Origin: Halosimplex aquaticum
GTDB lineage: Archaea > Halobacteriota > Halobacteria > Halobacteriales > Haloarculaceae
DNA length: 64,000 nt
NCBI RefSeq assembly: GCF_028747785.1
Contig: NZ_CP118158.1
Location: 62,001-126,000 of the forward strand
Reading direction: 5' to 3'
Made by a program: the position numbers and the translations under genes. This document shows, in pieces, positions 1 to 64,000 of this stretch. A model generated the notes under the pieces. It did no database searches. It had not been told where the DNA came from and was given only the letters and a program-made list of their open reading frames with translations. The stretch's first letter is position 1, and every line of letters starts with the position of its first letter.

Positions 1-714
1 ACGGGGAGTTCCCGGGGTATCGGGAAGGGCATCGCGGAGGACCTCGCGGACCGCGGCGCCGACGTGGTGGTCAACTACCGCTCGTCGGCGGCGGAGGCGG
101 AGGCCGTCGTCGAGTCCATCGAGGACGACGGCGGCACGGCGGTCGCCGCCCAGGCGGACGTGTCGGACTTCGACGACGTGCAGGCGATGGGCGAGGAGAT
201 CCACGACGCGTTCGGCTCGCTCGACGTGCTCGTCAACAACGCCGGGATCACCGTCGACAAGAAGTTCGAGAACATGAGCCGCGACGACTGGGAGGCCGTC
301 ATCGACGTCAACCTCGGCGGCGTCTACAACTGCACGAAGACCTTCTTCGACGACATCAAGCAGTCGCGCCACGGCCGGCTCATCAACATCTCGTCGGTCG
401 TCGGCCAGCAGGGCAACTACGGCCAGGCCAACTACGCGACGACGAAGTCGGGCCTGTTCGGGTTCACGCGGACGCTCGCGCTGGAGATGGCCTCCTCGGG
501 ATCGACGGCCAACTGCATCGCGCCGGGGTTCGTCGCGACCGACATGCTGGACGAAGTGCCCGAGCGCGTCCAGGAGAAGATCCTGCGGGACATCCCGCTC
601 AACCGCTTCGCGACCGTCGAGGACATCTGCGGGATCGTCTCGTTCGTCGCCAGCGAGGAGTCGAGTTATATGACAGGGCAGGTTATCGGCGTCAACGGCG
701 GCATGGAGTGGTGA
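1..714 (+). CDS. phaB: Short-chain dehydrogenase/reductase, acetoacetyl-CoA reductase type (5' end outside window)
   Basis: NAD(P)H-dependent SDR that probably reduces 3-ketoacyl-CoA (acetoacetyl-CoA) to the 3-hydroxyacyl-CoA used for PHA or fatty acid chemistry. The open frame is already running at base 1, reading TGSSRGIG, the glycine-rich cofactor loop, so only about 10 N-terminal residues are missing. Visible residues 79-82 are NNAG; the catalytic Ser is 131/132, Tyr145 and Lys149 (YATTK). The 237 visible residues fit the usual 245-250. It ends one base before the carboxylase start, so they are surely cotranscribed. FabG-type 3-oxoacyl reductase is the alternative name; the neighbouring ketothiolase and carboxylase favour PhaB. 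The choice is inference. Confidence 0.85.
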   Translation, partial: TGSSRGIGKGIAEDLADRGADVVVNYRSSAAEAEAVVESIEDDGGTAVAAQADVSDFDDVQAMGEEIHDAFGSLDVLVNNAGITVDKKFENMSRDDWEAVIDVNLGGVYNCTKTFFDDIKQSRHGRLINISSVVGQQGNYGQANYATTKSGLFGFTRTLALEMASSGSTANCIAPGFVATDMLDEVPERVQEKILRDIPLNRFATVEDICGIVSFVASEESSYMTGQVIGVNGGMEW

Positions 715-715
715 G

Positions 716-2329
716 ATGAGCAGCGAAGAGACAGACGACGCGACGGACGGGACGGGTACAGCAGCGGGCGGCGACGCGACCGACGACGAGTCGCCGCTCG
801 AAGAGCTCCGCCGACGCCGCGAGGAGTCGCGCATGGGCGGCGGCGAGGTGCGCATCGAACGCCAGCACGCTCGCGGGAAGATGACCGCCCATGAGCGCGT
901 CGAGTACCTCCTCGACGACGGCACCTTCACCGAGATCGACGCCTTCGTCGAACACCGGGCGACCTCCTTCGGGATGGACGAGAAGGAGTTCCCCGGCGAC
1001 GCGGTCGTCACGGGCTACGGCGACGTCAACGGCCGGAAGGTGTTCGTCTTCGCCCACGACTTCACGGTCCTGGGCGGATCGGTCGGCGAGGTCGTCGCCG
1101 AGAAGATATGCAAGGTGATGGACCGGGCGACCGACGCCGGCGTACCGGTCGTCGGCCTCAACGACTCCGGCGGCGCGCGCATCCAGGAGGGCGTCGACTC
1201 TCTCGTTGGGTTCGCCAAGATCTTCGAGCGCAACACGAAGGCCTCGGGGATGATCCCCCAGATATCGGCGATCATGGGGCCCTGTGCCGGCGGCGCGACC
1301 TACTCGCCGGCGCTGACGGACTTCACGTTCATGGTCCAGGACACCTCGCACATGTTCATCACCGGCCCGGACGTCATCGAGACGGTCACCGGCGAGCAGG
1401 TGTCCAAGGAGGAACTCGGCGGCGCCGGCTCGCACTCCACGAAGTCAGGCGTCGCGCACTTCGCCTGCCAGGACGAGGAGGAGGCGCTGGACAACATCCG
1501 ACGGCTGCTCTCGTACCTGCCGCAGAACAACATGGAGGACCCGCCGCGGGTGTCGTCGTGGGACGACCCCGACCGGGAACTCGACGGGATCACCGACATC
1601 GTGCCCGAAGCGCCGCGCAAGCCCTACGACATGACGAAGGTGATCGACCGCGTGGTCGACGAGGACTCCTTCTTCGAGGTCCACGAGAACTGGGCGCGCA
1701 ACGTCGTCGTCGGCTTCGCCCGGATGGACGGCCGCGTCGTCGGCGTCGTCGCCAACCAGCCCCGCGTCAGCGCGGGGACGCTAGACATCGACGCCTCCGA
1801 GAAGGCCGCACGGTTCGTCCGGACCTGCGACTCGTTCAACGTCCCCATCGTGACGCTCGTCGACGTGCCGGGGTTCATGCCCGGCACCGACCAGGAGCAC
1901 AACGGCATCATCCGCCGGGGCGCGAAGCTCATCTACGCCTACGCCGAGGCGACGGTCCCCCTGCTGTCTGTCGTCGTCCGGAAGGCGTACGGCGGCGCCT
2001 ACATCGTCATGTCCTCGAAGTACCTCGGCTCGGACGTGAACTACGCCTGGCCCGCGTCGGAGATGGCGGTGCTCGGGCCCCGCGGCGCGGTGAACATCCT
2101 CTACCGGAAGGAGCTCCAGCAGGCCGAGGACACCGACGCGCGCCGCCAGGAGCTGATGGACGAGTTCCGCGAGGAGTTCGCCCACCCCTACGGCCCCGCC
2201 AAGCGCGGGTACCTCGACGACGTGATCGAACCGAAGGACACGCGCAAGCGTCTCATCCGGGACCTGGAGATGCTGGAGCGCAAGCGCGAGGACAGCCCGC
2301 CGAAAGACCACGGCAACATCCCACTGTAA
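716..2329 (+). CDS. pccB: Acyl-CoA (propionyl/acetyl-CoA) carboxylase, carboxyltransferase subunit
   Basis: Carboxyltransferase subunit of a biotin-dependent acyl-CoA carboxylase: it moves the carboxyl group from carboxybiotin to propionyl-CoA or acetyl-CoA. The 537 residues hold the two crotonase-like halves; the N-terminal half has the GGSVGE and DSGGARIQEG motifs and the oxyanion-type GPCAGGATYS, and the C-terminal half has VPGFMPG and KAYGGAYIVM. There is an acidic N-terminal extension of about 25 residues. The stop codon overlaps the start of pccX (TAATG). The biotin carboxylase/carrier subunit (PccA) is not in the window. Substrate choice between propionyl- and acetyl-CoA cannot be read from sequence; haloarchaeal relatives support PHBV precursor supply and autotrophic-like carboxylation. 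Confidence 0.93.
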   Translation: MSSEETDDATDGTGTAAGGDATDDESPLEELRRRREESRMGGGEVRIERQHARGKMTAHERVEYLLDDGTFTEIDAFVEHRATSFGMDEKEFPGDAVVTGYGDVNGRKVFVFAHDFTVLGGSVGEVVAEKICKVMDRATDAGVPVVGLNDSGGARIQEGVDSLVGFAKIFERNTKASGMIPQISAIMGPCAGGATYSPALTDFTFMVQDTSHMFITGPDVIETVTGEQVSKEELGGAGSHSTKSGVAHFACQDEEEALDNIRRLLSYLPQNNMEDPPRVSSWDDPDRELDGITDIVPEAPRKPYDMTKVIDRVVDEDSFFEVHENWARNVVVGFARMDGRVVGVVANQPRVSAGTLDIDASEKAARFVRTCDSFNVPIVTLVDVPGFMPGTDQEHNGIIRRGAKLIYAYAEATVPLLSVVVRKAYGGAYIVMSSKYLGSDVNYAWPASEMAVLGPRGAVNILYRKELQQAEDTDARRQELMDEFREEFAHPYGPAKRGYLDDVIEPKDTRKRLIRDLEMLERKREDSPPKDHGNIPL

Positions 2330-2667
2330 TGGCCGAAGCAGAGCTCTCAGACGGAGGTCCGGAGGCGTCGAACGAGTCGACCGAGGGCGACGAGACGGTG
2401 ACGGTCGCGCTCGGCGACGCCGAGGTGTCCGTGTCGATCCCGGCCGACGCAGACGAGGCGGAAGCGGCGGCCATCGCGTCCGCGGTGGGCGCCCACCTCC
2501 ACGACCGGCAGGTCGCTGCGGCCGCGGCGGCCGCCGAGAACGACGAGCCCGACAGGGTCGACGCGTGGAAACTGGCGAGCCGGATGAAGTCCCGCGGGCG
2601 GAGTCGCTGGCCGAAAGACGTGCGACGGGGCGAGGAGTGGAAGGCGGCGGCGCGGTCGTTCTACTGA
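2329..2667 (+). CDS. pccX: Small acyl-CoA carboxylase subunit, PccX type
   Basis: A 112-residue acidic protein whose ATG overlaps the pccB stop by one base. The N-terminal half is low-complexity and acidic, followed by a short beta segment and an Ala-rich helix (about 45-72), then a basic C-terminal stretch with W84, W94 and W104 ending in AARSFY. Position, size and the Trp/Arg C-terminus match PccX, the small third subunit reported as needed for haloarchaeal propionyl-CoA carboxylase (Haloferax mediterranei); it is analogous to epsilon subunits of actinobacterial enzymes. The assignment rests on context plus C-terminal pattern. The start is dictated by the TAATG overlap, although the same frame stays open far upstream inside pccB. 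Confidence 0.85.
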   Translation: MAEAELSDGGPEASNESTEGDETVTVALGDAEVSVSIPADADEAEAAAIASAVGAHLHDRQVAAAAAAAENDEPDRVDAWKLASRMKSRGRSRWPKDVRRGEEWKAAARSFY

Positions 2668-2752
2668 GCGAGGCGGTCGCCGGGGCGCCGACTCAGGCCC
2701 CGCCGGGGGCCTCACCGTAACACCCACATTACCGCCCTTCGAGGTGTCTACC

Positions 2753-3904
2753 ATGACAGTCGCAGTGATCGGCGCGTCGATGACGAAGTTCGGTCAGCGC
2801 GACGCCTGGATCCGCGAGCTGATCGCCCAGGCGGGCGAGGCCGCGCTCGAGGACGCCGGGATAACCCCCGACGACGTCGAGCACCTGTACGTCTCGAACA
2901 TGGCCAGCGGCGAGTTCGAGGGCCAGGGCGGGATCATGAACGCCCTCGCTCACGACCTGGGGCTCATGCCCGCCTACAGCGAGCGGGTCGACCAGACCTC
3001 GTCGTCGGGCGGCGCCGGCATCTACGAGGCCTGGCAGTCGATCGCCTCCGGCGCGAGCGACATGACGCTGCTCGTCGGCGGCGAGAAGATGACCCACCGG
3101 TCGACGGCCGAGGCGACCGACATCATCGCCTCGATCACCCACCCCGCCGAGTACAAGCACGGGCTCACCCTGCCCTCGTTCGCCGGGATGACCGCGCGCC
3201 ACTACCTCGAACGCTTCGACGCCCCGCGCGAGTCGCTGGCGAAGGTCGCCGTCAAAAACCACAAGAACGGCGTCGACAACCCGCACGCGCAGTTCCAGAA
3301 GGAGATCGACGTCGAGACCGCACTGGAGAGCCCCATCGTCGCCGACCCGCTTCGGCTGTACGACTTCTGTCCGATCACCGACGGCAGTTCCGGTCTCGTG
3401 TTCACCACCGAGGAGCGAGCGCAGGAGATCACCGACGACTACGCCGTGATCTCGGGCATCGCCGGCGCGACGGACACCCACGTCGTCCACGAGCGCGACG
3501 ACCCCACGGTGATGGGCGGCGTCGTCGACTCAAGCGACCAGGCCTACGAGATGGCCGGCATCGGCCCGGAGGACGTCGACGTCGCGGAACTGCACGACAT
3601 GTTCACCATCCTGGAGTTCCTCCAGATGGAGGGCTGTGGCTTCGCCGAGCACGGCGAGGCGTGGAAGCAGATGGACGAGGGCCGCACCGAGAGGGACGGC
3701 GAACTGCCGATCAACACCTCGGGCGGACTGAAGTCGAAGGGCCACCCGCTCGGCGCGAGCGGGGTCGCACAGGGCTACGAGATATACAAGCAGCTCGTCG
3801 GCGAGGCGGGACCGCGACAGGTCGAGGCCGACACCGGACTGGCCTGCAACGTCGGCGGGTTCGGGAACTGCGTCATCACCACCATCATGGAGGCAGGACA
3901 ATGA
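2753..3904 (+). CDS. Haloarchaeal-type beta-ketothiolase, alpha subunit, with Ser at the nucleophile position
   Basis: Thiolase-fold enzyme (383 residues from ATG 2753; a GTG nine bases upstream is possible) expected to condense two acyl-CoAs into 3-ketoacyl-CoA. The place normally reading CASGG reads SSSGG, with Ser83 where the catalytic Cys sits. Later motifs are intact: HDMFT, and KGHPLGASG carrying the active His; the C-terminal block reads NVGGFGN. Published work on H. mediterranei BktB describes a Ser-His-His triad and an obligatory small partner, so Ser is probably functional, not a decay sign. Its stop overlaps the start of the DUF35 partner (ATGA). It sits 85 bp after pccX. SCP-x-type thiolase of other substrate range is the alternative. 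Confidence 0.9.
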   Translation: MTVAVIGASMTKFGQRDAWIRELIAQAGEAALEDAGITPDDVEHLYVSNMASGEFEGQGGIMNALAHDLGLMPAYSERVDQTSSSGGAGIYEAWQSIASGASDMTLLVGGEKMTHRSTAEATDIIASITHPAEYKHGLTLPSFAGMTARHYLERFDAPRESLAKVAVKNHKNGVDNPHAQFQKEIDVETALESPIVADPLRLYDFCPITDGSSGLVFTTEERAQEITDDYAVISGIAGATDTHVVHERDDPTVMGGVVDSSDQAYEMAGIGPEDVDVAELHDMFTILEFLQMEGCGFAEHGEAWKQMDEGRTERDGELPINTSGGLKSKGHPLGASGVAQGYEIYKQLVGEAGPRQVEADTGLACNVGGFGNCVITTIMEAGQ

Positions 3905-4278
3905 GTTTCGACGCCCACGTCTGCGAGAACGGCCACGTCACGTACCCCGGGCACACGCTCTGTCCGGACTGTGGCGCGAAACAGACCGAGACGCTCGACC
4001 TGGCCGACCGCACCGGCGAGGTCGTCACGTGGACCAAGAGCACGGCGACGCCGCCGGGCGTCCGCGAGCCGAACACGCTCGCGATCGTGGAGTTCGACCT
4101 CTCCGGGGAGGACCTGACCGACGAGTACGTCCGCGCAGTCGGGCAGGTCACCACCGAGGAGGTCGAGACCGGCGACCCGGTCGAACCGGTCTACGCCGAA
4201 CAGCTCCGCGACCCCGAGGCCGGTATCAAAGTCCCCGAGAGTCAGGACTGGGACGGCTACCGGTTCGAACCGGTGTAA
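3901..4278 (+). CDS. DUF35 OB-fold/zinc-ribbon protein, ketothiolase beta subunit
   Basis: A 125-residue partner of the preceding thiolase, translationally coupled by a 4-bp ATGA overlap. The N-terminus is a rubredoxin-like zinc ribbon (C8, H12, then C22 and C25 in CPDCG), followed by the DUF35 OB-fold that binds the CoA moiety (about residues 36-115, with GEVVTWTKS and RAVGQV strands). In haloarchaeal BktB/PhaA ketothiolases the small subunit is required for activity. Nothing is missing compared with the family length. Last gene of the rightward cluster; the next gene is convergent. Confidence 0.88.
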   Translation: MSFDAHVCENGHVTYPGHTLCPDCGAKQTETLDLADRTGEVVTWTKSTATPPGVREPNTLAIVEFDLSGEDLTDEYVRAVGQVTTEEVETGDPVEPVYAEQLRDPEAGIKVPESQDWDGYRFEPV

Positions 4279-4346
4279 CCGTCGAGAGACCGCTTTTCGA
4301 CTGTCTCTGCGTCGTGCCCCCCAGAGACCGGTGGAGCGTCGATCGG

Positions 4347-4376
4347 CTTGCCGGGAGTGAACTTGCCGGGAGCGAA
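4347..4376. repeat. Two tandem copies of a 15-bp unit in a convergent intergenic gap
   Basis: CTTGCCGGGAGTGAA (4347-4361) is followed directly by CTTGCCGGGAGCGAA (4362-4376), one mismatch. It lies in the 138-bp gap between two converging stop codons (4278 and 4417). It may be only a local slippage duplication; no function is implied. Confidence 0.75.
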
Positions 4377-4416
4377 CTGTCGGCACCCGGGGCCGCGAGC
4401 GTTCGACAGATCGGGA

Positions 4417-4908
4417 TCAGTCGGCCGTGGTGACGGGTGCGGGACCCGAGTCCTCGACGGACTCGTCCCCGTTCGTCCCGGCGAGCGTGGACAACCCATC
4501 CGCTACCGAGTGGTACTCCTCGCCGTCGGCGTGCGGGTAGACGGCGGCGAGGTCGCCGTCGTCGTAGACGGCGAGCGAGATAGCTGGGAAGACGATCCAC
4601 TCGCCCTTCTCGCCGGTGTCCATCGCGTAGCACTCCCGGGTCTGGAACGACGGGCGCAGGGACACCCCGCGGTCGCGTGCCCACTGCGTGAACGCCAGGT
4701 ACCGATCGCGAGCATCTACGGAGGTCGGGTTCTCACGGCGAATTCGCTTCGGGCTGTCGGACACGTCGAACCCGTCGATACGGCCCGCCGTTTCGAGGTC
4801 TCGGAGCCTCGCGCGAAGTCGCGCTCGCTGGCGCGCCGCGGGTTCCGGGAGCGTCTCCCGGACGGACAGTTCGGCGCGCAGATCCCCCTCTCGCTCGGTC
4901 GGCGTCAT
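4417..4908 (-). CDS. Conserved haloarchaeal protein with HTH-like N-terminal helices
   Basis: A 163-residue protein of unknown function. The first 60 residues are charged helices (REGDLRAEL..., RLRARLRDLETAGRIDGFDV) that resemble a small winged-helix or coiled region; residues about 75-140 form a compact domain with RDRYLAFTQWA, the aromatic/Cys patch PSFQTRECYAM and a predicted beta strand EWIVFPAISLAVYDDG; the C-terminal 25 residues are acidic and probably disordered. A strong AT-rich promoter lies just upstream (TATA-like ATAATAAAT on the complementary strand at 4935-4943, 27-35 bp before the ATG), so the mRNA is probably leaderless. I recall similar proteins annotated only as HTH-domain proteins. 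Confidence 0.75.
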   Translation of the reverse strand: MTPTEREGDLRAELSVRETLPEPAARQRARLRARLRDLETAGRIDGFDVSDSPKRIRRENPTSVDARDRYLAFTQWARDRGVSLRPSFQTRECYAMDTGEKGEWIVFPAISLAVYDDGDLAAVYPHADGEEYHSVADGLSTLAGTNGDESVEDSGPAPVTTAD

Positions 4909-4933
4909 GGCTACCCGAACGCATGCGCCACTA

Positions 4934-4970
4934 CATAATAAATCATTATATTCTAAATCATATGTTTTTG
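4934..4970 (-). promoter_or_regulatory. AT-rich promoter of the 4417-4908 gene
   Basis: A 37-bp tract almost free of G/C in a GC-rich window. Read on the minus strand it carries a TATA-like element TTTATTAT about 27-35 bp upstream of the ATG at 4908, the spacing expected for a leaderless haloarchaeal transcript, preceded by further A/T that could bind a regulator. Confidence 0.6.
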
Positions 4971-5046
4971 GCGCGCCGGATGCCGGTGAGTACCGTGATC
5001 ATCACCCCGAGAGGAAACGGTCCGCGCGTCTGCTCGGTGGCCGGCG

Positions 5047-5919
5047 CTACCGGTCGTCGTCGTCCCTATCGCCGGTGCTATCTGGGTCTCCGTCGTCCGC
5101 TCCGGGATCAGCGCGGTCAGTTCCGTCGTCGCCGTCGTCACCATCGTAGTCGCCGTCATCGTCATCAGACTTGGCCCCCCGTGAGTCCGGCCGGTCGGAG
5201 TCACCATCCGCGGCGTCCGAGGCGGGCCCGGACGCCGCGACGGCCCCGGGCAGGTCGTCGAGTTCTCGCTTGATCGATTCGAGTTCGGCGTCCACGTCGA
5301 CGGCGGCCCCCGGTTGCTCCGGCTCGCTCCCGTCGCTCTCGTCCCCGTCGCTCTCGTCCCCGTCGCTCTCGTCCCCCTCGCCGTCGTCCGTCGCCGCTCC
5401 CGTTCCATCGGGCGACTCGGCGTCGGCACCACCATCGCTTCCGGACGGGTTCGCGCCGTCACCGGCGGCCGATCGCGTGCTCTCGCGGATCCGCCGCTGG
5501 ACCTCGGCGCGCAGTTCGCGGGCGTCGTCCAGCAGGTCAGCCGCCTCGTCGTTGCTCGGTCGCCCCTCGACGGCGTCCTGTAGCTCGACGAGGGCGTCGT
5601 CGAGTCGAGAGAGCGTCGTCTCGCTCGCGGCGCGGGCGCGTTCGCGGACCTGTTCGGTTCCCTCCTGGGCTCGGTCTGCGCCCTCGGCCATCCGGAGCGC
5701 GCGCTGGAGGAGTCGGAGCGCGCGGATGTTCGATTCGAGCACGAGGATCAGGCTCGGGATCGCCACCTCGCTTGTGAGCCTGCGGAGGTCCCGCGGCGTG
5801 GGGAGGCGCGGGCCGTCCTCGGGGGCGGGCGGCTCCAGTTCCGCTTCGAGTTCGCGGAGCGTCCGGACGAGGTCGGCGACCAGCCGCGCCAGGTCCTCGC
5901 CGGAGTCGTCGTCGGCCAT
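5047..5919 (-). CDS. Conserved haloarchaeal helical protein with hyperacidic repeat tail
   Basis: A 290-residue protein of unknown function. Residues 1-150 are helical and coiled-coil-like (LARLVADLVRTLRELEAEL, a hydrophobic helix around IPSLILVLESNIRALRLL, then heptad-like ASETTLSRLDDALVELQDAV). Residues 150-290 are disordered and dominated by Asp, Ser and Gly, with tandem DGDES micro-repeats encoded by a near-perfect 15-bp DNA repeat (about 5331-5378). The frame stays open upstream, but ATG 5919 (MADDDSGED) is chosen because upstream residues are Arg-rich and atypical. The tail length is likely to vary between strains by slippage. The hydrophobic helix could be a membrane contact. Confidence 0.78.
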   Translation of the reverse strand: MADDDSGEDLARLVADLVRTLRELEAELEPPAPEDGPRLPTPRDLRRLTSEVAIPSLILVLESNIRALRLLQRALRMAEGADRAQEGTEQVRERARAASETTLSRLDDALVELQDAVEGRPSNDEAADLLDDARELRAEVQRRIRESTRSAAGDGANPSGSDGGADAESPDGTGAATDDGEGDESDGDESDGDESDGSEPEQPGAAVDVDAELESIKRELDDLPGAVAASGPASDAADGDSDRPDSRGAKSDDDDGDYDGDDGDDGTDRADPGADDGDPDSTGDRDDDDR

Positions 5920-6010
5920 GTCGCGTCCTTCGAGCGCCGACGGAAAAAACGTCACTACTCGATCGGGACGGTCCACTGCGGCGGACCGTGCGGGCGGCCC
6001 ACTCCGAGCG

Positions 6011-7108
6011 TTACAGGTCCACGTCCGGGAACGACGCGGGGAGCGGCGTCGGCCGGCCGGGATCGGAGTCGACGGTCTCGAAGGCGCTCTCGGCCGACGA
6101 CGTCCGGATAGCCGACATGATCTCGAGGACGTGCGAGGCCAGGTCACCGCTGGTGCGGTGGTCCCAGTCGCCGCGGACCGCGTACGCGAGGTCGGCGACG
6201 CCCGCGCCGCGGCCGGCGGTGTAGTCGTGCGTGAGCGGGACGGTCTCCCACTCGTCGTCGCCGTCGCTGCGGATCCGGACCGGGCCCTCGAAGTGGTTCG
6301 GGTCGGGGAGCGCCAGCGTCGCCTCGGTGCCGTAGATCTCGAACGCGGGCGAGGGGAGCGTCGACGCCTCGACGTCGAAACTCATCAGCAGGTCCGCCGT
6401 CGCGCCGTTGGCGAAGTCGACCAGCCCCGCCTCGTGGGTCGGCACCTCGACGTCGATCTCCTCGCCCTTACGTGGTTCGCTCCCGATGGTCCGGGTGTCG
6501 TGCGGCCGGGAGACCGACCCGGCGACGCGGGTCGCGCTCCCGAGGAGGAAGACGAGCGCGGTGACGTAGTACGGCCCCATGTCGAACAGCGGGCCGCCGC
6601 CTTCCTGGTAGTACAGGTCCGGGTTCGGGTGCCAGCGTTCGTGGCCCGGCGAGGTCCAGTGGGCGGTCGCGCCGACTGTCTCCCCGATCCGGCCCTCGTC
6701 GATGACTTGCCGAGCCGTCTGGAGGCCCGCGCCGAGGAACGTGTCGGGCGCGGAGCCGACCAGCAGGCCCTCCTCCGCGGCGGTCGCGACGATGTCCGCG
6801 GCGTCCTCGACCGTGGTCGCGAACGGCTTCTCGGTGTAGACGTGGTTACCCGCTTCGAGGGCGTCCGTGATGACCTGCGCGTGGGCGTGGGGCGGCGTCA
6901 GGTTGACGACCGCCTCGAGCGACTCGTCGGCGAGCAGTTCGTCGGTTGGCAGCGCCTCGATGCCGTGTTCGTCGGCCGTCGCCCGCGCGAGGTCCTCGTC
7001 GAGGTCCGCACAGGCGACCAGTTCGAAGGCGTCGAAGGTCCCGTCGGCGTCCAGATACCGCTCGCTGATGTTCCCGCAGCCGACGAGTCCGACCGAAAGT
7101 GGTTCCAT
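6011..7108 (-). CDS. Gfo/Idh/MocA family NAD(P)-dependent oxidoreductase
   Basis: A 365-residue sugar- or polyol-dehydrogenase-like protein. The N-terminus MEPLSVGLVGCGNIS is the Rossmann cofactor loop; residues 85-100 contain the usual EKPFATTVED (catalytic-type Lys in EKP), and the C-terminal alpha/beta domain (about 120-340) has the GGPLFDMGPYYV block. ATG 7108 is chosen over the further upstream in-frame start because the Rossmann loop should begin within 10 residues. Substrate unknown; candidates are glucose/xylose-type sugars or scyllo-inositol. Transcribed leftward and divergent from the small gene at 7257; the 148-bp gap holds the metal-regulator-like operator. Confidence 0.88.
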   Translation of the reverse strand: MEPLSVGLVGCGNISERYLDADGTFDAFELVACADLDEDLARATADEHGIEALPTDELLADESLEAVVNLTPPHAHAQVITDALEAGNHVYTEKPFATTVEDAADIVATAAEEGLLVGSAPDTFLGAGLQTARQVIDEGRIGETVGATAHWTSPGHERWHPNPDLYYQEGGGPLFDMGPYYVTALVFLLGSATRVAGSVSRPHDTRTIGSEPRKGEEIDVEVPTHEAGLVDFANGATADLLMSFDVEASTLPSPAFEIYGTEATLALPDPNHFEGPVRIRSDGDDEWETVPLTHDYTAGRGAGVADLAYAVRGDWDHRTSGDLASHVLEIMSAIRTSSAESAFETVDSDPGRPTPLPASFPDVDL

Positions 7109-7226
7109 GCGCTGTCCTCGGCGAGCACCATACTCAATCCCCCGGACTCCGGTCCGAACTGCCGCGAACGGCCCGACCACTCGGCGACGGGACGGGCCGT
7201 CAAAAAAACGAGACCGACCGCAACCC

Positions 7227-7249
7227 TTATTTCTTTAGGTTTGCCTAAA
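7227..7249 (+). promoter_or_regulatory. TATA-like element plus DtxR/Idr/SirR-like palindrome
   Basis: TTTAGG (7234-7239), spacer TTTG, CCTAAA (7244-7249): a perfect 6+6 inverted repeat. It starts right after an AT-rich TTATTTC (7227-7233) and ends 7 bp before the ATG at 7257. Its half sites match the TTAGG...CCTAA core of DtxR-family metal-responsive operators. Lying between TATA and start, bound protein should block transcription. Operator identity is inference from the half sites and the iron-storage neighbour. Confidence 0.65.
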
Positions 7250-7256
7250 CCCAGTC

Positions 7257-7439
7257 ATGGAAGCAACGGACGAGTCGACGGACGCGCGGCGGCCGTCGGA
7301 AGCGCCGGACGAACGCACCCCAGCGGACTGCCCCGAGATATCCGCGTATTCGACCACGGAGACCAAAACGGTGTTCACCGAGTCGGGCAACGACGACGGG
7401 TGGATCGCGACGGACCTCACCCTCGACGTCCGACAGTAG
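7257..7439 (+). CDS. Small acidic haloarchaeal protein under a DtxR-like operator
   Basis: A 60-residue acidic protein of unknown function. The first 25 residues are disordered (Glu, Asp, Thr, Pro); a single Cys lies at position 25; residues 27-60 may form a small beta unit (EISAYSTTETKTVFTESG, then DDGWIATDLTLDV). It has no membrane segment or signal. The start is supported by leaderless spacing to the TATA-like TTATTTC at 7227-7233. The palindromic TTTAGG/CCTAAA site 8 bp upstream predicts metal-dependent repression. It converges with dpsA, with 12 bp between the stops, so an iron-response link is plausible but unproven. Confidence 0.75.
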   Translation: MEATDESTDARRPSEAPDERTPADCPEISAYSTTETKTVFTESGNDDGWIATDLTLDVRQ

Positions 7440-7451
7440 CGCGACGACTCG

Positions 7452-8000
7452 TTACTTCTCGATCGCGGCGTCGGTGACCAGCGTGTCCTCTTCGAGGTAG
7501 TGTTCGACGTGGTGGGCGTCCTCTTCGGTCTGGACCAGGATCTCGCGGAGGATCTCCGCGGAAGCGTGGTCGCCCAGGTCCGTCGCGAGCTCGATGTGTT
7601 CCCGCTGACTCTCGATGATGTCGCCGTACATCTCCAGGTCGTTCGCCAGCGACGTGCGGATGTCGTAGACGTCGTCGCCCTCGAACTCGACGGGCGCGGT
7701 CTCCGCGATGTTGACCGGGTTCGACACCGGCGTCCCGCCCAGCGCCTGTAGTCGCTCGGCGATCTCGTCGGCGGCCTCCTCGGCGTGCTCGGCGGCCTCG
7801 TCGAGGAACAGGTGCAGGTCGCGGAACTCCGCCCCCTCGACGTTCCAGTGGTGCTTTTTCAGCTGGTGGTACAGCATGTACGTCGCCGCCAGGTCCGTGT
7901 TCAGGGCGTCGACGATCTGCTCGGCTTTCCCCTGGTCGAGCCGTAGCGAGTTCTCCTCGACCGTGCCGGCCTCTTGCAGGACGTGCTTCTGGGTGCTCAT
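7452..8000 (-). CDS. dpsA: DNA-protecting ferritin-like protein DpsA
   Basis: Dodecameric ferritin of the Dps class: oxidises Fe(II) with peroxide and stores the mineral, protecting DNA. The 182 residues form the four-helix bundle. Ferroxidase ligands are visible: H51 (in KKHHWNVEG), H63 (DLHLFLDEA), D78 and E82 (ADEIAER), the inter-subunit pattern of Dps. Length matches haloarchaeal DpsA. A TATA-like CTTTAAGG on the minus strand (8027-8034) lies 27-34 bp before the ATG, so the transcript is leaderless. No palindrome like that in front of the neighbouring small gene is seen here. Confidence 0.95.
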   Translation of the reverse strand: MSTQKHVLQEAGTVEENSLRLDQGKAEQIVDALNTDLAATYMLYHQLKKHHWNVEGAEFRDLHLFLDEAAEHAEEAADEIAERLQALGGTPVSNPVNIAETAPVEFEGDDVYDIRTSLANDLEMYGDIIESQREHIELATDLGDHASAEILREILVQTEEDAHHVEHYLEEDTLVTDAAIEK

Positions 8001-8187
8001 TACGTCCGTTTGTTCGTCCGCCCACCCCTTAAAGATTGCTAGACGGGAAGAATATTTTTGGATAGCAAAAATTGAAGTGTCGTTTTGCGCAAACTCGTTT
8101 CGTTGATGCGATTCAGTTTACACCGACCGCGTTCGGATTCGAGTGACCGCGAGAATTAGATCACCGACGATCCGTTGGTACAGATGT

Positions 8188-8574
8188 TCACGGGCGAGTC
8201 AAGACGAGAGCTTCGTCGGCGTCGAGGCGAGACGTGTCGACGCCGGCGTCGGGGTCCGCGGTGCGGGCCTGCCGGTCGTGGACCGCGAGGAGCGCCGCCC
8301 GTTCCGCGCCCTCGATATCCATGTCCTCCGCGAACTCCTCCCAGACGTGGTCGGGCAGCGCCAGGTAGTACGCTCCCTCCGTCCGCCCGACCAGCGGGTC
8401 CCTGTGGAAGTAGTTGCGCCACTCGTAGACGATGTCCTCCACGCCCGGCAGGTCGCGCACGTTCGACTGGTGCGTGCGAACGAGATCAGCGAGGCGGTCC
8501 GCGGACACGCCGTGTTCGTCGGCCGCCTCGGCCAGCACCGCTTCGTCGAACGCCGCCAGTTCGTCCCTGGTCAT
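8188..8574 (-). CDS. Conserved haloarchaeal hypothetical protein
   Basis: A 128-residue soluble acidic protein I cannot assign. It begins MTRDELAAFDEAVLAEAAD, with a helical N-terminal half, then the aromatic block VYEWRNYFHRDPLVGRTEGAYYLALPDHVWEEF written over residues about 50-83, and a short disordered tail. An in-frame ATG at 8601 would add 9 Arg/Pro-rich residues, but ATG 8574 is preferred because the TATA-like TTTATAAT (8601-8608) then sits at the leaderless distance of 27-34 bp. It is divergent from the YbaK-type gene and seems to share that TATA. Confidence 0.72.
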   Translation of the reverse strand: MTRDELAAFDEAVLAEAADEHGVSADRLADLVRTHQSNVRDLPGVEDIVYEWRNYFHRDPLVGRTEGAYYLALPDHVWEEFAEDMDIEGAERAALLAVHDRQARTADPDAGVDTSRLDADEALVLTRP

Positions 8575-8600
8575 CGCGTCGAACCGACGGGGCCAGCGCA

Positions 8601-8608
8601 TTTATAAT
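8601..8608. promoter_or_regulatory. Single TATA-like element serving two divergent leaderless genes
   Basis: TTTATAAT lies 21-28 bp upstream of ATG 8629 on the plus strand and 27-34 bp upstream of ATG 8574 on the minus strand. It is the only AT-rich stretch in the 54-bp divergent gap, and being nearly palindromic it could bind TBP in both orientations. Confidence 0.6.
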
Positions 8609-8628
8609 CCCGTCGCGAAGGCTATGGT

Positions 8629-9102
8629 ATGCATCCGCGGGCAGCGGAGTTCGCGCGCTGCGCGGCCGAACTCGGCGTCGACGTGGAGATCAGGGAGTTC
8701 CCCGAGGGGACGAAGACCGCCGCGGACGCCGCCGAGGCGGTCGGCTGCGACGTGGCCCAGATCGCGAGTTCCATCGCGATGGTCGCCGACGAGTTCGTCG
8801 TCGTGGTGACGAGCGGCGCACACAGGGTGAGCGAGCGACGCCTCGCCGACCTGCGGAGCGTCTCCCCCGACGAAGTCCGGCTCGCCGAGGCGGCCGAAGT
8901 GAAGGAGACGCTCGGCTGGGCCATCGGCGGCGTCCCGCCGTTCTGCCACGAGACGATCGTCCCCGTCTACCTCGACGAGCGGCTCCTGGAATTCGAGACC
9001 GTCTGGGCCGCCGCGGGCACACCCGAAGCGGTCTTTCCGATCGCTCCCGACCGGATCGAGGACCTCGCCGACGCGACGCCGGCGGTCGTCGCCGAGGCGT
9101 GA
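8629..9102 (+). CDS. YbaK/EbsC-type aminoacyl-tRNA deacylase
   Basis: A 157-residue trans-editing domain that hydrolyses mischarged aminoacyl-tRNA (Cys-tRNA(Pro) in the best-known relatives). Family landmarks: AEAVGCDVAQIASSIAM, in which the catalytic Lys of YbaK is replaced or shifted (SSIAM in place of KSLLF), a VTSGAHRVS strand, and the GGVPPF loop (about 104-109). The full domain is present with no appended synthetase. The loss of the usual Lys suggests a distinct specificity within the superfamily. Leaderless start at 8629 from the shared TATA. Confidence 0.85.
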   Translation: MHPRAAEFARCAAELGVDVEIREFPEGTKTAADAAEAVGCDVAQIASSIAMVADEFVVVVTSGAHRVSERRLADLRSVSPDEVRLAEAAEVKETLGWAIGGVPPFCHETIVPVYLDERLLEFETVWAAAGTPEAVFPIAPDRIEDLADATPAVVAEA

Positions 9103-9175
9103 GGGAGTCCCGCTCCGGGAGGACCGCCGGCCGGGCCTCGGACCGCCCCTTCCTGCGGTCTGAGAACGGGGACAG

Positions 9176-9183
9176 TTTATAAA
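9176..9183 (+). promoter_or_regulatory. TATA box of the acyl-CoA synthetase gene
   Basis: Perfect palindromic TTTATAAA 27-34 bp before ATG 9210, the classic spacing for a leaderless haloarchaeal gene; it predicts strong expression. Confidence 0.75.
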
Positions 9184-9209
9184 CGGACACGACTCGAAGG
9201 CCGATCTAG

Positions 9210-11312
9210 ATGGGCCAGTTAGCAACGTTGTTCGAACCCGACCGGATCGCGGTGGTGGGCGCGACCGACCGCGAGGGGTCCGTCGGTCGCGCAATCACGG
9301 CGAACCTCCTCGCCGACTTCGAGGGGGACGTGGTCGCCGTCAATCCCACGAAAGACGAGGTGTTGGGTCTGGAATCCCACGACAGCGTGACAGACGTCCC
9401 CGACGTGGACGTGGCGGTCGTCGTCGTGCCCCCCTCCATCGTCCTCGACGCCATCCGCGAGGCCGGCGAGGCCGGCGTCCGCGACGTGGTCGTCATCACC
9501 GCGGGCTTCGGCGAGTCCGGCAGCGAGGGCGCCTCGCGCGAGCGGGAACTCCGCGAACTCGCCGCGGAGTTCGACCTCAACCTCGTCGGCCCCAACAGCC
9601 TCGGCGTCATGAACACCGACCTCGGCATGAACGCCACGTTCGGCCCCGAGAGCGCCCAACCGGGCTCGATATCGTTCATGAGCCAGTCGGGAGCGTTCGT
9701 CACCGCCGTCGTCGACTGGGCGAACGACCGCAACCTCGGCTTCCACAACGTCGTCTCGCTGGGCAACAAGGCCGTCCTCGACGAGAGCGACTTCGTCGCG
9801 GAGTGGGGCGACGACCCCGACACCGACGTCATCCTCGGCTACCTCGAAGACGTGGTCGATGGCCGGGCGTTCGTCGAGTCGGCCCGCGAGGTATCGCGGG
9901 AGACGCCCATCGTCGTCGTCAAGTCGGGCCGCACCGAGGCCGGCGCGTCGGCCGCCGCCTCTCACACCGGCGCCATCGCGGGCTCCGAGGCCGCCTACGA
10001 GGCCGCGCTCGACCAGGCGGGCGTGCTCCGCGTCGAGACGGTGCAGGACCTGTTCGACTTCGGGAGCATCCTCGCGGGGCAGCCCCTGCCCGAGAGCGAC
10101 GGCGTCGCCATCGTCACCAACGCCGGCGGCCCCGGCGTGATGACGACCGACGCCGTGGGCGACTCCGACCTCTCGCTGGCGTCGTTCACCGACGAGACGG
10201 TCGCGGCGTTCCAGGAAGCGCTCCCCGACGAGGCGAACGTCTACAACCCGGTGGACATCATCGGCGACGCGCCCGTCGAACGCTTCGAAGACGCGCTCGA
10301 CGTCGCGCTCGCAGATCCGAACGTCGGCGCCGCCGTCGTGCTCGCCTGTCCGACGGCCACGCTCTCGTTCGAGGCGCTCGCCGAATCCGTGGTCGACCTG
10401 CAGGCCGAGTACGAGACGCCAGTCGCGGCGACGCTCATGGGCGGTTCGTCGACGCGCGCGGCCAACGATACGCTCTCGTCGGCGGGCATCCCGACGTACT
10501 TCGACCCGGCTCGCGCCGTCAGGAGCCTCGACGCGCTCCGGGAGTACCGCGATATCAGCCGCCGGGAGTACGCGGAACCGGAGACGTTCGACGTGGACCG
10601 GGAGGCCGCCCGCGAGATCCTCGAATCGGCCGGCCGTCGCGACACCAACCGCCTCGGCGTCGAGGCGATGGGGCTGCTCGACGCCTACGGCATCCCGACG
10701 CCCGGATCCGACATCGTCGACAGCCGCTCCGACGCCGTCGATGCGGCCGAGCGGGTCGGAGCGGGCGACGAGGTCGTCATGAAGATCGTCAGCCCGGACA
10801 TCCTGCACAAGTCCGACATCGGCGGGGTCGCGGTCGGCGTCCCGCCCGAGGAGGTCGCCGACACCTACGAGGACCTAGTGACCCGGGCGCGCAACTACCA
10901 GCCCGACGCGACCATCCTCGGCGTGCAGGTCCAGGAGATGCTCGACATGGACGCGGCCGTCGAGACCATCGCCGGGATGAACCGCGACCCGCAGTTCGGG
11001 CCGCTCGTGCTGTTCGGCCTCGGCGGCATCTTCGTCGAGGTGCTCGAAGACACGACCGTCAGGGTCGCGCCCGTCAGCGAGCCGTCGGCCCGGGAGATGC
11101 TAGACGAGATCGAGGCCGCGCCGCTGTTGCGGGGCGCTCGCGGCCGCGAACCCGTCGACGAGGCGGCGGTCGTCGAGGCCATCCAGCGCCTCTCGCAGCT
11201 CGTCACCGACTTCCCCGCCATCGTCGAACTCGACATCAACCCGCTCGTCGCGACGCCGGACGGCGTCCGGGCCGTCGACGTGCGACTCACCATCGACCAG
11301 GAGGAACTATGA
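9210..11312 (+). CDS. acd: ADP-forming acetate/acyl-CoA synthetase (fused alpha-beta)
   Basis: Converts acetyl-CoA or another acyl-CoA, ADP and phosphate to the acid, CoA and ATP; in haloarchaea this is the main acetate-producing, energy-conserving step. The 700 residues carry in order a CoA-binding Rossmann domain (AVVGATDREGSVGRA, 14-28), two succinyl-CoA-ligase-like domains with the phosphorylated His252 in SHTGAIAGS, and a C-terminal ATP-grasp domain (about 480-700, with VVMKIVSPDILHKSD and GLGGIFVEV). Bacterial/pyrococcal enzymes split these over two genes; haloarchaeal enzymes are fused like this. The stop overlaps the start of the next gene by 4 bp (ATGA). Branched-chain or propionyl specificity is equally possible. 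Confidence 0.93.
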   Translation: MGQLATLFEPDRIAVVGATDREGSVGRAITANLLADFEGDVVAVNPTKDEVLGLESHDSVTDVPDVDVAVVVVPPSIVLDAIREAGEAGVRDVVVITAGFGESGSEGASRERELRELAAEFDLNLVGPNSLGVMNTDLGMNATFGPESAQPGSISFMSQSGAFVTAVVDWANDRNLGFHNVVSLGNKAVLDESDFVAEWGDDPDTDVILGYLEDVVDGRAFVESAREVSRETPIVVVKSGRTEAGASAAASHTGAIAGSEAAYEAALDQAGVLRVETVQDLFDFGSILAGQPLPESDGVAIVTNAGGPGVMTTDAVGDSDLSLASFTDETVAAFQEALPDEANVYNPVDIIGDAPVERFEDALDVALADPNVGAAVVLACPTATLSFEALAESVVDLQAEYETPVAATLMGGSSTRAANDTLSSAGIPTYFDPARAVRSLDALREYRDISRREYAEPETFDVDREAAREILESAGRRDTNRLGVEAMGLLDAYGIPTPGSDIVDSRSDAVDAAERVGAGDEVVMKIVSPDILHKSDIGGVAVGVPPEEVADTYEDLVTRARNYQPDATILGVQVQEMLDMDAAVETIAGMNRDPQFGPLVLFGLGGIFVEVLEDTTVRVAPVSEPSAREMLDEIEAAPLLRGARGREPVDEAAVVEAIQRLSQLVTDFPAIVELDINPLVATPDGVRAVDVRLTIDQEEL

Positions 11313-12373
11313 AACCCATTTTCGTCACGTCCACCGGAGAAGGCACCGGCAAGACAGCCATCGCGATCGCCGTCGCGAAACTCGCTCAAGAGGAGGGCCT
11401 CGACGTCGGCTACTTCAAGCCGAAGGGCACCCGCCTGAAGAGCCCCGTCGGGAAGACCCGCGACGAGGACCCGATCCTCGCCAAGGAGGTACTCGGCATC
11501 GAGGACGACCTCGCGGACCTCGAACCGGTGGTGTACTCGCCGGCGTTCATCGAGGAGGCGATCCGGGGCAACCGCGACGAGGACGTGCGCGAGCGCGTCC
11601 GCGAGCACTACGACGCCCTCGCCGAGGAGTACGACCTCGTCGTAATCGAAGGGGGCGGCCGACTGGAGACGGGCGGCATCGTCGGCCTGACGGACCCCGA
11701 CGTGGCCGAACTGCTCGACGCGCGGACGGTCCTCGTCGGCGGCTACGCCAACCCCGCCGACGTGGACGGGGTGCTCGCGGCCGCGCAGCAGTTCGAGGGC
11801 CACCTCGCGGGCGTCCTCTTCAACGCCGTCGCCGACGGGAACTTCGAGTCGCTGAACACCGACGTCGTCCCGTTCCTGGAGACCCGCGACATCGCGGTGC
11901 TCGGGATCGTCCCGCGCGTCCAGGACCTGGCCGGGGTCACCGTCGCCGACCTGGCGGACTCGATCGGCGCCGAACTGCTCAACCCCGAGGCGTCGACCGA
12001 CGGCTTCGTCGAGCGCTTCGCCGTCGGCGCGATGGGCAGCGACGCCGCCCTGCGTCACTTCCGGCGCATGCGCAACGCCGCCATGGTCACCGGCGGCGAC
12101 CGCGCGGAGATACAGGCCGCCGCCCTCGAAGCGCCGGGCATCGAGTGCATCGTCCTCACGGGCGGGCTCAGACCGTCGGGAGCCATCCTCGGCAAGGCCG
12201 CCGAGGCCGACGTGCCGGTCCTGCTCGTCCAGTCGGACACGAAGGTCACCGTCGACCGCCTCGAAGACGTGCTGAGCACCGGTCGCACCCGCGACCCCGA
12301 GACCGTCGACCGCATGGTCGGGCTCCTCTCGGACCACGCCGACCTCGCTGCGCTCCTCGAAAGCGGCGATTAA
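11309..12373 (+). CDS. Phosphotransacetylase N-terminal-like P-loop/DRTGG protein
   Basis: A 354-residue protein with an N-terminal dethiobiotin-synthetase-like P-loop domain (GEGTGKTAIA at 10-19; VVIEGGG near 110) and a C-terminal DRTGG domain (about 215-320). These are exactly the non-catalytic N-terminal domains of long bacterial phosphotransacetylases; the catalytic PTA domain is absent, so acetyl-phosphate chemistry is not expected. It is translationally coupled to the ADP-forming synthetase, which suggests a sensing or regulatory role on acyl-CoA/acetate flux. Family members are usually annotated 'phosphotransacetylase family protein'. True ligand unknown. Confidence 0.85.
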   Translation: MKPIFVTSTGEGTGKTAIAIAVAKLAQEEGLDVGYFKPKGTRLKSPVGKTRDEDPILAKEVLGIEDDLADLEPVVYSPAFIEEAIRGNRDEDVRERVREHYDALAEEYDLVVIEGGGRLETGGIVGLTDPDVAELLDARTVLVGGYANPADVDGVLAAAQQFEGHLAGVLFNAVADGNFESLNTDVVPFLETRDIAVLGIVPRVQDLAGVTVADLADSIGAELLNPEASTDGFVERFAVGAMGSDAALRHFRRMRNAAMVTGGDRAEIQAAALEAPGIECIVLTGGLRPSGAILGKAAEADVPVLLVQSDTKVTVDRLEDVLSTGRTRDPETVDRMVGLLSDHADLAALLESGD

Positions 12374-12628
12374 CGGCCGACGGCGCCGCGATCGAACCCT
12401 CGCGCTCGTCACGCGGGTAGCGTCCCTATTCCGAGTTTCAGACGGCGATAGCGCCGCGCTACCGCGCTCAAAGACCCGTTTAGCGCTAGAACGATTTACC
12501 CCACTTATGTGGCGAAATGCGCTCGTTCCGATGGAGCCAGTTGGCTCCGTAGTGTCACACGCCGGGGCTCACGCCCCACCGTTCCCTTTATACCCCTACC
12601 CGGACGGCGGTCCGCCGCCGACCGCTCG
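12374..12628. other. Hairpin-rich convergent intergenic region
   Basis: 255 bp between the converging stops of the DRTGG gene and bioD. It contains a nested structure at about 12411-12470 (outer arms around GTAGCG and CGCTAC, inner arms CGGCG and CGCCG with loop ATAG), then CCAC-TTAT-GTGG (12501-12512), GGAGCC-AGTT-GGCTCC (12533-12548) and GGGGC-TCAC-GCCCC (12564-12577). Two AT-rich spots (12492-12498 and 12586-12593) could be promoters of a non-coding RNA. No convincing ORF. Confidence 0.6.
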
Positions 12629-13333
12629 TCACGTGCCCGGAACGGCGTCGTTCGGGAGTCGCTCCCGGACGCCGGCGACCGCTGCCCGCGGAACTTCGAG
12701 CGACAGCGGCGGGAGCGTCCACACCGGACAGCCGGTCATCTCCCGAAGCGTCTCCGGATTCGTGCGTTCGGCGACCGACGCGCCCTCGTACTCGTTGAGG
12801 AGTATCCCGTGGACGCGACACCCGCGGCGTTCGAGCGCCTCGACCGTGAGCGCCGAGTGATTGAGCGTCCCCAGCCCGGACCGTGCGACGACCAGCGCGG
12901 GAACGTCCAGGTCGGCGATCAGGTCGACGACCTCGGCGTCCCCGGCCAGCGGGACCCGGAGCCCGCCGATCCCCTCGACGACGCCGACCGGTGTGTCGGC
13001 GAGCGCGTCTTCGCAGCCCCCGCGGATGCGTTCGTACGAGAGATCCACGTCCTCCCGATCCGCGGCGACCGCCGGTGCCAGCGGAGGTTCAAGCCGTTCG
13101 AGGCAGATCGCGGCGTCGTCGCTCCCGCAGGCCTCGGCGACGAACCCCGCATCGTCGTCCGGCGGATAACCAGTCTGGACCGGTTTGACCGCGCGGGCCG
13201 CGACACCCGAATCGCGGAGCCACCCGACCAGACCGGCGGTCACGACTGTCTTCCCGACGCCCGTGTCGGTCCCGACGACGGCGAAGTCCGTCACGTCGTC
13301 CGCCGACAGGTCGTCGGCACTCGGGGCCGTCAC
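12629..13333 (-). CDS. bioD: Dethiobiotin synthase
   Basis: ATP-dependent ring closure of 7,8-diaminopelargonate with CO2 to dethiobiotin. The 234 residues start at GTG 13333, which overlaps the bioF stop (GTGA, 13330-13333). P-loop GTDTGVGKT is at 21-29, the substrate-binding VKPVQTG near 45-51, and EGIGGLRVPL near 118-127. Residues 1-14 are a short acidic extension. Being coupled downstream of bioF makes a bioF-bioD operon transcribed leftward. The downstream region is hairpin rich. Confidence 0.93.
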   Translation of the reverse strand: MTAPSADDLSADDVTDFAVVGTDTGVGKTVVTAGLVGWLRDSGVAARAVKPVQTGYPPDDDAGFVAEACGSDDAAICLERLEPPLAPAVAADREDVDLSYERIRGGCEDALADTPVGVVEGIGGLRVPLAGDAEVVDLIADLDVPALVVARSGLGTLNHSALTVEALERRGCRVHGILLNEYEGASVAERTNPETLREMTGCPVWTLPPLSLEVPRAAVAGVRERLPNDAVPGT

Positions 13334-14541
13334 AGCACACCGACCTCCCGTCCGGCGGTCTCGAAGGCCTCCAGACAGCGGTCGACCGCGGCGGCGGAGT
13401 GGGTCGCCGTCGGCGCGACCCGGATACGGGCCGTGCCCTCGGGGACGGTCGGCGGCCGGATCGCCGGTGCGACGATACCCGACTCGGCGAGCCGGTCCCC
13501 GAGCGCGAGGGCGTCGTCGCGGTCGCCGACGAGGACGGGGAGGACCTGCGTCTCGCCGAGCACCTCGTAGCCCATCGCTTCGAGGCCGGCGCGGAGCGTC
13601 TCGACAGTCTCCCAGAGGCGCTCGGGGCGGTCGGTCTCGCGGGCGATCCGGAGAGACTCGCGCGCCGCGCCGGCGGCGGGCGGGGCGAGCCCGGTCGAGA
13701 ATACGAACGACCGGGCGGCGTTGAGGAGGTACTCGACCAGCGCCTCGTCGCCGGCGACGTAGCCGCCCTGGCTCGCCAGGGCCTTCGAGAGCGTCCCGAG
13801 TTGCACGTCGACGCGGTCGGACAGCCCCTCGCGCTGGACGACGCCGCCGCCGTCGCCGAACAGCCCGGTCGCGTGGGCCTCGTCGACCATCACCCACGCG
13901 CCGAACTCGTCGGCGACGTCGCAGACGGCCGCAAGCGGTGCCACGTCGCCGTCCATCGAGAACACGGAGTCCGTGACGACGAGCCAGTCCTCCTCGGCTC
14001 CGCTGTCGAGCGAGCCGGCCGCTCGCTGGGCCAGCTTCGCGCGGAGGTCGTCGGGGTCTGCGTGGTCGTAGACGACCGTCTCGTCCGCGCCGATGCGGCA
14101 GCCGTCGACGATGCTCGCGTGGTTCAGTTCGTCGGAGAAGACCACGTCGGGCGCGAGCGCGTCGATAGTTCCGACGTTCGCGGCGTAGCCGGAGGAGAAG
14201 ACGAGCGCGCGCTCGGCCCCCTTGCAGTCGGCCAGGTCGCGTTCGAGCGCGCGGTGGAGACCCGTGTCGCCGGTCACGAGCCGCGAGGCGCCGGCGCCGG
14301 TGCCGACCGAGCGGGCGGCGAGTTCGGCCGCCCGCTGGACCCGGCGGTCGCCGGTGAGTCCGAGGTAGTCGTTCGAGGCGAACACGAGCGACTCCGCGCC
14401 GTAGTCGGGCGCGTCGCCGCGCGGATCGTCGGCGAACCGGGCGCGCGCCCCGACGGTCTCGGCCGGTCTGAGGTCGCGGCGGAGCCCCGCCCGTTCGCGT
14501 TCGCGCAACCGCGCTTCGAGGTCGAACCCGCGGTCGGTCAT
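13330..14541 (-). CDS. bioF: 8-amino-7-oxononanoate synthase
   Basis: PLP enzyme that condenses pimeloyl-CoA/ACP with alanine, the first biotin-ring step. 403 residues of the alpha-oxoamine synthase family: FASNDYLGL (55-62), H141 in NHASIVDG stacking PLP, DEAHATG (220-226), and the Schiff-base Lys253 in GTLSKALASQGG. ATG 14541 (MTDRGFDLEARL) is chosen; upstream sequence in frame is Arg-rich and out of character. Related 2-amino-3-ketobutyrate ligase is excluded by pairing with bioD. bioA (diaminopelargonate aminotransferase) is not adjacent nor elsewhere in the window. Confidence 0.92.
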   Translation of the reverse strand: MTDRGFDLEARLRERERAGLRRDLRPAETVGARARFADDPRGDAPDYGAESLVFASNDYLGLTGDRRVQRAAELAARSVGTGAGASRLVTGDTGLHRALERDLADCKGAERALVFSSGYAANVGTIDALAPDVVFSDELNHASIVDGCRIGADETVVYDHADPDDLRAKLAQRAAGSLDSGAEEDWLVVTDSVFSMDGDVAPLAAVCDVADEFGAWVMVDEAHATGLFGDGGGVVQREGLSDRVDVQLGTLSKALASQGGYVAGDEALVEYLLNAARSFVFSTGLAPPAAGAARESLRIARETDRPERLWETVETLRAGLEAMGYEVLGETQVLPVLVGDRDDALALGDRLAESGIVAPAIRPPTVPEGTARIRVAPTATHSAAAVDRCLEAFETAGREVGVL

Positions 14542-14606
14542 ACCAGTTCCCGCGCCCGGGCGGGCCCTCGTCCTTTCGGTTCCATCGGACGTTCGACCGC
14601 CGGCCC

Positions 14607-15206
14607 TCACTCCCCGAGATACGAGACGAAGACCAGCCCGTCGGTCTTCAGTTCGTACGCGACGTCGGTCTCCAGCCGGTTGTAGTCGAACGGCTCGGTG
14701 ACGAGGTGGTAGCCGTTCGGCGTCTCGCGTTCCAGCGAGACGGTCGTGTGCTCGGCGAGTCGCGACCGCAGGCGGTCGCGGTCCGCCGCGGTCGCGTCGT
14801 CGAGGTCGAAGAGGAAGTTCGTCTCGTCGCGGGAGCCGTCCGACTGGAGCGTCGACAGGAACTCGCGGTCGACCCGCTTGAACTTGCCGCGGACGCCCTC
14901 GTCGCCGTGGATCCGTCCCTCGATCCAGTCGTCCAGCGACCGCTTGAGTTCGAACGTCGCGCCGAGCGCGTCCCGGGCGTTCACCGTGAGATAGAGGCGA
15001 TGGTGCGCGTCGAACCGGCTCGCCGCGTGGGCCAGTTCGTCCGCCGTTGCGGCCAGGTCGCCCTCGGCCTCGACGACCCGTCGGAACGTCGGCGAGTCGC
15101 CGCTGGGGCGGTCTTCGTTCTCCTTCGCCCGGGCGATGGCCAACAGGAGGTACACCCTGTCCCCGCCGAACTCGCAGTACTCCTCGAACGGCGCCAGATC
15201 GACCAT
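14607..15206 (-). CDS. Uncharacterised protein with primase-like DxD and GYH motifs
   Basis: A 199-residue protein with no name I can give. It has a helical N-terminal half, then LYLTVNARDALGA (71-83), NFLFDLDDA (130-138) and TPNGYHLVTEPFDY (162-175), ending KTDGLVFVSYLGE. Asp134/Asp136 in a hydrophobic strand followed about 30 residues later by a Gly-Tyr-His strand resembles motifs I and II of archaeo-eukaryotic primases; compare FDLDAD and GGRGYH in the PriS of this same window. A third acidic strand residue would be Asp189. It lies 65 bp upstream of bioF on the same strand and may be cotranscribed. Nucleotidyltransferase activity is only a hypothesis. Confidence 0.7.
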   Translation of the reverse strand: MVDLAPFEEYCEFGGDRVYLLLAIARAKENEDRPSGDSPTFRRVVEAEGDLAATADELAHAASRFDAHHRLYLTVNARDALGATFELKRSLDDWIEGRIHGDEGVRGKFKRVDREFLSTLQSDGSRDETNFLFDLDDATAADRDRLRSRLAEHTTVSLERETPNGYHLVTEPFDYNRLETDVAYELKTDGLVFVSYLGE

Positions 15207-15340
15207 ACCGTCGACACGGAGGCCCGGCGGGATAAACGCTGAGTCCGTCCCTCGGGGTGGGACTGGTGTTCACTCGGCGGACGGCCCGCGAGCGATCGAA
15301 CGGGTGGTCTGAGGACTGGTCGGGCGACGAAGCCTCCGGG

Positions 15341-16168
15341 TCAGCCGTCGGTCTCCGCGTCGATCTCGTCGTCCAGGTCGATGTTCTCCTGCAGGTGGAA
15401 TGTCAGGACGCGTTCGGCGAAGGTGGCGAAGCCGTGGTCGACCCCGTCGCTCCAGGCGGCTGTCTCGTTCGGGACTCCCGGCAGTTCCTCCTCGTGGATC
15501 GCGCTGACCAGTACCGGGTTCCGGTCGACGAGGAGGACGCGCCCGACGCGCCCGACGCGGGGCGAGCCACCCGTCTCGGTGAACCACTCGATCAGGTCGG
15601 TCGAGAAGACGGTGGCGTCCATCTGGGCGCTCTCGACGTGCTGGCGGACGTCTCCGGAGCACGTTCCGACGTAGACGGCGACGCCGCGCTCGCTGGCCGC
15701 TTCGAGCGCGGCGACGGTGTCCTCGTCGAACAGGTCAGGATCCATCACCAGCAGCAGTATCTCGTCGGTCGCCTCCGAGAGGAGGTCGACGACCCGCCCC
15801 GTGACCTGCTCGTGCGTGTTGATCGCCCAGACCGCCTGCTCGGCCTTCTTGTAGGTCGGTTCCAGCTGGCGAAGCGTGCGCTCGACGGAGTCGAAGTACG
15901 ACTCGTACTCCGTCCGGAGCAGTTCGATGGCGGTCTCGATCGAGACGCTCTGGTACTGCCGGGGCTCGGCCTCGTGCAGTTCGACGAGTCCCCGCCGCTG
16001 CAGTCGCTCCATCGTCTCGTAGACCCGCGACCGCGGGATGTCGGCCACCTGCCCGATCTCCTTGGCCGTCCCGTGGGGGAGCTGTGCGAGCGCGACGAAA
16101 CAGCGCGCCTCGTACTCCGTGAGCCCGAGGTTCTCCAGCGCGTCGATCGCTTCCTGGGCGTCTTGCAT
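15341..16168 (-). CDS. TrmB-family transcriptional regulator
   Basis: A 275-residue regulator. Residues 1-75 are the TrmB winged helix (NLGLTEYEARCFVAL, then IPRSRVYETMERLQRRGLVEL); residues 80-115 form a coiled coil; the C-terminal domain (120-260) is a phospholipase-D-like/effector domain with ILLLVMDPDLFDEDTV and DATVFSTDLIEWF. Haloarchaeal members without a maltose-type domain respond to unknown effectors; possible targets are the adjacent biotin genes or a sugar gene elsewhere. It stands alone with 130-210 bp gaps on both sides. Confidence 0.9.
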   Translation of the reverse strand: MQDAQEAIDALENLGLTEYEARCFVALAQLPHGTAKEIGQVADIPRSRVYETMERLQRRGLVELHEAEPRQYQSVSIETAIELLRTEYESYFDSVERTLRQLEPTYKKAEQAVWAINTHEQVTGRVVDLLSEATDEILLLVMDPDLFDEDTVAALEAASERGVAVYVGTCSGDVRQHVESAQMDATVFSTDLIEWFTETGGSPRVGRVGRVLLVDRNPVLVSAIHEEELPGVPNETAAWSDGVDHGFATFAERVLTFHLQENIDLDDEIDAETDG

Positions 16169-16289
16169 GCCGTCCCAACGGTGTACGGCTCCGACGCGGG
16201 AGTACCTTTGCGTCCGCCCCCGGCCGGTCAGCGCCTGTTACTCGCCGAGGAACACCACCCGTTGTGTTCCCTCGCGAGTCCGACGCCGC

Positions 16290-16297
16290 TTATATAC
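16290..16297 (+). promoter_or_regulatory. TATA-like element upstream of the small winged-helix gene
   Basis: TTATATAC, the best TATA match in the 211-bp divergent gap. The next plus-strand ATG is at 16380, implying a leader of about 60 nt, unusual for haloarchaea; alternatively it serves an RNA or a start I have missed. Confidence 0.45.
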
Positions 16298-16379
16298 GTC
16301 AACGGGATACGGGACGTAGAGTCAGGCCGTCCCCGATGCCGAACGGTGCCCCGGCGGACGCGACCGCTCCCCGTGATAG

Positions 16380-16724
16380 ATGACCTACGAGATCAACTCA
16401 CCACCCAGCGACGGACAGTCCATCGACGCCATCTGCGAACTGCTCGCCGACGACCGCCGCCGGTTCGCCGTCTCGGCCCTCGCCGAGCGCGAGCCGCCGG
16501 TCGCGCTCGTCGACCTCGCGAGAGACGTCGCCGCACGGAAGGCGGAGACCGACGTGAGAGACGTGCCCGCGGACCGCGTCGAGGAGGTCGCGGCGTCGCT
16601 ACACCACCACCACCTGCCGAAACTGGACGACTACGGCGGTATCGCGTACGACGCCGAAACGAAAGCAGTCGACGTCGCCGAGATAGAATCGCTGAGCCGA
16701 CACGTCCCCGCCGCCGAGCGCTGA
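16380..16724 (+). CDS. Small winged-helix protein of the haloarchaeal DUF7344 type
   Basis: A 114-residue protein. Residues 15-100 follow the pattern of haloarchaeal DUF7344 HTH proteins: CELLADDRRRFAVSAL, an acidic helix, then SLHHHHLPKLDDYGGIAYD, in which the H-x-HLPKL turn and the following tyrosine strand are diagnostic. It likely binds DNA as a dimer. A second member is at 21420-21755 in the window. Target unknown; neighbours give no operon. The start is taken at the first ATG with family-like sequence. Confidence 0.8.
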   Translation: MTYEINSPPSDGQSIDAICELLADDRRRFAVSALAEREPPVALVDLARDVAARKAETDVRDVPADRVEEVAASLHHHHLPKLDDYGGIAYDAETKAVDVAEIESLSRHVPAAER

Positions 16725-16815
16725 AGCGGGCCGTGCCCGAAAACTCGCCAGGGGTCGACGGAGAGGCGAAGAAACGCGGGGCGCTGTCGCCCCGTCTGCG
16801 ATAACTGGTCGGTCG

Positions 16816-17718
16816 CTACTCCCAGAAGTGCCGCTGGTCGTCGGACTGCTCGTGGCTCCGACTGCTCCGCCCGTGGTGCCGCCCCTCGTCGTGTCGTCTG
16901 CGCTGGTGCTGGCCGCCCTGGTGGCGACCCCGGTCGCTGTACTGTTGGCCGCCCTGCCGGCCGACGCCTTCCCACTGGGCGCCACCGAATCCGCTCGAAT
17001 CCGGAGGCTGACGCTGGTGGCCCTGCTGGTGGTGCTGTCGTCGGCTCTGCTGCGTCCCCTGTCGACTGTCGCGCTGGTGCTGGTCGCCTCCCACGCCGGG
17101 AACCACCTCTCTGACTGCTTCGGCGATCCCGCCCTGGCCGCTCTGACGGTCCCGCCGGCTCTCGCGGCGCTCTCCCTGCTGGCTGAAGTGTTGCCGCTCG
17201 CGCTCGCCGAACTCCTCCGGGCCGCGCGAGTGGTGCTGATCGCCTCGTTGCTGGCCCCAGTGGTGTTGCTGGTTACCCTGATGCTGCTGGCTACCGTGGC
17301 GGTGTTGCTGGCCCTGATCGTGTCGCTGGCTGTCGAAGTGGTGTTGGCTGCCCTGGTGGCGTTGACTCTGATGGTGCTGCTGGCTGCCCTGTTGATGCTG
17401 CTGGCCGCCTTGCTGGTGATGGCGGTGGCCCTGGTGGTGTTGTCCCTGCTGTCGGCGCTGCTGTCCCCCTCCCTGGTGCTGGTCGCTCCCCAGTCCGGGG
17501 GCCATCTCTCTGACCGCTTCGGCGATCCCGCCCTGGTTGCTTCGGTCGCCTCGCTGCCGGTGCTCTCGACGGTCCCCCGTCTGCCGGTGCTCTCGCTGTC
17601 TCGTCTGCTGACGCCCCCGCTGGATCCCCTCTCGATCACCGTGATGACGCGCCTGGTCGCGCTGTTCTCCCTCTCGCTGGTGTCGGTCCTGGCCGACGTC
17701 GTACGGGTAGTGAGCCAT
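16816..17718 (-). CDS. Gln/His/Arg-rich low-complexity protein (300 residues)
   Basis: Unrecognised. Starting MAHYPYDVGQD, it is almost wholly Gln, His, Arg, Gly and Asp/Ser, with repeats of QQH, HQG and RREHRQ units. A 20-residue module GGIAEAVREMAPGLG (63-77) recurs as GGIAEAVREVVPGVG (196-210); the corresponding DNA (17477-17533 and 17080-17136) is clearly duplicated. No membrane segment or cysteine is present. The basic, Gln/His composition is opposite to haloarchaeal norms. Codons keep high G/C at position 3. The plus strand is also open (a Leu/Val-only product), so the coding strand is uncertain; the clean ATG and C-terminal end favour this frame. Could be a metal-binding or phase-separating protein. 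Confidence 0.5.
   Translation of the reverse strand: MAHYPYDVGQDRHQREGEQRDQARHHGDREGIQRGRQQTRQREHRQTGDRREHRQRGDRSNQGGIAEAVREMAPGLGSDQHQGGGQQRRQQGQHHQGHRHHQQGGQQHQQGSQQHHQSQRHQGSQHHFDSQRHDQGQQHRHGSQQHQGNQQHHWGQQRGDQHHSRGPEEFGERERQHFSQQGERRESRRDRQSGQGGIAEAVREVVPGVGGDQHQRDSRQGTQQSRRQHHQQGHQRQPPDSSGFGGAQWEGVGRQGGQQYSDRGRHQGGQHQRRRHDEGRHHGRSSRSHEQSDDQRHFWE
17080..17533. repeat. Two diverged copies of a 57-bp module within a low-complexity gene
   Basis: Bases 17477-17533 and 17080-17136 match at most positions, including the identical run TTCGGCGATCCCGCCCT and the shared ACC/CTCTCTGAC block. They encode the only ordered-looking segments of the Gln/His-rich protein and are separated by about 340 bp of CAG/CAC-like triplets. 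Confidence 0.8.
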
Positions 17719-17923
17719 AGTGGGTTCTCGTGTCCGGATCCCGGTGAACGGGTCTGTGCGGTCGCGGTCCGGCCCGCGTTCGCGCTTGACTCACACGAGA
17801 GTAGAGTCTGTAGCTTTATTCTGCAAGTCAGTTCCGTCGAGTCGCTCCGGCCGTCCGGAACACGGTCTCCCGGGGGCGGTGAGGCCGAGCGAGCGGGTCG
17901 AAGCGGTCGGCAAACGGGCGGGT

Positions 17924-19036
17924 TCAGAAACTCGGCATGATCTCCGCGGGGCCGTAGACGCCGTAGTCGCCCGCACGGTTGCGGAGGACGGCCGCCTTCA
18001 GGTAGCCCAGCGCGGGGCCGTTGACGTTCGCCTCCATGCTGGTCGCGTCGTCCAGTTCGAAGGCGTTCGTCCCGCGCTCGCCGTCGAAGGTGCGGCCGGT
18101 CACGCGGACGGTGGTCGTCGTCGGTTTCTCGTCGGAGCGCACGTCGAGGACGCCGCCGACGGTCACGTCTTCGGCGTCGCAGATCCCCGCCCGTTCGAGG
18201 AGCACGTCGTCGGCGTGTTCCATGTCGCGGAACTCCAGCACGCCGTCGTGTTCGTCGACGAGCGCCTCGATCTCACCCTCGCTCATCTCGCGGGCCGTCT
18301 CCACGTCGTAGCCGTCGAGGTGGGCGATGTCCTCGCGGACGGTCCCGCGGTTGTCCTCGTAGCCGGACTTGAGGCCGACGCCCCACCAGATCTTGACCTC
18401 CTCGACCTCGACGAACGACTGGGCGGCCAGCGCCGCGGCGCCCGTCAGGAAGCCGGGGGTCGCGCCGGCGCCGCAGACGAAGGTGATGCCGCTCTCGACC
18501 AGGGCCTCCTCGCGGTCGTCGAGCATCCCGATGACGCGCGAGCGCTTGAGCACGTCCACGAGGACGCCCTCGTAGCTCGCGTCGGCGAAGCGCTCGGCGA
18601 TCCGCGGGATGAAGTCGTGTTCGAGGTTCGGGAGCGCGAGCAGGACCGCGTCGATAGCGTCGCTCTCGGCGATCACGTCGTCGATGGGCGCGTCGGTGGG
18701 TTCGCCCTGCTCGCTGGCGACGATGCCGGCGCCCTCGCCGGCCTGTTTCACGCCGCCGCCCGCGGTGGCGCCCTCGGCGGCCGCTGCGCCCCCGTCGGAG
18801 GCGTAGTCGCTGGTAGGCGTCGCCGGCGTGTCACCGGACGCCTCGTCCGGGCCGGAGGCGATGTTCCCCTCGGTCGCGTCGAGGAGTTCGTCGACGTCGA
18901 GGCCCTGGTGATCGATAGCGACGCCGTTGCGGTCGCAGGCCGCGACCGGCGTGAGGCCGTCCTTGTGCCGGGCCACGTCGAGCGTCCGTCTGCCGATACC
19001 ACCGGTACCGAGTACCGCGAATGTCGTGTCGTCCAT
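17924..19036 (-). CDS. Saccharopine-dehydrogenase-like NAD(P)-binding protein linked to bioB
   Basis: A 370-residue Rossmann protein (GTGGIG at 10-15; ACDRNG at 35-40) of unassigned activity. Residues about 55-115 are a Gly/Ala/Asp-rich, probably disordered insertion inside the nucleotide-binding domain. The C-terminal part (from about 195, ATPGFLTGAAALAAQ) holds the substrate region with VEVEEVKIWWGVGLKSGYEDNRG. It begins 30 bp after the bioB stop, so bioB and this gene form an operon. Homoserine- or saccharopine-dehydrogenase similarity is only fold level. A role in biotin precursor or lipoate/amino-acid metabolism is possible through context alone. Confidence 0.75.
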   Translation of the reverse strand: MDDTTFAVLGTGGIGRRTLDVARHKDGLTPVAACDRNGVAIDHQGLDVDELLDATEGNIASGPDEASGDTPATPTSDYASDGGAAAAEGATAGGGVKQAGEGAGIVASEQGEPTDAPIDDVIAESDAIDAVLLALPNLEHDFIPRIAERFADASYEGVLVDVLKRSRVIGMLDDREEALVESGITFVCGAGATPGFLTGAAALAAQSFVEVEEVKIWWGVGLKSGYEDNRGTVREDIAHLDGYDVETAREMSEGEIEALVDEHDGVLEFRDMEHADDVLLERAGICDAEDVTVGGVLDVRSDEKPTTTTVRVTGRTFDGERGTNAFELDDATSMEANVNGPALGYLKAAVLRNRAGDYGVYGPAEIMPSF

Positions 19037-19066
19037 GCGTGTGTGGTGAGATCCGAAACCGCGTCG

Positions 19067-20188
19067 TCAGTCTGAAACGTTGCTGGTCGCGCTCCCCGCC
19101 GCCGTCTCCGTCTCGTCGTCGGTCGGGGCCGGGTCGGCCTCGCGCGCTTTCACCGCGGACGGGTCGAACTCGTTGGCCTCCGTGTTGGGTTCCAGTCCCG
19201 CCCGCTCGACGATCTCGATGTCGTCGGCGGCGGACTGGCCCTCGGTCGTCAGGTAGTCGCCGGTGAGCATGCCGTCGGCGCCCGCTTCGAACGGCAGGTG
19301 CTGCTCGTCCTCGTCCAGGTTCGCCTCCCGTCCGCCGGTGAGGCGGACGCGCGCCTCGGGGTGGAGCAGTCGGTAGACGGCGACGGTCCGGATTATCTCC
19401 TCGGTCGTGATCTGGGCGCCGTCGTCGAATCGCTCACCGAGAGGGGTGCCCGCCACCGGATTGAGGATGTTCACCGGGAGCGAGGAGACGCCGACGTCCT
19501 GCAACGCGACGGCCGCATCGACCCGGTCGGTCGGGCTCTCGCCCATCCCGAGGATGACGCCGGCGCAGAGATCCATCCCAGCCTCCTTGGCCACTTCGAG
19601 CGTCTCCACCCGGTCGTCGAACGAGTGGGAGTCGACTATCTCCGGGAAGAACCTCGGCGACGTCTCGATGTTGTGGTTGTAGTGATTGATCCCCTCCTCG
19701 GCGAGGATCGCCGCCTCCTCCTCGGTCAGGATGCCCAGGGAGGCGTCGACCTCCACGTCGGTCTCGTCGCGGACCAGTCTGATCGCGCGGAGGACTTCTT
19801 CCCACTCCTCGGGGCGGTGTTCCTTCGAGACGCCCTTCTCGGCGACGACGATGCCGAAGCGCTGGGCGCCGTCGCGCTCGGCCCGCCTGGCCGATTCGAG
19901 GATCGACTCGGGGTCGAGGAAGCCGTAGGTCTCGATGCCGGTGTCGAAGTGGACCGACTGGGCGCAGAAGCCGCAGTCCTCGGCGCAGTCGCCGGCCTTC
20001 GCGTTGACGATCGAACAGGCGTCGACCGTCCCGTCGCCGAAGTGCGCGCGGACGGCGTCGGCGGCTGCGGCGAGTTCGTCGACCGGCTGGGCGATCAGCG
20101 CGATCCCGTCGCGGCGGTCGAGCCGCTCGCCCGCCAGCACCCGCGCTACCGCGTCGTCTATCGTGCGATTTCCCGTCTCGTAAACCAC
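19067..20188 (-). CDS. bioB: Biotin synthase (radical SAM)
   Basis: Inserts sulfur into dethiobiotin using S-adenosylmethionine radicals. The radical-SAM [4Fe-4S] cysteines are C68, C72 and C75 (CAEDCGFC). Other landmarks are NHYNHNIETSPRFF, the 2Fe-2S Arg/Cys region GGREANL, and GADGMLTGDYLTT. The 373 residues exceed the common 320-350 by an acidic C-terminal tail of about 35 residues. It heads a leftward two-gene operon with the saccharopine-dehydrogenase-like gene and completes the last step of the pathway started by BioF and BioD 5-7 kb away. The start is the first ATG of the frame. Confidence 0.95.
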   Translation of the reverse strand: MVYETGNRTIDDAVARVLAGERLDRRDGIALIAQPVDELAAAADAVRAHFGDGTVDACSIVNAKAGDCAEDCGFCAQSVHFDTGIETYGFLDPESILESARRAERDGAQRFGIVVAEKGVSKEHRPEEWEEVLRAIRLVRDETDVEVDASLGILTEEEAAILAEEGINHYNHNIETSPRFFPEIVDSHSFDDRVETLEVAKEAGMDLCAGVILGMGESPTDRVDAAVALQDVGVSSLPVNILNPVAGTPLGERFDDGAQITTEEIIRTVAVYRLLHPEARVRLTGGREANLDEDEQHLPFEAGADGMLTGDYLTTEGQSAADDIEIVERAGLEPNTEANEFDPSAVKAREADPAPTDDETETAAGSATSNVSD

Positions 20189-20249
20189 GATCGATTCGTC
20201 GGTTGACTGTCCGAAAAAGCTTCGGGTGGCGAGGGTCGGGCCGCCGTTC

Positions 20250-20495
20250 TCACTCGCTCTCGTCGGCGTCGATCCGAGCGAAGAGGGAGCCGAGAGCGAC
20301 CCCGAGGCCGACGAATCCGAGATAGCCCACGAGCGGGTGGACGGAGAACAAGGCGTCGGCGAGGCCGGTCGCGAGATCGAACCCGCTACTGGTCAGCGCC
20401 GCTCCGGTCGCGTCGTACCAGGCTGCGCTCGCGGCGCCACCGAACGCACCGAGGATCGGACTCGAACGGTACCATATCGGCCGTTTCGGCGTCAC
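20250..20495 (-). CDS. Small two-helix membrane protein
   Basis: An 81-residue protein from GTG 20495 (VTPKRPIWYRSSP); ATG 20564 would add 23 Arg-rich residues. Two hydrophobic segments are visible, about 12-30 (ILGAFGGAASAAWY) and 50-73 (VGYLGFVGLGVALGSLF), ending in an acidic tail. Function unknown. It follows pssA on the same strand with an 80-bp gap. Start and even expression are uncertain. Confidence 0.55.
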   Translation of the reverse strand: MTPKRPIWYRSSPILGAFGGAASAAWYDATGAALTSSGFDLATGLADALFSVHPLVGYLGFVGLGVALGSLFARIDADESE

Positions 20496-20575
20496 GTCGT
20501 ATCGCTCACTCCGACACCGGGTAAGGCTGTCGCCGACTCGCGGCAGTCTAGCGGCTACGGCCATGCGGAGAGCGC

Positions 20576-21280
20576 TCACTCGCCCCAGTAGAACCGCGGC
20601 GCCAGCAGCATGTACGCGAGCGCGGCGACCAGCAGGAAGCGCGGGAGCACGCGGTGGAACGCGAGCGGTGCGACGATCGCGGCGGCCTGGACGACGCCGA
20701 GGAGGCCGGCGTCGCGGGCCCTGAGCTTGGGATACGGGACCGGCGCGACCATCGCCAGCGAGAGGACGGCCGCGACGGCGAGCAGCCCCGGGACCCAGGT
20801 CAGTCCGGCGAGGTACGCGGCGGCGAGGATAGTCGCCCCCAGCGTGTTCTGGATGCCGGGCCGGTTCTCGCCCTCGCCGACGAACTGGCTGTACAGGGCG
20901 GTCCGGAGGATCGAGAAGACGACGAACAGCGAGCCGGCCGCGAGAGCGGCGAGCGCGCGGTCCGGCGGCGCCGCGGCGAGGCCGTCGCCGAGCCAGCCCC
21001 ACTCGGCGGCCGCGATGCCGTACAGGAGCAGGGCCGGCGTCGCGCCGAACGAGACCACGTCGGTCACCGAGTCCAGCAGCGGCCCGACCTCGGTCCCGCC
21101 GAACTGCCTCGCGACGATACCGTCGAGGGCGTCGGCGATGGCGGCGAGCAGGACGAGTCGCGCCGCGAGCGTGGGGTCCGACAGCGCGACGACGCCGGCG
21201 GCGAAGCCGACGACGGCGTTCGCGAGCGTGACGCCGTCGGCGACGCCGATCCGCTCGCGCACCCGCAGCCCCTCGTTCAT
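20576..21280 (-). CDS. pssA: CDP-alcohol phosphatidyltransferase, archaetidylserine synthase type
   Basis: Integral membrane enzyme that transfers a CDP-activated archaeol to serine (or another alcohol) to make polar lipids. The family signature D-x2-DG-x2-AR-x7-G-x3-D-x3-D is complete: D50, D53, G54, A57, R58, G66, D70 and D74. About six to eight hydrophobic segments span the 234 residues. ATG 21280 (MNEGLRVRERIGVADGVTLAN) is preferred to one 27 bp upstream because N-termini of relatives start just before this helix. Archaetidylinositol- or glycerol-phosphate synthase are alternatives within the family. Confidence 0.85.
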   Translation of the reverse strand: MNEGLRVRERIGVADGVTLANAVVGFAAGVVALSDPTLAARLVLLAAIADALDGIVARQFGGTEVGPLLDSVTDVVSFGATPALLLYGIAAAEWGWLGDGLAAAPPDRALAALAAGSLFVVFSILRTALYSQFVGEGENRPGIQNTLGATILAAAYLAGLTWVPGLLAVAAVLSLAMVAPVPYPKLRARDAGLLGVVQAAAIVAPLAFHRVLPRFLLVAALAYMLLAPRFYWGE

Positions 21281-21419
21281 ACCACCGCTGTCGGTGACGG
21301 GGTACATCAATCACGGGGAAGCGCGGCTGCGACAGATCCCGGGGCCGCGGCGGGTCGGGTCCGTCTCAGAGCGCGCTCAGAAACGTGTGGCAGGCAGGAA
21401 CGCTTGCGGCAGGCCGGGC

Positions 21420-21755
21420 TCACTCGACAGCGTCGAGGACCTGTACGAGCGAGTCGATGCGGTCAAGCGGGGCGACGATGTCCGCGTCCTGGTCGTAGGT
21501 GACCGCGTTCCCCTCGACGAGTTTCGGGACGTGCGTGTGGTAGAGAGACAGGTACAGTTCCCGGACGTCCTCGGAGGCGATGGCGCTGAGGTCGTCGTCG
21601 TACTCCAGACGCGCCGCCTCGTCGGCCAGGTCCGCGAGCGCCAGTTCGCACCGGTGCTCGCCGAGCGTCCTGACCGCGTACCGACGATATCGGTGGCCGA
21701 GTAGCCCGAAGGCGTCCGTTACCGAGCGCGTCTCGTCGGTCGGGTGCGTCTCCAT
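21420..21755 (-). CDS. Small winged-helix protein of the haloarchaeal DUF7344 type
   Basis: A 111-residue paralogue of the protein at 16380: FGLLGHRYRRYAVRTL, LADLADEAARL, then SLYHTHVPKLVEGNAVTYDQDADIV, with the same H-x-H-x-PKL turn. The wing strand continues into LDRIDSLVQVLD. Likely a sequence-specific DNA binder of unknown target. It lies between pssA and a Bat-type regulator, all on the minus strand, but gaps of 79-139 bp argue for separate promoters. ATG 21755 is used; an upstream in-frame start would add a Cys-containing segment. Confidence 0.8.
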   Translation of the reverse strand: METHPTDETRSVTDAFGLLGHRYRRYAVRTLGEHRCELALADLADEAARLEYDDDLSAIASEDVRELYLSLYHTHVPKLVEGNAVTYDQDADIVAPLDRIDSLVQVLDAVE

Positions 21756-21834
21756 GGAGGAGAGTGTGTCCCCAGACGGGTAGACCTTCGTACTGCACAC
21801 GGCAGGGGTTTTTCAGTGATCGGTCGCGGCGGAC

Positions 21835-22500
21835 TCACGCCTTCTCCTCGGCGAGCGGCGTGACGCGGATCGTGTTCGCGATGAGCGCGTGGTGACCCCG
21901 CCGCAGTCGCTGCGAGAGCGACTGCCGGGCGATGTCGAGTTCCGCGGCCACCGCGTCGAGCGTCGTCTCGCGGGGCTCCTCGAAGTACCCCATCTCCCAG
22001 GCGGTGTTGAGCGCCTCGTGCTGTTTCTCGGAGAGGTTGTATCGGCTCCCGGTCCGCGGGCGGGATGTCTCGTAGAGCTGTTCGAGGCGATAAGCGATGT
22101 CGTGGCCGTCGGTGAACTCCTTGAACTCGTCGAACGGGTCGCGGCCGTCGAAGCGGATCTTGATGTCCCAGACGCCGCCCTGGCCCTTCGCTTCGAGGAT
22201 CGTCGCCCCGCCGTGCGTGTAGGCGTAGACGATCGTGTCGACGTCTCCGGTCCAGGTCGCCCGATAGAGCGAGGCCGATTCGAAGTCGTCGAGTCGCCGG
22301 TGGTCGGCCACGGTGGGGTCCTCGCTCGCGGCCGATTCGAAGGCGTCGAGGTCGACCTCCGAGACCCAGAAGTACGGCGTCAGTAGTTCGTCGGTGGCGG
22401 CGACGCGATCGATCTCGACCACCAGGTCGGGCAGTCGTTCGAGCGTCGAGGACAGCGCGAAGTCCTCGGACCGGATCCGAAACTCGGCGAAGAGGCTCAC
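21835..22500 (-). CDS. Bat-type HTH regulator
   Basis: A 221-residue regulator from GTG 22500 (VSLFAEFRIRSEDFAL). The N-terminal 140 residues are the sensor-like domain of bacterio-opsin-activator relatives, beginning with the typical FAEFRI strand and FALS turn. The C-terminal HTH_10 domain (about 155-215) shows LSEKQHEALNTAWEMGYFEEPRETTLDAVAAELDI followed by SQRLRRGHHALI. ATG 22560 is also open, but GTG 22500 fits both the family N-terminus and a TATA-like GTTATCC 26-33 bp upstream. Effector and target unknown. Confidence 0.85.
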   Translation of the reverse strand: MSLFAEFRIRSEDFALSSTLERLPDLVVEIDRVAATDELLTPYFWVSEVDLDAFESAASEDPTVADHRRLDDFESASLYRATWTGDVDTIVYAYTHGGATILEAKGQGGVWDIKIRFDGRDPFDEFKEFTDGHDIAYRLEQLYETSRPRTGSRYNLSEKQHEALNTAWEMGYFEEPRETTLDAVAAELDIARQSLSQRLRRGHHALIANTIRVTPLAEEKA

Positions 22501-22625
22501 GACCGGGATTGCGCGCTGACCGGGATAACGTCGTTTGCGAGGTAGCTGCGAGACGGTCACGGTTGCCCGCCGGAAAGCCAGAAGGCATTTGTGACGGTCG
22601 GTCCGACTGGGAAGCGAACGAACAG

Positions 22626-23888
22626 ATGACCACCGTCGAGGCCCTAGCCTGCGAACGCTGCGGTCGGCGCTACGCCCCCGACGACGTCGAGTACACCTGC
22701 CCGGAACACGACGGCGTCGCCGGCATCCTCGACGTGCGCTACGACTACGAGGCCCTCCGCGAGCGCGCGGCCGACGCCCTCGCGGGCCCGACCGAGGACC
22801 TGTGGACCTACGAGCCGCTCCTCCCCGTCGACGGCGACCCCGTCAGGCTCGGCGCCGGCGGGACCGACCTCCTCGACGCGCCCGCGCTCGGTGACGCGCT
22901 CGGCGTCGACGCCCGGGTGAAAAACGAGACGACGAACCCGACCGGGTCGAACAAGGACCGCGGCAGCGCCGTCGTCGTCTCGCGCGCCCGCCAGCAGGGC
23001 CACGACGTGGTCGCCTGCGCGTCGACCGGCAACGCCGCAGCCTCGCTAGCCGGCTACGCCGCCCGCGCCGGCCTCGACTGCCGCATCTTCGTCCCCGCGG
23101 ACCTCCCGGAGGCCAAGGCCGTCCAGCCGCGCCTCTACGGGGCCACGGTGCTCGGCGTCGACGGCACCTACGCCGACGCCTACGAACTCTGTCGCGAGGT
23201 GTCGGCCGAACGGGGCTGGTATAACCGCAACGCCGCCATGAATCCCTACGCCGTGGAGGGCAAGCGAACCCTCGGATTCGAACTCGCCGAGCAGGCCCCC
23301 GACGCCGACTGGGTCGTCATGCCGATGGGCAACGGCTGCTCGCTCGCCGGCGCGTGGAAGGGCCTCCGCGACTTCGAGCGCATGGGCCTGCTCGACGACG
23401 CCCCCCGGATGCTCGGCGTGCAGGCCGAGGGCGCGACCGCCATCTACGACCGATTCGTCGCCGAGTCCGAGGACACAGACGCCGAACCTGTCGACGCAGC
23501 CCGCGTCGCAGACGGCGGCGAGCGGTCGTCCGGGGAAGCCGACGAGACGACCGCCGACAGCATCGACGTGAGCGTTCCGCACAACGCGGGGAAGGCCTGC
23601 CGCGCGCTCCGGGAGAGCGACGGCGACGCCGTCGTCGTCTCCGACGCGGAGATACTGGACGCCCAGCGTCTCCTCGGCGAGTGCGAGGGCGTCTTCGCCG
23701 AACCCGCGAGCGCGGCGGCCGTCGCCGGCGTCCGGACCGCGCGTGACCGCGGCACGGTCGAATCCGGCGAGCGCGTCGTCGTCGTCGCCACCGGGACCGG
23801 CCTCAAGGACACCGCCAGCGCGCGGCAGGCTGTCGACGACGTGATCGCCGTCGACGCCGCCGGCGAGGGGCTCCCGGACGACATCTAA
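22626..23888 (+). CDS. thrC: Threonine synthase
   Basis: PLP-dependent conversion of O-phosphohomoserine to threonine. 420 residues. An N-terminal zinc-ribbon-like knuckle (C9, C12, C25) precedes the fold II PLP domain; Schiff-base Lys110 is in NPTGSNKDRGSA, the phosphate-binding STGNAAASLAGYAAR near 130-145, and the serine/glycine region GTGLKDT near the end. A short acidic insertion (about residues 280-310) precedes the IDVSVPHNA segment. ATG 22626 is chosen over upstream starts because it begins MTTVEALACERC. Divergent from the Bat-type gene; no thrA/thrB neighbour. Confidence 0.93.
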   Translation: MTTVEALACERCGRRYAPDDVEYTCPEHDGVAGILDVRYDYEALRERAADALAGPTEDLWTYEPLLPVDGDPVRLGAGGTDLLDAPALGDALGVDARVKNETTNPTGSNKDRGSAVVVSRARQQGHDVVACASTGNAAASLAGYAARAGLDCRIFVPADLPEAKAVQPRLYGATVLGVDGTYADAYELCREVSAERGWYNRNAAMNPYAVEGKRTLGFELAEQAPDADWVVMPMGNGCSLAGAWKGLRDFERMGLLDDAPRMLGVQAEGATAIYDRFVAESEDTDAEPVDAARVADGGERSSGEADETTADSIDVSVPHNAGKACRALRESDGDAVVVSDAEILDAQRLLGECEGVFAEPASAAAVAGVRTARDRGTVESGERVVVVATGTGLKDTASARQAVDDVIAVDAAGEGLPDDI

Positions 23889-23927
23889 CCGGGCACTAGC
23901 GGCCGGCAGAACGGTTCGGACAGCGGT

Positions 23928-24602
23928 TTAGTTCTCGTCGAGTTCCTCCGCCACCAGACGGGCGCCGGTGACGAACGTCCCCGTGACCAGAATGGCCAGT
24001 TGCCAGCCGTGGCGGACGACCGGGAACATGCGTTCGGGGTCTTCGACCGTGTCCGGGTCGGGGCCGCCGCCCTCGCCGCCGGGATTGGGGTCGACGCCGG
24101 TGGAGATGTTGACCTCCTGGGAGGAGCCGCGGCTCCGCGGGCCGGTCTGTTCGGTGTCGGGGCTCAGATCCACGTAGGACTGGACGATCCCCCGCTGGTC
24201 GGAGATCTCGAAGCGGCCGTCGAGGACGTAGAACTGGTCGTGCAGCGGCCACAGCGGGTTGACCCCGTGGTCGACGAAGTCCAGCCCGATCCCCGCGAAC
24301 GCCAGGGCGACGACGCTGACCCAGGCGACCCGGATCCCGCGGGGCCCCCAGCGGTCGCGGACGAACGAGCGGTCGCGCACGCGCAGGTCGACGTACAACA
24401 GCGCGCTCGCGACGATCGGGATCAGGTAGGTGTGCAGGAGCGTTCGGTGGCCGGCGACGAACGCGAGGGCGAGAAACGAGTCCAAGTCGGGCGCGGCGAC
24501 GACGGCGAGGACGACCAGCAGCGACCGACGGTCGAAGACCGACCCCAGCAGCGCGGCGGCGATCATCCCGCCGAAGGCGAGATGGACCAGCGTCGAAGGC
24601 AT
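23928..24602 (-). CDS. YdjM/DUF457-type membrane metal-dependent hydrolase
   Basis: A 224-residue membrane protein with about five hydrophobic segments. Family metal ligands are visible: H8 (PSTLVHLAFGG), D39/D41 (PDLDSF), H51/H56 (GHRTLLHT) and DFVDHGVNPLWPLHD. The long polar loop between about 135 and 195 (Gly/Pro/Asp-rich) is unusual. ATG 24602 is selected because the TATA-like GGTTATG on the minus strand (24627-24633) is then 25-31 bp upstream; ATGs at 24614 and 24629 exist. Relatives act on membrane or DNA-repair-linked substrates, but the real substrate is unknown. Divergent from the CNNM gene. Confidence 0.82.
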   Translation of the reverse strand: MPSTLVHLAFGGMIAAALLGSVFDRRSLLVVLAVVAAPDLDSFLALAFVAGHRTLLHTYLIPIVASALLYVDLRVRDRSFVRDRWGPRGIRVAWVSVVALAFAGIGLDFVDHGVNPLWPLHDQFYVLDGRFEISDQRGIVQSYVDLSPDTEQTGPRSRGSSQEVNISTGVDPNPGGEGGGPDPDTVEDPERMFPVVRHGWQLAILVTGTFVTGARLVAEELDEN

Positions 24603-24749
24603 GGCAGTGGCCATGGCAGCCAGTGGCATAACCTTTCAGGAGCGCGCGACCGGCCCCGGGAATCGGACAGAACGGCCACGAAACGTCGATACCCCGGGAA
24701 ATCGGGCGTTTCGCCGCTTCTTTACCCCTCGAAGGAGAATCCGTCGGCG

Positions 24750-25898
24750 ATGACCGCCCTGGAGACCTGGATCCGATCGCTTGCGGGTATCGGGTTGGCA
24801 CAGGCGCACGGCTCGATGAGTAACCTGGAGGTCTGGGTCCGATTGATCGCGGGGGTCGGACTCATCCTGACCAACGGCTTCTTCGTCGCTATCGAGTTCG
24901 CGCTGACGCGCGCCAGGCAGTTCACGGAGTCGGAGTTCGTCGGCGACGGCACAAGCGGCGCGCTGAACAGGGCCTGGGAGATGACGCAGAACCTAGAGAT
25001 CTATCTCACTACCTGCCAGGTCGGGATCACCGCGTCGAGCATCGCCGTCGGGATCGTCGCGGAACCGGCGCTGGCGGCCATCTTCGAGCCGCTGTTCGCG
25101 AACACGGCCCTCGCCTCGGTCGGATCCGGCGCGATCATCGCCTTCCTCATCATCAATCTCGTCCACCTGACCCACGGCGAGCAGACCCCGACCTACCTCG
25201 GCGTCGAGCGCTCGCGGATGGTCTGTAAGTACGGCGCGACGCCGCTGTACTTGTTCAACTGGGCGATCTCGCCGCTGATCAGCCTGGGCGACTACATCGC
25301 CAAGTGGACGCTGCGGCTGTTCGGCATCGAGATGACCGGCGCGTGGCTGGAGACCGAGGAAGACGTCATCGAGTCCCGCGCCGACCTGCGCAACAAACTG
25401 GGTTCGGTCCTCGAAGAGGGCGAACTCAGCGAGGAGCGCCGCGAGGAGGTGATGAACGCCCTCCAGATCGGCGAGCGGCCGGTCCGGGAGGTGATGGTCC
25501 CCGCCGAGGACGTCGTCGCCCTCTCGACGGAGGACGACGCCGCGGAGAACTTCCGCCGGATCGAGGAGAACCCGCACACGAGATACCCGCTCGTCGGCGA
25601 GGAGCTGACGGACTTCCGCGGGATCGTCTACCTGCCCGTCCTCATGCGCAACCGCGAGCAACTGGCCGGAGACGACGTCGACTTCGCCGAACTGGCCGCG
25701 CCGCCGGTGACGATGTCGCCGGACGCCGACGTCAGCGACGCGATCGACCAGTTCCAGGCGGAGAACCAGGAGCTCGCGCTCGTCATCGAGGACGGCGAGG
25801 TCGTCGGCATGGTCACCGTGACCGACCTGTTGGAGTCGGTCACCGGCGACATCGAGGACCCCATCGACACCGGCGCGGCGGCGGTCGGCGCCAGCTGA
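24750..25898 (+). CDS. CNNM/CorC-type membrane protein with CBS pair
   Basis: A 382-residue putative Mg2+/Na+ exporter or regulator. After an amphipathic start, residues 25-185 form the DUF21 transmembrane domain (LIAGVGLILTNGFFVAIEFAL, CQVGITASSIAVGI, IIAFLIINLVHLTHGEQTPTYL), followed by an acidic helix (LEEGELSEERREEVMNAL) and two CBS domains (about 245-360, REVMVPAEDVVAL and PVTMSPDADVSDAI) that bind adenine nucleotides. The transporter-associated CorC-HlyC C-terminal domain is absent. A TATA-like TTTACC at 24721-24726 is 24-29 bp upstream of ATG 24750. Confidence 0.88.
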   Translation: MTALETWIRSLAGIGLAQAHGSMSNLEVWVRLIAGVGLILTNGFFVAIEFALTRARQFTESEFVGDGTSGALNRAWEMTQNLEIYLTTCQVGITASSIAVGIVAEPALAAIFEPLFANTALASVGSGAIIAFLIINLVHLTHGEQTPTYLGVERSRMVCKYGATPLYLFNWAISPLISLGDYIAKWTLRLFGIEMTGAWLETEEDVIESRADLRNKLGSVLEEGELSEERREEVMNALQIGERPVREVMVPAEDVVALSTEDDAAENFRRIEENPHTRYPLVGEELTDFRGIVYLPVLMRNREQLAGDDVDFAELAAPPVTMSPDADVSDAIDQFQAENQELALVIEDGEVVGMVTVTDLLESVTGDIEDPIDTGAAAVGAS

Positions 25899-25949
25899 CC
25901 GCCTGGTTCGCCGGCGCACACGGATCGTGAGAACGGGGCCGCGTCCCGG

Positions 25950-26402
25950 TTAGACGTGCTGTGCGATCAGGTCGCGCAGCGCGCCCTCGTCCTGGACGCC
26001 GACGCGCCGTTCGGCCGCCTCGCCGTCGACGAACAGGAACATCGTGGGGACGCCCTGGACGCCGTACTCGCGGGCCAGCCCCTGGTGGGCGTCGACGTCG
26101 ACCTTCGCGACGGTCGCGTCGGTCGTCGCCGCGATGTCGTCGACGATCGGTTCGAGCATCTTGCACGGGCCACACCAGTCCGCGTAGAAGTCGACGAGGA
26201 CGACGCCGTCGGCGACGACCTCCTCGAAGTGGCTCCCGTCCTCGACGTGGATCGGTTCGTCGGGAGTGTCGCCGCCGGCCCCGTCGTCGGCGTCCGACGC
26301 TCCGGTGACGGCGTCCGGCCCCTCCGATTTGAGTCGTTCTTTCTTCCGCTCGCGGATCCGTTCGAGTTCCTCGTCGGTCGCGTCGTCACTCGCTTCACTC
26401 AT
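25950..26402 (-). CDS. trxA: Thioredoxin with acidic N-terminal extension
   Basis: Thiol-disulfide oxidoreductase. The thioredoxin fold spans residues 50-150, with the WCGPC redox centre at 76-80 (C77, C80) and cis-Pro in GVPTMFLF. Residues 1-48 are an unusual extension: a charged helix (EELERIRERKKERLKSE) and an acidic linker, seen in several haloarchaeal thioredoxins and perhaps mediating interaction. A TATA-like GGTTAAAC on the minus strand (26427-26434) is 25-32 bp from the ATG. Confidence 0.92.
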   Translation of the reverse strand: MSEASDDATDEELERIRERKKERLKSEGPDAVTGASDADDGAGGDTPDEPIHVEDGSHFEEVVADGVVLVDFYADWCGPCKMLEPIVDDIAATTDATVAKVDVDAHQGLAREYGVQGVPTMFLFVDGEAAERRVGVQDEGALRDLIAQHV

Positions 26403-26513
26403 CAGTCGGTAGTACGTCCGTCACCCGTTTAACCTGCTCGCCGTCGTGTCCGTCGGACGCACGAACGACGGCCGACAGACGCGGATTCGGCGGCGGCGTC
26501 AGACGTAGAACAA

Positions 26514-26522
26514 GATTTTAAG
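26514..26522 (+). promoter_or_regulatory. TATA-like element of the PRC-barrel gene
   Basis: GATTTTAAG lies 25-33 bp upstream of ATG 26547, the leaderless spacing. It is the only AT-rich stretch in the divergent gap on that side. Confidence 0.6.
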
Positions 26523-26546
26523 CCCCCGCCACACGAGGTACGGCAT

Positions 26547-26846
26547 ATGAATCCCGAGACGGCGCCGCAGGAGATCACGACGCTCGTGGGGCGGGAAGTC
26601 TACACCAAAAACGGCGTGTTCGTGGGCGAAGTCGAGGACCTCCGCCTGGACCTCGACGTCCAGCAGGTGACCGGGCTGGCGCTCCACCAGATCAACGGCG
26701 AGCTGTTCGATCCGGAAGTGAGCGCTTCCCGCGGTATCATCGTCCCCTACCGCTGGGTGCAGGCGGTCGGCGACATCGTCATCGTCAACGACGTCGTCGA
26801 GCGCGTCCACGAGGAAGGTAACGGCGAGGAAGAAGTCGCTGCCTGA
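26547..26846 (+). CDS. PRC-barrel domain protein (CdpB-like)
   Basis: A 99-residue protein consisting of one PRC-barrel: LVGREVYTKNGVFVGEVEDLRLDLD, a second strand pair around VTGLALHQIN, and RGIIVPYRWVQAVGDIVIVNDVVERV, then an acidic tail. In haloarchaea small PRC-barrel proteins CdpB1 and CdpB2 join SepF and FtsZ in cell division, and this sequence has that size and layout; identity with either is my inference. Other PRC-barrel proteins bind RNA (RimM) or photosystem parts. Leaderless TATA at 26514. Convergent with OsmC, 15 bp between stops. Confidence 0.82.
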   Translation: MNPETAPQEITTLVGREVYTKNGVFVGEVEDLRLDLDVQQVTGLALHQINGELFDPEVSASRGIIVPYRWVQAVGDIVIVNDVVERVHEEGNGEEEVAA

Positions 26847-26861
26847 CCGCGTTCGCCGCTT

Positions 26862-27260
26862 CTAGAGCGCGTCGTCTTCGAGCGTGATGTCGGCGTGGAG
26901 CGACTCCGTCAGCGCCGAGTGGACGTGGCAGATCTCCTCGCCGAGTTCCACGATATCCTGGCCGTCGTCGCCGAACGCGGTCTCCGTCTTGACGGTGAAC
27001 GAGATGGCTTCGAGGTCGTCGTCCTCGTCCAGGTCGGCCTCTACTTCGACCTCGACGCGACCGATGTCGTCGTAGCCGTTCTTGTCGGCGGCGACGCGCA
27101 GGGCCGGGATGTAACAGGACGCATAGTTGGCCGCCAGCACCTGGTTGGGCGACGGACCGTCCTCGGAGAGCGCGTCGACCACCAGCTGCCACTCGCCGTC
27201 GATCTCGCTTTCGGTCGTGTATCCCTCTTCACAGACGCTCGTGACTTCGATATCGGACAT
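26862..27260 (-). CDS. OsmC-family peroxiredoxin-like protein
   Basis: A 132-residue thiol peroxidase-fold protein that likely reduces organic hydroperoxides. The two family cysteines are present: C49 in NYASCYIPAL and C111 in EEICHVHSAL, with the buried Glu region GPSPNQVLAA before the first. It is acidic throughout. A TATA-like TTCTTTAGG on the minus strand (27288-27296) lies 28-36 bp upstream of the ATG. The nearby thioredoxin could recycle it, although lipoylated partners are also known for Ohr proteins. Confidence 0.9.
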   Translation of the reverse strand: MSDIEVTSVCEEGYTTESEIDGEWQLVVDALSEDGPSPNQVLAANYASCYIPALRVAADKNGYDDIGRVEVEVEADLDEDDDLEAISFTVKTETAFGDDGQDIVELGEEICHVHSALTESLHADITLEDDAL

Positions 27261-27362
27261 TGCACTCGGACCATCGAACCCCCGCTCCTAAAGAATACCT
27301 AACCGACCGTGTTCGGCCGTCACCGCCCACGGGGACGGGCGAGTCGACCCCGTGAACCCGCC

Positions 27363-28094
27363 TCAGTATCCTTCCGAGAGGTCGAACGTCTCGTCGCCGT
27401 CGAGGACGTGGACCTCGGCGTCGCTGCCCGTGGCGGCCACCTCGTTCACGAACCGGTCGGTGTCGATCTCGATCGGCCCGAACGTGTCGTAGTGCATCGG
27501 GAACACGTGGTCGACGTCGAGCCAGTCGGCCGCGATGGCGGCCTGCATCGGCCCCATCGTGAAGTGGTCACCCACCGGCAGCGCCGCGGCGTCCGGCTCC
27601 AGGAACGGGCCGATGACGTCGCGCATCTCCGTCATGAGTCCCGTGTCGCCGGCGTGATAGAACGTATCGCTCTCCTCGTCGGCGACCTGCGTCGGCTTCG
27701 TATCGGAAATGACGAAGCCCGCGGGCATGCCGCCGGAGGTGCCGTAGGTGGTCTCCATGCCGTTGGTGTGGTCGGCGCGGTGCATCGTGACGAAGGCGTC
27801 GCCGACCTCGACGGTGCCGCCGAGGTTCATCCCCATCCCGCCGACGGCCTCGTAGTCGCCGAACTCGTCGCGGCAGTACTCGACGACCTCCGGCGTGGCG
27901 ACCAGCTTCGTTCCCTCGTAGCGGTCCACGTCGCCGATGTGGTCCGCGTGTCCGTGCGTGAGCAGGACGTAGTCCGGGTCGAGTTCCTCCGGATCGGTGT
28001 CCGTCTTCGGGTTCTCGAAGAACGGGTCGATCAGCAGATCTGTGCTCCCCACCGTAACGAGCCAGGTCGAGTGGCCGTGCCAGGTCAGTTTCAT
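27363..28094 (-). CDS. Metallo-beta-lactamase-fold hydrolase (UPF0173 type)
   Basis: A 243-residue metal-dependent hydrolase. It begins [11 protein letters not shown], the UPF0173/UlaG-like strand; the zinc motif THGHADH is at 46-52, further ligands are in [19 protein letters not shown] and [11 protein letters not shown]. Substrate unknown; relatives act on cyclic phosphodiester or lactone-type substrates. TATA-like CATTAAGTG on the minus strand is 27-35 bp before ATG 28094. Apparently single-gene unit. The 248 bp to its right carry no clear gene. Confidence 0.88.
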
Positions 28095-28342
28095 GGTTCG
28101 CCTCGTGATAGGGTGCAGACGCACTTAATGCTACGACCACCGGCAGTTCGTCGCCGAATTTCCGGGCGAACCGAGACCGCGGCCGCGGCGGTTTTGTTGA
28201 CTCTCTATCTCGGCCGGGTCCTGGTTGGTCTCGCTCGGATTCCGTCTCACTGGTATCGGCATACGGGGGATCGCGTTCACGGCCCTCGTGACGATGATCG
28301 ACTGAGAGGCGGCGATCACTGTGTTCGATCCCCCGTCCGCGA

Positions 28343-28684
28343 TCACTCGGAGTCGCCGTCGGCGCGTTGCCGGCGCTGCTGCGCCGCGCGCTGCTGGCGC
28401 TGTCGCTTCTCCCGCTCGTGCCGTCGTTTCTTCTGGTTCCGCTGTGCGCGGTTGCTCGCGTAGCGCACCCAGGCGTAGGCCTGCCGGTCGAGTTCCCGGA
28501 ACAGCAGGGCGACCGATCCGACGGCGGCCGCGACGACGAGGAGCGCCACGATCAGCGGCGAGGAGAGGTGGATCGCGAGGTAGGCCGCGACGAGTGCGAC
28601 GAGCGCGATCTCCAGACCGACGCGGAGCGCGGGGCGGCGCCAGTCCGGCCGACCCGACCCGTCCGTCGCGACCTTCGGAGCCAT
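28343..28684 (-). CDS. Two-helix membrane protein with basic tail
   Basis: A 113-residue protein of unknown function. Two adjacent hydrophobic helices (about 25-45, LEIALVALVAAYLAIHL, and 48-68, PLIVALLVVAAAVGSVALLF) are followed by a highly basic Arg/Gln/Lys/His tail (80-108), which would sit in the cytoplasm and could touch nucleic acid or lipid headgroups. A TATA-like GTAAAGT on the minus strand is about 30 bp upstream of ATG 28684. The short gap before the divergent beta-lactamase-like gene holds both promoters. Confidence 0.72.
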   Translation of the reverse strand: MAPKVATDGSGRPDWRRPALRVGLEIALVALVAAYLAIHLSSPLIVALLVVAAAVGSVALLFRELDRQAYAWVRYASNRAQRNQKKRRHEREKRQRQQRAAQQRRQRADGDSE

Positions 28685-28824
28685 GCCTCTCCCTTTGGGG
28701 AACTCGGTGTTGTACTTTACCCCGTAGATTTCGACGACGATACGTCGGCGCCGACATCGACTGCTTGGAACGTGGCGCACTGACCACCAACCGATATAGG
28801 TCGTCGAGACGACACCTCCGAACG

Positions 28825-30261
28825 ATGGCACCCGGCGATCCCTCTCAGGGCGGTGGCGGTACACGACACTCGGACGGCATCGAAGCGGCGCTAGCCAGCG
28901 TTGCATCGTGGTTCGAGGGCGCGGACTGCACGTGTGCGAGCGTCGCGCTGACCGACGCCTCGGAGATTCTCGCGGCGGCGGGATACGGCGATCGGCGGCT
29001 GGATTCGGACGCGCCCGCGACGGGAGACACCCGCTACGCCGTCGGATCCGTGTCCAAGCCGGTGACCGCGCTGGCGGTCGTCGAACTCGACGCCCGCGGC
29101 CGCGTCGATATCGACGATCCAGTCTCCGAATACGTGCCGTACTTCGAGGGGGCGCCGGGCGAGCCGATCACAGTCGCGGACCTCCTCTCGCACACGTCGG
29201 GGATGCCGAACGACGACCTCGCGTTCGCCGCCGGCCACCTCGACGGCTGGGACGACTTCCGGGCGTTCCTCGAAGAAACCCTCGACCGCCGCCGGACCGA
29301 CGGCGACCGCTTCTGTTACTACAACTCCGGATACGCCGTCCTCGCCCGCCTCGTCGAGTCGGTGACCGAGGTCGACTTCGGCACCTACGTCGAGCGGGAG
29401 GTGTTCGACCCGCTCGGCGCGACTCGGTCGACCTACGACAGTTCGGTGCTCGGTGACGACACCGCGGACGCGATGACCCCGTACGTCGTCGAGGACGACG
29501 AATTCCGGGAAGCGTCCACGGCGGAGAACGCACTCCTGTCCAGCGAGGTGCTGTGCGGTCCCGGCGGACTGATCGCGAGCGTCACCGACCTCGCCCAGTT
29601 CCTGCAGGCGCATCTCGGGGGCGACTCCCCGTTCGACGGCGCGTCTCTCCATCGGATGCGGACGCCCGCGGCCACTCGCAAACGGCTGGTCGACGGAACC
29701 GAGTTCACCTACGGCTACGGGTGGGAGATCCGACCGTTCGGGACGGATACGCTGGTCGGCCACGGCGGGAACACGGGCGTCTCTGGCGCATACGTGGGTT
29801 TCCTCGAAGACGAAGGCGTCGGGATAGCGGTCGCCTGTTCCGGAGTCGGGGACCCCAGAGACGCCGCACGCGACGCGCTTGCCACCCTGACCGACCGCGA
29901 GCCAGAGTCGGTCGATCCCGTCCGATCCATCGAGCGGCGCGTCCGCGACCTCGCCGGCCGATACGAGACGCCCAGCGGCAACCACCACGCGACCGTGACA
30001 GCGGACGGCGCCCGTCTCGACGCCGAGTTCGGCGGCGAGGTCGCCCCCTTCGAGTTGAGCCTGCTTCCCACCGACCTCGGCTCCGAGTGTTATCGGTTCA
30101 CCGACGCCGATTGCGTCGAGAGCACCACCGACGCGGAGTTCTTCCCGGGCGGCGAGTCCGCCGAACTCCTGTTCGAGGGGATGCTGTTCGTCCGGGTCGG
30201 CGAAGCGGAGGCTCCGAACGATCGGGATCAGTCGGCAGCGGAGAAAGCGAAGACGGAGTAG
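28825..30261 (+). CDS. Serine beta-lactamase-like hydrolase (class C/esterase fold)
   Basis: A 478-residue serine hydrolase of the beta-lactamase superfamily. Catalytic S75-x-x-K78 (GSVSKPVTA), Y165-Y-N167 and the HGG triad region (GHGGNTGVSG, near 312-321) are all visible. Residues 380-460 form an extra beta-rich C-terminal domain common to the PBP4*/FmtA-like group. No signal peptide is evident, so it is cytoplasmic or non-classically exported. Substrate is unknown (ester, D-amino peptide or lactone). The TATA-like GATATAGG (28793-28800) is 25-32 bp upstream of ATG 28825. A second, shorter relative is at 39220. Confidence 0.88.
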   Translation: MAPGDPSQGGGGTRHSDGIEAALASVASWFEGADCTCASVALTDASEILAAAGYGDRRLDSDAPATGDTRYAVGSVSKPVTALAVVELDARGRVDIDDPVSEYVPYFEGAPGEPITVADLLSHTSGMPNDDLAFAAGHLDGWDDFRAFLEETLDRRRTDGDRFCYYNSGYAVLARLVESVTEVDFGTYVEREVFDPLGATRSTYDSSVLGDDTADAMTPYVVEDDEFREASTAENALLSSEVLCGPGGLIASVTDLAQFLQAHLGGDSPFDGASLHRMRTPAATRKRLVDGTEFTYGYGWEIRPFGTDTLVGHGGNTGVSGAYVGFLEDEGVGIAVACSGVGDPRDAARDALATLTDREPESVDPVRSIERRVRDLAGRYETPSGNHHATVTADGARLDAEFGGEVAPFELSLLPTDLGSECYRFTDADCVESTTDAEFFPGGESAELLFEGMLFVRVGEAEAPNDRDQSAAEKAKTE

Positions 30262-30277
30262 ACGGCCCCGACCGCGC

Positions 30278-32209
30278 TCAGTCGTCGGCGCCGGCGACGC
30301 CGGCGGCGTTCCCTTCGTCGGTCTGTGAGGCCCACAGGCCCGCGTAGGCGCCGCCGTGGTCGACGAGGTCGTCGTGGCACCCCGTCTCGATGACCTCGCC
30401 GTCGTCCATGACGACGATGCGGTCGGCGTCCTGGATGGTGGAGAGGCGGTGGGCGATGATGAACGCCGTGCGGTCGGCGGTGAGCGTCTCCAGGTTGCGC
30501 TGGATGAGCTCTTCGGTCTCCGTGTCGACGTCGGAAGTCGCCTCGTCGAGGACGATGACGTCGGGGTCGTTCAGGAGCGTGCGAGCGATGGAGACGCGCT
30601 GGCGCTGGCCGCCGGAGAGCTTCACGCCGCGCTCGCCGACCATCGTGTCGTACCCGTCGGGCAAGTCGGTGATGAACGCGTGCGCGCCGGCGGCCTTCGC
30701 CGCTTCGCGCACCTGTTCGTCGACGTGACGGGGGATGTCGTCGTAGTTCTCCAGCACCGACCGGAACAGCTCGTCGTCGCCGTACGCGATGTTCTCGCGG
30801 ATGGTCCCCGAGAACATGTACGGGTCCTGCTCGACGACGCCGATCCGGTTGCGCAGCGTCTGCAAGTCGAACTCGCGCACGTCCGTCCCGTCGATGGTGA
30901 CCGCGCCGTCGTCCACGTCGTAGAACCGCGGCGGGAGTTTGAGCAGGGTGGACTTGCCCGAGCCGCTGGTGCCGGCGAAGCCGACCGTCTCGCCCGCTTC
31001 GACGTCGAGGTCGACGCCGTCGAGGATCTGGTCGCCGCCCTCGGAGTAGCTGAAGTCCACGTCCTCGAAGCCGACCCGGCCGTCGACCTCGTCGGGCGCG
31101 TGACCGTCCTCGGCGTCGGTCACGTCGGCGGTGTAGCCGAGGACGCCGAAGACCCGCTCGGCGCTGGACTTGGCCTTCTGGTAGTTGTTGGCGGTCTTGC
31201 CGATGCGGGTCATCGGCCCGTCGAGGTACCGCAGGAACATGAAGTAGGTCACGAACGCGCCGGCGGTCAGGCCGCCGGCGGTCACGGCGTCGCGACCGCC
31301 GAGGACGAGGATCGTCACGAACATCGCGCCGACGAGCAGGCGCAGCGAGGCGAAGAAGGCCTTCCGGACGGTGATCGCGTCGATCTTCTCGTCGCGGTAG
31401 CCGCCCGACTGTTCGGCGACGCGGTCGCGCTCGACGTCGTAGCGGTCGAAGGACTTCACGATGGCCGCGCCGCCGAGGTTGTTCGACAGCCGCGTGTTCA
31501 TCCGCGCGACGAGTTCGCGGATCCGCTTGTACTTCGGCTCGATCCAGATGATGAACTTCGCCGTGATCAGGGCGATGATCGGCACGGGGACCAACACGAG
31601 GACGCCGAGGCGCGGCGCCGTGTAGATCATCCAGCCGCCGACGAGCGTGAAGATCATGACGGCGCGGGTGATCTCACGGATCTCGGCGTTGAAGAAGTCC
31701 TCCAGGCGGTTGATGTCGCTGTTGAGGATCGACATCATCCCGCCGGTCTGGTGGTTGTTGAAGAAGTCGAGCGAGAGCCGTTGCATGTGGTCGTACGTGT
31801 CCAGTCGGAGGTCGTGCTGGATGCGCTGGGCCGTCGTCTGGAAGAAGTAGCGCGATCCGAAGTGGCTGATCGACTGGACGACGTAGGCGCCCGCCGCGAG
31901 CGCGCCCAGGTAGTAGAGCATGTTCAGGCGCGCCTGGGTGTCTTCGAGCGGGACGGGTTCCGACGGGACGACGTGGATCGCCGACAGGACGCTGTTCGCG
32001 GTGCCCGAGGGGTTGACCGCGAGGTCGATCGCCGCGGCGATGAGCAGCGCCGGGAACAGCCGCGCGACGCGGTTGATCATCGTCGAGACGACGCCGAGCG
32101 CCAGCGGTCCCGAGTACGGGATGGCGTACCGGAAGAGACTCAGCATGGGGTGGCCGTCGACTTCGTCGCGAATCTCGTTGAAACTGCCGTGGGGGTCTGG
32201 ACGTGCCAT
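30278..32209 (-). CDS. ABC exporter, fused permease and ATPase
   Basis: A 643-residue half-transporter of the MsbA/multidrug type; it would act as a homodimer exporting lipids or drugs. Residues 25-330 contain six membrane helices, 370-610 the ATPase domain: Walker A GTSGSGKST, Q-loop after VVEQDPYMF, signature LSGGQRQRV, Walker B VIVLDEATSD and H-loop IIAHRLST. All nucleotide-binding residues are intact. It stops 16 bp after the convergent hydrolase gene ends. The promoter region toward htrA carries two adjoining palindromes. Confidence 0.92.
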   Translation of the reverse strand: MARPDPHGSFNEIRDEVDGHPMLSLFRYAIPYSGPLALGVVSTMINRVARLFPALLIAAAIDLAVNPSGTANSVLSAIHVVPSEPVPLEDTQARLNMLYYLGALAAGAYVVQSISHFGSRYFFQTTAQRIQHDLRLDTYDHMQRLSLDFFNNHQTGGMMSILNSDINRLEDFFNAEIREITRAVMIFTLVGGWMIYTAPRLGVLVLVPVPIIALITAKFIIWIEPKYKRIRELVARMNTRLSNNLGGAAIVKSFDRYDVERDRVAEQSGGYRDEKIDAITVRKAFFASLRLLVGAMFVTILVLGGRDAVTAGGLTAGAFVTYFMFLRYLDGPMTRIGKTANNYQKAKSSAERVFGVLGYTADVTDAEDGHAPDEVDGRVGFEDVDFSYSEGGDQILDGVDLDVEAGETVGFAGTSGSGKSTLLKLPPRFYDVDDGAVTIDGTDVREFDLQTLRNRIGVVEQDPYMFSGTIRENIAYGDDELFRSVLENYDDIPRHVDEQVREAAKAAGAHAFITDLPDGYDTMVGERGVKLSGGQRQRVSIARTLLNDPDVIVLDEATSDVDTETEELIQRNLETLTADRTAFIIAHRLSTIQDADRIVVMDDGEVIETGCHDDLVDHGGAYAGLWASQTDEGNAAGVAGADD

Positions 32210-32245
32210 TCGGTCGATTCCGCTTGACCGTTGACGCCCAAAAAC

Positions 32246-32268
32246 CCCCCTTAGGGGGAGAGACTCTC
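32246..32268. promoter_or_regulatory. Two adjoining palindromes between ABC exporter and HtrA genes
   Basis: CCCCC-TTA-GGGGG (32246-32258) abuts GAGAG-A-CTCTC (32258-32268). The first lies directly upstream of the TATA-like GGTTTTTG of the leftward exporter gene (start 32209), in BRE position. Could be operators for one or both divergent genes; evidence is only the symmetry and place. Confidence 0.4.
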
Positions 32269-32362
32269 TGGAATCGTCTGACGACGCCTGGCGCGTTTCG
32301 ACCGACGGAACGGGGTGCGAACCGGTCCGGGGATTTTTCCGTCCGGTAGCCGACGAGTCGCT

Positions 32363-33523
32363 ATGGACACGCGCGATTCGTCACGGCGGCGCTTTCTCGC
32401 GGCCTGCGGGACGGCGCTCGCGGCCGGGACGGCCGGCTGTTCCGGTTCCCTGTTCGGCGACGGTCCGAGCGGCGACACCGAGGACACGACCCCCGTCGAC
32501 CCGGAGACCCGGCGGCCGACCGGCGACGGGGGCGACGGCGGCGCCGCCGGCGACTTCGAGCAGTTCGACCAGTCGTCGGACGGCGCGTACGCCGACGTGT
32601 ACCGGTCCACGATCGACTCGATCGCCCAGATCCAGGTCTACACGGGCACCCCGAACCCCTCGAGCGGGACTGGATTCGTCTACAGCGACGGCCACGTCGT
32701 CACGAACCAGCACGTCGTCGCCGACGCGAAGAACGTGTATCTCCGCTTCAGCGAGGGCGGCTGGCTCGAAGCGCAAGTCGAAGGCACAGACGTGTACAGC
32801 GACCTGGCTGTCCTGTCGGTCCCCGAGCTACCGGCGAGCGCGACGCCCCTCCCGCTCCGCGAGTCCGACCCCGAGGTCGGGACCGAAGTCATCGCTATCG
32901 GCAACCCGTTCGGCTACTCGGGGTCGGTCTCGGCCGGCATCGTCAGCGGCGTCAACCGGACGCTGCCCGCGCCGAACGACTTCTCGATCCCCGACGCGAT
33001 CCAGACGGACGCGCCCGTCAACCCCGGCAACTCCGGCGGTCCGCTCGTCACGCTCGAGGGGTCCGTGGCCGGCGTCGTCAACTCGGGCGGCGGCGACAAC
33101 ATCGGCTTCGCCATCTCCGCGCCGCTCGTCCGCCGCGTGATCCCGGCGCTCCTCGAAGACGGCGAGTACGAGCACTCCTACATGGGCGTCCGACTCGAGA
33201 CGCTCGGACCGCGGCGCGCCGAGGCCATCGGTCTGGACGACCGCGTCGGCGTCTACATCGCCCTCGTCCGCGACGGCGGCCCGTCGGACGGCGTCTTGCA
33301 GGGCAACAGCGGCACGACGACGATCGACGGACAGAGCATCGAGACCGGCGGCGACGTGATCGTCTCGATGAACGAAACGCCCATCCAGACCCGTCAGGCG
33401 CTCGCCAGTTTCCTCGCGCTGGAGACCAGCCCGGGCGACACCATCGACGTGACCGTCCTCCGCGACGGCGAGGAACAGACCGTCGAACTCACGCTCGGGT
33501 CACGACCCGATCCGCGGACCTGA
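32363..33523 (+). CDS. HtrA/DegP-like serine protease, Tat lipoprotein
   Basis: A 386-residue envelope protease. The N-terminus has a twin-arginine signal (SRRRFLAACGTALAAGT) followed by lipobox Cys26, so it is a Tat-exported lipid-anchored protein. A 40-residue acidic, Gly-rich linker precedes the trypsin-like domain with H117 (TNQHVV), D147 (YSDLAVL) and S224 (NPGNSGGP). One PDZ domain follows (about 265-380, including a short insertion GNSGTTTIDGQSIETGG). It is a quality-control protease outside the membrane. TATA-like ATTTTTC at 32332-32338 suits ATG 32363. Confidence 0.92.
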   Translation: MDTRDSSRRRFLAACGTALAAGTAGCSGSLFGDGPSGDTEDTTPVDPETRRPTGDGGDGGAAGDFEQFDQSSDGAYADVYRSTIDSIAQIQVYTGTPNPSSGTGFVYSDGHVVTNQHVVADAKNVYLRFSEGGWLEAQVEGTDVYSDLAVLSVPELPASATPLPLRESDPEVGTEVIAIGNPFGYSGSVSAGIVSGVNRTLPAPNDFSIPDAIQTDAPVNPGNSGGPLVTLEGSVAGVVNSGGGDNIGFAISAPLVRRVIPALLEDGEYEHSYMGVRLETLGPRRAEAIGLDDRVGVYIALVRDGGPSDGVLQGNSGTTTIDGQSIETGGDVIVSMNETPIQTRQALASFLALETSPGDTIDVTVLRDGEEQTVELTLGSRPDPRT

Positions 33524-33566
33524 GCGGCGCCGCTGTCGGAACTACGTCTCTCGGAGAAAACAACCG

Positions 33567-34553
33567 TCAGTCGAGTCGCTCGGCGGCGTCGCGCTCGACG
33601 AGCGGCCCCGCGTTCGCCTCGGGCAGTTGCACGACGTCGTCGGTCGAGAGGTCGTAGGCGCGCTGGTCGACGCCGAATATCTCGCCGACGTCGGCCGTGA
33701 TCCGTACCGTCGTGCGGTCGACCGACGGGACGTCCGCCGCGCCCCCCTCGTCCGCGTCCTCCGCCGCTGTCGGATCCTCGGAGCCACCGGCGGATGGATT
33801 CGCGTCGCCCGTCGGTTCGTCGGGCGGAGCAGGCCGGTCGCCTCCTGGCTCAGCGGGGGCAGCGGGTGAGTCCGTCGTGGCATCGTCCCCCGCGTCTGCT
33901 TCACTTTGGCTCTCGTCGGGGCCGTCGCCCCCCATCAGGTCCGCCGCGTCGACTCCCGTCTCCGCCGCGGAACCGTCCGCGTCCAGGTCGGCGGGCGAGT
34001 CCGGCGGCGTCGGGCGCGTCTCGCCGTCGGCCGTCGGGCGGTCGGTCGTCCCGTCCGCGGGGTCCGGCTCGGACGCCGCGCTGTCCGGGGACTCGGAGTT
34101 CGGACCTGCGCCGACCGGGGTCTCGGAACTCTCGACCGCGTCGGCGACGGCCGCGACGGGGTCCTCGCCGTCGATGACGGCCTCGACGTTGGCTCGGTTG
34201 CGCTCGATGGCGTCGACGAGGGTGTCGAACAGCGTCTGTTCCTCCGCGGTGAGCCCCTCGTCCTCGGTGGGCATGTCCGCGGCGGCCAGCGACGCCATCT
34301 TGACGATCTTGCCGACGCGGCGCTCGTAGATGGCCTCGACGGTCTGCTCGGCCGTGTCGATGTCGTCGCTCAGGCGGGTGACCTCGGGGGCGTTCCACGG
34401 GTCGTCGGCCTCGTCGGCGGCCCGCTCGCGCTCGCGGTGGAGCTGCTGGATGAACTCGCCGGCGTCCTGGTAGAACGACTCCCGCAGCTGCTGGAGGCTG
34501 TCGGTCTGCCGCTCGCGGCTCTGCACCGAGCGCAGTTCGTCCAGGTCCATCAT
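33567..34553 (-). CDS. GINS-family replication protein (Gins15-type) with long acidic linker
   Basis: Component of the archaeal CMG-like replisome that joins MCM helicase, GAN/RecJ and primase. Residues 1-125 are the helical A domain (LRSVQSRERQTDSLQQLR, GKIVKMASLAAADM), and 278-328 the small beta B domain (TTVRITADVGEIFG, DDVVQLPEANAGPLVERDAAERL). Between them lies about 150 residues of Asp/Glu/Pro/Gly-rich disorder, far longer than in other archaea. Starts MMDLDELRS (ATG 34553, or 34550). It begins 19 bp after priS, the conserved archaeal primase-GINS pairing, so a priS-gins operon is evident. Confidence 0.9.
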   Translation of the reverse strand: MMDLDELRSVQSRERQTDSLQQLRESFYQDAGEFIQQLHRERERAADEADDPWNAPEVTRLSDDIDTAEQTVEAIYERRVGKIVKMASLAAADMPTEDEGLTAEEQTLFDTLVDAIERNRANVEAVIDGEDPVAAVADAVESSETPVGAGPNSESPDSAASEPDPADGTTDRPTADGETRPTPPDSPADLDADGSAAETGVDAADLMGGDGPDESQSEADAGDDATTDSPAAPAEPGGDRPAPPDEPTGDANPSAGGSEDPTAAEDADEGGAADVPSVDRTTVRITADVGEIFGVDQRAYDLSTDDVVQLPEANAGPLVERDAAERLD

Positions 34554-34572
34554 CGCTGTTCGGTCTCCTCGT

Positions 34573-35733
34573 TCATTCTGGTGCCTTCTCAGCGCGCCCT
34601 CTGGCCATCAGGAACACGCCCAGGTACTCCGGAACGGAAACCTCACCCGCCTGGAGATTAAAACTATCGCCCTTCAGCTCCACGGTTCCGGGGTCCGTCA
34701 CCTGCACGTTGATCTCGTGGCCGACGAACGTCTCGGGCACCGCGTCGACCAGCGGATCGAACGCCTCCAGTTCGTCGCGGGAGAGCCGTTTGACTTCGAG
34801 CGCGCTCCCCCCGTGGAGGCTCCCGGGGAGCCGGATCAGTCGGTTCACGTCGGTCGTGACCGGCTCGTCGATGGGCGCGTTCTGCCGTTCGACGACTTCG
34901 GAGACGAACGCGTCCAGCAGCGTCCGCAGCCCGACGCCGCCGAGTTCGATGTTGCCCGCTTCGACCGCCTCGGCGTTGTTCTCCAGCGCGCCGTAGACGG
35001 TGTTCGCCCGGCCCTCGCCGATCCCGTCGAGTTCCTGCAGCCGTGCCTTGGCCTCGTCTTCCTCCATCGCGAGGATCTCGTCCACGAATTCGAGGAGGCG
35101 CTCGTGGACGCGTCGGCCCCATCCGCCCTCCGTCTCGAGGGCTCGGCGGCTGACCCCGCCGCGCATCTCCGTGGTCTCGACGAGTTCGGGGTCGAGACCG
35201 ATCCCGCGCACGTAGTCGACGATCTCGCGGCGCGCGTCGCTCCCGAGTTCCTGGACGAGGTCGTCGCGGACGTGGACGTGGTAGCCGCGGCCGCCGGAGA
35301 ACACGACGGTCGTGTCCTCGAAGCCGAAGTCTGCGTCGAGGAAATCGAGCAGTCGAAACAGCGCCTGCTTGCACTTTTCGAGCATCTCGGCGTAGCTGTC
35401 CTCGCCGAGGGTGACCGAGGGGAGGTGGTCGGCGTCGAGGTCGAATATCAGGTCCGAGGAGCGCCAGGTCTTCTCGCCCATCGAACTCGCGCCCGGGCTC
35501 TCGTAGCGCCCGGCCGAGAAGTAGACGTGTTTCGGGCGCTCGCGGGCGAGGAAGTCGTCGAGCGACCCCATGTCGAGCAGCGAGCGGTGGCGGATCATCG
35601 TCTCGCCGGGACCGTCCGTCCACGGAATGTAGCCCCACTCGCGCTCGTTGGCGTCCGGCGGCGGCGTGAACTCCGTCCGTCGGTAGTGGTCGCCGAAGCG
35701 CCCCCGGAGGTACGCCCGCGTCTGTTCCTGCAC
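34573..35733 (-). CDS. priS: DNA primase small (catalytic) subunit
   Basis: Archaeo-eukaryotic primase that makes replication primers with PriL. 386 residues. Catalytic Asp pair D98/D100 in LIFDLDAD, and motif II SGGRGYHVHV (146-155, His152) are intact; the later acidic/basic residues are in RLPGSLHGGSALEVKR. An insertion-free core is followed by the helical region (about 230-300). The C-terminus ends AEKAPE. First gene of the priS-gins operon. The 157 bp upstream contains three strong hairpins after the GNAT stop. Confidence 0.95.
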   Translation of the reverse strand: MQEQTRAYLRGRFGDHYRRTEFTPPPDANEREWGYIPWTDGPGETMIRHRSLLDMGSLDDFLARERPKHVYFSAGRYESPGASSMGEKTWRSSDLIFDLDADHLPSVTLGEDSYAEMLEKCKQALFRLLDFLDADFGFEDTTVVFSGGRGYHVHVRDDLVQELGSDARREIVDYVRGIGLDPELVETTEMRGGVSRRALETEGGWGRRVHERLLEFVDEILAMEEDEAKARLQELDGIGEGRANTVYGALENNAEAVEAGNIELGGVGLRTLLDAFVSEVVERQNAPIDEPVTTDVNRLIRLPGSLHGGSALEVKRLSRDELEAFDPLVDAVPETFVGHEINVQVTDPGTVELKGDSFNLQAGEVSVPEYLGVFLMARGRAEKAPE

Positions 35734-35818
35734 GGCTACCCGATTTCGAACGGTCCGCTAAAGCGTTTGCGCTCACCGGTCGGCGCGTGCCAGGGACTCC
35801 CGGTGGGAACTGGGCCGC

Positions 35819-35890
35819 GCAGCTTGTGCTGCTCACGGGTCGCTTCGCGCCCCGCTCGCCCTCACGGAGGTCTCCCTGCGGTCGACCTCC
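35819..35890 (-). other. Cluster of three hairpins between GNAT and priS
   Basis: GCAGC-TTGT-GCTGC (35819-35832), an imperfect CGGG...CGC-TTC-GCG...CCCG (35836-35854) and GGAGGTC/GACCTCC arms around an 11-base loop (35866-35890) follow one another. The last arm ends one base before the GNAT stop codon, so in the leftward transcript this is the first thing after the gene. It could terminate or process the GNAT mRNA before priS. Confidence 0.55.
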
Positions 35891-36376
35891 CTATCCCCCG
35901 AGCAACTTCGACAACCGGTCGGCGAGCCCTTCTTCCTCGCCGAGTTTGAGGTAGTAGGCGTCGCCGCCGTCCTCGTAGTAGTTGTCGATGCGGCGCTCGA
36001 TGGTGAAACCGATGTGCTGGTAGAAGCGGATCGCGTCGCGGTTGGTTGTCCGGGCGTGACAGGTCACGGAACTGTAGTCCTCCGCGACGCGGGCGACGAG
36101 GGCCTCGCCGAATCCCTCGCCCTGATAGGCGTCGTCGACGGCCAGAAAGAGGATGTAGCCGTCCCGGCGGACGGCGGCGAATCCGACGAGCGTACCGCGG
36201 TCGGCCCTATCGACGAAGAGGTAGACGGTCGAGCGTTTGTAGGCGTTCTCGAAGAAGCCGCGGCGCTGGCGCAACACACCTTCCTCGGCGCGGATGCGTT
36301 CTTTCAGTTGCCAGGCCTGCTCGACGTAGTCGGCGTCCCCCGGATCGACGACCCGTCGCTCGACGTTGACGCTCAC
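35891..36376 (-). CDS. GNAT-family N-acetyltransferase (RimI-like)
   Basis: A 161-residue acetyltransferase. Residues 85-115 form the acetyl-CoA pyrophosphate loop region (LAVDDAYQGEGFGEALV, the Q/R-x-x-G-x-G/A motif), followed by TTNRDAIRFYQHIGF, the classic last helix and strand. Candidate substrates are protein N-termini (ribosomal or general), not readable here. TATA-like ATTATAGTG on the minus strand (36402-36410) is 26-34 bp from ATG 36376. It precedes priS on the same strand. Confidence 0.88.
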   Translation of the reverse strand: MSVNVERRVVDPGDADYVEQAWQLKERIRAEEGVLRQRRGFFENAYKRSTVYLFVDRADRGTLVGFAAVRRDGYILFLAVDDAYQGEGFGEALVARVAEDYSSVTCHARTTNRDAIRFYQHIGFTIERRIDNYYEDGGDAYYLKLGEEEGLADRLSKLLGG

Positions 36377-36481
36377 TATCGGTCCAGTAACGGGTAAGTC
36401 ACTATAATTCCATCGCCAGCGGCCGCCCCGCGGACTTACCAGCCCCGAAAGACTTTCGGCCGCCCGAGGTGACTCGTCCGT

Positions 36482-37522
36482 ATGGTTTTGCTGTCATCCG
36501 CGCCCGCCTCGGGCAAGTCGGGCCCGACGCTCGGGGGCAAGATCCGGCAGATCCTCATCTCCGGCGCCGCGCTGACGATCCCGCTCGTCATCACGGTCAT
36601 GATCCTCGTCTTCGTCATCAACTTCATCCTTCGGGCGATCTCTCCGGTGGTCAAGGTCGCGAACGAGGTCTTTGGCATCGGACAGAACGTCGATCCGCTC
36701 ACGATGAAGCTCCTCGCCATCGCGACGTTCGTCGGGATGGTCTTCGTCCTCGGCCTCGTCGCCGAGACGCGTTCGGGCGACGAGTTCGAACGGATATTCG
36801 ACACGGCGATGGCGCGGATCCCCGGCATCGGTTCTCTCTACACGAGCTTCAACGAGATGACCGAGCTGCTGCTGTCGAACGACGCCCAGAGCTTTCGCGA
36901 GGTGAAACTCGTCGAGTTCCCCCGATCGGGGTCGTACTCGCTGGCGTTCGTCACCGCGGAGTCGCCGCCGACTATCGGTGATACGACCGGCCACGACGAC
37001 ATGACGACGCTGTTCATGCCGCTGGCGCCCAACCCGGTGATGGGCGGGTACGTCATCCACGTTTCCTCCGAACGCGTCTACGACGTGGACCTGACCGTCG
37101 AGGAGGGGATCCGTTCCATCGTCACGAGCGGCGTCGCGACGGGCGACTCCGGGCGAACCGACGCCGGCGAGGAATTCGCGAGTCTCGATGCAATCCGCGA
37201 GCAGGCCCGCGATGGGATGCACGACCTCGGGACGTGGGGGACCCAGACCGCCGCCGACCTGAGCGACTTCACTGGACAGGCCGCCGGCGACATCCGCGAG
37301 CAGGCCTACCGCGAGTTCGCCGCTATCCACCCCGACCTCGACGCGTCGGCGGTCGAGGACGAGGAGGAGGTCCGCCACTACATGCTCGACCAGTTCGAAG
37401 ACGGCGACGGGGATCAACCGGCGGACGGCGACCGATCGCCAGACGGCGATCGACCGGCAGACGACACTGGCACGAATGCTGCGGATGAAAGCGACGCGAA
37501 GTCGGCGGGTGGTGACGCGTGA
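36482..37522 (+). CDS. DUF502 membrane protein with acidic tail
   Basis: A 346-residue protein. The DUF502 core has two membrane helices (about 28-60, ILISGAALTIPLVITVMILVF, and 72-94, LLAIATFVGMVFVLGL) and a soluble domain (95-215) with IPGIGSLYTSFNEMTELLL and VIHVSSERVYDVDLTVEEGI. Residues 250-346 are a helical, then Asp/Gly-rich disordered cytoplasmic tail containing DGDRS/DGDRP repeats. Function unknown; bacterial and plant relatives are linked to membrane organisation (COV-type). The stop overlaps the GTG of the archease gene (GTGA). Confidence 0.85.
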   Translation: MVLLSSAPASGKSGPTLGGKIRQILISGAALTIPLVITVMILVFVINFILRAISPVVKVANEVFGIGQNVDPLTMKLLAIATFVGMVFVLGLVAETRSGDEFERIFDTAMARIPGIGSLYTSFNEMTELLLSNDAQSFREVKLVEFPRSGSYSLAFVTAESPPTIGDTTGHDDMTTLFMPLAPNPVMGGYVIHVSSERVYDVDLTVEEGIRSIVTSGVATGDSGRTDAGEEFASLDAIREQARDGMHDLGTWGTQTAADLSDFTGQAAGDIREQAYREFAAIHPDLDASAVEDEEEVRHYMLDQFEDGDGDQPADGDRSPDGDRPADDTGTNAADESDAKSAGGDA

Positions 37523-37932
37523 GCTTCGACCTGCGGGAGCACACCGCCGACGTGGCGGTCGAAGCGACCGGCGACTCCCTGGACGCCGTCTTCGGCGCCG
37601 TCGCCGACGGCATGGCGGCCGCGATGTGTGACGAGATCCCCGACGCGGGCGGCGAGCGGTTTGCGTTCTCCGTCGCGGCCGAGAGCCGCGAGGCGTTGCT
37701 GTTCGACTACCTGGACGAACTCATCTACGAGCGCGACGTTCGCGGGATCCTCCCGGTCGATAACGAGGCGACCGTCCGCGAGTCCGGCGGCGAGTGGCGC
37801 GTCGAGGGGTCGGCCCGCGGGGTCCCGCTTGACCGCGTCGAGGCGCGCGACCTGAAAGCCGTCACCTACTCCGAGATGGATCTCTCGGAGACCGCCGACG
37901 GCTGGCACGCCTACGTCGTCTTCGACGTCTGA
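37519..37932 (+). CDS. Archease, RtcB activation factor
   Basis: A 137-residue chaperone that helps guanylylation and multiple turnover of the RNA ligase RtcB in tRNA splicing. Family features: N-terminal FDLREHTADVAVEATGDSLD with the metal-binding Asp/His set, the central YLDELIYERDV helix and the C-terminal LKAVTYSEMDL with the trailing strand. Starts at GTG 37519, overlapping the DUF502 stop, so the two are cotranscribed. Its partner rtcB is 2.8 kb downstream on the same strand, with DoxX and an esterase gene in between. Confidence 0.93.
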   Translation: MSFDLREHTADVAVEATGDSLDAVFGAVADGMAAAMCDEIPDAGGERFAFSVAAESREALLFDYLDELIYERDVRGILPVDNEATVRESGGEWRVEGSARGVPLDRVEARDLKAVTYSEMDLSETADGWHAYVVFDV

Positions 37933-38017
37933 TCCGCTGTGGGCTCCAGCTTCCGCGGCGGCGCTAGCAACCCCCGATACTGAGGCCTTTTTCAGCAACG
38001 GGTACCTAGCTCAGCCC

Positions 38018-39112
38018 ATGAACGGAAGGCGGAGGCGATCGGCCCTCGGGAGTGTGGTCGGTATCGTCGCGGTCGCGCTGCTCGCCGGGCGAGCGAGCGC
38101 TCACGTCGACTACGTGACCGACCCGCCGACGGCGACGCGGGACGCCATCGAGTTCGCGGTCGAAGTGCTCTCGAACTCGACGAACGCCGCACTGCTCGGC
38201 GGCGGGACCGTTGCGGTCCTCGCGCTGCTGGCCGGCCTGGTTCTGATCAGGCCGACCATCCCGGACGTGGACGCGCTCCGTGACGCGCTCGCCTCCTACC
38301 GCGAGTACGTGCCATGGATGCTCCGGCTGAGTCTCGGCCTGCCGCTGATCGGGGCGGGATTCACGGGCTACCTGTTCATCCCCCCGCTGGAAGTCCAGGC
38401 GCGGATCCTCCAGGTCTCGCTCGGCTTCCTGATCCTGTTCGGGCTCGCGACGCGGATCGTTGCCGCGGCGGGGCTCCTCACGTATCTGGGCGCGCTGGCG
38501 TTCAACCCACAGCTCATCCTCGCTATGGAGTACGTCCCCGGATTCGTCGCGATCATCCTGCTGGGGAGCGGCCGGCCCAGCGCCGACCACATGCTCCAGC
38601 AGGTCGCGAGCACGCCCGGAACCTACTACGGTAGGGTCGACCCCGTCCACGGCGTCGCCGACTGGTTCGCCGCGAAGGTCGGCCCCTACCAGCGGTACGT
38701 CGCGACCGTCCTCCGCGTCGGGCTCGGCGTCGCGTTCGCCTATCTCGGCCTCGTCGAGAAGCTCGCCAACCCCTCGCGCGCGCTTCAGGTCGTCGCGAAG
38801 TACGAGCTCACGAACGTCGTCCCGGTCGACGCCGGCCTCTGGGTACTCGGCGCCGGCCTGACCGAAATCGGCGTCGGCGTGCTCCTGATCGTCGGGCTCT
38901 ACACCCGCGGCGCTGCCGCGGTCGCCTTCTCGATGCTCGTGCTCACGCTGTTCGGCCTGCCCGACGACCCCGTGCTCGCGCACGTGACGCTGTTCGGGAT
39001 GCTCTCGGCGGTCTTCACGCTCGGCGCCGGCCCGCTGTCCCTGGACGCCCGCCTCGCGGCCGCCGACCGACGCGAGCGCGACTCCGAGGAGGCGGCGCCG
39101 GCCGCCGACTGA
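38018..39112 (+). CDS. DoxX-family membrane protein
   Basis: A 364-residue membrane protein. The N-terminus is a Sec-type signal (VVGIVAVALLAGRASA, cleaved near residue 29); about eight hydrophobic segments follow, with the DoxX helix set in the C-terminal half (YVATVLRVGLGVAFAYLGLVEKL, GLWVLGAGLTEIGVGVLLIVGLYTRGAA). The C-terminus is charged and cytoplasmic. Family members are linked to thiosulfate:quinone oxidation or redox stress; the substrate here is unknown. TATA-like CTTTTTC (37986-37992) is about 26-32 bp upstream of ATG 38018. Confidence 0.85.
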   Translation: MNGRRRRSALGSVVGIVAVALLAGRASAHVDYVTDPPTATRDAIEFAVEVLSNSTNAALLGGGTVAVLALLAGLVLIRPTIPDVDALRDALASYREYVPWMLRLSLGLPLIGAGFTGYLFIPPLEVQARILQVSLGFLILFGLATRIVAAAGLLTYLGALAFNPQLILAMEYVPGFVAIILLGSGRPSADHMLQQVASTPGTYYGRVDPVHGVADWFAAKVGPYQRYVATVLRVGLGVAFAYLGLVEKLANPSRALQVVAKYELTNVVPVDAGLWVLGAGLTEIGVGVLLIVGLYTRGAAAVAFSMLVLTLFGLPDDPVLAHVTLFGMLSAVFTLGAGPLSLDARLAAADRRERDSEEAAPAAD

Positions 39113-39219
39113 CCCGACCGAACCGAGGAGCAACCGATCCAGCGCGCGCGTCGTTCACGCGCCAGCAACGTCGACCGTCGACTGTCACAGTTATCGTTCC
39201 AGGGGGCGTAGTAGAATGA

Positions 39220-40461
39220 ATGGCAACGAGAATGGCGTCGTCCGCGGACGCCGTGACGGTCCACGGTACCGTCGCGTCCGGCTTCGAACCCGTCAGCGAG
39301 GTGTTCGCGGAGAACTTCCGCGACCGCGACGAACTCGGCGCGGCCGTCGCCGTCTACCACCGTGGCCAGCCCGTCGTCGACCTCTGGGGAGGGTACCGAG
39401 ATACCGACCGCGAGCACCCGTGGGAGGCCGACACGATGGTCCTCGTGGCCTCTGCGACGAAGGGGATGACGGCGGCGGCCATCGCCGTCGCGCTCTCGCG
39501 GGGGCTGTTCGCGCTCGACGACCGTATCGCCGACCACTGGCCCGCGTTCGCCCGGCACGGGAAGGGAGACGTCACGGTCCGGCAGTTGCTGAGTCACCAG
39601 GCCGGTCTCGCGACGCTCGACGGCCGCCTGTCGCCCGAGCAGATCGCGGACTCGGAGTTCCTCTCGGAGCTGCTCGCGAACGACGAACTCGACTGGGAGC
39701 CCGGCACCCGCCAGGGCTACCACGCGTTCACGCTTGGCTGGTACGCGAGCGAACTCCTCCGGCGTACCGACGGGCGGACGCTCGGCCAGTTCTTCGCCGA
39801 CGAGGTCGCCGAGCCGCTCGACCTCGAGTTCTACATCGGGCTCCCCGAGGGGATTCCGACCGACCGCGTGGCCGAACTCGACGCGTTCGGGTACCTGGAC
39901 ATGCTCTTGAACCTCCGCACGATGTCGCCCCGGTTCGTCCTGTCGTTTTTCAACCCGTGGTCGGTGACGAGTCGGGCGCTGAACGTGCTCGATACCCGGC
40001 GTCCGGCCGACCTCAACAGTCCGGCGTTCCGTGCGGTCGAGATACCCTCGGGCAACGGCATCGGGACGGCCCGCGCGATGGCACGGCTGTACGGCGACCT
40101 CGCGACGGGCGGCGAGGCGCTGGGTCTCGACGAGGCGGTGTTCGCGGAATTGACCGCGCCCCCGGTGCCGCCGTCGGGTGACCGACGGGACGTCGTCATT
40201 GGCGTGGAGACGGCGTACGCGATGGGGTACTCGAAGCCGTCGCCCGACTTCCGGTTCGGAACGTCCGAAGCCGCGTTCGGCACGCCGGGCGCGGGCGGAT
40301 CGTTCGGGTTCGCGGACCCAGACGCGGAACTGGGCTTCGCCTACACTCCGAACCGGCTGGGCCTCCACCTGAAGGACGACCCGCGGGAGGTGGCGCTCAG
40401 GGAGGCCGTCTACGAGTGCATCGAACGACGGGACTCGGAGACCGCTGCAATACGTACCTGA
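39220..40461 (+). CDS. Beta-lactamase-fold esterase (EstB/class C-like)
   Basis: A 413-residue cytoplasmic serine hydrolase. The S-x-x-K motif is SATKGMTA, the Tyr-type motif is YHAFTLGWYASELL (Tyr-x-Ala/Ser variant typical of EstB esterases), and the C-terminal loop is GAGGSFGFADPD in place of the KTG. These variants favour esterase over beta-lactam hydrolysis. Paralogous in fold to the gene at 28825 but only distantly. Starts at ATG 39220 (MATRMASS) fitting a TATA-like GTTATCG (39190-39196); ATG 39232 is possible. Confidence 0.88.
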   Translation: MATRMASSADAVTVHGTVASGFEPVSEVFAENFRDRDELGAAVAVYHRGQPVVDLWGGYRDTDREHPWEADTMVLVASATKGMTAAAIAVALSRGLFALDDRIADHWPAFARHGKGDVTVRQLLSHQAGLATLDGRLSPEQIADSEFLSELLANDELDWEPGTRQGYHAFTLGWYASELLRRTDGRTLGQFFADEVAEPLDLEFYIGLPEGIPTDRVAELDAFGYLDMLLNLRTMSPRFVLSFFNPWSVTSRALNVLDTRRPADLNSPAFRAVEIPSGNGIGTARAMARLYGDLATGGEALGLDEAVFAELTAPPVPPSGDRRDVVIGVETAYAMGYSKPSPDFRFGTSEAAFGTPGAGGSFGFADPDAELGFAYTPNRLGLHLKDDPREVALREAVYECIERRDSETAAIRT

Positions 40462-40721
40462 CGCCGTTTTCTGACAAACCAGGGTCCGCGGCTTCACCGC
40501 TCGGGCCGATGCCTGCCAGAGCTATCGCGGGAATGGCCCCTGCCGGAACCTCCGCCATCTCTGAGTCCCCGTCACCGGTCGACGCGACCGGGCTGCTGTC
40601 ACCGGCGTACTCCTCGTCCGACCCGTGACGGCCGCGAGCGGATCGGCAAATAGAGACGAAAATCGAACACGTAGCAGCGGACAGCGAAACCTATTCCGGC
40701 GCCCGCGGCGGAGTTACGCCC

Positions 40722-42185
40722 ATGACCACCTACGACGCGGACGGCGTCACCCTGGAGAAGGTCAGGGACTACGTCTGGGAGATCCCGCAGGAAGGCGGGA
40801 TGAACCGACCGGCGCGCGTCCTCGCCAGCGAGGACCTGCTCGACGAGATCAGCGAGGACAAGACGCTCCAGCAGCTCAAGAACGCGACGCACCTCCCCGG
40901 CGTCCGCAAGTACGCGATCTGTATGCCGGACGGCCACCAGGGCTACGGGTTCCCCGTCGGCGGCGTCGCCGGAATCGACGCCGAAGACGGCTGTATCTCG
41001 CCCGGAGCGGTCGGCTACGACATCAACTGCGGCGTCCGGATGATGAAGACGAACCTCACCTACGCGGACGTCCAGGGCCGCGAGGAGGAACTCGTCGACG
41101 CCCTGTTCGAGGCCGTCCCGTCGGGGCTCGGCGGCGGTGGCGTCCACCAGGGGACGAAAGGCGACGTCGACGCCATCCTCGAACGGGGGATGGAGTGGGC
41201 GCTGGAGGAGGGCTTCGCGGTGCCGGAGGACCTCGAACACTGCGAGGACGAGGGCGTCCGTCACGACGCCGACCCGGACCGGGTCTCGCAGAAGGCCAAA
41301 GACCGCGGGAAAAACCAGATCGGCAGCCTCGGGAGCGGCAACCACTTCCTCGAAGTCCAGCGCGTCACCGACGTCTACCGCGACGACGTGGCCGAGCGCT
41401 TCGGCCTCTCGGAGGACCAGATCGTCGTGCTCATCCACTGCGGGTCTCGCGGCCTGGGTCACCAGGTCTGTACGGACTACCTGCGCGACATCGAGCAGGC
41501 CCACGCCGGACTGCTGGACCGGCTCCCGGACAAGGAACTCGCCGCGGCGCCGGCGGGCTCGCAACTGGCCGAGGACTACTACGGCGCGATGTGCGCCGCC
41601 ATCAACTTCGCCTGGGTGAACCGCCAGCTCATCATGCACCGCACCCGCGAGGTCTTCGCGGACGTCTTCGACACCACCTGGGAGGACCTGGAGATGGACC
41701 TCCTCTACGACGTGGCCCACAACATCGCGAAGAAGGAGACCCACGAGGTCGAGGACGGCGAGGAGCGCGAGCTGTTCGTCCACCGGAAGGGTGCGACGCG
41801 GGCGTTCCCCGCAGGCCGGGAAGAAGTGCCGCCCGCCTACCGCGACGTCGGCCAACCGATCATCATCCCGGGGAGCATGGGCGCGGGCAGTTACGTCCTG
41901 CGCGGCGGCGAGGAGTCGCTCTCGGAGACGTTCGGATCGACCGCCCACGGCGCCGGCCGGCTGATGAGCCGGACGCAAGCCAAACAGGAGTTCTGGGGCG
42001 GCGACGTGCAGGACGACCTCCGCGAGCAGAGCCACGTCTACGTCAAGGCCCAGAGCGGCGCGACCGTCGCCGAGGAGGCGCCGGGCGTCTACAAAGACGT
42101 CGACGAAGTGGTCCGGGTCTCCGACGCGCTGGGCATCGGCGACCGCGTCGCCCGCACGTTCCCCGTCTGCAACATCAAGGGCTGA
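40722..42185 (+). CDS. rtcB: tRNA-splicing RNA ligase RtcB, intein-free
   Basis: Joins tRNA halves (2',3'-cyclic phosphate or 3'-phosphate to 5'-OH) using GTP and Mn2+. The 487 residues are one uninterrupted core: metal-binding D100 and C103 (GYDINCGVRMM), LGSGNHFLEV, IHCGSRGLGHQV, MHRTREVF, IPGSMGAGSYVL, and the guanylylated His region STAHGAGRLMSR. Many archaeal RtcBs contain inteins; none here. TATA-like CCTATTCC lies about 25-32 bp upstream of ATG 40722. Together with the archease gene it provides the haloarchaeal tRNA ligation step. Confidence 0.96.
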   Translation: MTTYDADGVTLEKVRDYVWEIPQEGGMNRPARVLASEDLLDEISEDKTLQQLKNATHLPGVRKYAICMPDGHQGYGFPVGGVAGIDAEDGCISPGAVGYDINCGVRMMKTNLTYADVQGREEELVDALFEAVPSGLGGGGVHQGTKGDVDAILERGMEWALEEGFAVPEDLEHCEDEGVRHDADPDRVSQKAKDRGKNQIGSLGSGNHFLEVQRVTDVYRDDVAERFGLSEDQIVVLIHCGSRGLGHQVCTDYLRDIEQAHAGLLDRLPDKELAAAPAGSQLAEDYYGAMCAAINFAWVNRQLIMHRTREVFADVFDTTWEDLEMDLLYDVAHNIAKKETHEVEDGEERELFVHRKGATRAFPAGREEVPPAYRDVGQPIIIPGSMGAGSYVLRGGEESLSETFGSTAHGAGRLMSRTQAKQEFWGGDVQDDLREQSHVYVKAQSGATVAEEAPGVYKDVDEVVRVSDALGIGDRVARTFPVCNIKG

Positions 42186-42212
42186 TGGGTCGCGGCCGGC
42201 CTTCGCTCCCGA

Positions 42213-42686
42213 TCAGCCGATGCCTTTCCAGGTTTCGAGCACCGTCTCGTTGCCGGTCGGCGGTTTGTAGAGGACGCGCGCCTTGCCGCTCGCGCTGACC
42301 GGGCTCCCGAAGGCGTTCCGCCGGCTGAGTTGCACCGTCGCACCGGGCCCGACGACCGCCGTGTCGTTCGTGTTGGCGAGCGCGGCCCACGTGACGGTCG
42401 TCCCCTGGCTCCTGATCGACAGGTTCCCCGCGTCGAACGAGTCGCCCCGGTCGTGCGTGACGATGAGGACCGACGACTGGTCGATGTACTGGAAACTGAA
42501 GTTCGCGTTCGGCCCCTTGTTCTCCGAGCCCGGGTCGACGAGGACGAAGAGCCCGACCGACCCCGTGACGAGCAGCGTGATGGCGACCAGGATGGCGACG
42601 CCGGTGAACTCCGAGACGGCCCGCTCCGCGGGGTCGACCGCCGACCCGTCGCGCTCGAACGCGGCAGTTGCGCCGTCTTCGGCCAT
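42213..42686 (-). CDS. Type IV pilin-like secreted protein
   Basis: A 157-residue protein with a class III signal. The charged N-terminal 21 residues are followed by RAVSEFTGVAILVAI and the hydrophobic helix (about 27-50), the pattern cut by the prepilin peptidase PibD just before or after the RAVSE segment. The mature domain is a beta-rich, Thr/Asn-containing globule with one NKGPNANFSF N-glycosylation-like sequon (AglB is in this window). It may be a minor adhesion pilin or a pseudopilin. It converges with rtcB with 27 bp between stops. Confidence 0.83.
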   Translation of the reverse strand: MAEDGATAAFERDGSAVDPAERAVSEFTGVAILVAITLLVTGSVGLFVLVDPGSENKGPNANFSFQYIDQSSVLIVTHDRGDSFDAGNLSIRSQGTTVTWAALANTNDTAVVGPGATVQLSRRNAFGSPVSASGKARVLYKPPTGNETVLETWKGIG

Positions 42687-42846
42687 CGTGTAGTCGGGAT
42701 AGGGCGAGCATCGACTAAACCAGCTTCGGCGGGAGTATCAGATCCGATAGTCGCGGGGGGCCGGCGACGGCGACCAGTGGGGTCGCGGGCGAAACCGAGT
42801 GCCGGGAGGGGGAAAGCCTTTGAGAGCGAGTGGCGACGTATCCAGT

Positions 42847-43698
42847 ATGATAGACGGGACGGTCGAGGAGATCGCGGACATGCAGACGCACAGTTCGTCC
42901 GTCGTCGCGGTGAAGGCGGCCGAGGCCCTGCTCGCGCTGACCGAGCGCGAGTATCCGACCGTCGAGGAGTACGTCCGGACGCTGGAGCGCAACAGCCACG
43001 CGCTCCGGCGAGCGAACCCCTCGCACGCCTCGCTCCAGACGACCCAGCGCGAGATCGTCTCGACGGTCGAGGACGCCGAGGACGACTCCGTCGCGGCCGC
43101 GAAAGAGCGCACTCGCGACGTCGTCGAGGACGTCGTCGCCCGCGTCGAGTCCGCGAAGGAGCGCGCCGCCGAGCGAGCGGTCGAGTACCTCCGCGAGGAC
43201 CCGGCGATCCTCACGCACGACTACTCCTCGACTGTCCTCGAGGCGATCGAGCGGACCGTCGACGACGGCGCGTCGCTCGACGTGTACTGCACCGAGGCCC
43301 GACCCCGGTACCTCGGGCGGAAGATGGTGCGCACGCTGGCGGATCTGGACGGAGTGGACGCCCACCTCATCGTCGACGGCGCGGCCGGGCACTTCCTCCC
43401 CGAGGTCGACCAGGTCGTCGTCGGGATGGACTGCATCGTGAAGGACACGCTCTACAACCGGGTCGGTACGTACCCGCTCGCCGCGACCGCGGACGACGCG
43501 GGCGTCCCGGTCCGCGTGGTCGGCGCCGAGGCGAAGATGGTCACCGGCGGCTTCGCCTTCGAGAACGAACACCGCCAGGCCAGCGAGGTTATCCGCGAAC
43601 CCGCCGACGGCTTCGCGGTCGAGAACCCCGCCTACGACGCGACCCCGACGCGGCTCCTCGACGCCGCCGTCACCGACGAGACGGTCCACGAGTACTGA
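42847..43698 (+). CDS. eIF2B-like/ribose-1,5-bisphosphate isomerase family protein
   Basis: A 283-residue protein of the eIF2B alpha-beta-delta/MtnA/R15P isomerase superfamily. Residues 1-120 are helical (MIDGTVEEIADMQTHSSS), and 130-283 form the Rossmann-like domain with VYCTEARPRYLG (phosphate-binding-type strand), DGAAGHFLPEVDQVVVGMDCI and the NRVGTYPLAATADDAGVPV block. Haloarchaeal members with these features are usually annotated initiation factor 2B-like; a role in the AMP/nucleoside phosphate pathway is the main alternative. ATG 42847 is the family-like start. Confidence 0.85.
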   Translation: MIDGTVEEIADMQTHSSSVVAVKAAEALLALTEREYPTVEEYVRTLERNSHALRRANPSHASLQTTQREIVSTVEDAEDDSVAAAKERTRDVVEDVVARVESAKERAAERAVEYLREDPAILTHDYSSTVLEAIERTVDDGASLDVYCTEARPRYLGRKMVRTLADLDGVDAHLIVDGAAGHFLPEVDQVVVGMDCIVKDTLYNRVGTYPLAATADDAGVPVRVVGAEAKMVTGGFAFENEHRQASEVIREPADGFAVENPAYDATPTRLLDAAVTDETVHEY

Positions 43699-43791
43699 GC
43701 GCAGGGACGGGCGGCCGAAGTCGAGTCGCGTCCGGATTGCACGTACTTACATGTGTCTGGGAGCCATACGAATAGTAGAGGTATCACAGAT

Positions 43792-44028
43792 ATGGGAGTT
43801 CTCGACTCGTTCGGCGCGCTCGTCAGTAGCATCGTGGCATCGATCGTCCTGCTGGTCTTCGCCATCGTGAGTTTCTTCATCACGGTGTTCATCGTCGAGG
43901 CCGGCGCGGGGCTCGCCGGCTACTCGCCGTCCGGCGACTTCATCGCGCTCTCGGCGGCGATACTGGCCGCGGCCGCCATCGTCGGCGGGGCGTCGCCGCT
44001 GACCAGCCTCGGCGGCGAGGTCGAATAA
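43792..44028 (+). CDS. Small two-helix membrane protein
   Basis: A 78-residue protein with two hydrophobic helices: about 10-38 (SSIVASIVLLVFAIVSFFITV) and 48-68 (FIALSAAILAAAAIVGG). No charged pore residues besides one Glu. Function unknown; its size resembles small haloarchaeal membrane proteins often next to stress genes. Coding is supported by third-position G/C and a clean start in a 93-bp gap after the isomerase gene. The PAC2 gene is convergent, 28 bp away. Confidence 0.65.
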   Translation: MGVLDSFGALVSSIVASIVLLVFAIVSFFITVFIVEAGAGLAGYSPSGDFIALSAAILAAAAIVGGASPLTSLGGEVE

Positions 44029-44056
44029 GCGCCGTCGAGCCGACGCCGGGCGTCGG

Positions 44057-44803
44057 CTACATGTACATCCTGTCTTCGGGCTGCTGTTCCTCGCGGGCCT
44101 GTTCGAGGCGAGCGGCCAGGTCCTGGTAGTGCTGCTCGACGTCTGCCGCGAACGACTTCATCGGCTCCGTGTCGACGCCGAGATCGTACACGTCGTCGAC
44201 CGTCTCCACGAGCCTGAGCGCCGCTTCGGCGTCGGGCGCCTGCGGATGCGTCGGCGTCGCGTACACGCACGTCCGGAGCGGCGAGTCGATGCCGCGGGCG
44301 AGCAGGCTGGCTTTCACGCCGTCGGTGAAGCCGCTCGCCATCGGCGGCACGTCGGCGTCGGCTAGTCGCGCCTCGCGGTAGTCGTCGGTCGCGACGAAGT
44401 ACGTCCGGTGGTCGGTCTCGGCGTGGGGCATCTGGACGCCCGAGACGACGACGGTCTCGCCGATGTCGGCGGCCGCGGTCCAGTCGAGGAGCGCGTCGCT
44501 GAACGACCGGGCGGCCGCCACGGGGACGAACAGTTCGCTCATGAGGACCGCAACGTCGACCCCGTCGGCGGCGAACAGCCTGACGGGATGGCGGGGTCTG
44601 CCGTCGTCGAACGGGGTGATCGTCTGCAGGTCCGGGGTCGTCACGCGGCCGGCCGGCGTCAGTTCCAGCTGTTGCACGAGGTAGTCGACGGCCGTCAGGC
44701 CCGCCAGTCCGAACTCGGAGAAGCCGGCGATCAGCGCGTCGGCGTCGGTCTCTCCGGTCTCCTGAACGTCGAAGGCGGGCTCCGCGGTCGCTGGTCCGTC
44801 CAT
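44057..44803 (-). CDS. PAC2-family protein (proteasome assembly chaperone-like)
   Basis: A 248-residue protein. It has the PAC2 signature order: a strand and helix with IAGFSEFGLAGLTAVDYLV, PVRLFAADGVDVAVLMSELFVP, GETVVVSGVQMPH and FTDGVKASLLARGIDSP, then APDAEAALRLVETVDDVYDLGVDTEPM, ending with a charged coiled coil (KSFAADVEQHYQDLAARLEQAREEQ is spread over residues 222-246). Archaeal PAC2 proteins may assist 20S proteasome assembly; direct evidence is lacking. ATG 44803 is used; the upstream frame contains a Cys/Pro-rich unlikely extension. Confidence 0.85.
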   Translation of the reverse strand: MDGPATAEPAFDVQETGETDADALIAGFSEFGLAGLTAVDYLVQQLELTPAGRVTTPDLQTITPFDDGRPRHPVRLFAADGVDVAVLMSELFVPVAAARSFSDALLDWTAAADIGETVVVSGVQMPHAETDHRTYFVATDDYREARLADADVPPMASGFTDGVKASLLARGIDSPLRTCVYATPTHPQAPDAEAALRLVETVDDVYDLGVDTEPMKSFAADVEQHYQDLAARLEQAREEQQPEDRMYM

Positions 44804-44906
44804 ACCGCTCGTAGGGTCACCTGCCACAAGTCGTTTTCCGCGGTCGCCCGGTGTGGGGTCGATCCGGGGACACAATTCTTTTGCCGGGTGGGATGGTGCT
44901 GTGGGC

Positions 44907-46004
44907 ATGGTCGCTTGGCTGCGGTCGCTCGCTGCCCTGACGAGTCAGACAGCGACGTCCGGCGGCGACGCGGCGGCTGGGACCGCGACGGCCGACGGCA
45001 CGCCGGCGGGGCCGGGATGGGTCCCGCCGGGCGTGCGGATGTTCGCCAACGCGCTGCCGACGCCGGTGATACAGATCTTCCAGGTGGCCGTCGTCGTCGT
45101 CCTCGCCTACGCCGTCTCGCAGCTCCTCGTCCAGTTGCTCGGCCGACGGATCGCCCGTCGGTTCCGTCGCCCGAGCCTCACGCGGACGGCGCTCCGCGGG
45201 ATCAGGGTCGCCGTCTTCATCCTCGCGGGCCTGACGATCATGGGCATCTACGGATACAGCCTCGGCGACCTGACGCTCTCCGTCGCCGTCCTCTCTGCCG
45301 CCGTGGGTGTCGTCATCGCGCCGATCGTCGGTAGCGTCATCAGCGGCGTGTTCCTGCTGGCCGACCAGCCCTACGAGATCGGCGACATGATAGAACTCGC
45401 CGAGCGGGACCAGCGCGGCTTCGTCGAGGACATCACCCTCCGGTACACGAAGATATTCACCCTCGACAACACGTTTCTGGTGATCCCCAACGGCGCGATG
45501 CGTGAACGCGACGTCGTCAACTACTCCGCCGAGGACACCCGAACGCGACAGGCGCTGGACGTCCTGATCACCTACGAGAGCGACGTGGCCCGGGCCAGAG
45601 AGCTCATCGAGGATGCGGCCCGGAACGTCGACGGCGTGGTGGGCGGCGGGCCGCAGATCCGCGTCGGCGCCGCACGCTACCCGGCGAAGCCGACCTGTTA
45701 CATCGACGAGTTCGGCGACCACGGTGTCAACCTCCGCCTCCGCTACTGGATCGAGGAGCCCTACTGGCTGCTGCGCGTCCGCTCGAAGATCCAGACGGCC
45801 TTCGCCGAGGCCATCGCGAACGAAGACGTCGAGATCGCCTACCCGCACCAGCACCACGTCTTCGACGAGACGAGCGGCGAGATGCAGGTCGCCGTCGGGG
45901 ACCGAACGCCGGGCGGCGGGCCCGCGAAGGCGGACTCGCGGTCTCCGGACGAGGAGTCGACTGTCGACGGCGAGTACGGGCCGGGCGAGGACGACCGGTC
46001 CTGA
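44907..46004 (+). CDS. Small-conductance mechanosensitive channel (MscS family)
   Basis: A 365-residue osmotic-release channel. Residues 50-75, 95-115 and 124-155 are membrane helices; the third is the Gly/Ala-rich pore helix (AVLSAAVGVVIAPIVGSVISGVFLL), followed by the beta domain (YEIGDMIELAERDQRGFVEDITLRYTKI is distributed over 158-185; VIPNGAMRERDVVNYS) and the alpha/beta cage. Acidic, Gly-rich C-terminus. Heptameric by family. ATG 44907 follows an AT-rich CAATTCTTTTG (44873-44883) at the expected leaderless distance. Divergent from the PAC2 gene. Confidence 0.92.
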   Translation: MVAWLRSLAALTSQTATSGGDAAAGTATADGTPAGPGWVPPGVRMFANALPTPVIQIFQVAVVVVLAYAVSQLLVQLLGRRIARRFRRPSLTRTALRGIRVAVFILAGLTIMGIYGYSLGDLTLSVAVLSAAVGVVIAPIVGSVISGVFLLADQPYEIGDMIELAERDQRGFVEDITLRYTKIFTLDNTFLVIPNGAMRERDVVNYSAEDTRTRQALDVLITYESDVARARELIEDAARNVDGVVGGGPQIRVGAARYPAKPTCYIDEFGDHGVNLRLRYWIEEPYWLLRVRSKIQTAFAEAIANEDVEIAYPHQHHVFDETSGEMQVAVGDRTPGGGPAKADSRSPDEESTVDGEYGPGEDDRS

Positions 46005-46027
46005 GAAAGCTGAGCTGGGCGACGGGG

Positions 46028-46429
46028 TCAGCGTTCGGCGGTGACGACGTCGCAGTCGAGTTCGTCCCGGAGGAACGTCTCCACGTCGGGGTCGTCGACC
46101 AGTCGGCGGATCATCTGTCGCCAGCGGCCGGCCTGCTTCTTGCCGATGACGACGATGTCGGCGTCTTCGGCGACGATCTCGTCCAGCAGCGTCTCCTCGA
46201 CGAGCAGTCCGCGGCGGACGACGTACCGCGTGCCCGACAGCGCGCCGAACGCGCGCTCGACGGCGTCTTTGAGGTCGCGGCGGGTGGCCTGGTGATTGTC
46301 CTGATACTGGTTGACGTGAATCACCGTCAACTGGGTGTCTCTGTCCTCGGCTATCTCGAGCGCCCGGGCGAGCGTGGCCTCCGAGTGCTCCGAGAGCGGA
46401 TAGCGGACTGGGACGACGACCTGCGTCAT
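46028..46429 (-). CDS. Universal stress protein (UspA fold)
   Basis: A 133-residue single-domain UspA protein. It shows VVVPVRYPLSEHSEATLARALEIAE, LTVIHVNQYQ and a final DIVVIGKKQAGRWRQM, but the usual ATP loop G-x2-G-x9-G-S/T is degraded, so it may not bind ATP. ATG 46429 gives 33-42 bp to the AT-rich AATAGAAAAC on the minus strand (46461-46470); ATG 46450 would leave that box too close. It converges with the MscS gene, 23 bp apart. Confidence 0.83.
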   Translation of the reverse strand: MTQVVVPVRYPLSEHSEATLARALEIAEDRDTQLTVIHVNQYQDNHQATRRDLKDAVERAFGALSGTRYVVRRGLLVEETLLDEIVAEDADIVVIGKKQAGRWRQMIRRLVDDPDVETFLRDELDCDVVTAER

Positions 46430-46547
46430 CCCGCGGGAGTTCACGGTCACCCCGCGTCAAGTTTTCTATTGCACTCGCAACAGGAACCGGCCGCTGCGAC
46501 GCGAGAGTCTGACCGACTCGCCGAAACCCGGACGGCCCCTCCCGGAC

Positions 46548-47903
46548 TCACTCGCTGGCCACTGCGTCGGGGATCCGGCCTTCGAGGGGCGCGTCGATCC
46601 CGCACTCGCGGGCGTACTCGACGACCACCTCGTACTGCAGGTCGTCGTGTTCGACCGCGTGGTCCCCCGTGAGCGTCGGAAACTCGAGGTCGGTGATCAG
46701 GATGTAGTTCGGGACGGCGACGGTGTAGCGCTCCTCCGGGTCCACGGGCTCGCCGTCGACGTAGGGCACGTAGCCGCCGTTCTCCGCGGCGACGGACATC
46801 CCGCTGACGTGGCCGTACCAGTAGTCGTTGAGCCCGTCGACGCGGCGGCCGTCCGCCTCCGCGACGACCGAGCGCAACTCGTCGCCGGTGACCGAGGCGA
46901 CGGCGACCGGCTCCTCGAACGGGCTCACGCTCACCAGGTCGGCGACGGTCACGTCACCGGACAGCGGCGGCCCCTCGCGGATCCCGCCGCCGTTCTGGAG
47001 GGCGACGTCCGCGCCGGTCTTCCACCGGTAGGCGTCGGCCACGAAGTTTCCGAGCCGCCACTCGCCGCCGAGGCGGCGCTCGCGGTCGCGGGAGAGCGGT
47101 TCCTCGACGCGGGCGACGACCTCGTCGAGCCCCTCGGCCGCGACGCGGTCGCGCAGCGCCGACTCGACTGCGGGGTCCGGGTCCGCCTCCTGGGCGTCGT
47201 AGAGGGACACGTCGCCCGATTCGAGGTCGACCTCGTAGACGTACTCGCCGGTCGCGCCGGGTCGGACCAGCGGCGTCCCGTCGACGACGCCGGCGTGCCG
47301 GTGGTGCGAGTGGCCGGCCAGGACCGCGTCGACGCCGGTCTCGCTCGCGATGGCCCGAGCGTCCTCGTCGGTCGTGTGGGCGAGCGCGACCACGTAGTCG
47401 GCGCCCCGCTCGCGCAGGCGCGGGACCCACTCGGCGACGGTCTCGACGGGGTCGGCGAAGTCGAGCGCGCTCGTCCCGGGCGTCATGTCCGGGGTCGCGG
47501 GGTCGAGGACGCCGACGACGCCCACGGTCGCCCCGTCGACCGAGACAGTCGTGACGGGCTCGATACCGGCCGCGGCGCCGAATCGCTCGCCGTCGAGGCT
47601 GACGTTCGCGAGGACCCACTGCTGGGGGGAGTCCGCGACGACGGATTCGAGCGCGTCGAACCCGTGGTCGAAGTCGTGGTTGCCGACCGTCTCGACGTCC
47701 GGGCCGACCGCGTCGAAGAAGTCCAGCGACTGGCGCCCGTCGGTCACCAGCGAGAGGACGCCCGGACCGGTGTTGTCGCCGGATCCGGCGAGGAGCGCGT
47801 CCGGGCCGCGGCGGTCGGCGAGGAGGCCGGCTACGCGCGCGATCCGTTCGGGCGTGTCGTAGGCGTTCTCGAGGTCGGTGTAGTGGAGGACCCGTGGCGA
47901 CAT
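46548..47903 (-). CDS. 5'-nucleotidase/2',3'-cyclic phosphodiesterase-like metallophosphatase
   Basis: A 451-residue two-domain enzyme without signal peptide. The metallophosphoesterase domain (1-260) carries HYTDLENAY in place of the usual D-x-H first motif, SGDN, GNHDFDHG and LAGHSHHRHAG; the C-terminal 5'-nucleotidase domain (280-451) has NGGGIREG and the substrate-stacking region. The first-motif His has changed to Asp-Leu order (YTDLEN), a common haloarchaeal variant. Being apparently intracellular it may act on nucleotides or UDP-sugars. Stands alone; divergent with the small zinc-ribbon gene. Confidence 0.88.
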   Translation of the reverse strand: MSPRVLHYTDLENAYDTPERIARVAGLLADRRGPDALLAGSGDNTGPGVLSLVTDGRQSLDFFDAVGPDVETVGNHDFDHGFDALESVVADSPQQWVLANVSLDGERFGAAAGIEPVTTVSVDGATVGVVGVLDPATPDMTPGTSALDFADPVETVAEWVPRLRERGADYVVALAHTTDEDARAIASETGVDAVLAGHSHHRHAGVVDGTPLVRPGATGEYVYEVDLESGDVSLYDAQEADPDPAVESALRDRVAAEGLDEVVARVEEPLSRDRERRLGGEWRLGNFVADAYRWKTGADVALQNGGGIREGPPLSGDVTVADLVSVSPFEEPVAVASVTGDELRSVVAEADGRRVDGLNDYWYGHVSGMSVAAENGGYVPYVDGEPVDPEERYTVAVPNYILITDLEFPTLTGDHAVEHDDLQYEVVVEYARECGIDAPLEGRIPDAVASE

Positions 47904-47988
47904 CTGTCTGCGACCAGCCACCGCGCGGCCAAATCCGCTTCGATGCCGCGACGGAAGCGTTTAGGGCGCCCTCCCCGATACGCCACGC

Positions 47989-48228
47989 ATGGAGACGAAG
48001 ACCGGCCCCGACGAGGAGACGCTGTACGTCGACACCGAGGACGCCGAACGCGGGTCCGACGGCCCGTTCTTCGTCGTCTACCGGACGCCCGACCGGGAGC
48101 GTCGATGGGGCTACTACTGCGGGAACTGCGACTCGTTCCTGACGGCCATGGACTCAATGGGCCGGATCAAGTGCAACGACTGCGGCAACTTCAAGAAACC
48201 CGACGAGTGGGACGCCGCCCACGAGTAA
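47989..48228 (+). CDS. Small zinc-ribbon protein (DUF5816-like)
   Basis: A 79-residue protein. Two CxxC knuckles (CGNC at 45-48 and CNDC at 62-65, the latter followed by GNF) form a zinc ribbon; before it lies a beta strand FFVVYRTPDRERRWGYYCGNC. Conserved in haloarchaea with unknown role, possibly nucleic acid binding. The TATA-like CGTTTAGGG (47959-47967) is 22-30 bp upstream of ATG 47989, consistent with a leaderless mRNA. Confidence 0.85.
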   Translation: METKTGPDEETLYVDTEDAERGSDGPFFVVYRTPDRERRWGYYCGNCDSFLTAMDSMGRIKCNDCGNFKKPDEWDAAHE

Positions 48229-48394
48229 GCGACGCTGACGCCCGGCCGCGGCGACGACAGATCCGGATCCTCCGTAGCGCTACCGGTCAGATCGGCCAGT
48301 AAGTGGCTAATACCTCCCGCTTGTGGGAACGGTTCCGCAGCGGAACGTGAATCGTAGCAACACTTATTGGGTGGGTCGTGGTATCCACGGACGA

Positions 48395-48703
48395 ATGAGG
48401 GCTGTTACCAAGCACCTCGACGAGAAGGCCCGGTCGATTTTCGCTGACCTCGGATACACGGTGACCGATCGCGGGGGAGAGTATCTCGCCGAACGGAAGT
48501 GGCGGGCCGTCCACGTCACGCCGGCGGAGGAGTTCGACGACACGCCGGACTCGGGCGAGTACCGCTGTTTCGTCGCGTGGGCCGACGACGTCCCCGAACT
48601 CGAAGGCCGACTCGAAGCCGCCGATCCAGACTACGAGTGGGCGATAATCGGTGTGGACGACGACGGCGACTACGAGGTCGCCCGGCGTCGGCACGCGGTC
48701 TGA
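48395..48703 (+). CDS. Conserved haloarchaeal hypothetical protein (about 100 residues)
   Basis: A 102-residue acidic alpha/beta protein: helix HLDEKARSIFADLGYTV, strand VTDRGGEYLAERKWRAVHVT, then CFVAWADDVPELEGRL and YEWAIIGVDDDGDYEVARR. The layout suggests a small globular protein that may bind a partner. No cysteine pair or metal site. TATA-like ACTTATTGG (48362-48370) is 25-33 bp upstream of ATG 48395, supporting this start over the upstream in-frame one. Confidence 0.75.
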   Translation: MRAVTKHLDEKARSIFADLGYTVTDRGGEYLAERKWRAVHVTPAEEFDDTPDSGEYRCFVAWADDVPELEGRLEAADPDYEWAIIGVDDDGDYEVARRRHAV

Positions 48704-48790
48704 GCCGCGCCCGCGTATTTCTCCGGCGGATCAGCCGATTCCGCCATCCGTCAGCGTTTCATTGGTGGAGTCGAATGGGAGGGAGTATAG

Positions 48791-49429
48791 ATGGCACAAG
48801 GGAACCTCGGCGAACTGCTGACGGACACCCGGATCAACGCGGTGATCGCGTGGATCCTGGTCGGGGCGTTCGGGCTGGTCGCGGTTGAGAGCGCGTTGAC
48901 GAGCGACTACCTCTGGGCGGTCTTCGCGCTCGTGGTCGGCGCCGTCGTCGTCCTGCCCGCACTCGCACTCAGTGACCTGCGGGCGATGCCGCCCGCCGAG
49001 GTCGTCCTGCTTGCCGGCCTCCCCGTCGTCGGCCGCGCCGTCGCGACCGTCCAGCTGACCGGGAACGTGGCGGTCTATCTCTCGATCGCCGCGTTCGCGC
49101 TGCTGGTCGCCGTGAACCTCCACATGTTCACGCCCGTCGAGATGAGCGTCGGCTTCGCCGTGCTGTTCGTCGTCGTCACGACGCTCGCCGCGGCGGGCCT
49201 GTGGGCGCTCGCCCGCTGGGGGTCGGACGTCCACCTCGGCACGACGCTCCTGCTCGATCCCGGCCCCGACGGCGTCCTCTCCGACGCGGAACTCGAATCG
49301 ATCGAACACGAACTCATGGTCGAGTTCGTCGGCTCGGGCATCGCCGGGCTGGTCGCCGGCCTCTTCTTCCAGAGCTACGTCCGCCGTCGAGCGACGGTCG
49401 ACGAGCGCACCCCGGAGGGGACGGCATGA
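48791..49429 (+). CDS. Multi-helix membrane protein of unknown function
   Basis: A 212-residue membrane protein with about five to six helices, including INAVIAWILVGAFGLVAVESAL (15-36), LWAVFALVVGAVVVLPAL, VVLLAGLPVVGRAV, VYLSIAAFALLVAVNLHM and VGFAVLFVVVTTLAAAGLWAL, then a soluble segment DPGPDGVLSDAELESIEHEL and a last helix. It overlaps the next gene by ATGA, so they form a two-gene operon. No family that I can name with assurance. Confidence 0.75.
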   Translation: MAQGNLGELLTDTRINAVIAWILVGAFGLVAVESALTSDYLWAVFALVVGAVVVLPALALSDLRAMPPAEVVLLAGLPVVGRAVATVQLTGNVAVYLSIAAFALLVAVNLHMFTPVEMSVGFAVLFVVVTTLAAAGLWALARWGSDVHLGTTLLLDPGPDGVLSDAELESIEHELMVEFVGSGIAGLVAGLFFQSYVRRRATVDERTPEGTA

Positions 49430-50082
49430 GGGTCCGCGATCGCCTCGGCATCGACGAGCGGCGCCAGCGTCAGCTGACCTGGCTAATGGAGCTGGTGATG
49501 CTCGGCGTCTTCCTCGTCGGCGTCTGGAAGGTGAACGTGAAGATCATCGCCAACGCCGGCGTCGCGCTGCTCATCGCCCAGATCGTCCCGGTGCTCGAAC
49601 GCGACTACGGCGTGCCGCTCGACGCCGGACTGACCCTGTGGATCACCAGCGCGGTCTTCCTCCACGCCTTCGGAACGATCGGCATCCCCGGGGGACAGAG
49701 CTTCTACGTCACGATCGACTGGTGGGACCACATGACCCACGCGCTGTCGTCGTCCGTGGTCGCGGGCGTCGGCTACGCGACCGTCCGCGCGCTCGACGAG
49801 CACTCCGAGGAGATCACGCTCCCGCCCCGGTTCGTCTTCGTCTTCATCCTGCTGTTCGTCCTCGCGTACGGCGTCTTCTGGGAGATCATCGAGTTCGGCA
49901 TCGGCGTCGCCGCGTCGATGGCGGGGACCGAGAGCGTCCTGACCCAGTACGGCCTGACGGACTCGCTGTGGGACCTCATCTACAACACCCTCGGCGCCGT
50001 CGTCGTCGCGACGTGGGGCACCGCCCACCTCAACGGCATCAGCAGCTACATCGAGGACCGACTCGAACGACGAGCGGCCTGA
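49426..50082 (+). CDS. DUF2238/YjdF-like membrane protein
   Basis: A 218-residue membrane protein with six helices. The conserved polar residues of the YjdF/DUF2238 family are visible: [11 protein letters not shown] (about 105-115) and the later [10 protein letters not shown] (about 151-160), plus [12 protein letters not shown]. These acidic and His residues inside helices suggest a metal or proton site. Translationally coupled to the preceding membrane protein. Function of the family is unknown. Confidence 0.8.
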
Positions 50083-50146
50083 TCGGCGTCTCCCGTCGTC
50101 ACGCGCCCGAGCCTTTTGTGTCGGGGCGCCGTACTGTTCGATCGCG

Positions 50147-50347
50147 ATGGTGTTCAAGAAAATCACGCTGATAGGGACCAGTACCGAGAGCTTCGACGAG
50201 GCCGTCGACGACGCGGTCGAGCGCGCGGAGGAGACGCTCCAGAACGTCTACTGGGTCGAGGTCGAGGAGATGGGCGTCGAGATAGCGAGCGTCGAGAACA
50301 GGGAGTACCAGGCCGAGGTCGAGGTGGCGTTCGAACTCGAAGACTGA
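50147..50347 (+). CDS. Dodecin, flavin-binding
   Basis: A 66-residue protein that assembles as a dodecamer to store riboflavin/lumichrome and protect against light. It has the beta-alpha-beta-beta dodecin fold: [23 protein letters not shown] helix, the flavin-stacking Trp36 in [14 protein letters not shown], and [11 protein letters not shown]. Length equals the family. TATA-like CTTTTGTG (50113-50120) is 27-34 bp upstream of ATG 50147. Confidence 0.95.
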
Positions 50348-50364
50348 GCCGTCGAACGCGGCGA

Positions 50365-50733
50365 TCAGGTCCGGAAGCTCTCGCCGCAGCCGCACTCGCT
50401 GACGACGTTGGGGTTCTCGACGTGGAATCCCTCGCCCTGGAGTCCGCCCTCGAAGTCCAGCACCGAGCCCTCTACGTAGTTGATGCTCGCCGGGTCGACG
50501 ATCACCCTGAGCCCGTGGTGCTCGTAGACCGTGTCGTCCTCGTCGGGTTCGTACTCGAAGCGCATCCCGTAGGAGAGTCCCGCGCAGCCGCCCTGCTGGA
50601 CGAACAGGCGGAGCCCGGCCACGTCGGTGTCCATGTCCTCGTCTTCGAGGAGCGACAGCGCTTCCTCCGCGGCCGCCTCCGTCACCTCGATCTCCTCGCC
50701 GCCCGGCTCGGGCGCGTCCGTCGTGGAACTCAT
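50365..50733 (-). CDS. HesB/IscA-family iron-sulfur carrier
   Basis: A 122-residue A-type Fe-S carrier. The three cysteines are C50 (GGCAGLSYG) and C114/C116 (CGCGESF), preceded by an acidic N-terminal tail of about 14 residues. It would deliver clusters to radical-SAM enzymes such as BioB. TATA-like GGTTAACACG on the minus strand (50755-50764) lies 22-31 bp before ATG 50733. It converges with the dodecin gene, 17 bp apart. Confidence 0.93.
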   Translation of the reverse strand: MSSTTDAPEPGGEEIEVTEAAAEEALSLLEDEDMDTDVAGLRLFVQQGGCAGLSYGMRFEYEPDEDDTVYEHHGLRVIVDPASINYVEGSVLDFEGGLQGEGFHVENPNVVSECGCGESFRT

Positions 50734-50870
50734 ACACGAGAGTTTTTCGCCGAACGTGTTAACCCTGTTGGCGACGACACTCCCGGCCCGCCCGTTCGGC
50801 GCTTCTCCGGTGCCTCGACGTCGACTCGCCCGCGACTCGCCGGCGCCGCATAGGCGCCGCCTCCGGACCG

Positions 50871-51374
50871 CTACAGGCGTTTGCGAACGATATACTCGGT
50901 CGCGGTGGCGCCCATGAGGTCAGTCTCGCGCTCGTCGACCTGTTCGAAGCCGGTCGACCGGTAGAACGCGAGGCCGCGCTCGTTCTCGGCGAGGACCTCT
51001 GCCTCGTAGACGCCGACGTCGCGGTCGTACAGCGACTGCTCGGCCTCGGCGAGGAGGTTCCGCGCGATGCCCTTCCGCCAGTGGTCGGGGTCGACGTAGA
51101 GGCGGTACACCTGGTGGACCCGGCGCGGCGGGTGCGGCCCGACGTGGATGTACCCGACGACCTCGTCGTCGATCACGGCGACGAAGAAGTCCTGTGCGTC
51201 GTGGTCGATGCCGGACTCGATGGCGTCGTCGACGTACCACTCGTCGAGCACGTCGTCGACCACGTCCTCGCCGAGGATGTCGTCGTAGGCGGCGTGCCAC
51301 GACTCGCGCGCGACTCGCTGGATGCCGGCCACGTCGGCCATGTGCGCCGGTCGGTAGAGCGGATCTGCAGTCAT
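50871..51374 (-). CDS. GNAT-family N-acetyltransferase
   Basis: A 167-residue acetyltransferase of the RimI/PhnO type: VHQVYRLYVDPDHWRKGIARNLL contains the acetyl-CoA loop (W-R-K-G-I-A), followed by EVLAENERGLAFYRSTGF. Residues 5-75 hold the helical acceptor side (DVAGIQRVARESWHAAYDDI). Acceptor unknown. It is 60 bp downstream of hisD's stop side (same strand, hisD follows), but no functional link is evident. Confidence 0.88.
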   Translation of the reverse strand: MTADPLYRPAHMADVAGIQRVARESWHAAYDDILGEDVVDDVLDEWYVDDAIESGIDHDAQDFFVAVIDDEVVGYIHVGPHPPRRVHQVYRLYVDPDHWRKGIARNLLAEAEQSLYDRDVGVYEAEVLAENERGLAFYRSTGFEQVDERETDLMGATATEYIVRKRL

Positions 51375-51434
51375 GCCCGACCGAACGGGGGTATCGCAGA
51401 AAGACCTGACGGCCCGCGGCGGTACTGTGAGGCT

Positions 51435-52721
51435 CTATTCGTCGCCGCCCTCGCCGTCGAAGCGAGCGTCGACGCTGTGGGCGTGCGCTTCCAGCCCCTC
51501 CGCGTCGGCGAGCGTCGTCACCGTCTCTCGCAGGTCGCCGAGGGCGTCCCGGGAGAGCCGCTGGACCGTCGTCGAGCGGAGGAACGTGTCGACCGAGAGG
51601 CCGCCGGTGACCTTCGCCTTCCCGTTCGTCGGGAGGACGTGGTTGGTCCCCGTCGCGTAGTCGCCGGCCGCGACCGGGCTGTACGGGCCGAGGAACGCGC
51701 TCCCGGCGCTCGGGACCCGATCGAGCAGGGCGTCGGCGTCGTCGGCCTGGATCGAGAGGTGCTCGGGGGCGTACTCCTCGGCGAACAGCACCGCCTCGCT
51801 CATCGAGCGGGCGAGGAAGACGCCGCTGGCGTCGCCGTCGAGCGCGGCCCGGATGGTTTCCTCGCGTTCGCGGCCGCTGGCGTGGTCGTCGACGGCGGCC
51901 GCGACGGCCTCGGCGGTCGCCTCGTCGTCCGTGACGGCGACGACCGAACTCGTCTCGCCGTGTTCGGCCTGCGCGACGAGATCCGCCGCGACGAGCGACG
52001 GGTCGGCCGTCTCGTCGGCGAGGACGAGGACCTCGCTCGGTCCGGCGAGGAAGTCTATCTCCACGTCGCCCCGCACCTCGGCCTTCGCCGCGGTGACCCA
52101 CTGGTTGCCCGGGCCGACGACCTTCTGGACGGCGTTGATCGTCTCGGTCCCGTAGGCGAGGGCGGCGACCGCCTGCGCGCCGCCGACCTGATAGACCGCG
52201 TCCGCGCCCGCCTCGTGGATGGCCGCCAGCGTCACGGGGTCGAGTTCCTCCGCGGGGGGCGTCGCGACTGCGACGTGTTCGACGCCGGCGACGACCGCCG
52301 GGATGACGCCCATCAGGACGCTGGAGGGGTAGGAGGCCGTGCCTCCGGGGGCGTAGACGCCGACGGTCTCCAGCGGGCGGAACCGCCGGCCGAGTTCCCG
52401 CCCCTCGAAGTCCTCGGTCCAGTCCTCGGGGCGCTGGCGCTCGTGGAACGCGCGGATGTTCTCGGCGGCGTCCGCGATCGCCCGCCGGACGTCGTCGTCG
52501 ATCTCCTCGTGAGCGCGTTCGACCTGGTCGGTCACGTCGATGTTGCCGACCTCGACGCCGTCGATCTCCCGGGAGAGGGCGCGGAGGGCGACGTTCCCTT
52601 CCGTCCTGACGCGGTCGACGATCTCGCGAGCGTCCTCGCGGACCGCCTCCACGCCCGCGTCGCGGTCGAACAGCGCGGCCCGGTCGTCGGGGCCCAGCGC
52701 GTCCACACTTCGCACGTTCAT
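51435..52721 (-). CDS. hisD: Histidinol dehydrogenase
   Basis: Zinc enzyme oxidising histidinol to histidine in two NAD steps. 428 residues, ATG 52721 (MNVRSVDALG). Signature blocks: PGGTASYPSSVLM, VGGAQAVAALAYGTETI, VGPGNQWVTAAK, DFLAGPSEVLVLADE, QAEHGETSSVVAV (zinc Gln/His) and the C-terminal DYATGTNHVLPT with GGLSVDTFLRS. No other his genes are in the window, so the pathway genes are dispersed as usual in haloarchaea. Confidence 0.95.
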   Translation of the reverse strand: MNVRSVDALGPDDRAALFDRDAGVEAVREDAREIVDRVRTEGNVALRALSREIDGVEVGNIDVTDQVERAHEEIDDDVRRAIADAAENIRAFHERQRPEDWTEDFEGRELGRRFRPLETVGVYAPGGTASYPSSVLMGVIPAVVAGVEHVAVATPPAEELDPVTLAAIHEAGADAVYQVGGAQAVAALAYGTETINAVQKVVGPGNQWVTAAKAEVRGDVEIDFLAGPSEVLVLADETADPSLVAADLVAQAEHGETSSVVAVTDDEATAEAVAAAVDDHASGREREETIRAALDGDASGVFLARSMSEAVLFAEEYAPEHLSIQADDADALLDRVPSAGSAFLGPYSPVAAGDYATGTNHVLPTNGKAKVTGGLSVDTFLRSTTVQRLSRDALGDLRETVTTLADAEGLEAHAHSVDARFDGEGGDE

Positions 52722-52824
52722 GCGTCTCCGTTGCCGCGACTGACCCATACGACTTGCTATCGGGGACGAGGCGCTCGGCGCAGGTGGGAACGGACGAGAT
52801 CGGCCGCTCCGGCGAGAGACGCCG

Positions 52825-53985
52825 TCAGCCCTGGTAGTACCACCAGGCGGTGACGACGAGGATCATGAACAGGCCGCCGAGGAAGAAGGCGACCGCGGGG
52901 TCCGCGAGGAACCCGTCGCCGCCGCTCTCGGAGAACTGGCGCCCGCTCTCGACGGTCCGGGCGGTGAGGTTCACGTCCGTCGCCGGACTCGCGGTCCCCG
53001 ATTCGAAACCCGTCGGTTCCGGCGTGGGGGAGGGCGGCTCCGTGGGCGTCGGCGTGTCCATCGCCGCCGTCGGCGTCGCGGTCTCGGTCGCGGTCGGCGT
53101 CTCCGTCGGCGCAGGGGTCGCCGTGGCGGTCGGCGTCGCCTGCGGTGTCGGCGTCGAAGCGGGCGTGGGCGACGGCGTCCCGGCCGGCGTCGGTGACGGC
53201 GTTCCGGCAGCCGTGGGAGACGGCGGCTCCGTGGGCGTCGCCGTCGCGGTCGGCGCCTCGGTCGGCTCCGGCGTCGCCGTGAGCGTCGACTCGGGCGTCG
53301 CCGTCGCGCCGCCGTCGGTCGCGGTGTCCTCGACGCCGAAGATCCCGACGTCGTCCTCCGGCGTCGCCGTCTCGGTCAGTCCCTCCGCCCCGTCCCCGGC
53401 GTTGGCGCCGTCGGCGCCGCCTCCGTCGGCACCGCCTGCTGCGCCCGCACCCCCGTCGCCTCCGTCGCCACCGCCCGACTGCGGGCGTTCACTCCCGCCG
53501 CTGGATCCCATCCCGACAGAGATGTCGTACTGGCCGAGTCGGCCGCCCGACTCGCCGAACAGCCGCTGGATCGCGAGGGTGGCGAGCCCGAGCAGACCGA
53601 TCGCGCCGAGCAGCCGCGTCAGCGCCGTCTTCAGCCGCGAACGGTGGTGTTCCCGGCCCGCGAAGAGGACGAGTGCCTCGCTGGCCGGCGCGTAGATGGT
53701 CATCTCGGTGCCCTTCTCGGAGTACCCCTCACCGGCCGGCTGGATCAGCTCGGCGTCCTCCAGTCGCTCGACGTGGTAGTGGACGTTCTGTAGCGAGGTC
53801 CCCACCTCGTCGCGGATCTCCGGGGGCGTCTTCGGCTCCTCGTAGAGCGTTCCGAGGATCTGTCTGGCGGTGTCAGAGGAGAGCGCGGAGAGGGCCTCCT
53901 CGGTCGCCTCGTCGTCGAGGTCGAGGACCCGAGGTTCGTCAGGCGTCCGGGTAGGTTCCGACTTGAACGGCAGCAGACGACCCAT
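52825..53985 (-). CDS. Membrane-anchored HTH regulator with long Thr/Pro-rich linker
   Basis: A 386-residue protein. Residues 25-115 are an ArsR-like winged helix (ALSSDTARQILGTLYEEPKTPPEIRDEVG, then NVHYHVERLEDAELI). A first membrane helix at about 124-143 (RLLGAIGLLGLATLAIQRLF) is followed by roughly 215 residues rich in Thr, Pro, Ser, Gly and Ala (TPTEPPSPTP and TATPTP units), then a C-terminal helix (about 362-382, VAFFLGGLFMILVVTAWW). Topology would leave the HTH inside and the mucin-like linker outside, an envelope-sensing one-component design. TATA-like CATTAAGC (54007-54014) suits ATG 53985. Confidence 0.85.
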   Translation of the reverse strand: MGRLLPFKSEPTRTPDEPRVLDLDDEATEEALSALSSDTARQILGTLYEEPKTPPEIRDEVGTSLQNVHYHVERLEDAELIQPAGEGYSEKGTEMTIYAPASEALVLFAGREHHRSRLKTALTRLLGAIGLLGLATLAIQRLFGESGGRLGQYDISVGMGSSGGSERPQSGGGDGGDGGAGAAGGADGGGADGANAGDGAEGLTETATPEDDVGIFGVEDTATDGGATATPESTLTATPEPTEAPTATATPTEPPSPTAAGTPSPTPAGTPSPTPASTPTPQATPTATATPAPTETPTATETATPTAAMDTPTPTEPPSPTPEPTGFESGTASPATDVNLTARTVESGRQFSESGGDGFLADPAVAFFLGGLFMILVVTAWWYYQG

Positions 53986-54078
53986 TGTGCGTCCTGAGTG
54001 GGCCTAGCTTAATGGCTTTTCCCAAGAGACAAAAGCTCGTTTGAAGCTGCGACCGGCGCTCCAGCGCTCGACTCGGCG

Positions 54079-55239
54079 TTATCTGTAGACGCGGGACAGT
54101 ACGTGCAACGACGACAGAACCACCGCGAGACCGACCTCGCCGACGACGACGAACAGTAACGGCAGCGTTCGCGCCGACGGCGGCAGGACGACCGCGTAGA
54201 CGTACCAGCCCGTTCCCACTGCCAGCCCGAGGAAGAGCAGGTGGACGAGTACCCAGGCGCCCAGCGTTCGCAGGAGGGACGCGGCGCGTTCGAAGACGGG
54301 GTCGGACCGAGGGGCGTCGGAGACGTCGCCGTCGGTCGCGTCCCAGAAGGTGTTCCGGGCGTGCGATCCAGCCGCGGCCGTCGATGCACGCCGGCCCGAC
54401 CGCTCGCTCGCGGCCCCGCCCGCCCGCTGCGTTCGGCGCCTCCGGGCCGACGACCGGCGGCCGCCTCCCGAGACGGCCTCCGATTTCGAGGTGCCCGCCG
54501 CCGATCGGTTCGCGCCCGTCGACCCGGACGCAGTCACGCCCGCAGCATCTGACGCTGATCCGCTCGTCGTTCCGCCGGTCGCCGCGGATCCCGAGGCAGT
54601 CGCGCCGGTGGTGCGCCTCGCACCCGAACTCGACGCCGACGACGAGGCGGCGTCGTCCGATTCGGTGGACCCCCGGCCGCGCGACCGACTCGACCCGTCT
54701 GTGTCCGAGCGGCGCGACGAGGTCGTTCCCGACTGATTCGACGAGGTCGCCCCCGACTGGCTCGACGTGCCCGATCGCGACCGATCGTTGGCTCGCGTTT
54801 CCGCCCGCGTCCGCGATCCGCGGGACGCGTCAGTCGAGCCGGTGGACGCGCTGTCGGTCTCTGACTCGGTGCGCGACGCGGACCGACCGCGCCCGCTTCC
54901 GCTCCGCGACTTCGTCGTTCGCTCCGTTCGCTTCGAGGCCGACCTCGACGCGGAAGCCGACGAGCCCGCGTCGGTGGTTCCCTCGTCGACCGCCCACAGC
55001 GAGGCGTCGCAGTGGGCGTCGACGTAAGAGGCGTGGCCGAGCCTGTCGTATCGCCTCCGCTCTTTCGGATCGAGGAGCACCTCCTTTGCCGCGGTGATGC
55101 GCTTGAACTGCTCGGCGGCGTCCGGCGCGGCGCTCACGTCCGGGTGGTGGTCCTTGGCGCGCTCCCGGTAGGCCGCGCGTATCGCGTCGTCGCCGGCGTC
55201 GGGCCCCACCCCGAGGACGCCGTAGAACGTCGTACTCAT
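54079..55239 (-). CDS. Membrane-anchored J-domain protein with Ser/Arg-rich linker
   Basis: A 386-residue DnaJ-type protein. Residues 4-70 are a complete J domain with helix II AAYRERAKDHHPDVS (HPD 32-34) and QFKRITAAKEVLLDPKERRRYDRLG. Residues about 95-300 are low-complexity Ser, Thr, Arg, Gly and Ala with many RS/SR pairs; two membrane helices close the protein (about 327-350 and 357-380). No Gly/Phe, zinc-finger or client domains. It would recruit DnaK to the membrane. The Ser/Arg linker is unusual for haloarchaea. A GTAGGATAG-type box about 30 bp upstream supports ATG 55239. Confidence 0.85.
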   Translation of the reverse strand: MSTTFYGVLGVGPDAGDDAIRAAYRERAKDHHPDVSAAPDAAEQFKRITAAKEVLLDPKERRRYDRLGHASYVDAHCDASLWAVDEGTTDAGSSASASRSASKRTERTTKSRSGSGRGRSASRTESETDSASTGSTDASRGSRTRAETRANDRSRSGTSSQSGATSSNQSGTTSSRRSDTDGSSRSRGRGSTESDDAASSSASSSGARRTTGATASGSAATGGTTSGSASDAAGVTASGSTGANRSAAGTSKSEAVSGGGRRSSARRRRTQRAGGAASERSGRRASTAAAGSHARNTFWDATDGDVSDAPRSDPVFERAASLLRTLGAWVLVHLLFLGLAVGTGWYVYAVVLPPSARTLPLLFVVVGEVGLAVVLSSLHVLSRVYR

Positions 55240-55362
55240 GCGCCCCAGTCCCTGTCGGGTGGTTCTTTCGCCCTATCCTACAAGTAACTTCCTACCGCTG
55301 CAAAGGGGATCGCGGCCTCGGGCGCGAGACAACGTCGGCCGGTTCGGGAACCAGTCGCCGGC

Positions 55363-55557
55363 CTATCCCGATTTGCCCAACCGACGGCCGTCTGTGACTG
55401 CTCTGGTCGCCGAGGCGTCGGTCTTCCCGGTAGCTCCCAGCTCCGGGTGGCAGTTCCGGCAGACCCAGACGACCGTCCGGTGCGTCATCGTCTCCGCGCG
55501 TTCGCGTCGCCTCCACACGTGAAATACGTCGTCGCCGCAGTGGTCACATTCTACCAT
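55363..55557 (-). CDS. Small zinc-finger protein
   Basis: A 64-residue protein with CDHCG (4-8) and CRNCHPEL (33-40) knuckles framing FHVWRRRERAETMTHRTVVW, a treble-clef-like zinc ribbon of a kind common in haloarchaea. The C-terminal 20 residues are basic and disordered. Probably nucleic acid binding. Real-gene support: a TATA-like TATATGTG on the minus strand (55583-55590) 26-33 bp upstream of ATG 55557. Confidence 0.75.
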   Translation of the reverse strand: MVECDHCGDDVFHVWRRRERAETMTHRTVVWVCRNCHPELGATGKTDASATRAVTDGRRLGKSG

Positions 55558-55838
55558 CGTACGCCTACGTGTGCTAGACGGTCACATATACCTTGCCCTG
55601 AACGCGGTTTTACGTTCCCGGTAGTATGAAAGGTCCTAATACGCCGCGCTGCCCGCCCTGCGCCACGATCCGCTGGTCGAGAACGGTGCGCGAGAACGGT
55701 TCATCGCGGCACCGCTTGGACAGATCCGACCAGCGCAGCCGTCTGGCAGGAACCGGTGTCCCGGTGGCGGCCCGGGGCGATAGCGAACTCTCGCGGTCGA
55801 GGGAACCGCTTTTCAGGCAGTCGCGCCAATCGGCGGGT

Positions 55839-56678
55839 ATGTCGACGAGAGAACGGTCCCTCCTGCGGACGGCCGTCGCGCTGGTGTCGGCGATCGGTCT
55901 CGGCGCCGGGGGCCTGCTGCTCGGATTCGTACTGGTGGGTATCACGGTGGGCGTCCTGGTCGCGGGGCTGAACCTCGACCTCCCCGCGACGGCGCAGATC
56001 GTGCTCAGTCTCGTCTTCATCCAGGGCGTGGGCTGTGCCGGCGTCGCCTTCGCCTATCTCAGGCTCAGGCCCGTGGTCGGACCCAAGATCCGATCGATAC
56101 TGGGCTACGAGGGCGTCCCCGGCCCGTTCGACATCGACGCCGCGGTGCCGTCGCTCCGCCAGGTCGCCATCGTGGTCGGCGGGTACGTCCTCGCGCTCGG
56201 CGGGGCCTTCGCCGGGTCGATCCTCGTCACGATCCTGCAGGTCGACACGGGGACCAACCAGGCCGCCCAGATGGGGATGGAGAACCCCGCAATCCTCCTC
56301 ATCCTCATCCCCGCGTCGATCCTGATCATCGGCCCCGGCGAGGAACTGCTCTTCCGCGGGGTCGTCCAGGGGCGCCTGCGCGAGGTGTTCGGGCCGGTCC
56401 TCGGCGTGCTCATCCCAAGCGCCGTCTTCGCCGGCCTCCACTGGTTCGCCCTCACCGGCGGCTCCGCGACCGGGAACCTCGTCGCCCTCGGCGTCCTCGT
56501 CGGCCCCGCGCTCGTCTTCGGCGCGGCCTACGAACTGACGGACAACATCGTCGTCCCCGCCCTCATTCACGGGATCTACAACGCCACGCTGTTCTCGCTG
56601 CTGTACGTCGTGGTCGCCTTCAGCGACCAGCTTCCCGACCCGCAGAACTCGACCGCTGCGGTCCTGGCGCTGCTCTGA
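55839..56678 (+). CDS. CPBP-family intramembrane metalloprotease
   Basis: A 279-residue membrane protein with seven to eight helices (first at 12-42). The CPBP/ABI motif EELLFRGVVQ (E168, E169, R173) and the later His motifs GLHWFALTGG and HGIYNATLF are intact, so it is likely an active CAAX-type protease or its bacteriocin-immunity-like relative. ATG 55839 begins MSTRERSLLRTAVAL; the frame is open further upstream, but that part is Arg/Ser-rich and out of character. Substrate unknown. Confidence 0.88.
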   Translation: MSTRERSLLRTAVALVSAIGLGAGGLLLGFVLVGITVGVLVAGLNLDLPATAQIVLSLVFIQGVGCAGVAFAYLRLRPVVGPKIRSILGYEGVPGPFDIDAAVPSLRQVAIVVGGYVLALGGAFAGSILVTILQVDTGTNQAAQMGMENPAILLILIPASILIIGPGEELLFRGVVQGRLREVFGPVLGVLIPSAVFAGLHWFALTGGSATGNLVALGVLVGPALVFGAAYELTDNIVVPALIHGIYNATLFSLLYVVVAFSDQLPDPQNSTAAVLALL

Positions 56679-56681
56679 ACG

Positions 56682-57077
56682 TCAGAGCAGCGATATCACG
56701 CCGAAGGCGACCGGATAGACGCCGAGGACGAGCGCGCTGACGACGCCCATCAGCCCGCCGGCCTCGTCCGCGTCGTCCGCGATCCGCCCGGTGTACGTCG
56801 CGTACGCGGAATAGAGCCCGACCGGCGTCAACAGCAGCGTGGCGACGCGTCCGTACGGAGCGGCCAGTCCAGAAACGTGGGCGATCACCGACCCCGCCAG
56901 CGCGAACAAGGCCGCCGTCAGGACGAAAAACGCCGCCGTCTCGAAGTACGGCTCGGGCGTCTCCTCCTCGCCCTCCCGCGGGGGCGGTTCGTAGTACCGG
57001 AGCGTCACGGCGGCGACGCCCGTCGCCCCGAGGAGCGAGACGAACGCGATGACGGCTGTCGCCGGGTCTATCGGCAT
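56682..57077 (-). CDS. Four-helix membrane protein of unknown function
   Basis: A 131-residue protein. Helices at about 7-28 (AVIAFVSLLGATGVAAVTL), 48-70 (AAFFVLTAALFALAGSVIAHV), 75-95 (VATLLLTPVGLYSAYA) and 108-130 (LMGVVSALVLGVYPVAFGVISLL), with an acidic loop REGEEETPEP after the first. It is separated from the convergent CPBP gene by 3 bp and from aglB's stop by 37 bp, on the aglB strand. No known family recognised. Confidence 0.7.
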   Translation of the reverse strand: MPIDPATAVIAFVSLLGATGVAAVTLRYYEPPPREGEEETPEPYFETAAFFVLTAALFALAGSVIAHVSGLAAPYGRVATLLLTPVGLYSAYATYTGRIADDADEAGGLMGVVSALVLGVYPVAFGVISLL

Positions 57078-57114
57078 CGATACCGGATTCGGCGGGGCGG
57101 GTCTTAACGGTGGG

Positions 57115-59946
57115 TTACTCGCTCCAGTCCGTCCGGCCCGGCCGGGCTCCCCGGAGCGTCTCACGTCCCGCAGTTGTCCGGCCGGGAGCCGCTCGTGAGC
57201 TACGCTGTTTCGGCAGAGCGATCGACGAGGGCGACGACAGCGACCCACTGGACCCCTGCGATTCGTTCGCTTCCCCGACGGGTTCGACCTGTACGTCGAC
57301 GGTCTCTCCGTCGTAGATCGCCGGCTCGGGGACGGCGACGGTCCCAGTGGCTTCGGGGTCCGTCCGGTTTCCGACGAAGACGCTGTACTGTCCCAGGGCT
57401 CGGACGCTGGAGTTGGTCCCGCCGTCGTCCGGGGCGACGACGTCGCTCGTCGCGTACGGGACCGTCAGTTCGAACGAGCCGTTCGGGGCCACCGTCGCCC
57501 GCTGGACGTACGTGAAGTTTCGCCCGGTGTGGGTCCGGAGACGCAGCGTCGCGTACGCGGCGGTCCCGTTCTCGACGTTCGGGGCGCGGCCCGTGATCGT
57601 CGCGCCCTCGACGTGCTCGAATATCTTCACGCGCGACTCGACGGCGGCGTTGTAGACGAACCGGGTCCGCCGCGGTCCGAGCGGGACGACCTGTCGCGTC
57701 CGGTCCGCCCGCTGGAGACGGGCCGCGAGCGAGGCCACGTTGTCCCAGCCGGAACCGAGCCTGAGCCGCGTCAGCGGGTTGACGCTCTGCCCGCTGACGT
57801 ACCCGCCGACGATGGCGTAACGGTCGACCTCGTGCACCAGCCGGTAGTGAGCGAGCCGGTCGGCGTCCCGGTAGTACAGCGAGGCGAGCGTCGTCTCCGC
57901 GTACCGGTCGGTCGTCTCCCGGAGCGTCACGTTCTGGCCGCCGAAGCGGTACCGGGCCTCCTGGAAGTACGCGGGGAGGTCCGGCCCCGCCCAGCGGGTG
58001 ATCGGCGGGAACTTGTCGCTGGCCATCTGGTCGTCGATCACCACGTACCGCCCGTTCTCGCCGTCCAGTCGCGCCGGCTGGTCCGCGACGACGTCCCTGA
58101 GCTCCTCGACGGACATGTCCGCGACCCGCGACGGGTTCTCCGAGAGGGAGGGCAGCGCTTCGAGGATGAGGTTCGCCCGCGTCTCGTTTGCCGCCTGGAG
58201 GTACGCCGAGGCCGGGACCGGCCCTTCCTGGAACGGGTTGGCGTACGGGATACGATGGCCCATGACGGTGATCCAGTGGCCGTAGTCCCACCAGGACATG
58301 ACGCCGTACGCCCCCTGCGGATAGTCGAAGTCGCCGTCGGCGGGGCGGTCGTACCACTCGTAGTACCCCATGGGAGGTTCGGGAGAGTTCTCCTGCAGCC
58401 AGTTCAGCCCCTCGTACCACGCCCGGTCGGTCCCGCCGAGGCGCTCTGCCTGCTCCCAGACGGGCTGGCGGCCGGACACGGCGACGACGTTCCCGGGGAC
58501 TATCAGCAAGACCACGGCGAGGACGCCCAGGACCTGGTAGACGTCGACGTCCCCGAGCGCGTCCCCCTCGCGGTCGAGCGGCACCAGTTCCGTGAACGTC
58601 CACCAGATCGCGTACGCCGCGAGGAGCGCGACGGTGACGGCGAAGTAGTACCCGAACCGCGACATCGTGAAGTACGCGGCGAACATCGAGAGGCTCCAGA
58701 GGACCACGAGGAGTCCGACCGGCCGGTTCTCGCGGACGACCGAGTACAGGAGGAGCGCGAACCCCGCGGCGGCCAGCACCAGCAGGCCGCCGAACGCGGC
58801 GACGGCGGTGCCGACCGTGGCCGGCTGGATCTCGCCGACCGTCCCCGCCGAGACCGACGTGAGCAGGCCGAACGAATAGACGCGCGTGACGAGCGCCGCG
58901 AACAGGTCGATCCCGCGGGGGAAGACCAGCCACAGGAACGCCAGCGAACCGACGGCGAGCGCGGCGACCGCCTGCGGGAAGGTCCGCCGGTCGTATCCCT
59001 CGCGGTCGAGGTACCGCGAGAGGCCGTAGAGGACGAGCGACCCCGCCGCGACGCCGAACGCGACCAGCGGCTGGAGCAGCGAGTAGGCGGTCGCCGACAG
59101 CGAGTTCGAACGCGAGTACAGCAGCGCCAACACGCCGGCGACGGCCGTCGTGACCACCGCCGCGTACGTCAGGTAGTCGGTCGCGCGCCCGGCGAGGTGG
59201 TCGCGGGAGAACTGGACGACGACGAACACGCCGATCGTGAACAGCAGCATGACGCCCGGGGGCCACAGCGCCATGTAGGCCGCGACAGCGATGCCGCCGA
59301 AGATCCCGGCCACGACCGGCCTCCTGACGAGGTCCCAGTCGCCGTTCCGAACGTCGGCCACCAGCGGCTTCTCGCGGTAGGCCGCCAGGAGCGCGACGGC
59401 GAAGCCGGCGACGGCCGCGGTCCCGAACAGCGGTTCGGCCGACTGGTGGTCCGACGCGCCGACGATCGTCCGGTAGAAGAACCCGCCGCCGACGAGCGCG
59501 AGCAGGCCGGCGGCGACGGCTCCGCCCCATCGGTCCGTCAGGCGGGACCCGACGTAGTAGGTCGGAACGGCCGTGAGCGCCCCGAAGACCGGCGGTGCGA
59601 GAGCGAGGACGACGTTCACCAGGTGGTCGCTCGGATCCCCGAGGCCGACGACGAGCACGGCGAGCGCGACGATCTGGTCGAACAGGCCGCCGAACCCGGA
59701 GTGGTGGCCGGTGCCGTACGGGAAGTTCGACCACGGGTCGAACGGCGTGAGTTCGGGGAAGTAGCGGACCACGTACTGGGTTGTTCGGCTGTGGTACCAC
59801 GCGTCGTTCCCGGAGAAGAAAACCGCCGTGTCGGTGATGACCCGGTCGTCGGGGAGCAGTCGGACCCAGAGCAGGAACGCGACCGCGAGGAGGAGTATCG
59901 CGAACGGCCCGTACCGTTCCGCGACGGCTCGGCGACGCCGGGTCAC
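57115..59946 (-). CDS. aglB: Oligosaccharyltransferase AglB (STT3)
   Basis: Transfers lipid-linked glycans to Asn of N-x-S/T sequons outside the membrane (S-layer, pili). With GTG 59946 it has 943 residues: 13 membrane helices to about residue 490, then the soluble domain. Catalytic residues visible are D48 in GNDAWYHSR, the D-x-E-type SDHQSAEP (165-172), the external-loop Glu372 in TVGEIQ, and WWDYG (552-556). GTGs at 60009 or 60048 in frame are alternative starts; the added residues are basic. The C-terminal about 45 residues (after VEPVGEANES) are Ser/Arg-rich and unlike the rest. No other agl gene is nearby. Confidence 0.93.
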   Translation of the reverse strand: MTRRRRAVAERYGPFAILLLAVAFLLWVRLLPDDRVITDTAVFFSGNDAWYHSRTTQYVVRYFPELTPFDPWSNFPYGTGHHSGFGGLFDQIVALAVLVVGLGDPSDHLVNVVLALAPPVFGALTAVPTYYVGSRLTDRWGGAVAAGLLALVGGGFFYRTIVGASDHQSAEPLFGTAAVAGFAVALLAAYREKPLVADVRNGDWDLVRRPVVAGIFGGIAVAAYMALWPPGVMLLFTIGVFVVVQFSRDHLAGRATDYLTYAAVVTTAVAGVLALLYSRSNSLSATAYSLLQPLVAFGVAAGSLVLYGLSRYLDREGYDRRTFPQAVAALAVGSLAFLWLVFPRGIDLFAALVTRVYSFGLLTSVSAGTVGEIQPATVGTAVAAFGGLLVLAAAGFALLLYSVVRENRPVGLLVVLWSLSMFAAYFTMSRFGYYFAVTVALLAAYAIWWTFTELVPLDREGDALGDVDVYQVLGVLAVVLLIVPGNVVAVSGRQPVWEQAERLGGTDRAWYEGLNWLQENSPEPPMGYYEWYDRPADGDFDYPQGAYGVMSWWDYGHWITVMGHRIPYANPFQEGPVPASAYLQAANETRANLILEALPSLSENPSRVADMSVEELRDVVADQPARLDGENGRYVVIDDQMASDKFPPITRWAGPDLPAYFQEARYRFGGQNVTLRETTDRYAETTLASLYYRDADRLAHYRLVHEVDRYAIVGGYVSGQSVNPLTRLRLGSGWDNVASLAARLQRADRTRQVVPLGPRRTRFVYNAAVESRVKIFEHVEGATITGRAPNVENGTAAYATLRLRTHTGRNFTYVQRATVAPNGSFELTVPYATSDVVAPDDGGTNSSVRALGQYSVFVGNRTDPEATGTVAVPEPAIYDGETVDVQVEPVGEANESQGSSGSLSSPSSIALPKQRSSRAAPGRTTAGRETLRGARPGRTDWSE

Positions 59947-60113
59947 GCGCCGGACCGTCGGTCCGCGACGAGGTGGCTTCGCACGGTACCGACCGGCGTC
60001 GGCGGGCACACCGCCTGTGACTGCGCACGTATCATCGTCGAGGGTCACCTGCGCATACGCCAGATGTTCGAAAAGGCGCCGTGCCTGCAAAGAAAAGGAG
60101 AGCGCCGGAGCGT

Positions 60114-60518
60114 CTAGAACCGCCGACCGGCGCTCGCGAACGCGGTCTCCTCCTCGGTGCGGGTGACCCGGAGTTCGAGGCCGGAATCGCCGTCGATGGA
60201 CAGCGTGAGGTCTTCGACGGCGCAGGCGTACGCGCTGACGTGATTCCCGGACGAGCGGATGCGGACGCGCTCTTCGAGCAGTCCCGCGTCGACGAGGACC
60301 TCCACCTTGCGGTAGGCGGTCGACCGCGCTATGTCGAAGGCGTCGCTGATCTCGGTGACGGTCAGTTCCTCGTCGCTGGTCGCCGCGAGGATCGTCCGGC
60401 AGTCGGCGTCATCGATCGCTTCGAGGACGCCGCCGACGTCGGCCTCGTCGGTGCGCGGCCGCTGTCCGTCGGTGTGGTTCTCCGGGGCGTCGCGCTCGGC
60501 GAACTGAGACTGACTCAT
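60114..60518 (-). CDS. Winged-helix transcriptional regulator
   Basis: A 134-residue regulator. After a 25-residue acidic tail, residues 27-90 form an ArsR/IclR-like winged helix (LEAIDDADCRTILAA, LTVTEISDAFDIARSTAYRKVEVLVDAGLLEERVR), followed by a two-strand C-terminal unit (DLTLSIDGDSGLELRVTR). Relatives in haloarchaea are often near Bat-type regulators, as here. Upstream at 60556-60571 is a perfect hairpin/palindrome between its TATA-like TTTAAG (60574-60579) and the likely start of transcription. Confidence 0.85.
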   Translation of the reverse strand: MSQSQFAERDAPENHTDGQRPRTDEADVGGVLEAIDDADCRTILAATSDEELTVTEISDAFDIARSTAYRKVEVLVDAGLLEERVRIRSSGNHVSAYACAVEDLTLSIDGDSGLELRVTRTEEETAFASAGRRF

Positions 60519-60555
60519 ATCCGTATAGATGGACGCCTGCCGGACGGGCTTGCGA

Positions 60556-60579
60556 CCCCGCTATCGCGGGGGGTTTAAG
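60556..60579 (-). promoter_or_regulatory. Palindromic hairpin beside the TATA box of the 60114-60518 regulator
   Basis: CCCCGC-TATC-GCGGGG (60556-60571) is a perfect 6+6 inverted repeat; on the minus strand its loop reads GATA. A TATA-like CTTAAA on that strand (60573-60579) lies directly upstream. The site would fall at the start of the leader, about 40-50 bp from ATG 60518, so operator or 5'-leader hairpin are both possible. Confidence 0.5.
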
Positions 60580-60642
60580 TGCGACGGGCGTTCGGCGCCG
60601 GTCACAGCGGGGGAGAACTGGCGGCGAGACCGGCGGCCGCAG

Positions 60643-61287
60643 TCAGGATCCGCGTTCGAGGACGTCCTGGAGGAGCTTCGACTGGGCCGCGAGGAGGTGT
60701 TCGGTGACCGTGGAGGGCGAGACGCCGAGTTCGTCGGCGATCTCGGTGGCGTTGGCGCCGCGCGGCTGCTCGAAGTATCCCATCTCGTAGGCGGTCCGGA
60801 GGACTTCGAGCTGTCGGTCGGTGAGCTTCCCGCGGTCGACGAACACGGTGTCTTGCGAGGCGCCCCCCGTGGGCGCCCGGACGAGCCGCTGGATGTCGAC
60901 GTCGGGGAACCGCTCGCGCAACTCGCCGACGACCGTCTGGAGGAGTTCGAAGTCGCGAGCGTGGAAGACGAGTTCCAGCGTCTCCCCGTCGGCGAAGTAG
61001 CGGTGGACGGGCGTGTCGTACTCGCCGAGGCAGACGCACGGACAGTCGGCGTCGTGGTCGACGCGATAGACGCGCCGGTCGGCGTACGCGAACACCGGCG
61101 TGCGCTCGCAGTCGTCCGGGACGGCCTCGGCGTCGACGAGGAACTCGCTGAGAGTGTTCGCCGAGTCCGCGGAAGCGACGGTCGTGGTGACGCTGTCGAC
61201 GGTCGCGTCGGCCGCCTCCGAGAACTCGGCGACGGGACAGCCAGGCGGCGTCGGAAACGTGACGGTCACGCGGATCCCGGCAGGCAT
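60643..61287 (-). CDS. Bat-type HTH regulator
   Basis: A 214-residue regulator of the bacterio-opsin-activator class. The N-terminal part (1-150) is a sensor domain beginning MPAGIRVTVTFPTPPGCPV, with a Cys/Asp patch DADCPCVCLGEYD (about 84-96) that could bind metal. The C-terminal HTH_10 (about 158-212) shows GKLTDRQLEVLRTAYEMGYFEQPRGANATEIADEL and SPSTVTEHLLAAQSKLL. Three cysteines in a C-x-C-x-C arrangement distinguish it from the Bat-type gene at 21835. ATG 61287 chosen. Confidence 0.88.
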   Translation of the reverse strand: MPAGIRVTVTFPTPPGCPVAEFSEAADATVDSVTTTVASADSANTLSEFLVDAEAVPDDCERTPVFAYADRRVYRVDHDADCPCVCLGEYDTPVHRYFADGETLELVFHARDFELLQTVVGELRERFPDVDIQRLVRAPTGGASQDTVFVDRGKLTDRQLEVLRTAYEMGYFEQPRGANATEIADELGVSPSTVTEHLLAAQSKLLQDVLERGS

Positions 61288-61382
61288 CGCTGGAACGCTA
61301 CCGCGGGTCGCCACTTCAGTCTGGGGATACTCGCTGTTCCAGAGAGCGGAGGGCGCGCCGCGGAGGCATCCCCGGACGCGCG

Positions 61383-61841
61383 TCAGTCGTCGCCGTCGGG
61401 CTGGAGTTCGGTGCGTCGACCGCTGATAGTCGTCGGTCGGAGGACGTACAGCTGGATGTCCAGATCCTTCCTGGACTGCCCCCAGATCTCGAACAGCGGG
61501 CGCTTCGTCTCGCCGTACTGCTCGACGTGTTCGGGCGTGAGTTCGTCGCGGGCGATCGGTTCGAGCGTCCCGGTGACGACGGCGCTCCGGTACGTCTGCG
61601 CGTCTTCCTCGTACACGACGAGCCGGACGTCCGGCGTCCCGGAGAGGAACCTGCTCTTCTCGCTCTCCGGCGTGGAGACGAGTCGCATGTAGAAGCGGCG
61701 CGCGTCGGCGTCGTAGCCGTAGGAGATCGGGATCGCGTAGGGGTCGTCGTCGCGAGCGAGCGCCAGAACGCCTGTCTCGTTCCGGCCGAGGAGCGCGTCC
61801 GTCTCCTCCCGCGTCATCTCTGTCTCTTGCTCCAGACCCAT
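61383..61841 (-). CDS. Pyridoxamine 5'-phosphate oxidase-fold flavin protein
   Basis: A 152-residue split-barrel protein. It begins MGLEQETEMTREETDALLG and shows the FMN/F420-binding-like strands TGVLALARDDDPYAIPISYGYD and RRFYMRLVSTPESEKSRFL, then VRLVVYEEDAQTYRSAVVTG. It may bind FMN or deazaflavin or act as a heme/nitroimidazole-type reductase; real substrate unknown. TATA-like CAATAAAG on the minus strand (61872-61879) is 31-38 bp upstream of ATG 61841. Confidence 0.87.
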   Translation of the reverse strand: MGLEQETEMTREETDALLGRNETGVLALARDDDPYAIPISYGYDADARRFYMRLVSTPESEKSRFLSGTPDVRLVVYEEDAQTYRSAVVTGTLEPIARDELTPEHVEQYGETKRPLFEIWGQSRKDLDIQLYVLRPTTISGRRTELQPDGDD

Positions 61842-61968
61842 TGTAGGTACGTCGGCTATGTTCGGCGAAACTTTATTGTTGGCTATGTCCGCGCGAATTC
61901 GAGGTGAGCGACGTCGAACGCTGCGATGGCCAGTGAGGTTCGGCGACGGCGCGTTCCGTTCGGCCGCG

Positions 61969-62133
61969 TCACTGGTCGGCCGACTGCTCCGTCTCCGTGA
62001 ACGCGCCTTCCGAGACCGGCGACCCGCAGACGACACAGCCGTTCTCGACGAGCGCGTCGCGCATCGAGGCGTTGACCTCCATGGACTCCTCGCACGCCGG
62101 GCAGACGAATATGTAGTCCTCACTGGCGCTCAT
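61969..62133 (-). CDS. 54-residue zinc-ribbon protein
   Basis: Found by translation of the minus strand: it starts MSASEDYIFVCPACEESM and contains two knuckles, CPAC (11-14) and CVVCG (34-38), then an acidic tail SEGAFTETEQSADQ. This is the form of small haloarchaeal zinc-ribbon proteins. A TATA-like TTTACCC on the minus strand (62158-62164) is 25-31 bp from the ATG, consistent with a leaderless gene. Below the size often called by gene finders, so it is easily missed. Function unknown; a nucleic acid or protein contact is likely. Confidence 0.82.
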   Translation of the reverse strand: MSASEDYIFVCPACEESMEVNASMRDALVENGCVVCGSPVSEGAFTETEQSADQ

Positions 62134-62502
62134 CTCTACGTGGAGGTTAGTTCCCCCCGGGTAAATGAACCCCCCTGTTTCCCAGACCTCTGGACCGCTG
62201 GGCTCTTTTTTTTACGAACGGCGCTGTCGACTGGTCACCGGAGTGCCGTTGTACCCGCGCGCTGACACATCGTCACGCCATAGCCGTGCGGTCACGGCGT
62301 CTGAGAACCGCGAGTAGGCAACCACCGGAACGCCGGCGGACGAGTGTACACGTCCCGTTGTGAACGGCGGGCGGCGCAACCCCGACTTCAGTACGGGCAG
62401 TCCGACGGCCCCCGGTCGTTCTCTCCGATCGACCGCGGTCGACCGCGCCTATATAGCAGTCATATCAACCGTTAATTGACGAAGACGCGCGGATATTCTC
62501 GA
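62134..62502. other. 369-bp intergenic region with terminator-like hairpin and TATA boxes
   Basis: No gene recognised. CCCAG/CTGGG arms (62181-62202) followed by eight T (62206-62213) look like a plus-strand terminator, although no plus-strand gene precedes it. GCCGTG-CGGT-CACGGC (62283-62298) is another hairpin. CTATATAG (62451-62458) and TTAATTG (62472-62478) are candidate TATA boxes for the PstS-like gene. The rest shows no coding bias. Confidence 0.6.
62181..62213 (+). terminator. Hairpin plus T8 tract
   Basis: Arms CCCAG and CTGGG (with an inner CCAGA/TCTGG alternative) then CTC and eight consecutive T, the longest T run in the window. It fits an intrinsic or archaeal oligo-U terminator for plus-strand RNA; on the minus strand the A8 lies upstream of the zinc-ribbon promoter instead. 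Confidence 0.45.
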
Positions 62503-63630
62503 ATGCCCTCCCGCAGAGCCTTCCTTCGGACCGTCACGGCCCTCGGGCTACCGACACTCACCGCCGGGTGCGCAGGTCTCTTCGGCGGGGACGCTCGCGA
62601 GGGCCCTCGAACCGAGTCGATGTCTCCCGGACACCGCCAAACCGCGACCGGACGACAGTCCGAGTCGACGCCCACCTCCACGTCCGCCTCCTCCCCGCGG
62701 GAGAACACGCCGCTCTCGGTCGCAACCGGGGGAGTTCTCGTCGAACCGATCGCACGAGCGGCGGCGCTGTGGAACGGGAACTCGCTCCCGACCGACGAGA
62801 CGTACGGTGGGACACCTGCCGACCGCATCGGCAGTTCCGGCCCCGGGTTCGCGGGCTATTTCGCCCGGCGACACGGTTTCTCCCCGACGGAGACGCCGAA
62901 CCGACCCCCGTACCGGGTGGCGGTCGGCGAAAACGACGGCCCGGAGGCGCTCGCTGCCCTCAGGGCCGAGACAGCGGACGTCGCGACGCTGCGGGCCGAG
63001 ACGACGGCGACAGTGGCCAGCGAGATGGACGTCTCCGGCCTCGTCCGGCACGACCTCTTCCGGACCGGAACGGCCGTCGTCGTGAGCGATGCCGTCTACC
63101 GGACCGGCGTGAGATCCATCAGTCGGGAGGAGCTACTCGGCGTCTACAACGCTCGGATCACCAACTGGCGTTCCCTCGGCGGTCCGGATCGGGAGATACA
63201 CCTCATCGGCGCGGTCGACGGCGACCACCCAGAGATCTTCGAGCAGACGTTTCTCGAGGACGAGCCCGAGGGCGGCGTCGACAAACGCTACGGACAGCTA
63301 CGACGGACGGTCGCTGCGGTCACCGAGCGCGACGACACGGTGGCCCGAATTCCGATTCGAGACGTCGAGAGTCTCCGTGCCGGTGGGACGGACGAGTACC
63401 GGATTCTCGACGTCGAGGTGAACGGCGAGCCGCGCGGTCCGGGGGAGGTCGGCTACCCGAGCACGTATCCGGTCCCGTTGTTCACGAACGGGCAGCCCGA
63501 TCGACGCGAGCGGGCGTTCCTCGACGCGCTATCGGCGGCAGCCGTCCAGCCGATGATACTGAACGACGACGGTCGTCTGGCCGTGATCCCGGCAGCGAGC
63601 AAGCCCGATTACGAACCCCGCGTCGAGTGA
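62503..63630 (+). CDS. PstS-like substrate-binding lipoprotein
   Basis: A 375-residue periplasmic-type binding protein. The twin-arginine signal RRAFLRTVTALGLPTLT and lipobox Cys23 (TAGCAG) predict a Tat lipoprotein; a Ser/Thr-rich linker (about 30-70) follows. The binding domains show VATGGVLVEPIARAAALWN and VVVSDAVYRTGVRSISREELLGVYNARITNWRSLGG, the usual PBP-like (PstS) phosphate-type signature, but the ligand loop TGSS of PstS is not plain, so the ligand may differ. No pst permease genes adjoin, so it may work with distant transporters or as a sensor. ATG 62503 is used. Confidence 0.83.
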   Translation: MPSRRAFLRTVTALGLPTLTAGCAGLFGGDAREGPRTESMSPGHRQTATGRQSESTPTSTSASSPRENTPLSVATGGVLVEPIARAAALWNGNSLPTDETYGGTPADRIGSSGPGFAGYFARRHGFSPTETPNRPPYRVAVGENDGPEALAALRAETADVATLRAETTATVASEMDVSGLVRHDLFRTGTAVVVSDAVYRTGVRSISREELLGVYNARITNWRSLGGPDREIHLIGAVDGDHPEIFEQTFLEDEPEGGVDKRYGQLRRTVAAVTERDDTVARIPIRDVESLRAGGTDEYRILDVEVNGEPRGPGEVGYPSTYPVPLFTNGQPDRRERAFLDALSAAAVQPMILNDDGRLAVIPAASKPDYEPRVE

Positions 63631-64000
63631 CTGTGCGGCGCTGCCGTGGTCTGGTCGCTTTCCCGAGGCCGTACGCAAAATGTGCGCCCGGAACACTAAC
63701 GACCGACATCATCCCTGGCGGCGTGCCGGGTCAGCCGGGAAACCCTCGTGCCGGGCGGGTGGCGCGATAGCGCCACCAGATGCCGAGACGGCGCAAGCCG
63801 TCGAGGCGGGAGGCGCCGTCAGGCGCCTCCGGTTGACGAGGCGGCGGTAGCCGCCGAGTCGGGTCACCCGTCAGGGCGACCGAATGCCGAGACGGCGTCA
63901 GCCGCTCGGCGAATTGGCGCTTGCGGCGCCACTCGTGTGTCGCGTGCCCGGGTTCGCCGCGCTGTCATCGCTCCCATCCGGGTACGCTCGGGCGGGGACT
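63631..64000. other. 370-bp non-coding region holding a hairpin array
   Basis: After the PstS-like stop, no gene is supported on either strand; minus-strand frames are open but Arg/Pro-rich, as expected from GC-rich palindromes. Bases 63725-63931 hold the hairpin array. The last 70 bases show no clear feature and continue past the window. Confidence 0.65.
63725..63931. repeat. Array of seven to eight consecutive hairpins, most with GNNA loops
   Basis: In order: CCGG/CCGG (63726-63738); GGTGGCGC-GATA-GCGCCACC (63758-63777); GACGGC-GCAA-GCCGTC (63787-63802); 9-bp arms GGAGGCGCC and GGCGCCTCC around GTCA (63809-63830); GGCGGC-GGTA-GCCGCC (63840-63855); GGTCACCC-GTCA-GGGCGACC with one A/C mismatch (63862-63881); a 10-bp stem with one bulged A around GTCA (63886-63910); TGGCGC-TTGCG-GCGCCA (63915-63931). 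The third and fifth are flanked on both sides by GA and a further 3-bp pairing. ATGCCGAGACGGCG occurs at 63780 and again at 63884. Confidence 0.85.

Follow-up and report, generated by a model that had tools for sequence, protein, structure and literature searches.

A tandem hairpin array in Halosimplex aquaticum as the variable linker of a predicted two-hairpin H/ACA guide RNA

The tandem hairpins near the right end of the analysed DNA (a stretch of 64,000 nucleotides of Halosimplex aquaticum, referred to here as the window) do not form an independent element. They make up the linker, variable in length, within a larger H/ACA guide RNA that had been predicted before. The tract very probably joins the two stem-loops, HP1 and HP2, of the haloarchaeal two-hairpin guide RNA, encoded on the minus strand behind a TATA/WW promoter. 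The analysis demonstrates covariation in the stems, the position of the promoter, the ANA boxes, the bases of the kink-turns, complementarity to the targets and the periodicity of the repeated units. The RNA is a known one, on the strand opposite to that of the preliminary description, and its modular linker is undescribed in the sections of the literature on this RNA that were consulted. The whole feature reaches beyond the array on both sides and overshoots the window end by 11 nt. Its parts are as follows.

63678-64000 within the window, with the 5' end at about 64011 outside it, minus strand: H/ACA guide RNA gene of about 334 nt, both ends estimated from the conserved blocks, the ANA boxes and where the promoter lies
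63678-63758, minus strand: HP2 stem-loop, from an alignment of 50 sequences
63751-63757 with 63685-63691, minus strand: HP2 lower stem
63733-63738 with 63703-63708, minus strand: HP2 upper stem
63731-63732 with 63709-63710, minus strand: HP2 sheared G.A pairs
about 63741-63747 and 63695-63700, minus strand: HP2 guide arms
63681-63683, minus strand: HP2 ACA box (TGT on the plus strand)
63759-63937, minus strand: variable linker with seven hairpins
63758-63807, minus strand: two-hairpin unit adjoining HP2 (B hairpin 63782-63807, then A hairpin 63758-63777)
63782-63807, minus strand: B hairpin of the unit adjoining HP2, GCC UC GACGGC UUGC GCCGUC UC GGC
63810-63860, minus strand: second two-hairpin unit (B hairpin 63835-63860, A hairpin 63810-63831); the best repeat period between this unit and the first is 53 nt
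63862-63881, minus strand: A-type hairpin GGUCGCCC UGAC GGGUGACC, with one G.U pair on the RNA strand that is an A.C mismatch on the plus strand
63886-63910, minus strand: hairpin GCCGAG-CGGC UGAC GCCG-U-CUCGGC, from the sequence
63915-63931, minus strand: HP1-proximal hairpin UGGCGC CGCAA GCGCCA, common to all seven same-genus linkers compared
63938-64000 in the window, complete to about 64012, minus strand: HP1 stem-loop, from an alignment of 50 sequences
63938-63940, 63942-63948, and 63950-63954 with 63997-63999, minus strand: HP1 ACA box, 3' strand of the lower stem, and guide arms, respectively

Every inverted repeat on which the claim of a tandem hairpin array had been based could be found. 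These are GGTGGCGC/GCGCCACC at 63758-63777, GGAGGCGCC/GGCGCCTCC at 63810-63831 and GGTCACCC/GGGCGACC at 63862-63881, in addition to the B units at 63782-63807 and 63835-63860 and the repeats at 63886-63910 and 63915-63931. The 14-mer described as being repeated 104 bp apart is ATGCCGAGACGGCG, which indeed occurs twice at that distance. The 261-nt region folds far beyond shuffled sequence (z = -6.6 for the plus and -5.3 for the minus strand), as none of 200 dinucleotide shuffles was as stable. The inverted repeat at 63725, taken as the first member of the array, is instead part of the conserved HP2 stem-loop. The GNNA loops and tandem GA flanks are present in the plus-strand letters, but since the RNA lies on the minus strand, their complements, UNNC loops and UC/UC internal loops, are what the RNA would contain.

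HP1 and HP2 each consist of covarying lower and upper stems around an internal pocket. For HP2, 96.9% of the cells in the alignment of 50 sequences are paired, with changes on both sides in 11 of 16 pairs; for HP1 these values are 94% and 10 of 17 pairs, and in neither case was the covariation score matched in any of 500 shuffles. An ANA box is located 3' of the lower stem in both stem-loops, reading ACA in 44 and ATA in 5 of the 50 HP2 sequences (ANA in 49), and ACA in 45 and ATA in 5 of the 50 HP1 sequences (ANA in all). Above the upper stem, both contain a kink-turn or kink-loop with tandem sheared G.A pairs (GA in 47/50 and AG in 50/50 for HP2; 47/50 and 46/50 for HP1). The earlier suggestion of a structured non-coding RNA is borne out.

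Several other candidates were rejected. An 84-residue reading frame spans the tract, yet the length of the tract varies freely and the covariation is of the RNA type. A cis-regulatory leader of a downstream gene was also discarded, as the neighbours on the 3' side of the RNA differ by lineage and the conserved promoter belongs to the RNA itself. The genes for SRP RNA and RNase P RNA were each located elsewhere in the genome, and no tRNA or tmRNA was detected by ARAGORN across the 19-kb locus. Neither an H/ACA nor another relevant family matched the locus in Rfam 15, using curated as well as E-value thresholds, so this RNA has no Rfam model that could be used for it.

A comparison of 120 loci revealed two A/T-rich elements beyond the 5' end of the RNA, a box at +24 to +27 and a pair of bases at +7/+8, spaced like a haloarchaeal TATA box and -10 element. 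This TATA/WW promoter is sited just past the right end of the window, and a minus-strand transcript would start at the conserved TGCGTGCC. No promoter-like signal was seen upstream of the plus-strand copy. In the core helices of HP1 and HP2, about 100 G.U pairs were counted on the RNA strand versus about 10 A.C pairs, mismatches in the plus-strand reading turning into G.U pairs here. The promoter position, the G.U and A.C counts, the kink-turns and the ANA boxes all indicate that the RNA is encoded by the minus strand. The structure as originally drawn, with GNNA loops and tandem G.A pairs in a plus-strand RNA, has in its favour that such loops and GA/GA internal loops are well-known motifs of RNA and that the plus fold is slightly more stable than the minus fold, but it is very improbable, since these four features and the known family all point to the minus strand. 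The first fold, a plus-strand multibranch RNA, was rejected after the promoter and the A.C/G.U pattern had emerged.

The guide RNA is present as a single copy in nearly all haloarchaea sampled. The 261-nt query matched 51 of 59 relatives, most strongly at query bases 1-60 and about 216-261, with a variable array between. Covariance models of HP2 and HP1 matched 289 and 291, respectively, of 292 genomes of the class, nearly always in one copy, so that at least 289 of these genomes contain the guide RNA. In 122 loci both stem-loops were found in order, HP1 lying 5' of HP2 with a spacer between them. A pattern scan of GTDB contigs gave at least 118 stretches and, among the matches listed, all titles but one are haloarchaeal. 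The exception is a contig titled Halobacteroidaceae bacterium, named after a bacterial family; it bears the haloarchaeal guide RNA and is probably misbinned. Weaker HP2 matches in other classes of the same phylum are as expected for an old guide RNA.

Some individual loci stand out. Haloquadratum walsbyi J07HQW1 has two copies of the locus, and in another genome a 3-kb guide RNA locus occurs twice, inverted and 99.6% identical (G221:C1:1714774 and 3469974). In locus L152 of genome G207, HP2 is interrupted by CTGTCTCTTATACACATCT, a transposon mosaic end that serves in making sequencing libraries; the assembly is therefore probably faulty at this point. In six loci (L009, L016, L028, L070, L090 and L104), a pair of DUF433 and DUF5615 genes that looks like a toxin-antitoxin module lies near the 3' end of the RNA.

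Other observations concern integration. A contig from a viral collection (IMG/VR contig IMGVR_UViG_3300027007_000012, positions 1-1901) has its first bases within the linker and HP2. About 670 nt beyond the 3' end of the RNA, a gene for a phage-type integrase (PF00589) begins. The contig start and the nearby integrase suggest that the 3' end of the guide RNA may serve as an integration site. One of the two locus copies of H. walsbyi J07HQW1 has a frame-broken relative of this integrase on the 3' side of the RNA. In genome G312 (C1:616103-618531), a stretch of about 42 nt, corresponding to the 3' half of HP2, recurs 2347 bp downstream, resembling a pair of att sites; the reading frame seen between the repeats is amidohydrolase-like, and no integrase was seen there. 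A literature search gave nothing that ties a haloarchaeal integrase attachment site to an H/ACA RNA.

In both stem-loops, the pocket arms match rRNA segments that flank a U on either side. In the organism's own 23S rRNA, the HP2 arms can pair around U1954 and U1956, with 7 and 6 bp in one arm and 4 bp in the other, and the HP1 arms around U2619, with 7 + 3 bp. These positions correspond to the published 1956, 1958 and 2621 at a constant offset of 2. HP1 is accordingly predicted to guide formation of 23S Psi2621 (E. coli 2586), and HP2 that of Psi1956 and Psi1958 (E. coli 1915/1917). In a simple pairing search of 23S rRNA, one site scored above the known one for each guide, and the target assignment thus rests on agreement with the published sites.

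We propose that minus-strand transcription from the TATA/WW promoter to the right of the window would yield an HP1-linker-HP2 RNA. L7Ae would be expected to associate with the kink-turn of each stem-loop and Cbf5/Nop10/Gar1 with the ANA box, and the internal pockets would pair with 23S rRNA, HP1 at U2621 and HP2 at U1956 and U1958 (Haloarcula marismortui numbers). Protein binding and modification activity in this organism are putative.

The linker is highly variable. Among the 122 loci in which both of its ends could be located (112 distinct linkers), its length ranges from 3 to 262 nt. The distinct linkers contain 0 to 10 hairpins each, a number that correlates with length (r = 0.96). Within the genus of the window alone, linkers range from 25 nt with one hairpin up to 262 nt with ten. 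Linkers of at least 40 nt (n = 84) have a mean folding z of -4.0 when read as the RNA, compared to -3.8 for the opposite strand. The best internal repeat periods are 51-53, 100-104 and 152 nt, in several genera. The repeated unit comprises a B hairpin, a short link (3-4 nt) and an A hairpin of 7-9 bp; the B hairpin has 3 or 4 outer pairs, a 2x2 loop that is usually UC/UC, 5 or 6 inner pairs and, in many cases, a UNNC loop. Searching the linkers for such an arrangement identified 52 units in 36 of the 112 linkers, compared to 0-4 units per shuffled set, and in 29 linkers a unit ends within 6 nt of HP2. This spacer range of 3-262 nt, the 0-10 hairpins, and the two-hairpin unit repeating at 51-53 nt or multiples thereof constitute the new findings.

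For the role of the array, the most likely reading is that of a simple spacer that folds on itself and tolerates changes in length, albeit at a roughly even balance against the explanations as a module or at the DNA level. As a chain of autonomous hairpins, the linker would change in length by gain or loss of the unit of about 52 nt, and by folding on itself it would keep the guide stem-loops from mispairing, leaving the guide modules separate and well folded. Its length would be nearly free, as each RNP acts alone.

The linker may, less probably, be a modular RNA part, in which the unit of about 52 nt, retained beside HP2 and present in up to several copies, positions the two modification RNPs or binds its own factor. 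The unit might, for example, act as a protein binding site or rigid scaffold beyond mere spacing. The recurrence of the unit in 36 linkers, in 29 of which it adjoins HP2, and the period near 52 nt in several genera are consistent with this, as are B stems that vary on both sides yet stay paired, although full pairing of the compared stems follows by construction, since the units were picked for pairing. However, a recognisable unit is absent from 76 of 112 linkers and some linkers measure only 3-10 nt, implying that the unit is dispensable; we therefore consider such a function rather unlikely.

The near-perfect stems, together with units that were duplicated recently and are still almost identical (95% over 60 nt in locus L004, 98% over 50 nt in L018), could also indicate that the array is upheld at the DNA level, by replication slippage and palindrome correction, with little selection on the RNA. 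The strict set of non-redundant linker hairpins contains 37 G.U versus 9 A.C pairs on the RNA strand, which favours selection on RNA in the linker and makes the DNA-level explanation unlikely, though one to be reckoned with. Other strand tests are mixed and speak for the DNA-level explanation: a lenient count gave 81 G.U versus 40 A.C pairs, a weaker strand signal than in the stem-loops, and a rigid two-hairpin search allowing both gave 20 versus 40, a ratio that hinges on the pairs allowed. As these counts contradict each other depending on the allowed pairs, the rigid test is not relied on.

A mobile palindromic element family had also been suggested, and perfect palindromes in tandem copies would suit a dispersed repeat that had landed in a guide RNA gene. 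A BLAST search with the 261-nt query, however, gave a single locus in the organism's own genome, and many copies at unrelated loci were not observed. When 57 genomes of the family were scanned with a unit pattern of 32 bases, allowing up to 2 mismatches, 24 matches were obtained, nearly all at the guide RNA locus; only three are clearly off-site, two of them weak 2-mismatch matches. We consequently regard this origin as most doubtful. In its favour, one lone similar unit (L171 and L182; G026:C1:1996574) is found in another genome, where it lies in frame as an Ala-rich insertion within a lipA-like gene; it does not closely match the linker of the guide RNA in the same genome.

Grosjean et al. 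(2008; PMC2584109) predicted HP1 (Psi2621) and HP2 (Psi1956 and Psi1958) in Haloferax volcanii and other halobacteria, with a long spacer between them. Folds and targets of Hvo1 and Hvo2 appear in a 2015 paper (PMC4652768), which regards both as validated by experiment and refers to Blaby 2011 for this. Based on these accounts, the guide RNA is already known, and the H. volcanii RNA agrees with the present one in having two H/ACA stem-loops in one locus, the same three 23S targets, a long spacer and a haloarchaea-wide distribution. The available sections of the 2008 paper name the spacer without describing its make-up, whereas here its length range, hairpin array and two-hairpin unit are presented. 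Other close known systems are the H/ACA sRNAs Pf7/Pab40 of Pyrococcus and Afu4 of Archaeoglobus. The 2008 paper relates HP2 to stem III of Pf7 as its homolog and HP1 apparently to stem II; in the Thermococcales sRNAs, by contrast, the hairpins are adjacent, Pf7 having three stem-loops, and a long spacer is absent.

An odd array of palindromes hence resolves to a housekeeping RNA that is already known and is encoded opposite to the strand first read. The RNA is presumably the one called sR-h45 in later work, a name for which our literature search gave no match. As Rfam does not detect this RNA, the alignments and covariance models obtained here provide a means of finding it. The distance between the two guide modules on one RNA appears to be nearly free, while the filler is still folded, and the spacer requirement of a two-module H/ACA RNA becomes a directly testable question.
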